A DNA stretch of 30,518 bases from IMG/VR virus record IMGVR_UViG_3300020573_000030, positions 1 through 30,518 of that record, one strand, 5' to 3'. Shown piece by piece: positions 1 to 30,518 of the stretch. The DNA comes from a virus. Position 1 is the first letter of the stretch, and each line of letters opens with the position of its first letter. The notes below the pieces were generated by a model, which did no database searches, was not told the origin of the DNA, and worked only from the letters and a program-made list of their open reading frames with translations. The position numbers were made by a program, and so were the translations under genes.

Positions 1-1357
1 ATCTCGTGTTTGTTTCGAATCATATGATCCGAAGATATATTTCAATGAGTTTTGCCAGGAATGGGGAGGTATTGAAACGGATGAGGGATATCAGTACACC
101 GAACGCACTCCCATTTGCGTATTGAATGATGAGGATAAAATAATCTCATTGATTGAACGGTTTGACCATGGATGCCAATTCGAGGAAGGGAGCCGAAATC
201 ATTTTGTATTTAAATTGGCGTGTGTACTTTGTGAGTATGGCATCGATAAGTCAACAACTGAACAGTACATATGGACCAAATACTGCCAAGGGACCAGCTT
301 CAACCATGGTGAGATGGTAACATCCATCAATTCGGCATATAAAAAAGCGACATTTTCAACCAAATACTTTGAGGATAAGGATACATTCCATAAGGTCAAA
401 CAAAAACTCAAGAGCGGTATCGCAAAGGATGATATCAAGAAACAATTGGGAGTTGCTGATGACATCATTGATGATATCAAAGAGGAGATTGCATCCGGTG
501 ATGATGTTTTTTGGATGGTTGACTCGAAAAAAGGAATCCAAATCGAGCCAATCAAATACTCCGAATTCTTGGTGAAAAGTGGATTCAACAAATACTATCC
601 GGAAAATGCGGAAAGGCCTACTTTTGTCCGAGTGAAAGAGAACAAGGTCCGATTGAGCTCAACGGAACAAATCAAAGACTATGTTCTCAACTATCTCCTC
701 GACAAAAATGAGGTTGCGGTGTGGAATTACTGTTCACGATCACCGTATCTCTTCAATGAGAATCACCTCAACATGATTGACTCGATTGATATTTTCATGT
801 TGCAAGATACAAAGAATGCATCATACATCCCATTCAAGAATGGAGTGGTCAAAGTATCCAAGGACCAAGTCAAGGTCATGAGTTACATCGATGTGGATGG
901 ATATATTTGGGAAAATCAAATCATCCCACGAGATTTCACATTCATCAAGGAATCAACCAATGACTTTCAAGATTTCGTATCAAAGGTATCAGCGGATGAT
1001 AAGGAGAGAATCCTTTCCCTTGAGTCAACACTCGGATACCTCATCCATTCATTCAAGGATAAAACGGATCAAAAGGCAATCATATTCAATGACCAAGAAA
1101 TCGATGACAATCCAAATGGAGGAAGTGGAAAGTCATTGATGTTGGCAGCTCTTGGATATTTCCGGAGAGTAGTCAAGATTGATGGAAAAGCATTCAATCC
1201 TGGAAAGAGTGATTTCGTATATCAACGAGTTAACTTGGATTCTCAAATCCTGGCATTTGATGATGTGAAACGCAACTTTGATTTTGAACAATTGTTCTCA
1301 ATCATCTCGGAAGGAATAACGGTCAACCGAAAAAACAAGGATGAGATATTCATCCCA
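1..1357. repeat. Near-terminal repeat, left copy
   Basis: Aligns without a gap to 29162-30518 (offset 29161). By hand count about 130 of 1357 positions differ, unevenly: the first 60 bases are identical, while 241-480 and 781-900 are dense in changes. Most changes are at third codon positions. It lies wholly inside the primase-helicase gene. Confidence 0.95.
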
Positions 1358-1930
1358 TTTGACCGATCACCGAAGATTGTAATCACAACCAACTATGTGA
1401 TAAGCGGTGCCGGGAGCTCACATGACCGGAGGAGGCATGAGCTTGAATTCTTTCAATACTTCCATTCGAGAAGATCACCGCTCGATGAGTACGGCCGATT
1501 ACTATTTGATTCATGGAATGATGATGATTGGATTCGCTTTGATAATTACATGATCAAGAACTTGCAACTATTCCTTGCAAATGGATTGACCAAATCAATC
1601 TCAATCAATGCGGATGCGAAGAGATTTATTCAATCAACCTCGAAAGACTTTTATGATTGGACCGAAGAGGGCAACCTTGCACTCAATGTATACCACTACA
1701 ATAGTGGAGTGATGCAGCAATTCACATCCGAATTCAATGGATGGAAGGACCTTGAATCGAGAAGATTCCTCAAGTGGGTATCCGAGTATGCAAATTATAA
1801 AGGATACACCATGACCAAAGGAAGGAATCACAATGGGAGATACTTTGAGTTGAGCATTCCCGGAGCTCCTCCGGTGAAAGACTCGGATGATATATGGGAT
1901 GAGTTAAACGAAAAAGCAAAAAAGATATGA
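2..1930 (+). CDS. Primase-helicase, 5'-truncated by the window edge
   Basis: Replicative primase-helicase that would unwind and prime phage DNA. The frame is open from base 2, so the TTG at 122 is internal. The piece encodes 642 residues and lacks about 158 N-terminal residues, which are present in the second copy at 28689. Seen: a Walker A motif GGSGKS at bases 1118-1135, a Walker B-like LAFDD at 1250-1264, a downstream VITTNY sensor-like motif and an RRRHELEF arginine-finger-like motif. This pattern fits D5-like/SF3 helicases of the DUF5906 type, which in Bacteroidota elements are commonly fused to a BT4734-like prim-pol domain. The stop overlaps the ATG of the VRR-NUC gene by 4 nt, indicating coupled translation. 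The family call is firm; the exact helicase subfamily is inferred. Confidence 0.9.
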   Translation, partial: SRVCFESYDPKIYFNEFCQEWGGIETDEGYQYTERTPICVLNDEDKIISLIERFDHGCQFEEGSRNHFVFKLACVLCEYGIDKSTTEQYIWTKYCQGTSFNHGEMVTSINSAYKKATFSTKYFEDKDTFHKVKQKLKSGIAKDDIKKQLGVADDIIDDIKEEIASGDDVFWMVDSKKGIQIEPIKYSEFLVKSGFNKYYPENAERPTFVRVKENKVRLSSTEQIKDYVLNYLLDKNEVAVWNYCSRSPYLFNENHLNMIDSIDIFMLQDTKNASYIPFKNGVVKVSKDQVKVMSYIDVDGYIWENQIIPRDFTFIKESTNDFQDFVSKVSADDKERILSLESTLGYLIHSFKDKTDQKAIIFNDQEIDDNPNGGSGKSLMLAALGYFRRVVKIDGKAFNPGKSDFVYQRVNLDSQILAFDDVKRNFDFEQLFSIISEGITVNRKNKDEIFIPFDRSPKIVITTNYVISGAGSSHDRRRHELEFFQYFHSRRSPLDEYGRLLFDSWNDDDWIRFDNYMIKNLQLFLANGLTKSISINADAKRFIQSTSKDFYDWTEEGNLALNVYHYNSGVMQQFTSEFNGWKDLESRRFLKWVSEYANYKGYTMTKGRNHNGRYFELSIPGAPPVKDSDDIWDELNEKAKKI

Positions 1931-2385
1931 CCAAAGCAAACAAAGAACGCCTCAAGGAACTCGAGAGAGCTCTCACCAGGGCAAAATATCCAAAATTGCC
2001 ATATGTGGATTCATTCCTCACCAATTGGCAAGATAATAGTGCAAACGCACTCACCAAATCCATATGTGGATTCCTTCAAATGAGTGGATGCCAGGCGGAA
2101 CGAATCAATACAATGGGAGTATATCGCCAAACGAGGCGAACCGATGGAGTGATCTCCGGTGGAAAATGGACCAAGGGAACCGGCACACCAGGATCCGCGG
2201 ATATTTCCGCAACCATTCGAGGTCGCTCGGTTAAGATTGAAGTCAAGTATGGGAAGGATCGACAATCCGAAGCTCAAAAGGCATATCAAAAAATGATTGA
2301 AGATGCCGGTGGGGTGTACATTATCTCAAGGACTTTTGATGATTTCATTGAATTTTATGATGATTTCATTGCTAATCTAAAATAA
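1927..2385 (+). CDS. VRR-NUC family nuclease
   Basis: Small PD-(D/E)XK nuclease of the VRR-NUC type, 152 aa. These proteins are thought to cut branched DNA such as replication or recombination intermediates. Seen: GSADISATIRG (residues 89-99) carrying the catalytic Asp92, then IEVK (104-107) with Glu105 and Lys107, a Gln at 117 and a Gly-Gly pair at 128-129, the classical VRR-NUC order. The N-terminal 80 residues are basic and poorly conserved. The ATG overlaps the helicase stop (ATGA), so the two are probably made from one message. A role in resolving replication forks or recombination joints is inferred from the neighbours. Confidence 0.85.
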   Translation: MTKANKERLKELERALTRAKYPKLPYVDSFLTNWQDNSANALTKSICGFLQMSGCQAERINTMGVYRQTRRTDGVISGGKWTKGTGTPGSADISATIRGRSVKIEVKYGKDRQSEAQKAYQKMIEDAGGVYIISRTFDDFIEFYDDFIANLK

Positions 2386-2398
2386 TTTATTATCTTTA
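2369..2398 (+). promoter_or_regulatory. Predicted Bacteroidota-type promoter for the recombination operon
   Basis: TTG at 2369-2371, a 19-bp spacer, then TATCTTTA at 2391-2398. This matches the Bacteroidota -33/-7 pattern (TTG, TAnnTTTG) except for the last base. An AC-rich leader (ACACACAAAA at 2411-2420) runs straight to the ATG at 2421. It overlaps the 3' end of the VRR-NUC gene. Confidence 0.6.
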
Positions 2399-2420
2399 AC
2401 GAAATTTAACACACACAAAA

Positions 2421-2939
2421 ATGGAAAAGAACACAAAAACAATCGCAACATTGTATCAAAAGTTGCACCTTGCAAAGCAGCAAATCGGAAAGGTAGCAAA
2501 AAACGCAACGAATCCACATTTCAAAAAGTCATATGCCGATATCAATGCACTTCTCACCGCGGTTGAGCCAATTCTTTTGGAAAATGGATTGATTTTGTTG
2601 CAACCAATCATCGGAAATGATGTGGTAACTCGTATCATTGATATTGATTCGGGAGAGATGGTTGAATCATTTATCACTTTGCCAATTATAACCGATCCAC
2701 AAAAGGTATTAAGTGCGGTTACCTACTTCCGAAGAGGTACATTGCAATCACTTTTGTCGCTCCAGGCGGTGGATGATGATGGAAGTGGTGCATCAATTGG
2801 AGTGGCATCAAAACCAAAGCTCGATAATACACGATTTGAGAAAGCAATCGAATCAATCAATGCCGGAAAATATACAAAGGAACAATTGGTATCTCAATAT
2901 GAGTTGAGTGAGTTGCAATTAAAAGCATTGGAAGTATGA
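2421..2939 (+). CDS. erf: ERF-family single-strand annealing protein
   Basis: Recombinase that would anneal complementary single strands during phage recombination, repair or circularisation. It has 172 aa, in the range of short ERF proteins. Seen: the N-terminal ERF pattern NPHFKKSYADINAL (31-44) followed by VEPILLENGL (48-57), and the second signature QKVLSAVTYFRRGTL (94-108) ending in DDDGSG (118-123). These match the family pattern of a QK-x-SAITYARRY block followed by an acidic DDDG. The gene starts after its own promoter with an AC-rich leader, and its stop overlaps the start of the exonuclease gene by 4 nt, as expected for an annealase-exonuclease pair. Confidence 0.87.
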   Translation: MEKNTKTIATLYQKLHLAKQQIGKVAKNATNPHFKKSYADINALLTAVEPILLENGLILLQPIIGNDVVTRIIDIDSGEMVESFITLPIITDPQKVLSAVTYFRRGTLQSLLSLQAVDDDGSGASIGVASKPKLDNTRFEKAIESINAGKYTKEQLVSQYELSELQLKALEV

Positions 2940-3553
2940 AATGGCATCCATCTCAAATCGGTAACCTCATGACCAATGGTCGAGGAAAGAATGATATCGG
3001 TGCAACCGCAATATCATATATCAAAAAGGTAGCAAAGGAGAATTTCTACGGATACAAAACCGAGCTCAACACAAAGCAAATCATCAAAGGGAAAGAGCAA
3101 GAGCAAGATTCAATTGATCTTCTCAACTTGGTGAGATTCACCAACTACATCAAGAATACAATAAGAGTGGAAAATGAATGGTTGACCGGTGAATGCGATA
3201 TCATCACCGAGAATTCAATCATCGATATCAAAACATCATGGTCATTGGATACATTCCCGGCATTTATTGAAGATGCTTATAATTCTCATTATGAGTGGCA
3301 AATGAGAGCATATATGATGTTGTATGATAAACCATCGAGCGAGGTGATCCATTGCATGGTAACAACATCGAATGAGCTCCTCAATGAATGGGAGAATCTA
3401 TCAATCCATCGAGTGGACCATATTGATCCGGAGAAGAGAATCACCGCATTGTATTTTGAAAGAAATGAGGAGGTTGAGAATCAAATCATCGAGAGATTGA
3501 AAAAGTCAACCGATATATATAACGAGTATTATTCACTACTAAATGAAAAGTAA
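2936..3553 (+). CDS. YqaJ/lambda-exonuclease-like PD-(D/E)XK nuclease
   Basis: Probable 5'-3' exonuclease partner of the ERF annealing protein, 205 aa. Seen: KGKEQEQDSI (51-60) as the conserved Glu-bearing helix, GECDII (85-90) and IIDIKT (95-100), which supply Asp88, Asp97 and Lys99 of the D...(D/E)XK core, and YEWQMRAYMMLY (119-130), the QxxxY motif found in lambda-exo, YqaJ and Cas4 folds. It overlaps the ERF stop and the next gene. The nuclease fold is well supported; resection partnering with ERF is inferred from adjacency. Confidence 0.85.
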   Translation: MKWHPSQIGNLMTNGRGKNDIGATAISYIKKVAKENFYGYKTELNTKQIIKGKEQEQDSIDLLNLVRFTNYIKNTIRVENEWLTGECDIITENSIIDIKTSWSLDTFPAFIEDAYNSHYEWQMRAYMMLYDKPSSEVIHCMVTTSNELLNEWENLSIHRVDHIDPEKRITALYFERNEEVENQIIERLKKSTDIYNEYYSLLNEK

Positions 3554-3854
3554 AATGAAAACAAATCAAGAATTAATCAATGACAAATTAAATGAACGCA
3601 AATTCAAGAGCCGGATATATTCCACGAGAGAAATATCTCAAATCATTGGATTGCAAAATCATCCGGCAAATAACAACGGATCATTGAAATCAACACTTTC
3701 AAATCATCCGGATTGGTCATTTGAATGTGGAAGATCATGGATGTACATTGGCAACAAGAAAACAAACAAAGTGAAAACCAAGCCATCAATTGAGCATCGA
3801 AATCAACAACGAAGATCGATATCAATTTTGTGGGGATTAATCAAGATAAGATGA
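3543..3854 (+). CDS. Hypothetical basic protein, possible DNA binder
   Basis: Not recognised. It is 103 aa and rich in Lys, Arg and Asn, with no membrane segment. The stretch STREISQIIGLQNH near residues 27-40 reads like the first helices of a helix-turn-helix, so DNA binding is possible. Two starts are plausible: ATG at 3543, overlapping the exonuclease end, or ATG at 3555, one base after that gene's stop and better spaced. The stop overlaps the ATG of the next small gene (ATGA). Its place in the recombination operon suggests an accessory role; nothing firmer can be said. Confidence 0.6.
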   Translation: MKSKMKTNQELINDKLNERKFKSRIYSTREISQIIGLQNHPANNNGSLKSTLSNHPDWSFECGRSWMYIGNKKTNKVKTKPSIEHRNQQRRSISILWGLIKIR

Positions 3855-3955
3855 AAAACAAAATCCTCGCAATCATCACATTGATTCTCATCATGGCAAT
3901 GATATTTTTGGTAGGTACGGCGATCACATCGCAAATATTCAAAGGAACATTTTAA
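3851..3955 (+). CDS. Small single-pass membrane protein
   Basis: Very short gene of 34 aa. It starts MKNK and has one strongly hydrophobic segment (about residues 5-26, rich in Ile, Leu and Met), ending in a short polar tail SQIFKGTF. The start overlaps the previous stop by 4 nt (ATGA), and 11 nt separate it from the SSB-like gene, so it fits the coupled operon. Function unknown. A tiny membrane peptide in an early operon could act on the host membrane, but that is a guess. Confidence 0.6.
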   Translation: MKNKILAIITLILIMAMIFLVGTAITSQIFKGTF

Positions 3956-3966
3956 ATCAAATACAA

Positions 3967-4269
3967 ATGGAATTATCAGTAACCGGCAAAATCAAAGTGA
4001 TTGAGCCAACAAAACAAGTAAGTGAGAAATTCTCGGTGAGAGAATTTATTTTAACAATCCCAAATGGAGAGTATCCTCAAGATGTGGCATTTCAATTGTC
4101 GCAAGTGAGATGTGCATTCTTGGATAATTATAAACCAGGGATTGACATCACCGTCAAATTCAATTTGAGAGGAAGAGAATACAATGGGAGGTATTATAAT
4201 ACTTTGGATGTATGGGATGTGAAATCAACACCAATGGTCGATGAGAGCTTTGACGATTCACCTTTCTGA
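3967..4269 (+). CDS. DUF3127 single-stranded DNA-binding-like protein
   Basis: Probable phage SSB, 100 aa, protecting single strands during replication and recombination. It begins MELSVTGKIKVI and continues with an OB-fold-like beta pattern including REYNGRYYNTLDVWDV near residues 70-85, which resembles DUF3127 proteins of Bacteroidota. The C-terminus DESFDDSPF (92-100) is an acidic tip ending in Pro-Phe, as in bacterial SSB tails that recruit partner proteins. It lies in the same operon as the annealase and exonuclease. The DUF3127 call is from pattern memory; the SSB role follows from fold, tail and context. Confidence 0.78.
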   Translation: MELSVTGKIKVIEPTKQVSEKFSVREFILTIPNGEYPQDVAFQLSQVRCAFLDNYKPGIDITVKFNLRGREYNGRYYNTLDVWDVKSTPMVDESFDDSPF

Positions 4270-4450
4270 TTCGGATACAATTCGTGACTTCATCGAGAAA
4301 GAGGTGAGGTCACGAGTATCCAAGCGGTACAAACTATCCCATATTGCGGAAGATATGGGAATCACATACCTTCAATTGTGGAGATTCCTCAAGGGATCAT
4401 CGGTAAATGAGGAATTCTACATCAAATTTTTTAAGTATTATGCGAAATAG
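4241..4450 (+). CDS. Small helix-turn-helix protein
   Basis: 69 aa. It contains a clear helix-turn-helix pattern, KLSHIAEDMGITYLQLWRFL (about 32-51), of the XRE/Cro-like kind, so it probably binds DNA and may regulate phage or host genes. It overlaps the SSB gene by 29 nt in another frame. The start at 4241 keeps an N-terminal helix (DSDTIRDFIEKEV). Operator targets are unknown; the repeat sets at 25603-25660 and 28482-28640 are possible targets, by inference only. Confidence 0.65.
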   Translation: MRALTIHLSDSDTIRDFIEKEVRSRVSKRYKLSHIAEDMGITYLQLWRFLKGSSVNEEFYIKFFKYYAK

Positions 4451-4634
4451 GTATTTCATTGCCTATGTTGGCACAAAAAACGAGAATCCGCACATGATCA
4501 TCACTCGATTTCAAGATGTGTTTGAGGGAATGCGAGTCAACTATGCCATCGTATTAACCATGGAAGATGATGAGGTGTATATCGAGGAGGTTGATCGTGC
4601 GGTGTTTATGGATGTACAATGTCAAATGAATTAA
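4440..4634 (+). CDS. Hypothetical protein
   Basis: Not recognised. The start is placed at ATG 4440, giving 64 aa beginning MRNRYFIAYVGTK and overlapping the previous stop by 11 nt; an in-frame ATG at 4407 would add 11 residues that mainly shadow the previous gene. It shows alternating beta-like stretches (YFIAYVG, YAIVLTM, EVYIEEV) and no membrane segment or cysteine motif. Part of the small-gene run between the SSB-like protein and the sigma-like gene. Confidence 0.55.
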   Translation: MRNRYFIAYVGTKNENPHMIITRFQDVFEGMRVNYAIVLTMEDDEVYIEEVDRAVFMDVQCQMN

Positions 4635-4644
4635 ATTGAAAAAT

Positions 4645-4830
4645 ATGCTTTGGAAATTATTCAAACCTAAAAAGATTATCCATTTCATGATACCGGCTGA
4701 ATCTGAAAAGAGAGCTTCATTCAAAGAAATATCCGAATCACTTGAGAAAAAACTCGGGAAAGATTATCATGTAATTGTATCATTTGAAGTAAAGGATGCG
4801 ATTGAAACAAAAATCACCGTATATGAGTAA
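4645..4830 (+). CDS. Hypothetical small protein
   Basis: Not recognised. It has 61 aa from ATG 4645; the TTG at 4636 is an unlikely start because an ATG lies nine bases further on. The N-terminus MLWKLFKPKKIIHFMIP is amphipathic and basic, followed by a helical stretch SFKEISESLEKKLGK and a beta-like tail. The stop overlaps the next gene's ATG region, so it is translationally coupled. Function unknown. Confidence 0.55.
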   Translation: MLWKLFKPKKIIHFMIPAESEKRASFKEISESLEKKLGKDYHVIVSFEVKDAIETKITVYE

Positions 4831-5026
4831 ACAACAACAAACACCCGAGGATATCATCGTGACCAAGGTGGCGATGAAGTATTTTGACCGGTCCGAGGTA
4901 GGTATCAAAAAATATGGTACCACATTGGAAAATAATTCCTTACCTTTGATGGAATGGTTGAATCATCTCCAGGAGGAGTTGATGGATGCCACACTTTATA
5001 TTGAGAAACTAAAACAAGAAATATGA
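4823..5026 (+). CDS. Small conserved phage-type protein, KYGTTL motif
   Basis: 67 aa from ATG 4823, which overlaps the previous stop; an ATG at 4796 would add only overlapping sequence. It carries the pattern GIKKYGTTL followed by LMEWLNHLQEELMDATLYIE. This is common in small phage proteins and looks like a cut-down helical bundle with conserved Glu residues, as in MazG/dUTPase-like NTP pyrophosphohydrolases. Whether it hydrolyses nucleotides cannot be told from sequence. It overlaps the next gene by 4 nt. Confidence 0.6.
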   Translation: MSKQQQTPEDIIVTKVAMKYFDRSEVGIKKYGTTLENNSLPLMEWLNHLQEELMDATLYIEKLKQEI

Positions 5027-5271
5027 GTTACTTAGCTTCACTCGCACTCGCATGGTTTTTAGTATCATTTGAGCCGATTCAAATGGTGTGGGATAATCTC
5101 GCAATGCGAATCAAACCGAATCACTTGGTCAACTACATTCATGCCGGACTTGGTTGTTTCAAGTGCATGAGTTTTTGGTCCACATGGATCATCACCGGTG
5201 ATTTCATTCAAGCAACTATTGTATCATTCATTGCGTTTATCATTGAGGAATGCTTGAGCAAATTGAAATAA
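5023..5271 (+). CDS. Membrane protein with CFKC motif
   Basis: 82 aa with three hydrophobic stretches (about residues 3-20, 42-60 and 62-78). A cysteine pair, CFKC, sits just before the second stretch within GLGCFKCMSFWSTW, and the protein ends basic (SKLK). The cysteine pair could bind metal or form a disulfide. Similar small proteins occur in Bacteroidota phages, by recall only. The start overlaps the previous stop (ATGA). Function unknown; host-envelope association is inferred. Confidence 0.6.
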   Translation: MSYLASLALAWFLVSFEPIQMVWDNLAMRIKPNHLVNYIHAGLGCFKCMSFWSTWIITGDFIQATIVSFIAFIIEECLSKLK

Positions 5272-5453
5272 TACTAATCGAGGAGATAATCAATGCGAGT
5301 GATTTGGTGAGATATTCCAAGAAATCACTCAAGGCACTTTTTCGGGTGTATGATAAGCACAATAAGACCAAAACAACGAATTGCTTTTGCACCTCGAATG
5401 ACCGGAAAATCATGTACAAACTTTTCACCAATTGGTATGAAGCGAATACTTGA
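5250..5453 (+). CDS. Small NCFC-motif protein
   Basis: 67 aa. It has an N-terminal amphipathic Ile/Leu/Glu-rich helix, then RVYDKHNKTKTTNCFC and a C-terminal TNWYEAN. The tight Cys-x-Cys surrounded by basic and aromatic residues suggests a small DNA-binding or metal-binding protein, but no named family can be assigned. It overlaps the membrane-protein gene by 22 nt and the next gene by 17 nt, which argues against the longer start (5350) of that next gene. Confidence 0.55.
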   Translation: MLEQIEIILIEEIINASDLVRYSKKSLKALFRVYDKHNKTKTTNCFCTSNDRKIMYKLFTNWYEANT

Positions 5454-5970
5454 TCGGTACATATCAAAACATTACGATGAGGTATTTCGATACACCAGGT
5501 ATTTTTGTGCAAAGTACAATCCGAGATTGGAGCCGGATTTAGTGATCAACAACGCATATCTCCATTGCTTGACAATCGAAGAGAATACAACCGATGAGAA
5601 TAAGGTCAAGAGCTATCTCCTCAACTCAATCAAAAAACAAATCATTTGGCAAAATCTCGACACCAATAAACAAGAGCGGTTGATATCAAGTGAGTTGACA
5701 ATACCGGATGTTCCGGAGGACAATCATGATATCAATTACAAAATACTCATCGAGCAACAATACCAATCATGGAAGTCATGCGTTGATATATACCGCTCGA
5801 GATTGACCGACAATGTCAAGATCACCGTACTTGAGGCGTATTTCGATAAGGGATACAACACCGCACGATCAATGGCGAAGTATTTCAATATCACAAACAC
5901 ATCAGCACATTACTTAATAACCGATATAAAACGCGAACTAAAAAAGATAAAACATGAGAATCAAGAGTGA
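5437..5970 (+). CDS. Sigma-70-like / helix-turn-helix transcription factor (putative)
   Basis: 177 aa from ATG 5437; an in-frame ATG at 5350 would overlap the previous gene by 104 nt. The N-terminal half has a region-2-like helical pattern (HYDEVFRYTRYFCAKYN, residues 12-28; then LEPDLVINNAYLHCL and VKSYLLNSIKKQIIWQN). The C-terminal part ends in a region-4-like helix-turn-helix (YNTARSMAKYFNITNTSAHY, 140-159) followed by a basic helix. Proteins of this build in Bacteroidota phages are often labelled sigma-factor-like. Lying immediately before the packaging and virion genes, it is a natural candidate for late-gene activation. DNA binding is fairly safe; sigma activity is inferred. Confidence 0.6.
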   Translation: MKRILDRYISKHYDEVFRYTRYFCAKYNPRLEPDLVINNAYLHCLTIEENTTDENKVKSYLLNSIKKQIIWQNLDTNKQERLISSELTIPDVPEDNHDINYKILIEQQYQSWKSCVDIYRSRLTDNVKITVLEAYFDKGYNTARSMAKYFNITNTSAHYLITDIKRELKKIKHENQE

Positions 5971-6214
5971 ATATAAAGGAAAGACCATCGTCAAATCAAC
6001 AACGATTGGAAACATAACCGTTGTTATTGACAATATAGATATAAAGAGGTATCAATATTATGTGTCCATTGGACTCGGATATATCTTTGAAGAGGAAAAC
6101 GAAACAACATCCGCACCGGAGAAATGCATTCAATACGATGGCATTGATCAAGAGGAGGAAGTCAAACCGATTCCAAAAAGAAAACGCAAACCGAAAACAA
6201 CAACGGAGGAATAA
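5954..6214 (+). CDS. Hypothetical protein with basic C-terminus
   Basis: 86 aa, not recognised. The N-terminal 50 residues alternate in a beta-like way (TIVKSTTIGNITVVIDNIDI). A linker rich in Glu follows, and the end is very basic (PIPKRKRKPK) before an acidic TTTEE tip. It overlaps the sigma-like gene by 17 nt and shares one base with the terminase small-subunit start (TAATG), so it is co-expressed with packaging genes. Nucleic-acid contact through the basic tail is possible. Confidence 0.55.
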   Translation: MRIKSEYKGKTIVKSTTIGNITVVIDNIDIKRYQYYVSIGLGYIFEEENETTSAPEKCIQYDGIDQEEEVKPIPKRKRKPKTTTEE

Positions 6215-6642
6215 TGGGAAGACCACGCAACTTTGAAACACCGGAGGATTTATATGAGCTATTCGAGAAGTATCGAAAGCACGTTAAGGAGAATCCTCGA
6301 TATCAATACTCATTGAGTAACAAAACCGGAGAGGCGGTACCGATTCCATTGGAGGTGCCATTGACATTGAGTGGATTCAGAGTTTTTTGTCATGATCATT
6401 CTTTGGTTGTGCAAGATTATTTTGCAAATACCGGAGGGAGATATTCGGCATTTACGACAATCTGCTCGCGTATAAGCGATGAAATCCGCAATGACCAAAT
6501 CATGGGAGGTATGGTTGGACAATACAACGCATCCATCACTCAAAGGTTGAACGGACTAACCGAGAAGTCGGATATCACAACCAATGGAAAGGACATCAAC
6601 GAAATCAAGGTGAACATCATCAAACCGGATGGAGATAAATAG
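6214..6642 (+). CDS. terS: Terminase small subunit
   Basis: DNA-recognition subunit of the packaging motor, 142 aa. It starts MGRPRNFETPEDLYELF, typical of a small-terminase family in Bacteroidota and other phages, and continues with PLTLSGFRVFCHDHS and a central helical DNA-binding region. The C-terminus is variable and includes an NGKDINEIKVNI stretch that may contact the large subunit. It directly precedes and overlaps the terL gene by 14 nt. The assignment depends on motif memory and on its place before terL. Confidence 0.85.
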   Translation: MGRPRNFETPEDLYELFEKYRKHVKENPRYQYSLSNKTGEAVPIPLEVPLTLSGFRVFCHDHSLVVQDYFANTGGRYSAFTTICSRISDEIRNDQIMGGMVGQYNASITQRLNGLTEKSDITTNGKDINEIKVNIIKPDGDK

Positions 6643-7780
6643 CACCGTAATCTTTGAGAAAAATTATTCAGCTCTCCAGGATAAGGATATACGGTTTATA
6701 ATTAATGAGGGAGGATCAAGGTCATCAAAGACCTATTCCCTTTGTCAAATGATCATTGTCTACTCATTGCAAAATAGGGGGAAGGTGACTTCTATTATCC
6801 GAAAAACTTTCCCGGCATTGAGAGCAACGGTGATGAGGGACTTCCTTGAGATCATGAAGGAAATGGATTTGTATGATGTGAATGCTCACAATAAGAGTGA
6901 ACACATATACACCTTCCCGAATGGGAGCATCGTTGAATTTTTCTCGGTGGATGATGAGCAAAAGATTCGAGGGAGGAAGAGGGACCTTGCATGGTGTAAT
7001 GAAGCCAATGAGCTCTTTTATGATGACTTCACTCAACTCAACATGAGGACCGAATGGAAGTTGATCTTTGACTACAATCCAAGTGAATCAACATCATGGT
7101 TGTATGATCTACCGAAAGAGGAGAGCATCCTCATCAAGTCAACGTATCGTGACAATCCATTCCTTCCGGATTCCATCCGTAGACAAATCGAGGACCTCAA
7201 GAGAACGGATGAAGCATTGTATCAAATCTACGCACTCGGTGAGAAGGCCATCTCCAAATCAAACATATATTCCAATTGGACCTTTGTCAAGCATCGCCCG
7301 GCTCGGTTCGTCAACTATGTATATGGATGTGACTTCGGGTATAACCATCCCACCGCACTCATGAGAGTGTATTGGTGCGAGGATGATATATACATTGAGC
7401 CGGTGATATATGAGAGCTACCTCACCACAACCAACCTCATCGAGAGGATGGATCAACTCGGTATTGAGAAACACATCACCATTGTGGCGGATTATGCCAG
7501 GCCGGAGATCATTGCCGAAATGAACAACGCCGGATACGATGTGCAAAACGCAAACAAGGTTGTCAAGAAAGGAATCGACAACATCAAAACATTTGGTGTA
7601 TTTTGTGAGGATGATGCGAAAATCAAAAAGGAATACGAAAACTATAAATGGAAAAAGGTTGGGGATTTCATAACCGATGAGCCGGTCAAGCTCTTCGATG
7701 ATGCGATGGATGCGGTCCGATATGCCGGGACTTATATCCGCAAAGAATACTATACCGATGATTCATACTTTGCGTTCTAA
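6629..7780 (+). CDS. terL: Terminase large subunit (PBSX/Terminase_3-like)
   Basis: ATPase-nuclease that cuts and pumps DNA into the prohead, 383 aa. ATPase part: Walker A GGSRSSKT (28-35) and Walker B LAWCNEA (120-126, catalytic Glu125). Nuclease part: GCDFGYNHPTAL (233-244) with Asp235, VADYARPE (286-293) with Asp288, and FDDAMDAVRYA (356-366) with acidic residues at 357-358 and 361, the expected three acidic positions of an RNase H-like nuclease. All key residues appear intact and the length is normal, on the short side. The stop is followed by a 30-bp gap holding the late start motif of the fibre gene. Confidence 0.95.
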   Translation: MEINSTVIFEKNYSALQDKDIRFIINEGGSRSSKTYSLCQMIIVYSLQNRGKVTSIIRKTFPALRATVMRDFLEIMKEMDLYDVNAHNKSEHIYTFPNGSIVEFFSVDDEQKIRGRKRDLAWCNEANELFYDDFTQLNMRTEWKLIFDYNPSESTSWLYDLPKEESILIKSTYRDNPFLPDSIRRQIEDLKRTDEALYQIYALGEKAISKSNIYSNWTFVKHRPARFVNYVYGCDFGYNHPTALMRVYWCEDDIYIEPVIYESYLTTTNLIERMDQLGIEKHITIVADYARPEIIAEMNNAGYDVQNANKVVKKGIDNIKTFGVFCEDDAKIKKEYENYKWKKVGDFITDEPVKLFDDAMDAVRYAGTYIRKEYYTDDSYFAF

Positions 7781-7798
7781 ACACTTGGATAATAAATG

Positions 7799-7810
7799 GC
7801 AATATAAGAT
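7799..7810 (+). promoter_or_regulatory. Late start motif, copy 1
   Basis: GCAATATAAGAT occupies the 12 bases immediately before the ATG at 7811. The first ten bases are identical to the copies at 16611 and 20922. It lies in the short gap after terL. Confidence 0.55.
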
Positions 7811-9616
7811 ATGGCAAATGAAAGAATAAAAATATCACAATTAACTCCAAAGGGAGCCAACCTTGCCTCAACCGACTTACTCGAGATATCGGAGTTTGAT
7901 GGGAGTGGATACGTCACTCGATCAATCACCGGTCAAGAGATCATTGATGGTTCCGGTGGAGTAGCATGGGGAGATATCACCGGAGTGATCACCGACCAAA
8001 CCGATTTGCAAACCGAATTGGATGGGAAGTTTGATGTACCAACCGGAGATACAACTCAATACTTGGATGGAGCCGGAACACCAACAACATTCCCGGCATT
8101 CGCATCAGCGGATAAGATGGTAACGGTTGGGCGTAATTCAACCGGATCCACATTGTATAAAGGAACAATTGTATATATATCCGGGAGCACCGGCAATCGG
8201 CCTAACTTTGTCAAAGCTAAAGCTAATTCGGAGGCAACATCGGCCGGAACATTTGGAGTCATTGAGGCGGATATCCCAAACAACTCGGATGGGAATTGCG
8301 TAACGATTGGGACCATTGACAATCTCGATACGAGAACATCCGCAACACATCCATTCACCATTGATACATTGGCCGATGGAGATACAATATATCTCTCACC
8401 ATTGGTTGCCGGATACATTACTAATGTGAAGCCATCCGCACCGTATCACCTGGTGTATATCGGAAAGGTTGTGAGAACATCACCAACTAATGGCACAATC
8501 GTGTACCGTATCCAAAATGGATATGAGCTTGATGAGATACATGATGTTGCAATCACATCACCAACGGATGGTCAAATATTGACATATGATTCAACATCAT
8601 CATTGTGGGTGAATGAAACACCATCGAGTAGCGGTGTTACCGATGTAACCGGTTCGGATCCAATTGTATCAACCGGAGGATCAACTCCCGATATCTCAAT
8701 AAGACAATCGGGAAGTGCTGATGATGGATACTTGAGCACAGGTGATTGGAATATGTTTAACAACAAACAAGATGCGTTGTCGAGTGGTGTTAATATCAAA
8801 ACGATTAATTACACCACTCTTTTGACAAGTGGCAACATGAATTTAGTTGCTGGTTTGAGCGGAAATAGTCCAATTAATACTTCTATTTTAACGGGTGGTA
8901 TTGGTAGCATTTCAATAGACCAATCGAATTCAACAACCGATGGATATTTGAATTCAACCGATTGGAATACATTTAACGGAAAGCAACCTACTTTAGTAAG
9001 TGGCACCAACATTAAGACCATCAATGGATCATCGGTGTTGGGTAGTGGGAATTTAACAATCAGCGGTGGGGGAGGATTGCAAGGGGTTCACGCCCTGGGA
9101 ACTATTCCGGCAGGTTTAAGCTATGGTTATATAGCATCATTAACATCGTTAACGGCAACGGCTTCATTTAATACGAATACAAATGCTATAATTTTAGCTC
9201 CATTTATTCCCGCTCGAAATATAACATATACATCATTAAAAATAAATGTAACAACCGCAACGGCATCATGTGCAACAAGAATACTGATTTATTCCGATAG
9301 CAGCGGACTTCCTTCTACAAAAATATTTGAATCAACCTCCGTTGATTGTTCGACAATTGGAACAAAAACAATAACTATAACTGGAACTTTGACGGCTGGC
9401 ACAACTTATTGGATAGGTACGCACGCAAATAATAACTGCATATTGACTGGAATCCCCGTTGGTTCGGCTTTGGTTCTTGGTAGTTTTATAATGACCGGAG
9501 CACCTATAAATGCTTGGAATTACGCATACGGATTCGGATCCGCACCAACCACTTTAAACCAAGCACAAAGAACTAATTCATCCGGATCAATACAACTAAT
9601 ACAAATACTACCATAA
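7811..9616 (+). CDS. Tail fibre / receptor-binding protein
   Basis: 601 aa. The N-terminus (IKISQLTPKGANLASTDLL) is a virion-attachment-like segment often seen in Bacteroidota phage fibre or appendage proteins. The middle is Gly/Ser/Thr-rich and contains two copies of a unit built on DWN-x-FN-x-KQ followed by NIKTIN and a SGNL-like end, about 72 residues apart. From about residue 425 a separate C-terminal domain begins, with many beta-like Thr/Ala segments and TYWIGTHANN, resembling carbohydrate-binding beta-sandwich tips. That part has different codon use (many ATA, TTA, AAT and GCT codons), which suggests replacement by transfer. It starts at a GCAATATA late motif. Host-surface binding is inferred. 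Confidence 0.75.
   Translation: MANERIKISQLTPKGANLASTDLLEISEFDGSGYVTRSITGQEIIDGSGGVAWGDITGVITDQTDLQTELDGKFDVPTGDTTQYLDGAGTPTTFPAFASADKMVTVGRNSTGSTLYKGTIVYISGSTGNRPNFVKAKANSEATSAGTFGVIEADIPNNSDGNCVTIGTIDNLDTRTSATHPFTIDTLADGDTIYLSPLVAGYITNVKPSAPYHLVYIGKVVRTSPTNGTIVYRIQNGYELDEIHDVAITSPTDGQILTYDSTSSLWVNETPSSSGVTDVTGSDPIVSTGGSTPDISIRQSGSADDGYLSTGDWNMFNNKQDALSSGVNIKTINYTTLLTSGNMNLVAGLSGNSPINTSILTGGIGSISIDQSNSTTDGYLNSTDWNTFNGKQPTLVSGTNIKTINGSSVLGSGNLTISGGGGLQGVHALGTIPAGLSYGYIASLTSLTATASFNTNTNAIILAPFIPARNITYTSLKINVTTATASCATRILIYSDSSGLPSTKIFESTSVDCSTIGTKTITITGTLTAGTTYWIGTHANNNCILTGIPVGSALVLGSFIMTGAPINAWNYAYGFGSAPTTLNQAQRTNSSGSIQLIQILP
8720..8846 (+). repeat. Fibre internal repeat, copy 1
   Basis: Encodes DDGYLSTGDWNMFNNKQ followed by SGVNIKTIN and a SGNMNL end. 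It is related to copy 2, 216 bases downstream, and in frame with it. Such units are typical of trimeric fibre shafts. Confidence 0.7.
8936..9062 (+). repeat. Fibre internal repeat, copy 2
   Basis: Encodes TDGYLNSTDWNTFNGKQ followed by SGTNIKTIN and LGSGNLTI. Diverged from copy 1 at the DNA level but clearly the same protein unit. Confidence 0.7.
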
Positions 9617-9771
9617 TGACACAAATAAGAGAGGAAATATACGATGACAATGGACTCGTTGAGGTTCGTTTCATCGAAGTGGATGAGCCAACTCAAGAGG
9701 AATTGATTTCTCAAAAAGAGGCGGAACTCCTCGCAATGTACAATGAACTGAAAGCACTCAAAGGAGAGTAA
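9616..9771 (+). CDS. Small coiled-coil protein between tail genes
   Basis: 51 aa. The start shares one base with the fibre stop (TAATG) and its stop shares one base with the next ATG (TAATG), so it is certainly in the coupled operon. The sequence is acidic: a beta-like start (REEIYDDNGLVEVRFIEV) and then a helix (EELISQKEAELLAMYNELKA) suited to a short coiled coil. A fibre-assembly chaperone or small fibre-associated subunit is possible from position, but no family is recognised. Confidence 0.65.
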   Translation: MTQIREEIYDDNGLVEVRFIEVDEPTQEELISQKEAELLAMYNELKALKGE

Positions 9772-11258
9772 TGGCACAAACAACAATCGCATCACCTCAA
9801 GCATTCTCACCGGCATACAATCAATTGAAATTCATCATTGATTCAACCAATAAGAATCTAACCGGTTTTCGGTACATCTTTGATGTGTACCTTGCCGGGA
9901 CCGTTACCAAGATAGGACAATACAAAGTAATGCCTCGTATCAATGATGGCTATGGTGAGGAGGATCTTTCAAAGCTCTTGCAATCTCAAGTCACTTGGAC
10001 ATTGAGCACAACGGCAACGGCAACATCCAATGCTCTTGGTTCTTATTATGATTACGATGTGAAGGTTGGTGAGGAATATGTATATGAGTTACCGTACACG
10101 AGTAGCTTGAGCAACAACTCCGGGAATGTTCAAATCAATGCAACCAATACCTTTGCCATCGGTGATCAAGTTGTGATCATCCAAGATGATGGTGGAGTGG
10201 CGAATCCTCAACTCGATGGATTGCATACGGTCACGAGTGCATCCGGAAGTGCATTCACCGTTAATTCATTATGGGCGGATGTGACAAACATCACCATCAA
10301 TGGTACGGTGAAATATGCGGACAATCGAAAGGTGATCACTCGCAACATCACAACGTTCTCAAATTATCGAGTATTCAATGGTGCGGTACGTCACATGGAT
10401 TGGTTGCTTTATAATCAAACCGATTATGTGCTTGATGGAATCACCAAGGAATTTGTGACAAATCAACCGCAATCATTCCATGCAACGATTGGTCAAGATA
10501 TATGGTTTAATGCCAGGACTCGAAGTGGATCCACATTCGTATTTCAAAATGATGCCGGGGATACATTCACCAAATCAATAAGTGCATTGGGTACATTTAC
10601 GCAAACCGGAGTGGGACCAAACAACACCGGTACATTGACCGCAACGGTTGGTACATTGCCATTGATCAAACCGAATACAAAGTATTATGATGTGTATTAT
10701 AATTCATCATTGACGGTTGGACCTCAAGATTCTCAAAAGTACCGCATATACATCGATGATCGTAAACTTATCGAGGAGTATCATTTGTTGTTCCTTGACC
10801 GCATGGGATCATGGTCCTCATTTGCATTCCAATTGAAAGCATATGAGAAAGGTGATATCCAACGAGAGATGTACAATAAGAATGTGGATGGATATGTGAG
10901 AGCCGGATCATGGACCTATGGTGTTGAGGAATTCGGATTCCATTATTTCAATACCAATGTGATCAAGTCAATGGACCTCAACTCGAATTGGATGGATGAG
11001 GGAATGGCTCAATATTATGAGGAGCTCATGACATCACCAATGACTTACCTCAAGATCACCAAATACATGAGCGATGAAACCGGTACCATCTTCGGAATCG
11101 AGGAGGAGGAGTGTTCATCTCGCATCCCGGAATCAACAACATATGTTCCGGTCATGGTTACCAACAATGCATATGAGGTTTATAAACAACGAAACAAGAA
11201 TCTCATCCGCCAATCGGTGAGCGTGCGATTCTCAAATCAAGACAATATAAATGGTTAG
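9771..11258 (+). CDS. Tail structural protein (distal tail candidate)
   Basis: 495 aa. Rich in Thr, Ser, Asn and aromatic residues with beta-type periodicity, and without a signal peptide or membrane segment, as expected for a virion protein. A notable central part has GDQVVIIQDDGG and ADNRKVITRNITTF. The C-terminal 150 residues contain YHLLFLDRMGSWSSFAFQLK and SNQDNING. Related large proteins lie next to the tape measure in Bacteroidota siphophages. It overlaps the next gene by 8 nt. By position it is probably part of the tail tip or baseplate; the exact role is not recognised. Confidence 0.65.
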   Translation: MAQTTIASPQAFSPAYNQLKFIIDSTNKNLTGFRYIFDVYLAGTVTKIGQYKVMPRINDGYGEEDLSKLLQSQVTWTLSTTATATSNALGSYYDYDVKVGEEYVYELPYTSSLSNNSGNVQINATNTFAIGDQVVIIQDDGGVANPQLDGLHTVTSASGSAFTVNSLWADVTNITINGTVKYADNRKVITRNITTFSNYRVFNGAVRHMDWLLYNQTDYVLDGITKEFVTNQPQSFHATIGQDIWFNARTRSGSTFVFQNDAGDTFTKSISALGTFTQTGVGPNNTGTLTATVGTLPLIKPNTKYYDVYYNSSLTVGPQDSQKYRIYIDDRKLIEEYHLLFLDRMGSWSSFAFQLKAYEKGDIQREMYNKNVDGYVRAGSWTYGVEEFGFHYFNTNVIKSMDLNSNWMDEGMAQYYEELMTSPMTYLKITKYMSDETGTIFGIEEEECSSRIPESTTYVPVMVTNNAYEVYKQRNKNLIRQSVSVRFSNQDNING

Positions 11259-14025
11259 AATACAACTCGAGAATGGATACCTTGATGTAAAGGAAGGTAC
11301 TTCATTCCCCTTGAATTTCTCGGTGGGGGATATTCGTGACTTGAGCAAAAGGAGTGGATCATTCTCAAAGACCATTGTGTTGGTTGGGAATAAGAACAAC
11401 CATAACTTGCTTGGGCACCATTACGATGTGAACATCGAGGATGGCACATTCAACATCAATACAATCACTCGATGCACCGTATTGCAAAATGACATCCCCA
11501 TCATGGAAGATGCATCACTTCAATTGGTATCGGTTAACAAAGTACAAATGACCGATGCATATGAGCAAGGCGTTGAATACGAGGTATTGGTCAAGGATAG
11601 TCAAGCTGAATTTTATACCGCAATCACAAACAAAGAATTAACCGATTTGGATTTCTCGGATCTCAATCATTTCTTTGGGACCGGTACCATTGTTGACTCA
11701 TTCGACAATACGGTTGCTGATGGATACAAGTACCTCCTCCCATACAAGAATTCATATCAATACTCGGTGAATGAATTGAAGCCGGCTATATATGCAAAGA
11801 CTTATTTTGACCGCATATTCTCGAATGCCGGATTCACATATGAATGGGCCGGATTAACCGATGCGAGATTCGATAAGCTACTCATCCCATACAACGGTGA
11901 TGAGAATAACTTTGATTACAAGGATTACTTGGTTGAGGCCACAAATACATGGACCACATCATATGCTCAACAAGCCGGATTGAATATCACATTCTCGGAA
12001 GTTGTTACCGGATGGACCGAGGTAACCGATGTACAAAACATATTCAATCCAACAACCGCACAATATACCACACCATTCACATCAAATCCAATTGCCGGAC
12101 AACATTATGAATGGAAGTTGACTCTTTCCGGTCAATTGATTCTTGACAATACATATTCACAAACGGCAATCCTTGCTCCATTAGTGAGTGGATCCGCTGC
12201 ATACAATAGGTATCGAGTATTTGCACGAGTATCCGTTAATGGATACGGCAATGGATATGTATACAGTAATCCGATCACCGTTGATTATCCAAGTGGATCA
12301 CCGCTTGCAATCGGTAGCAATACCATTCAAGCCATCTCAACAACTTTGGATTTTGGTGCATTCTTTAATTCATCAACCGGAGCTCCGGGAATCACCGCAT
12401 CGGATATTCAAATCATGAGTATTGGAGTGGAGGTCATTCCAACTCTTGATGCAGCCGGTACCATTCCAAGCAACCTCCTCAATCTTTGGGTTGGGAGCAC
12501 ATCCGGATTCGCAACGGTTGACGTGGTCCTTGACTTATCATCCATCAACCTTCAAATACTTCCATCGGTGAATATCCAAGTGAATGGAGGTACTCAAGAT
12601 ATGAATGACTTTGTGCCACTCAAGATCAAGCAATCGGATTTTGTCAAGTCAATATTTCAAATGTACAATTTGTATGTTGAGGTGGATGAGAATCAACCAA
12701 ACAAATTGATATTCAAGCATCGAAATGAATTTTATGATTCGGGTGCGGAAAAGAATTGGACATCCAAGTTGATGAAGGATAAGGATCAAAATCTTGAATT
12801 TCTTCCGGATGTCACAAACAAGAAACTCAAGCTCACATATAAAGAGGATACCGATTCGGCAAATGAGGTGTACACTCAAATGACCAATGAGATATATGGT
12901 CAAATTGAATACACATTTGAGAATGAATATGTGAAGGATACCGATACAAAGGAATTGATATTCTCACCAACACCGATCACCAAAACTCCATTTGAGGCAT
13001 ATGTGCCAATGATAAGTGGTCAAGCACCGAAAACAAACATCCGCATCTTGTATGATGGAGGAGAGCAACCATGCAACCAATGGGATTTGATTCTTGCTGG
13101 CACAACCGGATTGTATAACCTCACAACATATCCGGCAATTGGTCACTTTGACAATCCATTGATACCGACATTTGATATCAATTTCGGAACGTGTGACTAT
13201 TATTTTTACCAGGTACCAACATTGACCGCAAACAATTTGTACAATCTATATTGGAGGAGAACGGTCAACCAAATCAATGTGGGCAAAATGCTCACCGCAT
13301 ATTTCTTTTTGGAGGAGGGAGATATCCAAACATTGAAACTCAATGATAAGATACGCATCGACAATTCATGGTGGAATATCAACAAGATCATTGACTACAA
13401 TGCAAATGATCAAGTGCCCACAAAGGTTGAATTGATTTCGGTTGATTCGGAGATTGATTTCGCACCATTCAAAACAAAGCCAGGAACACCAACAAGTGGG
13501 AACATTGTGAGTGTTGCATTAGCGAGCACCAACAAATCCGCAACAACAAGTAACAATACCGTATTTGAGGGAGCTGATGTTATGATCAAGGGATATGGCA
13601 ATGCGGTGATGCCGAATGTAAAGGGAATGATCATCGGTGATAATAACACACTCGATCAAGATGGTATCATCACACCTCGCATCAATGGGAAATCAGTTGA
13701 TACGGTGTTGATTCAATACAACAAGTACGTTGCTAACTTGACTCAAGTGAGTACGGATGATCCAACCGCAATGATATTCGAGAATTCAACCGACAATATC
13801 ACATGGACACGCACCGCAATCGGTGAGTATCTTGGTACACCATCCACACCATTCGATGTCACAAACACATTTGTCACAATTGGCAATGTATATGAGAGCA
13901 TCATCACATCCGCATACGTCAACACCGATGGGAATATTGTTGTGAAAACATACCAGGTTGACGGATTGGAATTGGTTGATATTGCTTTGAATAATTCACC
14001 AATCGAAATACGAGTATATGAGTAA
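11251..14025 (+). CDS. Large tail-tip / baseplate-like structural protein
   Basis: 924 aa, the largest protein here. The N-terminus has FSVGDIRDLSKRSGSFSKTI, a pattern I associate with large tail-associated proteins of Bacteroidota phages. The middle is long and beta-rich with many Thr, Asn and Gly. Around residues 465-520 lies a section (SDFVKSIFQMYNLYVEVDE, then NKLIFKHRNEFYD) resembling the hub region of phage tail-lysin or baseplate proteins. No catalytic motif is visible. The stop overlaps the tape measure start by 8 nt. Its size and place next to the tape measure support a tail-tip role; the hub idea is inference. Confidence 0.65.
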   Translation: MVRIQLENGYLDVKEGTSFPLNFSVGDIRDLSKRSGSFSKTIVLVGNKNNHNLLGHHYDVNIEDGTFNINTITRCTVLQNDIPIMEDASLQLVSVNKVQMTDAYEQGVEYEVLVKDSQAEFYTAITNKELTDLDFSDLNHFFGTGTIVDSFDNTVADGYKYLLPYKNSYQYSVNELKPAIYAKTYFDRIFSNAGFTYEWAGLTDARFDKLLIPYNGDENNFDYKDYLVEATNTWTTSYAQQAGLNITFSEVVTGWTEVTDVQNIFNPTTAQYTTPFTSNPIAGQHYEWKLTLSGQLILDNTYSQTAILAPLVSGSAAYNRYRVFARVSVNGYGNGYVYSNPITVDYPSGSPLAIGSNTIQAISTTLDFGAFFNSSTGAPGITASDIQIMSIGVEVIPTLDAAGTIPSNLLNLWVGSTSGFATVDVVLDLSSINLQILPSVNIQVNGGTQDMNDFVPLKIKQSDFVKSIFQMYNLYVEVDENQPNKLIFKHRNEFYDSGAEKNWTSKLMKDKDQNLEFLPDVTNKKLKLTYKEDTDSANEVYTQMTNEIYGQIEYTFENEYVKDTDTKELIFSPTPITKTPFEAYVPMISGQAPKTNIRILYDGGEQPCNQWDLILAGTTGLYNLTTYPAIGHFDNPLIPTFDINFGTCDYYFYQVPTLTANNLYNLYWRRTVNQINVGKMLTAYFFLEEGDIQTLKLNDKIRIDNSWWNINKIIDYNANDQVPTKVELISVDSEIDFAPFKTKPGTPTSGNIVSVALASTNKSATTSNNTVFEGADVMIKGYGNAVMPNVKGMIIGDNNTLDQDGIITPRINGKSVDTVLIQYNKYVANLTQVSTDDPTAMIFENSTDNITWTRTAIGEYLGTPSTPFDVTNTFVTIGNVYESIITSAYVNTDGNIVVKTYQVDGLELVDIALNNSPIEIRVYE

Positions 14026-16162
14026 TGAAGTTGAGGTCCCTTTAAAAATAACCGGCATCAATGAGATGAAGGCCGAATTGAGGTCGTTGAAATCGGAAAT
14101 CGCAAACGCAACCGATCCGGCTCAAATGGCTGCCTTATCAGCTCAAGCCGGTGTATTAAAGGATAAGATACAAGATGCAAATGATGCGGTGAATGTATTC
14201 GCATCCGGATCTAAATTCGAACAAGTATCCAACTCACTTGGTGGCATCAAAGATTCAATAATGAATTTGGATTTTGAGGAGGCATCGGAAAAAGCAAAAA
14301 CATTCAGTACGGTTGTTGGATCACTTGGTAAGGCGGATATATCCAACTCAATCAAGGGCCTTGGAAAAACGGTGATGACATTGGGGAGTACATTCGTTAA
14401 GTTAGGAATTCAAATCCTCATGAATCCAATGTTCTTATTGGTTGCCGTAATCACCGCAATCGTGGTGGCAATTGGTGTGTTCCTCAACAAAATCGGTGTA
14501 CTTGGAAAGGTCATGGATTTTATTATGGCTCCAATCAATGCCGTAATCGATGCATTCAAATGGTTGACCGATACACTCGGATTGACATCATTTGCAGCGG
14601 AAGAGAATGCCGAAAGAATCAAGGCAGCGAATGAGGAAATCATTGCATCATCCAAACAAAGAGCCGAAGATCAAGGTGCTGCATACGATTATGAAATCGA
14701 GAAGGCAAAGATCAACGGAAAAGATACCACAAAACTTGAGTTGCAAAAATCAAAAGCACTCACCAATGAGGCGAAGTTGAGAAGGAATCGACAAATGATG
14801 GAGCTCAAAGCATTGAATGCCATTGCGGATGATTCAAATAAAGAGGAAAGAAAAAAATTAAGGGATTCGATTCGTCAAGAAAATGTCACAATTCGTCAAG
14901 GATCTCGTGAAAGGATGTTGATCTTGCAACGTGAAACCGCATCGAAGAGAGAGGAGTATCGTAAGCAAAGAGAGGCAGCCAAAAAGGCAGCGGAAGATGA
15001 AGCAAAGGCGGATGCTCAAGCGGCAGCGGATGCAGCAAGAGAGGCAGCGGCAAGATGGAAAGAAAAAAGAGATGCCATCAAAAAAGCAACCGAGGACATT
15101 CAAAAAGAAATTGCAACCGCAAATAAATTGCTCACCGATTCAACCAAAACACAACAACAAAAAGAGGTTGATGATGTCAAAGAGAAATATGCTACATTAA
15201 TCAAAGAGGCGGAAAAATATAAGCAAGATACCGTTGCATTAAAAAAGGCGGAACAACTTGAGATTGACAATATCAACAAGGCAGCAAAAGATGCGGAAGA
15301 GGAAAAAGCAAAAGCGGAGGCAGCAAAAATAAAAGAGGAGAATGATAAGAAATTCGCACTCCAGGATCAACAATGGTTGAGAATTCAAGAGTTGAATATT
15401 AAGAATGATAATGATGCAGCTGAATATAAAAAACTCCAGGCACAAATTCAATTTGATAATGATACGGCAAATCTTGAGGATACATCGGAGTTGTATATTT
15501 CGTTGAAATCTAAACTTCAAAGTGATCTAAATCTAATCGACAAAGAGAATAAAGATAAGGCACTTGAAAAAGAGAAGGAATACAATGCATTGGTGATAAA
15601 AGCTCAAGAGGATCTTGCTGCTGCAAAATACGGTGCATTGAAAGGTGGACTTGAGATGATTGGTCAATTGGCCGGTGAGAATAAAAAAGTGGCGAATGCA
15701 TTGTTCATGGTTGATAAGGCACTCGCAATTGGTGAGGTTGTAATCAATACACAAAAAGAAATCGCATCATATGCTGCCAATCCAACATGGTCATTGATGC
15801 CGGATGGAGGTGCATCGATTAAGGTACCAATGATTGCGGCTGCAAAACTAAGAGCAGCAACATCCATCGGAACCATTGTCGCATCATCAATTGGAAAATT
15901 CATGGGCGGTGGAGGAGCATCGGTTGGTGGGGGCGGAACAATACCAACCGCATCAACCGGATCCGGAGGAAGTGAATCATCGGTGCAATCATTTGTACCT
16001 GGCAATTTATATGGTGGAGGTAATAACGCAAACAACATGACCGGATCCCAAGGAATGGAATCTCAAGGTGGACCAATGGTCGTGCAAGCGGTTGTATCCG
16101 AAACGGAGATCACATCGGTACAAAACAAAGTGAATAAGATAATTAAGAATTCAGAATTATGA
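14018..16162 (+). CDS. Tape measure protein
   Basis: 714 aa. It sets tail length and probably helps DNA entry. Seen: an N-terminal helical region, one strong hydrophobic segment (132-156, NPMFLLVAVITAIVVAIGVF), a long charged coiled coil (about 190-540) very rich in Ala, Lys and Glu, and a C-terminal Gly/Ser-rich tail (about 625-690). At the known rule of about 1.5 angstrom per residue, the tail would be about 107 nm. Codons in the coiled coil are A-rich, which produces long false frames on both strands. It overlaps the genes on both sides by a few bases. Confidence 0.92.
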   Translation: MSNEVEVPLKITGINEMKAELRSLKSEIANATDPAQMAALSAQAGVLKDKIQDANDAVNVFASGSKFEQVSNSLGGIKDSIMNLDFEEASEKAKTFSTVVGSLGKADISNSIKGLGKTVMTLGSTFVKLGIQILMNPMFLLVAVITAIVVAIGVFLNKIGVLGKVMDFIMAPINAVIDAFKWLTDTLGLTSFAAEENAERIKAANEEIIASSKQRAEDQGAAYDYEIEKAKINGKDTTKLELQKSKALTNEAKLRRNRQMMELKALNAIADDSNKEERKKLRDSIRQENVTIRQGSRERMLILQRETASKREEYRKQREAAKKAAEDEAKADAQAAADAAREAAARWKEKRDAIKKATEDIQKEIATANKLLTDSTKTQQQKEVDDVKEKYATLIKEAEKYKQDTVALKKAEQLEIDNINKAAKDAEEEKAKAEAAKIKEENDKKFALQDQQWLRIQELNIKNDNDAAEYKKLQAQIQFDNDTANLEDTSELYISLKSKLQSDLNLIDKENKDKALEKEKEYNALVIKAQEDLAAAKYGALKGGLEMIGQLAGENKKVANALFMVDKALAIGEVVINTQKEIASYAANPTWSLMPDGGASIKVPMIAAAKLRAATSIGTIVASSIGKFMGGGGASVGGGGTIPTASTGSGGSESSVQSFVPGNLYGGGNNANNMTGSQGMESQGGPMVVQAVVSETEITSVQNKVNKIIKNSEL

Positions 16163-16608
16163 TATCATATCAAGCATTAACCGATGAGATAATCGCATTT
16201 TACAACAACCATTTGCAAGTCAAAAAAGTTGGATGCGATTTCAAGGAACAATTGTTCAATTTCGCAACCAAGGATGAGAAGTATCCAATCGTGTACATCG
16301 TTCCGGTGGATGCGATACCTCAAGAGAATGTGACCATGTTCACTCTCGAGATATATTGCTTTGACATTATTCAAAAGGATCGTGCAAACATCACAACCAT
16401 CTTGAGTGATTGCCATCAAATCCTCACCGATTTGTATCTCAATTACACATTGTCATTGACCGATACCGATTTCGATGTGGAAGGATTTCCATCATTTGTA
16501 CCGCTCAACAATGACTTGCTTGATTATGCTGCCGGATGGCTCATGACCATTACATTCACATTGCCATCATGGACTGATTGCCAAATTCCAAAACAAATTG
16601 GAGATTAA
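16159..16608 (+). CDS. Tail completion / tail terminator-like protein
   Basis: 149 aa, starting 4 nt before the tape measure stop. The pattern MISYQALTDEIIAFYNNH, a middle KYPIVYIVPVDA and FTLEIYCFDIIQKDRANITT, then a C-terminal WLMTITFTLPSW, fits small alpha/beta tail-completion or tail-terminator proteins of siphophages. Position next to the tape measure and the neck-like gene supports this. The family label is inferred from layout and size, not from a decisive motif. Confidence 0.6.
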   Translation: MISYQALTDEIIAFYNNHLQVKKVGCDFKEQLFNFATKDEKYPIVYIVPVDAIPQENVTMFTLEIYCFDIIQKDRANITTILSDCHQILTDLYLNYTLSLTDTDFDVEGFPSFVPLNNDLLDYAAGWLMTITFTLPSWTDCQIPKQIGD

Positions 16609-16610
16609 TT

Positions 16611-16622
16611 GCAATATAAGTA
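16611..16622 (+). promoter_or_regulatory. Late start motif, copy 2
   Basis: GCAATATAAGTA immediately before the ATG at 16623, in a 14-bp gap. It shares 17 identical bases (TTGCAATATAAGTAATG) with the copy before 20934. Confidence 0.6.
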
Positions 16623-17045
16623 ATGGCATATAAAAACACCGGTGAGTTTAATTATAAGTACGCACTCCGTAGAAGGGTAGCGAACACCTTAAAAAAAGTA
16701 ATCAAGGATGAGAACTTGATTGATACATGGACATTGTATGATTCGGTGCGTATCAATGCAAAAGTAACTACCGAGGGAAATCTTCGCATTGAGATTCTTG
16801 CTGCATATTATTTCGGATTCTTGAATAATGGTACCGCTACAATTGCACCCTTTCACCTGGTTCGAAAATTCAATGATGCACTTGAGCAAAATGGATTGAT
16901 TGCGGAAATGTATGGAATGTATGTGCAAGATCTCGCACAAAAATTCCCAATCCTCGAGCTCGGAAATTTATTGCGTAAAAAACCGAAAGTGATATACGAC
17001 TTCCAACCGTTGTTTGGATCATTTAATTACGCACTTGATTACTAA
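16623..17045 (+). CDS. Neck / HK97 gp10-like head-tail protein (putative)
   Basis: 140 aa. Seen: a basic N-terminal helix (YKYALRRRVANTLKKVIKD), the stretch LYDSVRINAKVTTEG, then LRIEILAAYYFGFLNNGTA. The sequence L-x-x-S(V/I)-x(n)-Y-x-x-(F/Y)(L/V)-x-x-GT is the hallmark of HK97 gp10-like neck proteins, so a head-tail joining role is likely. It starts with the GCAATATA motif and ends by overlapping, tail to tail, the last 4 bases of the minus-strand gene that follows. No terminator hairpin lies at that junction. Confidence 0.6.
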   Translation: MAYKNTGEFNYKYALRRRVANTLKKVIKDENLIDTWTLYDSVRINAKVTTEGNLRIEILAAYYFGFLNNGTATIAPFHLVRKFNDALEQNGLIAEMYGMYVQDLAQKFPILELGNLLRKKPKVIYDFQPLFGSFNYALDY

Positions 17046-17806
17046 ATATCAAGCTCTTTTCTCATTGCGAGGAAGTTAAATATCAACACCAATTTCATAT
17101 TGATTACATCATCATACTTGGTGATATCACCATTGCACATTGACCAAATCATTTGCTCCCATCCCCATTTGTTGGATGACTTTTTCTTTTCCGCCTCTTT
17201 TCTTTCCTCCGGATCATCGATATCCTCAAGATCATCATCCATATCCTCATTCATTAAGTTGTGATGCTTATTAATGAATTGGTCCCGGAACTTAATGTAA
17301 TCGGTTAACACACCATATACCGATGTGATTGGTTGATCAAGGAATCGATGTGCCAATTGTGATGCCTTTGCGATATTTACTCCCTTGAAAATTGGTTGAT
17401 CATCAATGAATGTGGATGGTACTTGGTACAATATCGCACATATCTTTGGAAGATTGTCAATATAGTCATTGGTGAAATAGTATTCAAGATCAATGAACTC
17501 ACCAAGAGTCAACTCATTCATTGGCTTGAGATACATCTCCTCCATTGATGCATCAATCTTGGTCCTGGCAATTGTTTGGGATGCTCTCTTTGATGGCTCG
17601 GTGTACAACCATTTCAAATCCTTGAGCCATTCATTCAATTCAAGTATTTCAACATCATCCCAATCATCCGCATATGTATCGGTGAGGATGCACATGATAT
17701 CAATTTTATGATTGAATGCTCCATCCTCACCTTTTAATTTCCTTAACTCAATGAATTGCTCAAGAGATACTTGATTCCATCCCTTCGGGAGAGTTGGCTT
17801 TTGCAT
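17042..17806 (-). CDS. Putative tail assembly chaperone, long partner
   Basis: 254 aa on the minus strand inside a plus-strand virion operon. The N-terminal part (WNQVSLEQFIEL, residues 10-21) resembles the start of the 182-aa neighbour. A very acidic stretch (about 184-205, with DMDDDLEDIDD) precedes a basic KKKSS. The C-terminal helices contain KWGWEQMIWSMCNGDIT and LVLIFNFLAMRKE. The position between tape measure and tail tube genes is where siphophage chaperones usually lie, so this is probably the gpT-like partner. It starts 47 nt inside the preceding minus-strand gene, in the +1 frame relative to it. Function is inferred from place and pairing. Confidence 0.55.
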   Translation of the reverse strand: MQKPTLPKGWNQVSLEQFIELRKLKGEDGAFNHKIDIMCILTDTYADDWDDVEILELNEWLKDLKWLYTEPSKRASQTIARTKIDASMEEMYLKPMNELTLGEFIDLEYYFTNDYIDNLPKICAILYQVPSTFIDDQPIFKGVNIAKASQLAHRFLDQPITSVYGVLTDYIKFRDQFINKHHNLMNEDMDDDLEDIDDPEERKEAEKKKSSNKWGWEQMIWSMCNGDITKYDDVINMKLVLIFNFLAMRKELDI

Positions 17807-18308
17807 ACTCTGATATTTTCTCGGTTACGAATACAATAAATGGTACACAAAATTCCGCCTTTTGAGTGCGTAAAAGTTTTGCTTTGTGCTTTAAATGTGC
17901 ATCATCAAAGTGCTCAACGTTTGAAAGGTCAACACGTTTGAACATCACCGCAAGGATATCACTAATGTAATTGTATGGTTTATGGTTGATGATCTTCTCG
18001 ATGAGCTTTGTTTCTTTTACCGATAATCTCAATTCGGCCTTGTATTGATATCCATCCAATTCAATCTCAAGTTGTGCCTCTCCCGGAGTGTATGAATTCA
18101 AATTGAATTCTTTCACCAACTCAATGAATTGTGAGAATGGATAATCATCCCACATCTTCTCCTCGATTCCAAGGAATTTGAATACGTTCATGTACTTCTC
18201 GATGTTGTCAAGCTCCTTATCGTTTAGAATTTGACTGATTTTCTCGAATTGTTCGATGGTCAATTCCTCCATTTTGTTGGGAATTTCCTTTTCAAAAATA
18301 GTGATCAT
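17760..18308 (-). CDS. Putative tail assembly chaperone, short partner
   Basis: 182 aa, first gene of a two-gene minus-strand unit. The start is ATG at 18308. Its N-terminus MEELTIEQFEKI (13-24) matches the pattern of the 254-aa partner (VSLEQF), and both continue with an acidic-aromatic helix block, suggesting paralogues or a duplicated domain. It has no membrane segment. Its gene ends inside the start of the partner. The pair would run against transcription of the flanking virion genes, so its timing must differ or be driven from the 42-bp divergent gap upstream. The chaperone role is inferred. Confidence 0.55.
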   Translation of the reverse strand: MITIFEKEIPNKMEELTIEQFEKISQILNDKELDNIEKYMNVFKFLGIEEKMWDDYPFSQFIELVKEFNLNSYTPGEAQLEIELDGYQYKAELRLSVKETKLIEKIINHKPYNYISDILAVMFKRVDLSNVEHFDDAHLKHKAKLLRTQKAEFCVPFIVFVTEKISEYAKANSPEGMESSIS

Positions 18309-18322
18309 ATCTTTTTTTTGAA

Positions 18323-18330
18323 CAAATATA
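18323..18330 (-). promoter_or_regulatory. Possible -7 element for the minus-strand pair
   Basis: Read on the minus strand this is TATATTTG, an exact TAnnTTTG, ending 14 bases before the ATG at 18308. No TTG at the usual 17-20 bp spacing was seen; the nearest lies only about 9 bases away. It sits in the divergent gap together with the plus-strand late motif. Confidence 0.35.
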
Positions 18331-18338
18331 CAAATAAT

Positions 18339-18350
18339 GCAATATAGTGT
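18339..18350 (+). promoter_or_regulatory. Late start motif, variant copy 3
   Basis: GCAATATAGTGT directly before the ATG at 18351: the first eight bases match the other copies and the 12-base distance to the ATG is the same. Confidence 0.5.
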
Positions 18351-19334
18351 ATGAATAAAGATATGCCAATTTACAAAATTACGATTGATCCGGAGTATTC
18401 GGATGGTGAGGATTTAGGAATTGAACAAATCGCATTCACATCAAAGCCGGCCATTAAGATTCGTGGCCTTGCATTCAATCAAGCTCAAAGAATGATATTC
18501 GCTGATGATGTTAAGTATCGCATCACCGCACCGGCAATGATTCCTATGGATATATATCGTAAGGATGATGAGCAAGGTGAATACTATGTACAATTTGATG
18601 AGCAAACCATTGCAAAGATTCATGAGAAATTCATGAGTGATCTTCGCAATCGTGACCTTTTCAACCTTGAGCATGATACATCTAAAACGGTACCGGCATA
18701 TATCCTTGAAACTTGGATCGTGGACCAACCAACACTTGATAAATCATATTCGACATTTGGTATTGAAGTGCCAAAAGGTACGTTGATGGTGACCGCTCAA
18801 GTTACCGATCCGGAGTATTATGCCGAATTGGTTGCCAATGATCAAGTTGGATTCTCAATCGAGGGATTCCTTGGATTGAAATTATCGGAACAATTAAACA
18901 AATATAAAATGAAGTTACCCGATGGAGAGCACCTAATCGAGGACAAAATCTACATTGTAAAAGATGGAGAAGTTGTTGAGATTAAAGAGGTGGAAAAAGA
19001 GCCAAAAGAGGAAGTTGTTGAGGAAGAGATGTCAACCGATGAGGTGAAGATGGAAGATACAACGGTTGAGGAAGATACCACAACTGAAGAGTCAACCACT
19101 ACCGAGGAGGAAATGGCTATTGATCCAACAATGGATGCTGAAGCAATTGCAGCGATTGTCCTCCCAATCATTGAGGAAAGAGAAAAAGCAATCATTTCGA
19201 TGATCGCTGATCTTCGCAATCAAATGGAAGAGATATTCGCTGAAGAGCAAAAAGTTGAGGAAGGTCAAACGCAAATGACCGCACTTTCAATGAGTGAAAA
19301 ATTTGCAAAATTCAAACAATTTAGTAATCAATAA
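18351..19334 (+). CDS. Prohead protease fused to scaffold (XkdF-like)
   Basis: 327 aa. The N-terminal 190 residues look like an XkdF-type prohead serine protease: FNLEHD (104-109) with likely catalytic His108, ETWIVDQP (120-127), and GFSIEG (167-172) with likely nucleophile Ser169. The rest is scaffold-like: a highly acidic Glu/Thr linker (about 205-255), then a predicted coiled coil (IIEEREKAIISMIADLRNQ) and a basic-polar tail before the stop. A protease with its scaffold in one chain directly before the major capsid gene is a known arrangement. A second in-frame ATG lies 12 bases inside. The gene is preceded by the late motif. Confidence 0.8.
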   Translation: MNKDMPIYKITIDPEYSDGEDLGIEQIAFTSKPAIKIRGLAFNQAQRMIFADDVKYRITAPAMIPMDIYRKDDEQGEYYVQFDEQTIAKIHEKFMSDLRNRDLFNLEHDTSKTVPAYILETWIVDQPTLDKSYSTFGIEVPKGTLMVTAQVTDPEYYAELVANDQVGFSIEGFLGLKLSEQLNKYKMKLPDGEHLIEDKIYIVKDGEVVEIKEVEKEPKEEVVEEEMSTDEVKMEDTTVEEDTTTEESTTTEEEMAIDPTMDAEAIAAIVLPIIEEREKAIISMIADLRNQMEEIFAEEQKVEEGQTQMTALSMSEKFAKFKQFSNQ

Positions 19335-19345
19335 AAAAAAACAAA

Positions 19346-20266
19346 ATGTCTAAAAAATTAAGATTCGATTTAGATGTGGATTCAACGGCTTTATTGGCAG
19401 CGAATCCGGAAGCATTCTATTCAAAAGCGTATTTATCAGAGGAAAACCTTGCGGATAACTACCGTTTATTGCCAGGTATCAAATCAAAAACGAAAATTGC
19501 AACCGTATTGTTCGGCCAGGTTTTGGCTGCATCTTCATGTGCATTCGAAGCACCAACGGATGATTTGAGTGCGGTTGAATTAGACGTGACGGCTCTTTCA
19601 GCTATGGCACAAATTTGTCAATTTGACTTGGAGCAATCATTCGTTGCATTGCAAATGGCAAAAGGATCAAATGGTGATTTCACCGTTGCATCTTTCATGG
19701 ATTTCTATTGGAATGAAATGGCGAAAGTAATCGGTCAAAATATCGAGTTGCTTCGTTGGCAAGGTGATACAACATCTTTGACTCCATCTTTGGCTTTGGC
19801 TGATGGTTATATCAAAGGGTTGTTAGCTGATGCAACTGTGATCGATGTTGCAAACACAACGGTAACTGCATCAAATGTATTGGCTGAATTAGCGAAAGTA
19901 TTCGCGGCAGCTCCATCCGCAATCATCCGTAAAAAAGCTGATCTTCGTTTATACGTTTCAACAAATGTAGCTAATGCATACGAACTTGCAGCAGCAACCG
20001 GAAATACAATGACATATGTGACAACTCCATTGGCGTTGACTTACTTAGGTGTTCAAGTTGTTGTGTGTGAGGGTATGCCAAATGATACGGCGGTACTTAC
20101 ATTGAAAGACAATCTTTTGTATTGCTTCGATGCTGAAGGAGATGACAAAGCGTTGAAAGCAATCAACTTGAGCGATACAGTTGCTGAGCCTTACATCCGT
20201 ACTCGTGCAAATATGAAAGTTGGATTCCACCACGTTAATGGTGCTGAAATCGTTCTTTACTCATAA
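19346..20266 (+). CDS. Major capsid protein (HK97 fold)
   Basis: 306 aa, the shell-forming protein. It follows the protease-scaffold by 11 A-rich bases and is closed by a strong terminator, typical of the most expressed virion gene. The N-terminus (MSKKLRFDLDVDSTALL) leads into a helical N-arm. Later come the P-domain-like patterns FTVASFMDFYWNEMAKVIGQ and YELAAATGNTM, and the C-terminal YIRTRANMKVGFHHV followed by VNGAEIVLYS. Codon use differs from the neighbours (more GCT, GTT, CGT and GGT), as expected for heavy translation. Identification is by context, size and pattern rather than one signature. Confidence 0.85.
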   Translation: MSKKLRFDLDVDSTALLAANPEAFYSKAYLSEENLADNYRLLPGIKSKTKIATVLFGQVLAASSCAFEAPTDDLSAVELDVTALSAMAQICQFDLEQSFVALQMAKGSNGDFTVASFMDFYWNEMAKVIGQNIELLRWQGDTTSLTPSLALADGYIKGLLADATVIDVANTTVTASNVLAELAKVFAAAPSAIIRKKADLRLYVSTNVANAYELAAATGNTMTYVTTPLALTYLGVQVVVCEGMPNDTAVLTLKDNLLYCFDAEGDDKALKAINLSDTVAEPYIRTRANMKVGFHHVNGAEIVLYS

Positions 20267-20273
20267 TATCCTT

Positions 20274-20304
20274 GAGGGGATGAAACACTCCCCTCTTTTT
20301 TTTT
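20274..20304 (+). terminator. Rho-independent terminator after the capsid gene
   Basis: Perfect 7-bp stem GAGGGGA (20274-20280) with TCCCCTC (20289-20295), loop of 8, then nine Ts (20296-20304). It ends the capsid transcript unless read through. Confidence 0.9.
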
Positions 20305-20325
20305 AACTGATAAAATTCAACAAAA

Positions 20326-20847
20326 ATGTGCGAAGCATTAGAAACAATCGTCAAATCTTGCGACAACAATAGTGGCGGGATTGAAAAAGTGTGGATTAAT
20401 CAGCAAGATAATATCGCATCATTCAGTGTACCAACCGGAACTTGGCAAATTGACGCAATCACTTTGGCGTCATTAGCACCGGATTACACTCCATTTGAGA
20501 TCCGTAGAAATACCGGGAGCTATACCGAAGAGGCAGCAATTGACCTGGTAAATGGATCATCATATGTGACTGCGACAATCACCTTGCTATTCCACCGAAG
20601 AGATCAAGACAAATCTCAAGCAATCAAAATCTTGGGAGCTGGTCAACAATACTTGAATGCAATTGTAAAAGACATGAATGGCAAATATTGGTATTTCCCA
20701 TACTTACAATTGAATACGGTAACTGAAGGATCCGGAACAACTCGTGCTGATGGTTCGAAATATTCCATTTCCTTAATGAGTGAGAATGATTATTTATGTT
20801 ATGAAATCGAGGAGGCAGCGGTATCCGCGGTTGTTCCGGCATTATAA
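20326..20847 (+). CDS. Probable major tail (tube) protein
   Basis: 173 aa, enclosed by terminators on both sides, which suggests its own transcript level and high abundance. Seen: TWQIDAITLASLAPDYTPFEI (start of a beta-rich core), TATITLLFHRRDQDKSQAIK and KYWYFPYLQLN, ending YEIEEAAVSAVVPAL. The size, beta pattern and abundance signals fit a tail tube subunit or similar small abundant virion protein. A capsid decoration protein is an alternative. It has no GCAATATA motif; its leader is TTCAACAAAA before the ATG. Confidence 0.55.
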   Translation: MCEALETIVKSCDNNSGGIEKVWINQQDNIASFSVPTGTWQIDAITLASLAPDYTPFEIRRNTGSYTEEAAIDLVNGSSYVTATITLLFHRRDQDKSQAIKILGAGQQYLNAIVKDMNGKYWYFPYLQLNTVTEGSGTTRADGSKYSISLMSENDYLCYEIEEAAVSAVVPAL

Positions 20848-20868
20848 TCTTTTAAATACTTCAAAGAG

Positions 20869-20895
20869 AGCCATCCAATCCGGGTGGCTTTTTTT
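20869..20895 (+). terminator. Rho-independent terminator after the tail tube candidate
   Basis: Stem AGCCATCC (20869-20876) with GGGTGGCT (20882-20889), one G-U pair, loop AATCC, then a T run to 20895. Confidence 0.85.
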
Positions 20896-20921
20896 ATTTG
20901 TGAACATTTTAATGCTCATTT

Positions 20922-20933
20922 GCAATATAAGTA
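20922..20933 (+). promoter_or_regulatory. Late start motif, copy 4
   Basis: GCAATATAAGTA immediately before the ATG at 20934, 26 bases after the terminator. Because it follows a terminator, the next genes need either read-through or a new start here. Confidence 0.6.
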
Positions 20934-21275
20934 ATGATATATATTAACAAAGGAGAGGTAAATTCAATCGTGTTGACATTAAATGAGGTGAGCTCATTGT
21001 CATCACCTTACTATTTATTCGTATTTCAAAACGAAATGAATCCAACATCCGATCCAATTTTATTCACAACAACCGATGAGTCACCATATCCGGAAAGATT
21101 CAATCTTTTTTATTTGGATGAGCCGGTTGACGTTACACTAATGAAAGGACAATACTCATACTCGGTGTATGAGAGCACAACTCCACCAACTGAAATCGAT
21201 GATACAACCGGTATTGTGATTGAGGAGGGGAGAATGGTTGTGAGCGGTGCATCGACTTCATCAATATACGATTAA
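20934..21275 (+). CDS. Small virion-associated protein
   Basis: 113 aa, beta-rich. It starts MIYINKGEVNSIVLTLNEV and later reads YYLFVFQNEMN and MKGQYSYSVYESTTPP; this reads like a small Ig-like fold protein, a common companion of portal and capsid genes in Bacteroidota phages. It has no signal peptide or membrane segment. Three bases separate it from the portal gene. A capsid decoration or head-neck role is possible; no named family is claimed. Confidence 0.6.
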   Translation: MIYINKGEVNSIVLTLNEVSSLSSPYYLFVFQNEMNPTSDPILFTTTDESPYPERFNLFYLDEPVDVTLMKGQYSYSVYESTTPPTEIDDTTGIVIEEGRMVVSGASTSSIYD

Positions 21276-21278
21276 TAC

Positions 21279-22601
21279 ATGGCGTGGTATAACATATTCA
21301 AGGCACAAAAAGAGCAATCATCCGAAGTGGTGGAGGGATATCAATCCTTTTCCACTCCATTCTTAAAAGTATTGGGAGGAAATCTTTCTCTCCCATATGT
21401 GAATGGAAGGCACCAAACGAGCGGATGGATCCCATTCGGTGAGGGAAATCTTTTTCCTTCTCTCCTCAACCAATTGGTATACTCATCACCTTTGCATGGT
21501 TCCATTGTGGATTATAAAACAAATGCGGTGATCGGTGGAGGGTTTGAACTCAAAACCGAAAACACAACACCAAAAGACTTGCTCGATTTGTATACATTCG
21601 AGAAAAAAATTAAGCTAAAGAAAACGGTCCGAATCACAACCGAGCAATTGATTGTCCACAATCGAGTGTACTTTAAATTGTATTTTGATGATAAAATGAA
21701 AATGACTCGGGCGGAAAATGTTTCACCGGACAAAGTGAGAAGAGGTCGCAATCACAATGATTACTTCATTTGCGATGATTGGTCATCAAGGATTGACGTA
21801 TATGAGATAAAAAAATACCATCCAACTTGCACCGATAAATGCCAATTATTTGTATATGAGGTTGAGTGTTTGGGCCAAGATTGGTATCCTCTTCCGAAAT
21901 ACAGTTCCGCATTAAATTTTGCGTTTCTCTCGGGCGAACTGAGTTACTTTGCAAAATCAAATATTCAAAACTCGGTATTCCCTTCATTCGCAATGATGTT
22001 CCCAAAAAGGCCACAAAGTGAGGAGGAGAAAAATGTCCTTAGAAACACAATCGACAAGATGAAGGGAGCTCACAATGCTGGTCGTGCTGTCGCATTTTTT
22101 TCAAATGGACTTGATCAAATGCCAAAGATTGAAGCTATTCCAACCAATTCGAATGACAAACTTTTTCAAGAGGCATCCGGATTGAACACCGAGCAAATTT
22201 GTTTTGCCCACACGATTGATCCAATCCTCATGGGGGTACGCACAACCGGATCACTTGGAAGTGGATCGGATATCAAACAAGCATATGTTATATTTGAAAA
22301 GAATGTTGTGATGCCATTGAGAGAGCAAGTGCAAGATATATTCAATGAGATACTTCACATCGCAAAATTAAGCATTGCCGAATTCAAGGTGAACAATTTC
22401 CAAATCATCAACGAAACAATTGTTGAGGTGGAGGGAGATGCATCCAAAACTCAAGATGCATTGAATGCCATGAGTCCATTGGTTGCAACCAAGGTACTTG
22501 ATACCATGACACCGAATGAAGTGAGAGCTCTTGCATCGTTACCTCCAATTGAAGGAGGAGATGTGATTGCGAGTCAACAACCATCAATACCTCAAGCATA
22601 A
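21279..22601 (+). CDS. Portal protein
   Basis: 440 aa, the size of a typical portal. It forms the ring through which DNA enters and leaves. Seen: an early core segment SIVDYKTNAVIGGGFEL, then RAENVSPDKVRRG and a central SYFAKSNIQNSVFPSF. The late helix/loop region IDPILMGVRTTGSLGSGSD is like the tunnel-loop region of many portals. The acidic C-terminal section (NETIVEVEGDASKTQDAL) is also usual. It is separated from terL by the whole tail and capsid region, unlike the usual TerL-portal pair. The stop shares one base with the next ATG. Confidence 0.85.
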   Translation: MAWYNIFKAQKEQSSEVVEGYQSFSTPFLKVLGGNLSLPYVNGRHQTSGWIPFGEGNLFPSLLNQLVYSSPLHGSIVDYKTNAVIGGGFELKTENTTPKDLLDLYTFEKKIKLKKTVRITTEQLIVHNRVYFKLYFDDKMKMTRAENVSPDKVRRGRNHNDYFICDDWSSRIDVYEIKKYHPTCTDKCQLFVYEVECLGQDWYPLPKYSSALNFAFLSGELSYFAKSNIQNSVFPSFAMMFPKRPQSEEEKNVLRNTIDKMKGAHNAGRAVAFFSNGLDQMPKIEAIPTNSNDKLFQEASGLNTEQICFAHTIDPILMGVRTTGSLGSGSDIKQAYVIFEKNVVMPLREQVQDIFNEILHIAKLSIAEFKVNNFQIINETIVEVEGDASKTQDALNAMSPLVATKVLDTMTPNEVRALASLPPIEGGDVIASQQPSIPQA

Positions 22602-23167
22602 TGTTGTATTTTATCACCGAAACATACCTAAAAACCAACACACCAATCACCGCCAATGTGGATGTGACTGATGTATTTCCATATGTAGCTACTCAATCAC
22701 AATTGAGAGTGATGCCAATTCTTGGTACCGTATTTTACAATCACTTACTTGAGGCGTACAATGACCAAACATTAACACCGGAGGAGGAGTTGTTGGTTGC
22801 ATTCATTCAACCGGTGATTGCATGGAGATCAGCGGAAGATGCGGTATTCGGTTTGACGTACCAATTGAAAAATAAAGGATTGCAACAACAAAGTGGAGAT
22901 TATTCTCAACCGGTTACACGATCGGAAGTTGCATTCGGCATGGAGCATTATGCTCAAAAGGCATCATTCTTTGAGATGAGGTTAATCAAGTACCTGGTGA
23001 AAAATAAAGAATTGTATCCGATATTTATAAGTCAAGCAAATAGGGATACCGATTTAAGACCTCAAATCGAATGCTTGAGTTGTGTGGGGGATTGTTACAT
23101 GAGTGGAGAGTGGAGATGCGGATATCCGAAGGATAATGGATACAACAACTCAATCCTTGTTTTATGA
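22601..23167 (+). CDS. Head-tail connector-like protein (DUF6712-like)
   Basis: 188 aa. Helical pattern TQSQLRVMPILGTVFYNHLL, LLVAFIQPVIAWRSAEDAVF and EMRLIKYLVKNKELYPIF, the kind of all-alpha adaptor that sits below the portal in Bacteroidota phages. The C-terminus carries three cysteines (CLSCVGDC) that may bind metal or link subunits. It follows the portal directly (TAATG), consistent with a connector. The DUF6712 label is from pattern memory. Confidence 0.7.
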   Translation: MLYFITETYLKTNTPITANVDVTDVFPYVATQSQLRVMPILGTVFYNHLLEAYNDQTLTPEEELLVAFIQPVIAWRSAEDAVFGLTYQLKNKGLQQQSGDYSQPVTRSEVAFGMEHYAQKASFFEMRLIKYLVKNKELYPIFISQANRDTDLRPQIECLSCVGDCYMSGEWRCGYPKDNGYNNSILVL

Positions 23168-23589
23168 GGCAAAATGTTATGATATTATTCGCATCATTTT
23201 GGGCGGTTATTTCACCGGTTATGCCGATGATATATATCGCAATGTTAGCCATCGCAATTGATACTTGCTTTGGTATTTGGAGATCAGTAAAAAAAGGCGG
23301 TTGGAAAGCATTCAAATCGAGAAGATTGTCCAATACAATAAGCAAATCACTCCTTTATGGAGGTGCAATCATGTTCATATACTTAATTGAAAAGTACATT
23401 GCCGGTGATATCATATCGAATTTCATTTCCGTTGAGCTCATAATGACCAAAGTATTCGCATTCTTTTGTGTGATGGTTGAGGTGAAATCAATCAACGAAT
23501 CATATGAGGATGTGACCGGGAAAAATGTACTTGCTGCATTGCGTAAATTCGTCACGAGGACCAAGCAAGATATTGATGAACTAAGATAA
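23164..23589 (+). CDS. Holin
   Basis: 141 aa. It would permeabilise the inner membrane at lysis time. Three hydrophobic segments are visible: about residues 4-33, 62-80 and 93-115. Between the first two lies a basic block (WRSVKKGGWKAFKSRRLS), and the C-terminus is charged (KSINESYEDVTGKN), both as in the phi29/Cp-1-type holins (phage_holin_4). It overlaps the connector stop by 4 nt and lies 5 nt before the amidase, the usual holin-endolysin order. Confidence 0.85.
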   Translation: MRQNVMILFASFWAVISPVMPMIYIAMLAIAIDTCFGIWRSVKKGGWKAFKSRRLSNTISKSLLYGGAIMFIYLIEKYIAGDIISNFISVELIMTKVFAFFCVMVEVKSINESYEDVTGKNVLAALRKFVTRTKQDIDELR

Positions 23590-23594
23590 TCACC

Positions 23595-24245
23595 ATGAAA
23601 AAATTGGATATCCAAGAGATTAAGCAAGTGAGGTTGAAATCCAACCAATACTTTGAGGAATCATCACCAAAATCACAAATATACCTCCACCATACGGCCG
23701 GGAATGGCAATGCGGAGGGTGTTTCAAGGTATTGGAATGGGAATGATTCTCGAATCGCAACGGCATTCATCATTGGTGAGAATGGTACCATCGTGCAATG
23801 TTTCTCTTCAAAACATTGGGCATGGCACTTGGGCATTGATCAAGAGGATTTTGTTCGTAATGGTGCGAAGTATTCCAATCTCAACAAATTATCGGTTGGA
23901 ATCGAGGTGTGCAATTGGGGATACCTCAAGAAAAAAGGTGATAAATATTATAACTATGCCGGGGGTGTTGTTAATCCCTCATATGTAACCGAATTGGACC
24001 AACCATTCAAGGGATATAAGTATTGGTACAAATATAGTGATGCACAAATCGAATCACTTCGACAATTAGTTGTATATTTATGTGATACTTATAATATCTC
24101 AAAGGAATACAATGAGTCAATTTGGGGTATTGATAAGAATGCATTTAAAGGAATCAATGGAATTTTCACACACAACTCGGTGAGAAAGGACAAATCCGAT
24201 ATGTACCCATGCCCCCGAGTGATTGAAATGCTCGAAAACCTATAA
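23595..24245 (+). CDS. N-acetylmuramoyl-L-alanine amidase (endolysin)
   Basis: Cleaves the amide bond between MurNAc and the stem peptide, 216 aa, with no export signal. Amidase_2/T7-lysozyme-like motifs are present: LHHTAGN (31-37) with zinc ligand His32 or His33, SVGIEVCNWG (100-109), and THNSVRKDKSDMYPCPR (192-208) with ligand His193 and Cys206 in the T7 Cys130-like place. All catalytic residues appear intact. The lack of a signal peptide fits holin-dependent release. It is four bases from the spanin gene. Confidence 0.92.
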   Translation: MKKLDIQEIKQVRLKSNQYFEESSPKSQIYLHHTAGNGNAEGVSRYWNGNDSRIATAFIIGENGTIVQCFSSKHWAWHLGIDQEDFVRNGAKYSNLNKLSVGIEVCNWGYLKKKGDKYYNYAGGVVNPSYVTELDQPFKGYKYWYKYSDAQIESLRQLVVYLCDTYNISKEYNESIWGIDKNAFKGINGIFTHNSVRKDKSDMYPCPRVIEMLENL

Positions 24246-24248
24246 TAG

Positions 24249-24680
24249 ATGAGAGTTTCGATAATTATTCTGTCGCTAATTTCTACTATATTTGCGACAA
24301 GTTGCTCCCTTGAGCACCATCTCAATAAGGCAATAAAAAAAGGATACAAATGTGAGGAGGTATCCGATACGATTCGGATCACTTCGGTTGATTCATTTCC
24401 GGTGATTGTGAACAATGAAATTGTTTGGGAGAAATACATCACCGAGAAAGATACCGTTGTAATTTTTAAAAATCACTATATTCCCAAAACCAAATGGGAG
24501 AAAAAAATTGAATATAAATTGAAGCGAGATACCATCCGCCAAATTCAAAAGGTGGAGGTCGCTAAATATAAAAGCGAGAAAAAATCAAAAGCAAAAGCAA
24601 ACATTTGGTTGTTTGTGATTGGATTCGTTCTTGGACTTGTCACCAAATATCTATTGAAATATGCTAATAAAGCACTCTAA
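24249..24680 (+). CDS. Lipoprotein with C-terminal membrane anchor (u-spanin candidate)
   Basis: 143 aa. It starts with an export signal (MRVSIIILSLISTIFATSC): hydrophobic, ending in a lipobox-like ATSC with lipid-acceptor Cys19. The middle is polar and helix-capable (WEKKIEYKLKRDTIRQIQKV), and near the end is a single transmembrane helix (119-135, IWLFVIGFVLGLVTKYLL). Outer-membrane lipid at one end and inner-membrane helix at the other is the layout of a unimolecular spanin, the last lysis step in Gram-negative hosts. The gene follows the holin and endolysin, as spanins do. Its end overlaps the next gene by 20 nt. Confidence 0.75.
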   Translation: MRVSIIILSLISTIFATSCSLEHHLNKAIKKGYKCEEVSDTIRITSVDSFPVIVNNEIVWEKYITEKDTVVIFKNHYIPKTKWEKKIEYKLKRDTIRQIQKVEVAKYKSEKKSKAKANIWLFVIGFVLGLVTKYLLKYANKAL

Positions 24681-25536
24681 AAACATTCACGAGTTGCAAC
24701 TCACCGGAAAGAATGTTCAAATTGCCATGATGAGTGACCTCCATTGGGACAATCCCAAATGTGATTGGGACCTATTAAAACGTGACTTTGATTATTGCCT
24801 TGAGAATGACATCAAGATCATGGTCAATGGTGATTTCTTTTGCTTGATGCAAGGCAAAGGTGATAAGCGAGGTAACAAATCCGACATCCGCCCGGAGCAT
24901 AACAATGCAAAGTACCTGGATTCAATTGTTGAAACCGCGGTAGAATGGTTCTCACCATATGCACATATCCTTACCGTAATCGGATACGGAAATCATGAAA
25001 CGGCAATCATCAAATATCAAGAAACCGACATCCTTCAAAGATTTGTTGATCTACTTAATTACAAAAACGGGAGCAATGTGATGACCGGGGGATATGGTGG
25101 ATGGTTGATCATACGTCAATCATATGATCACAATTCAATAAGTACATCCAAGATCAAATACTTCCATGGATCCGGAGGAGGAGGAGTTGTGACCAAGGGA
25201 GCTCTCAACTTGACTCGAGCTCTTGAGATGTATGAGGACTTTGATGTGTTTACAATGGGCCACATTCATGAGAATGCGTGTCGAAATGATGTGAGAGATA
25301 CGGTTATTCACTCACCGAAGCATGGTTATATGCATTATCACAAAAACATCCACCTCATGCTCACCGGTACATATAAAGAGGAGTACGGTGATGGATCAAA
25401 AGGATGGCATATTGAGCGAGGAGCTCCCATCAAACCAACCGGAGGAAGGATATTAAACATTGAATGTCGTATTTTTTCCAATAATGGAATAAGAAAAATG
25501 CAAAAAAACATCGACTCAATCAAATTTCCTTTGTAA
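24661..25536 (+). CDS. Calcineurin-like metallophosphoesterase
   Basis: 291 aa. All family motifs are visible: SDLHWD (25-30) with Asp26 and His28, NGDFF (56-60) with Asp58, YGNHET (109-114), FHGSGGGG (168-175) with His169, and MGHIHE (199-204) with two His. It therefore should bind two metals and cleave phosphodiesters or phosphomonoesters; the substrate (DNA, RNA, nucleotide or protein phosphate) is unknown. It starts 20 nt inside the spanin gene and is the last gene before the terminator at 25569, so it belongs to the late transcript. Confidence 0.88.
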   Translation: MLIKHSKNIHELQLTGKNVQIAMMSDLHWDNPKCDWDLLKRDFDYCLENDIKIMVNGDFFCLMQGKGDKRGNKSDIRPEHNNAKYLDSIVETAVEWFSPYAHILTVIGYGNHETAIIKYQETDILQRFVDLLNYKNGSNVMTGGYGGWLIIRQSYDHNSISTSKIKYFHGSGGGGVVTKGALNLTRALEMYEDFDVFTMGHIHENACRNDVRDTVIHSPKHGYMHYHKNIHLMLTGTYKEEYGDGSKGWHIERGAPIKPTGGRILNIECRIFSNNGIRKMQKNIDSIKFPL

Positions 25537-25568
25537 CTTAGTAGACTTTTCATTCATAGTGTGTGTTT

Positions 25569-25602
25569 AAGGGGGGTATCAGCAATGGTATCCCTTTTTT
25601 TT
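25569..25602 (+). terminator. Terminator closing the late transcript
   Basis: Imperfect hairpin: AAGGGG plus TATC on the left (25569-25580) pairs with GGTATCCCTT on the right (to 25596), with a 2-base bulge, a 6-base loop and G-U pairs. A T run follows to 25602. Confidence 0.7.
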
Positions 25603-25660
25603 GTACCCATTCGGGTATAAATAATCCAATTTCATATACATTAGTACCTCATCGGGTATA
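25603..25660 (+). repeat. Two direct repeats in front of the early promoter
   Basis: GTACCCATTCGGGTATA (25603-25619) and GTACCTCATCGGGTATA (25644-25660), 41 bp apart, about four helical turns. Each is itself partly palindromic (TACCC...GGGTA in the first). They lie between the terminator and the promoter at 25731, in a gene-free gap of 250 bases, so a repressor or activator binding site is plausible. The rest of the gap is AT-rich without further structure. Confidence 0.55.
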
Positions 25661-25730
25661 TTTTATGGCCAATAAAATAAAGCATTCACAAAATATTTTG
25701 TTCAAAAGTGAAAAAAAAGTTAAAAAAGTT

Positions 25731-25759
25731 TTGCATAAATGAAACCTTTTGTATCTTTG
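25731..25759 (+). promoter_or_regulatory. Predicted strong Bacteroidota promoter
   Basis: TTG at 25731-25733, an 18-bp spacer, then TATCTTTG (25752-25759), a full match to TTG/TAnnTTTG. The stretch upstream is A/T-rich. It lies 27 bases before the ATG at 25787, which therefore is the real start of the next gene. Confidence 0.8.
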
Positions 25760-25786
25760 TCCGGTATAACACTTAAAACAACACAC

Positions 25787-25954
25787 ATGACAAAACAACA
25801 AATGATTGATACAATCAAACAAGAGGAAAGGCAATTGTGGGAGGAGCTCCAAGATATGCTCGAGGCATTTGGAGTTAACGACAAAGCAACCGAATCAGCA
25901 ACAACACGATGGGCAACCATCTCTTTTTTAATGGATAAACTTGAATTGAAATGA
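25787..25954 (+). CDS. Small hypothetical early protein
   Basis: 55 aa from ATG 25787. An in-frame ATG at 25739 is rejected because the promoter -7 element would then lie inside the gene. The sequence is helical and acidic: MTKQQMIDTIKQEERQLW, then ELQDMLEAFGVND, and an end MDKLELK. First gene of the early operon after the strongest predicted promoter, with an AC-rich leader. Its function is not recognised; first genes of such operons are often host-takeover factors, by inference. Confidence 0.65.
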   Translation: MTKQQMIDTIKQEERQLWEELQDMLEAFGVNDKATESATTRWATISFLMDKLELK

Positions 25955-26154
25955 AAACACTAAACGAAACACAAAAGGACATCATCGGAACAATCTTCGC
26001 ATTGTCCTTATTTTTCACCGTAATCGGTTATTTCACCGTAACGCAACCAAACTATGCGGAAAACGAGAAAGCTCCGCAAATCGAATCTAAGCACGTTCAA
26101 TCGGAGGTATTGAATGCATATGGAGAGTTATTCACTAAAAAACAAGCACGATGA
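25951..26154 (+). CDS. Single-pass membrane protein
   Basis: 67 aa. One hydrophobic segment (about 10-30, IIGTIFALSLFFTVIGYFTV) follows a short polar start, then a polar tail with KKQAR at the end. The start overlaps the previous stop by 4 nt. It could be an inner-membrane early protein, for example for superinfection exclusion, but there is no motif to support any one role. Confidence 0.6.
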   Translation: MKTLNETQKDIIGTIFALSLFFTVIGYFTVTQPNYAENEKAPQIESKHVQSEVLNAYGELFTKKQAR

Positions 26155-26507
26155 ATTGGAAAAAGGAAGTACAAAGAATTGAATTAGATTTTTCAAACGT
26201 GACATTCAATCATTTTTCGGCCAATTATTACATTGGTGAGATTGAATTCTTTGTTGAAATCGAATATGATAAAACGGTGTTTGATCATGAAGATGGCAAA
26301 TGGGCAATTGACATCGAAATCAAGGAAGGCAAATGGTCCAAGATAGGAGAGGATGAATATCATCCAATGGAATTTGAGCCATCATACAAAGATTGGATGC
26401 TTTCAATGGTTGAGCATTGTATGGATGAGCATGAATTCTTGAGTGAATTCACATGGGGAGATGGTGATTTTTTTGACTTTGATGAATGGAGTTTATATGG
26501 TATTTAA
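26151..26507 (+). CDS. Acidic hypothetical protein
   Basis: 118 aa, strongly acidic and aromatic (many Asp, Glu, Trp, Phe and Tyr). Key patches: GEIEFFVEIEYDKTVFDHED, WAIDIEIKEGKWSK, and near the end WGDGDFFDFDEW. The alternation suggests a small beta-rich protein. Strongly acidic small phage proteins sometimes mimic DNA, but that is speculation here. It overlaps its neighbours at both ends, so it is co-translated with them. Confidence 0.6.
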   Translation: MNWKKEVQRIELDFSNVTFNHFSANYYIGEIEFFVEIEYDKTVFDHEDGKWAIDIEIKEGKWSKIGEDEYHPMEFEPSYKDWMLSMVEHCMDEHEFLSEFTWGDGDFFDFDEWSLYGI

Positions 26508-26625
26508 TTTACAAAGGATGATCAAGTTTTGGACAACGAAATCATCAAATGAAGATAAGGGAGGGAGCTTCAACCTTGAGTTGTATCTCCGGATATGTGA
26601 AATCAAAATGAATCAAAAGTTATGA
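26497..26625 (+). CDS. Very small basic protein
   Basis: 42 aa from ATG 26497, which overlaps the previous gene's end by 11 nt; an earlier in-frame ATG at 26443 would overlap by 65. The sequence MVFNLQRMIKFWTTKSSN is basic and aromatic, followed by FNLELYLRICEIKMNQKL. The stop overlaps the next ATG (ATGA), as in the rest of this operon, which is the main support for it being real. Function unknown. Confidence 0.5.
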   Translation: MVFNLQRMIKFWTTKSSNEDKGGSFNLELYLRICEIKMNQKL

Positions 26626-26858
26626 CACCAAAAGAAAAAGCGGAAGAGTTAGTATTGAAATACTTAAGATTAAAAAGACATAAAATGTTTAATGGATGGT
26701 GGCATAAGATGATATCAAAACAATGTGCGTTGATTGCAGTTGATGAAGTTTTAAATCTTGACCTTCATGATGTTGGAGATTATAAAGATTTTGATACACC
26801 ATCTGAATGGTATATCAGTTATTGGATGGAAGTTAAAAAAGAAATTGAAAAGCTATGA
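26622..26858 (+). CDS. Small conserved phage protein (CALIAVDE type)
   Basis: 78 aa. It begins MTPKEKAEELVLKYLRLK and contains KQCALIAVDEVLN and a C-terminal YWMEVKKEIEKL. This build is common in small proteins of Bacteroidota phages, by recall. All-helical, without a membrane segment. Codon use is more AT-rich (TTA, AAA, GAA, ATA) than the neighbouring genes, hinting at separate acquisition. It is coupled to the genes before and after it by ATGA-type overlaps. Function unknown. Confidence 0.65.
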   Translation: MTPKEKAEELVLKYLRLKRHKMFNGWWHKMISKQCALIAVDEVLNLDLHDVGDYKDFDTPSEWYISYWMEVKKEIEKL

Positions 26859-27001
26859 ATTACAAATTAACATACACAATCGGAAAAAGAACGGTACAAG
26901 AATGGTACTTCCATTCCAAGTCACTTGCTTATTGGATGAAATCGGAGCTCCTAATCAAGGGAGGATACGACATGGGGAAATTTAAAGTGGAGCCGGTATG
27001 A
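26855..27001 (+). CDS. Small basic hypothetical protein
   Basis: 48 aa, coupled on both sides by 4-nt overlaps. It starts MNYKLTYTIGKRTVQEWYF and ends MGKFKVEPV. It is beta-like at the start, then has one helix (KSLAYWMKSELLIKGG). No known motif. It is supported mainly by its neat fit between two genes. Confidence 0.55.
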   Translation: MNYKLTYTIGKRTVQEWYFHSKSLAYWMKSELLIKGGYDMGKFKVEPV

Positions 27002-27267
27002 AACCATCAACCAAATTACTCGCAATCGTGGGAATCCTTCCGGTCATTGGTGATTTCATCGAGGACATGAATGATGAGAAGATATTCACCAAGGCAATCA
27101 AGATGAGAGCCAACCATCTCCTGGAAGAGATACGGAAAAGTGATCAACGACTCATTGGTGATGCCGGTGAGGAGATATGGAATCAACAAATGGATATACA
27201 AATGGCATTTCGCCAATGGTTAAAAAACGCAGAAAATGAACAAGAAAGAGAAAATCAAAGCAATTGA
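26998..27267 (+). CDS. Hypothetical helical protein
   Basis: 89 aa. The N-terminus KLLAIVGILPVIGDFIED is hydrophobic but short and breaks at Pro and Gly; the rest is charged and helical (AIKMRANHLLEEIRKSDQ, QMAFRQWLKNAENEQER). The end is poly-charged and overlaps the next gene by 32 nt. Not recognised; possibly a peripheral membrane or complex-forming protein. Confidence 0.6.
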   Translation: MKPSTKLLAIVGILPVIGDFIEDMNDEKIFTKAIKMRANHLLEEIRKSDQRLIGDAGEEIWNQQMDIQMAFRQWLKNAENEQERENQSN

Positions 27268-27640
27268 AACAATCATAATTCGAGATGGCCTTGATACACC
27301 AAATCGATCACAAATATTGACAATGAAAAGGAGATACTTAATGTCAATGCTTCGGTCATTTGACATCCCATTTCATAAAATTGGGGAGATGTTCAATCGA
27401 GATCATGCAACCGCAATTCACAACATTCGGCAACATCACAATTCAATTGATGCAAAGGACAAATATTATCTCACCATAATCAAGGAATGCGTTGATGAGC
27501 TCGAATCACCTCCGGAGGCAAAATATCAACGGTCATTGCGAAATGATATCCTCCGATGCACATCATACAACCAACTCAAATCAATCAAAAGGAGAGTGTT
27601 GAGGGGAGAATATCAAGAATTAATAAATGAGGAGATATGA
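27236..27640 (+). CDS. DnaA domain IV-like protein
   Basis: 134 aa. Residues 38-67 contain MLRSFDIPFHKIGEMF followed by NRDHATAIHNIRQH (54-67). This matches the signature helix-turn-helix of the DnaA C-terminal domain (consensus near GRDHTTVLHA), which binds DnaA boxes. There is no AAA+ part, so it cannot be a full initiator by itself. The C-terminal half is basic and helical (RRVLRGEYQEL). About 840 bases further on is the ATCGTCAC repeat array, so an origin-binding or host-DnaA-competing role is plausible. The start overlaps the previous gene by 32 nt. Confidence 0.75.
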   Translation: MNKKEKIKAIETIIIRDGLDTPNRSQILTMKRRYLMSMLRSFDIPFHKIGEMFNRDHATAIHNIRQHHNSIDAKDKYYLTIIKECVDELESPPEAKYQRSLRNDILRCTSYNQLKSIKRRVLRGEYQELINEEI

Positions 27641-28485
27641 AAACAATAAACTCATTAAGTGGAGGAAAAACTTCGAGTTACATAGCAGTAAATTATCCAG
27701 CTAATTACAATATCTTTTCGCTTGTCCGTACAAATGACATTAATTGCTTATTTCCAGATTCAAGGATTCGTCAAATAGTGAGTGATAAAATAGGAAAAGA
27801 ATTCATTGGAACTTTGGAGGAGGATGATATCATATATACAATGCTTGATCTTGAACAATTTATTGGAAGTGAAATAGTATGGCTATCAGGTAAAACCTTT
27901 GATGAAGTTATTGCAAGTTATAAAATGGCTAATGGAAGTAATTACTTACCTAATCAAATGACACGTTATTGTACAGTTGATATGAAGGTAAAACCAATTG
28001 CTCAATGGTGTTATGAAAATACGAATCTTCCAATTGAAATGAGAATCGGATTCAGAGCTAATGAGATGAAACGAGCAAAGACAATGATTGATCGATCTAT
28101 TGATGGAGTTGAATATTTTAAGTTTAAAATTGGAGAAAAAAATGGTCGTAACAAATGGAAAGAACTTCCATACAGAATGACACGCTTTCCACTAATTGAA
28201 GATGGTATTTTTAAAGATACAGTTGAAGAATTTTGGAAAGATAAACCAATTAGATTTGCCTACAAAAATAATTGTGTTGGATGTTTTCATCGTTCTGAGA
28301 TATTCCTTAAGCATATGAGTCAAAGAGATGAGAACAAATTTCAATGGTTTATTGATATGGAGCAGAAAAACGGATGCACATTCAAAAGCGGAGTTACTTA
28401 CGAAAAGATAAAAAACCATAAATTACAATTAGATTTATTTGATGAAGATTTCAACGATTGCGATTCCGGATATTGCGGACTGTGA
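27637..28485 (+). CDS. PP-loop / PAPS-reductase-like ATPase
   Basis: 282 aa. The PP-loop motif SGGKTS (8-13) near the N-terminus marks an adenine nucleotide alpha-hydrolase fold that activates substrates with ATP (PAPS reductases, tRNA thiolation enzymes, DndC). Cysteines at 112, 125, 213, 216, 247, 275 and 280, including CVGC (213-216), could hold metal or a cluster, or act in sulfur chemistry. Codon use (TTA, ATA, GGT and AGT more frequent) is unlike its neighbours, pointing to recent transfer. The stop codon lies within the first repeat of the ATCGTCAC array. Substrate unknown; base or nucleotide modification, or sulfur metabolism, is inferred. Confidence 0.75.
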   Translation: MKTINSLSGGKTSSYIAVNYPANYNIFSLVRTNDINCLFPDSRIRQIVSDKIGKEFIGTLEEDDIIYTMLDLEQFIGSEIVWLSGKTFDEVIASYKMANGSNYLPNQMTRYCTVDMKVKPIAQWCYENTNLPIEMRIGFRANEMKRAKTMIDRSIDGVEYFKFKIGEKNGRNKWKELPYRMTRFPLIEDGIFKDTVEEFWKDKPIRFAYKNNCVGCFHRSEIFLKHMSQRDENKFQWFIDMEQKNGCTFKSGVTYEKIKNHKLQLDLFDEDFNDCDSGYCGL

Positions 28486-28640
28486 CGATGTGACAATGCT
28501 CTTATATACCTACTATATAGAAAGAGTCATTTTTTTCAAATGGGCATCGCGTTTTTTTATCGTCACATCGTCACGCTTTTGCTCAAAGTCAATACCACAT
28601 TAGGATATAGGCGTGACGATAACATTTCAACATCGTCACG
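28482..28640. repeat. ATCGTCAC repeat array, origin or operator candidate
   Basis: Five perfect copies of ATCGTCAC or its complement: 28482-28489, 28559-28566, 28567-28574, 28613-28620 and 28632-28639, plus one with a single mismatch (28490-28497). The first two and the 28559 pair form a 13-bp perfect inverted repeat (GTGACGATGTGAC with its complement) around an AT-rich 67-bp spacer. The 28613 and 28632 copies form another with 9-bp arms and a 9-bp loop. This fills most of the 203-base gap before the primase gene. Confidence 0.75.
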
Positions 28641-28657
28641 AATTGACATTTTTTTCA

Positions 28658-28665
28658 TATATTTG
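28658..28665 (+). promoter_or_regulatory. Possible -7 element for the primase gene
   Basis: TATATTTG, 23 bases before the ATG at 28689. No TTG at normal spacing (the nearest is 12 bp away), and the place where it should be is occupied by the 28632 repeat, so an activator or repressor may act here. Confidence 0.5.
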
Positions 28666-28688
28666 TCACAAATAAACACACAAACACA

Positions 28689-30518
28689 ATGAAAGTATCA
28701 GTTTTTAAGAATCTTTTTAGCTCAAAGGACACTCCATATCAGCTCACAATTCATGAAATTTACCAACGTATAAAAGTTGGAAGTCTTGAATTGATTAACA
28801 AAATTAACAAAATACGTTCACTCGATAAGAGTGATCCGGAGCATGACCGGTTGAAAGCATCACTCAATGCAATCATGTTCAATGGAATATTCTCGGAACG
28901 CAATGACAATTCACTCATTGAGCACTCCGGATTATGCGTTTTAGACTTCGACCAATATCCATCGAGAAAAAAAATGGAAGAGGAGAGAGCTCGATTGATT
29001 GATGATCCCCATGTCATGATGGTATTCACATCTCCGGGAGGAAATGGACTCAAGGCGGTGATTAGGATTCCTAAATCGGATAAACTCGAGCACAAAAGGA
29101 GATTCACCGCATTCGGGAAATACTTTCAATCCGATTACTTTGATGTAAAGAATTCAAATGTATCTCGTGTTTGTTTCGAATCATATGATCCGAAGATATA
29201 TTTCAATGAGTTTTGCCAGGAATGGGAAGGAATTGAAACCGATGAGGGATATCAGTACACCGAAAGGACTCCCATTTGCGTATTGAATGATGAGGATAAA
29301 ATAATATCACTCATTGAACGCTTTGACCATGGATGTCAATTCGAGGAAGGGAGCCGAAATCACTTTGTGTTCAAATTGGCGTGTGTTATGTGCGAATATG
29401 GCATCGACAAAGGCACAACCGAGCAATATATTTGGACCAAGTATTGTCAAGGGAGCGGATTCGAGCATGGAGAGATGTTGACATCCATCAATTCGGCCTA
29501 TAAAAAAGCAAATTTCTCCACAAAATACTTTGAAGATAAGGATACATTTCATAAGGTAAAACAAAAACTCAAGTCGGGAATCGCAAAGGATGATATAAAA
29601 AAGCAACTTGGTGTTGCTGATGACATCATTGATGATATTAAGGAGGAGATTGCATCGGGAGATGATGTGTTTTGGATGGTTGACTCAAAGAAAGGAATCC
29701 AAATCGAGCCGATTAAATACTCCGAATTCTTGGTCAAAAGTGGATTCAACAAATACTATCCGGAAAATGCGGAAAGACCGACATTTGTCCGAGTGAAAGA
29801 GAATAAGGTCCGATTGAGCTCAACGGAACAAATCAAAGACTATGTACTCAACTACCTACTTGACAAGAATGAGGTGGCGGTATGGAACTATTGCTCACGA
29901 TCACCGTATTTATTCAATGAGAATCACCTCAACATGATTGACTCGATTGATATCCATATGCTTCAAGATACAAAAGATACATCATATATCCCATTCAAGA
30001 ATGGAGTGGTGAAGGTATCATCCAAGGATGTCAAGGTCATGAGTTACATCGATGTGGATGGATACATATGGGAGAATCAAATCATCCCTCGTGATTTCAC
30101 ATTCATCAAGGATTCAACCAATGACTTTCAAGATTTCGTATCCAAGGTATCAGCGGATGATGAGGAGAGAATCCTTTCCCTTGAGTCAACACTTGGATAC
30201 CTCATCCATTCATTCAAGGATAAAACCGATCAGAAAGCAATCATCTTCAATGACCAGGAAATCGATGACAATCCAAATGGTGGAAGTGGAAAGTCATTGA
30301 TGTTGGCAGCACTCGGATATTTCCGGAGAGTAGTCAAGATTGATGGAAAAGCATTCAATCCGGGAAAGAGTGATTTCGTATACCAAAGAGTGAACTTGGA
30401 TTCTCAGATTCTTGCATTTGATGATGTCAAACGCAACTTTGATTTTGAGCAATTATTCTCAATCATCTCGGAAGGAATAACGGTCAACCGAAAAAATAAG
30501 GATGAGATATTCATCCCA
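28689..30518 (+). CDS. Prim-pol/primase-helicase, second copy, 3'-truncated by the window edge
   Basis: 610 codons, open at the window end. The N-terminal part absent from the left copy is a BT4734/VirE-like prim-pol: LCVLDFDQY (82-90) with the DxD metal site (Asp86, Asp88), FTSPGGNGLKAV (113-124), and NVSRVCFESYDP (157-168). These fit the archaeo-eukaryotic primase-like family in Bacteroidota elements. Then follows the same linker and helicase start as in the left copy, with Walker A GGSGKS. The ATG at 28689 follows an AC-rich leader (ACACACAAACACA). The overlap with the left copy is about 90% identical with mostly silent changes. Confidence 0.9.
   Translation, partial: MKVSVFKNLFSSKDTPYQLTIHEIYQRIKVGSLELINKINKIRSLDKSDPEHDRLKASLNAIMFNGIFSERNDNSLIEHSGLCVLDFDQYPSRKKMEEERARLIDDPHVMMVFTSPGGNGLKAVIRIPKSDKLEHKRRFTAFGKYFQSDYFDVKNSNVSRVCFESYDPKIYFNEFCQEWEGIETDEGYQYTERTPICVLNDEDKIISLIERFDHGCQFEEGSRNHFVFKLACVMCEYGIDKGTTEQYIWTKYCQGSGFEHGEMLTSINSAYKKANFSTKYFEDKDTFHKVKQKLKSGIAKDDIKKQLGVADDIIDDIKEEIASGDDVFWMVDSKKGIQIEPIKYSEFLVKSGFNKYYPENAERPTFVRVKENKVRLSSTEQIKDYVLNYLLDKNEVAVWNYCSRSPYLFNENHLNMIDSIDIHMLQDTKDTSYIPFKNGVVKVSSKDVKVMSYIDVDGYIWENQIIPRDFTFIKDSTNDFQDFVSKVSADDEERILSLESTLGYLIHSFKDKTDQKAIIFNDQEIDDNPNGGSGKSLMLAALGYFRRVVKIDGKAFNPGKSDFVYQRVNLDSQILAFDDVKRNFDFEQLFSIISEGITVNRKNKDEIFIP
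29162..30518. repeat. Near-terminal repeat, right copy
   Basis: Partner of 1-1357, same orientation, gapless, with about 130 mismatches by hand count. Amino-acid changes are few; for example TGG GGA GGT becomes TGG GAA GGA (Gly to Glu). Confidence 0.95.

Follow-up and report, generated by a model that had tools for sequence, protein, structure and literature searches.

The gene at 27236-27640 of the window, by which we mean the whole 30,518-nt stretch of viral DNA analysed here, encodes a 134-aa protein predicted to have the fold of DnaA domain IV and no AAA+ part. The gene lies 5' of a block of ATYGTCACR repeats and a primase-helicase gene, an order shared with relatives. Our preferred reading, held with moderate confidence, is that the phage replicates with a module of its own and that the protein serves this module as a DnaA-type DNA-binding accessory free of AAA+.

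The DnaA-like protein and its DNA-contact residues

The following features were assigned to the protein and its gene.

27236-27640, plus strand: stand-alone DnaA domain IV protein, 134 aa (exact ORF, profile, fold)
about residues 3-91 of the 134-aa protein: N-terminal helix and HTH
about residues 95-134 of the 134-aa protein: conserved C-terminal tail
27284-27433, plus strand: match to the Pfam profile Bac_DnaA_C, including R24, R32, and H57 (profile)

The Bac_DnaA_C profile (PF08299) matched residues 17-66 with an E-value of 5.5e-7 and 30.0 bits, just missing the curated cut-off of 31.5 bits, and this was the only such match across the whole virus record. Relatives exceeded the cut-off, for example, L129 with 33.4 bits and L123 with 31.8 bits; it was passed in 7 of 21 records, including a Pedobacter genome with full-length DnaA. 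Individual matches were obtained for 23 of the 24 family members (best E 8.2e-12), and a profile built from these 24 members, searched against the PDB up to an E-value of 10, retrieved four DnaA sequences and nothing else: 3pvp (E 3.3e-4), 1j1v (1.1e-3), 8btg (0.01), and 2z4r (0.11). The AAA+ domain III was sought with PF00308 (Bac_DnaA), which gave no match at E <= 1 in the whole record while the control genomes were positive in 14 of 14 cases. The Bac_DnaA and Bac_DnaA_C searches together ruled out a hidden AAA+ part or a second DnaA gene in the window.

Comparison of the predicted structure with DnaA domain IV, which the earlier note had proposed as a check, pointed the same way. The AF2 model of the protein (mean pLDDT 85.5) was best matched in Foldseek by 3pvp (probability 1.00, E 0.07) and 1j1v (probability 0.82); as the E-value for 3pvp is just 0.07, the case for the fold stands on the probability and the Z-scores. 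VIA Z-scores were 10.8 for 3pvp (89 residues, 2.8 Å), 10.5 for 1j1v (86 residues, 2.7 Å), and 9.8 for 8btg, and the two closest solved structures, 3pvp and 1j1v, are DnaA domain IV in complex with DnaA boxes. Spo0J (1vz0) was the top row outside DnaA, with a Z-score of 7.9 (72 residues, 3.7 Å) against 10.8 and 10.5, and we put its likeness down to a common HTH arrangement. The earlier note had described a DnaA domain IV standing alone, with no AAA+ ATPase; this is upheld by the profile, the fold, the contact residues, and the absence of Bac_DnaA matches from the record, and NRDHATAIHNIRQH occupies residues 54-67 exactly as it had stated.

Residues were mapped by alignment to 1j1v (numbering 374-467), in which R24, R32, D56, H57, A58, T59, and H62 correspond to R399, R407, D433, H434, T435, T436, and H439 of E. 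coli DnaA, respectively. According to PMC5742627, TTA is read in the minor groove by R399 and TnCACA by the helix 434-451, and PMC7561715 names R399, P423, D433, H434, T435, and H439 as the base-specific residues. At the 399, 423, 433, 434, 435, and 439 sites the window protein has R, H, D, H, A, and H, so that the full E. coli set is incomplete, with P423 replaced by H and T435 by A.

Conservation was computed over 162 distinct sequences of the phage family. At the position of H434, 160 of 161 have H; R or K fills the R407 position in 159 of 159 and the R399 position in 147 of 159. All three positions belong to the four least variable columns of the family. Conservation this strong suggests that the predicted DNA binding is maintained. 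Variation is seen at 433 (D, G, N, H, K), at 435 (A, S, T, C), and at 423. The three full-length Pedobacter DnaA proteins compared here all carry RDHST; the A at 435 is therefore a small step and by itself no proof of a new specificity.

This variation bears on the earlier note's suggestion that the protein may compete with host DnaA. We considered it as competition at the host oriC, or capture of DnaA boxes, that would shut down host initiation. In its favour, DHST-type helices occur in some family members, like the RDHST of Pedobacter DnaA, and the phage itself has no excess of DnaA boxes. The 433 and 435 sites, however, vary widely in the phage family while the three Pedobacter proteins agree, which is unexpected if all members bind a conserved host box, and the gene is tightly linked to the phage's own primase. 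The suggestion thus gains little from the comparison, and we consider it very unlikely.

Of 7 dN/dS comparisons of the DnaA-like gene, two were saturated; the other 5 gave values of 0.15-0.25, which indicates that the gene is under purifying selection. The C-terminal tail and the HTH occurred together in 80 proteins, and the tail was found without the HTH only in the truncated L059.

Repeat block and linkage to the primase-helicase

Downstream of the DnaA-like gene, the window carries the following features.

27637-28485, plus strand: PAPS-reductase-like ORF (phrog_424, E 6.6e-20), between the DnaA-like gene and the array
28482-28497, minus strand: repeats 1 and 2, GTGACGAT GTGACAAT, 8-bp spacing
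28559-28574, plus strand: repeats 3 and 4, ATCGTCAC ATCGTCAC, 8-bp spacing, inverted relative to repeats 1 and 2
28613-28620, minus strand: repeat 5, GTGACGAT
28632-28639, plus strand: repeat 6, ATCGTCAC
28658-28669, plus strand: TATATTTGTCAC, in which a GTCAC core overlaps an TATATTTG element just before the primase start (sequence)
28689-30518, plus strand: primase-helicase with a BT4734-like N-terminal domain, running off the window end

The array in the window comprises six copies in both orientations, with two pairs at 8-bp spacing. Allowing up to one mismatch, CATCGTCAC occurs 17 times in the window against 8.2 expected, a count reached in none of 100 shuffles, and six of the 17 fall in 28482-28639. 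Within the clade the repeats share a GTCAC core and the consensus ATYGTCACR, in a conserved block of about 200 nt. The 63 distinct blocks contain 3.60 ATYGTCAC per block versus 0.03 in shuffles, at least two copies being present in 54 of them, and a reversed control pattern gave one match altogether in 15 of the clade's phage records. The extended motif is missing from two of the 70 loci (L044 and L067), with GTCAC cores still present. In an alignment of ten block sequences, the repeat cores formed the longest runs of invariant columns. Clustering of repeats beside a replication gene, common to relatives, is what marks an iteron origin, and both were found here; the ATYGTCACR block therefore resembles such an origin and is a likely origin of the phage. 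For a large group of phages that have not been cultured, it thus provides a concrete place where replication may start.

Canonical DnaA boxes were rejected as the phage target, as they show no excess in the window or the blocks. The interval 28486-28688 has no TTATNCACA box, as the earlier note had reported; the whole window holds one, against a chance mean of 1.74, and TTWTNCACA is present in 6 of 63 blocks versus a shuffled mean of 3.96.

Other elements of the region were also considered. In the window, the arms at 28567-28576 and 28611-28620 are perfectly complementary, and in L003 both are altered in step; a conserved hairpin was nevertheless rejected because the pairing is broken in L011 and L020, and we regard the arms as putative protein sites. 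An Rfam search of 27000-29000 returned a single chance-level match far under the gathering score, and a terminator scan of 28380-28720 found none, so that we make no terminator claim for the CTCTT...AAGAG element.

The TATATTTG element at 28658-28669, which we take to resemble the Bacteroidota -7 promoter element, raises the question of whether the protein controls transcription in the replication region, for instance by repressing the primase promoter, rather than acting in replication. A small HTH protein would suit this role, the GTCAC core overlaps the element right before the primase start, and relatives have another small HTH gene in the same cluster. The fold of the DnaA-like protein, however, is specifically that of DnaA domain IV and no generic HTH; the promoter element is a resemblance to a consensus, and the pattern TTG-N17-23-TAnnTTTG occurs in 1 of 70 blocks. 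We therefore rate a purely transcriptional role as quite unlikely.

Relatives were gathered via the primase, keeping the best 80 of 405 primase relatives. The resulting linkage set held 82 contigs with the same primase-helicase, including the window and L001-L006, which had been fetched with the DnaA-like protein itself. In this set, the DnaA-like gene is present in 70 of 82 contigs, and the 12 without it are all cut 618 nt or less 5' of the primase. Wherever at least 1500 nt upstream was available, the gene was there (59 of 59, window and L001-L006 included). The distance from its stop to the first possible primase start is 119-274 nt, mostly 200-211, and about 640-1050 nt where a gene is inserted, namely the PAPS-reductase-like ORF in the window and another ORF in L003. 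This position, 5' of the primase and the repeat block in every clade contig with room, supports the earlier note's proposal that the protein may mark the phage origin.

Its placing of the gene near the repeat array holds in part. The repeats are real, and in L004-L006 they abut the gene, whose stop codon overlaps the first repeat; in the window, 841 nt separate the two because the PAPS-reductase-like ORF sits between them. This ORF is absent from L004-L006 and present in the near-identical L001 and L002.

Several side observations concern the same neighbourhood. A gene that looks, by sequence only, like a homing endonuclease lies between array and primase in L003 (2548-2874), and similar ones are found in L015, L059, L066, and L083; the presence of this other gene in several relatives suggests that the array-primase intergenic region has taken up insertions repeatedly. 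L115 has a tandem-repeat ORF that separates its DnaA-like gene from the primase; it lies about 500 nt 5' of the latter, has 13 CAACTTG copies in 260 nt, and is pentapeptide-repeat-like by eye. Upstream of the DnaA-like gene, L006 (9402-9590) and L003 (1399-1587) carry a 62-aa HTH gene that is missing in the window at about 26998. L112, which has no DnaA-like gene nearby, shows another array about 340 nt 5' of the primase, in which CCACATA, a sequence that recalls a DnaA box in its 3' half, occurs 5 times within 260 nt.

The family is widespread among phages. A wider set, obtained with two further primase queries and an iterated profile, contained 244 putative members of up to 260 aa, counted by their profile match at E <= 1e-3. 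Among 164 loci that extend 1500 nt or more upstream of the primase, 147 encode a family protein no farther than 3.5 kb 5' of it, and some phages encode two. Among loci with an about 61% identical primase, the gene was present in 1 of 4 with room. In most of L134-L150 it abuts or overlaps the primase start and the repeat array was not seen, and in phages of about 60 kb it lies 2-3 kb from the primase, again with no ATYGTCAC array seen; the latter arrangement indicates that adjacency to the origin is not universal.

Genes for terminase, portal, amidase, and an ERF-type protein are present in the record, which is a virus contig. Its ends (1-1357 and 29162-30518) overlap by 1.36 kb at 90.3% identity, most likely reflecting a circular genome of about 29.2 kb with ends from two strain variants. 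Because the contig ends overlap, the primase-helicase gene continues within positions 1-1930, where its 3' part also recurs as a diverged copy. A full-length homologue of the primase-helicase, in L006, gave a weak PriCT-1 match. Among bacteria, a related primase was found closest in a Pedobacter prophage, and named phages with distant primase matches are mainly those of Flavobacterium, Polaribacter, Cellulophaga, Maribacter, and Bacteroides, which together point to a host probably within the Bacteroidota.

Recognition of the repeats and role of the protein

If the DnaA-like protein were the main initiator, it would read the ATYGTCACR repeats itself through a re-specified DnaA specificity and load the primase-helicase. 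This would agree with the abutting gene and array in L004-L006, with the kept R399 and H434 sites, and with the likeness of the TTATCGTCA repeat to the DnaA box, TTATCCACA, which agree in 7 of their 9 letters. DnaA boxes with up to two mismatches are also in excess (1.59 per block versus 1.02, sd 0.15, in shuffles), perhaps just because of the repeats, in blocks that are also related to one another.

Natural exchanges between phages speak against this role. L077 and L068 have blocks 93% and primases 99% identical, with DnaA-like proteins only 34% identical, and L067 and L062 show 87%, 98%, and 33%, respectively; the L077 and L067 cases are metagenome contigs, in which chimeras are possible in principle. 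Conversely, L060 and L064 share DnaA-like proteins of 100% identity beside blocks of 43%. Many different recognition helices occur beside the same repeats, and L123 has a helix (NRDHATVIN) almost that of the window, yet beside AGTTGTCAC repeats. Moreover, the prophage of Pedobacter sp. L105, with a primase 57% identical, has three ATYGTCAC just 3' of its primase gene (TTATCGTCAC repeats), and its host genome contains no stand-alone DnaA domain IV, just three full-length DnaA frames; the protein is thus not obligatory for this primase type.

We consider it unlikely, given these observations, that the protein is the main initiator; rather than the DnaA-like protein alone, the main reader of the repeats is more likely to be the primase-helicase, or the two act together. 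The earlier note's conditional, that binding to the array would need an altered specificity, was reasonable, but the exchanges, the Pedobacter prophage, and L123 argue against array binding itself. Primase identities by domain do not decide who reads the repeats: L087, with the ATC-type repeat of the window, has a primase 55% identical overall and 31% in the C-terminal part, and L123, with a GTT-type repeat, one of 66% and 38%. The AF2 model of the primase-helicase (mean pLDDT 36.1) is too low in confidence for judging a C-terminal origin-binding winged helix.

As a separate observation, the three DnaA frames of Pedobacter sp. L105 (L098, L099, and L100) encode 485, 476, and 476 aa, while 38 of 40 other genomes from its family give one Bac_DnaA_C match; they may reflect a true multiplication or a mixed assembly.

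The accessory reading is supported by the domain IV fold, the kept grip residues, the purifying selection, and the constant place 5' of the block and primase in this clade. In such a role, the DnaA-like protein would bind and bend DNA at or near the origin/promoter block, its conserved C-terminal tail could help place or regulate the primase-helicase, and host DnaA might thereby not be needed.

A bolder version, which we put forward tentatively and regard as doubtful, is that a DnaA DNA-binding domain freed from its ATPase and given a new tail acts as an exchangeable origin adaptor in many phages, a large group that probably infects Bacteroidota. The adaptor would recruit the BT4734-type primase-helicase to an iteron, TTATCGTCACR, that derives from the DnaA box. 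If so, its evolutionary signature would be that phages swap the adaptor while the origin stays constant. Studies of DnaA usually treat it as a single machine whose domain IV positions the AAA+ filament. A phage family with domain IV alone, tied to another replicase, would suggest that the domain is usable as a separate part, and the L077/L068 and L067/L062 pairs offer natural swaps for probing its contribution.

Comparison with known systems

Like DnaA domain IV (PF08299; 1j1v, 3pvp), the phage protein has the predicted fold, an HTH with an RDH(A/S/T)T-type recognition helix, and equivalents of R399, R407, and H434. It differs in lacking AAA+ and domain I, in having A at the T435 site and H at the P423 site, in its extra conserved C-terminal tail, and in a Pfam score slightly below the cut-off.

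Small phage proteins of this kind are already annotated: phrog_27829 ('DnaA-like replication initiation protein'), gp23 of Pelagibacter phage HTVC204P (178 aa, Bac_DnaA_C 65 bits), and two small DnaA-like proteins in MW202828.1, one named 'dnaA' (100 aa). All share Bac_DnaA_C within a small protein, whereas the second part and the neighbourhood of the window protein differ. The phrog_27829 profile matches 2 of the 24 relatives, with no match to the window protein at E <= 0.01, and tblastn with the window protein found no match in 50,697 phage records. Within the literature covered, which lay mostly outside subscription journals, we found no description of a phage stand-alone DnaA domain IV beside an iteron array. 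DnaA-like phage proteins consisting of the DNA-binding domain are therefore known, and what is new here is the combination of a conserved tail, an iteron block, and a BT4734-type primase-helicase.

The phage P4 alpha type combines an iteron origin with an origin-binding primase-helicase. The window resembles it in having repeats in both orientations beside a primase-helicase gene, with origin binding by the phage primase being putative, and departs from it in encoding an additional DnaA-type protein beside the array.
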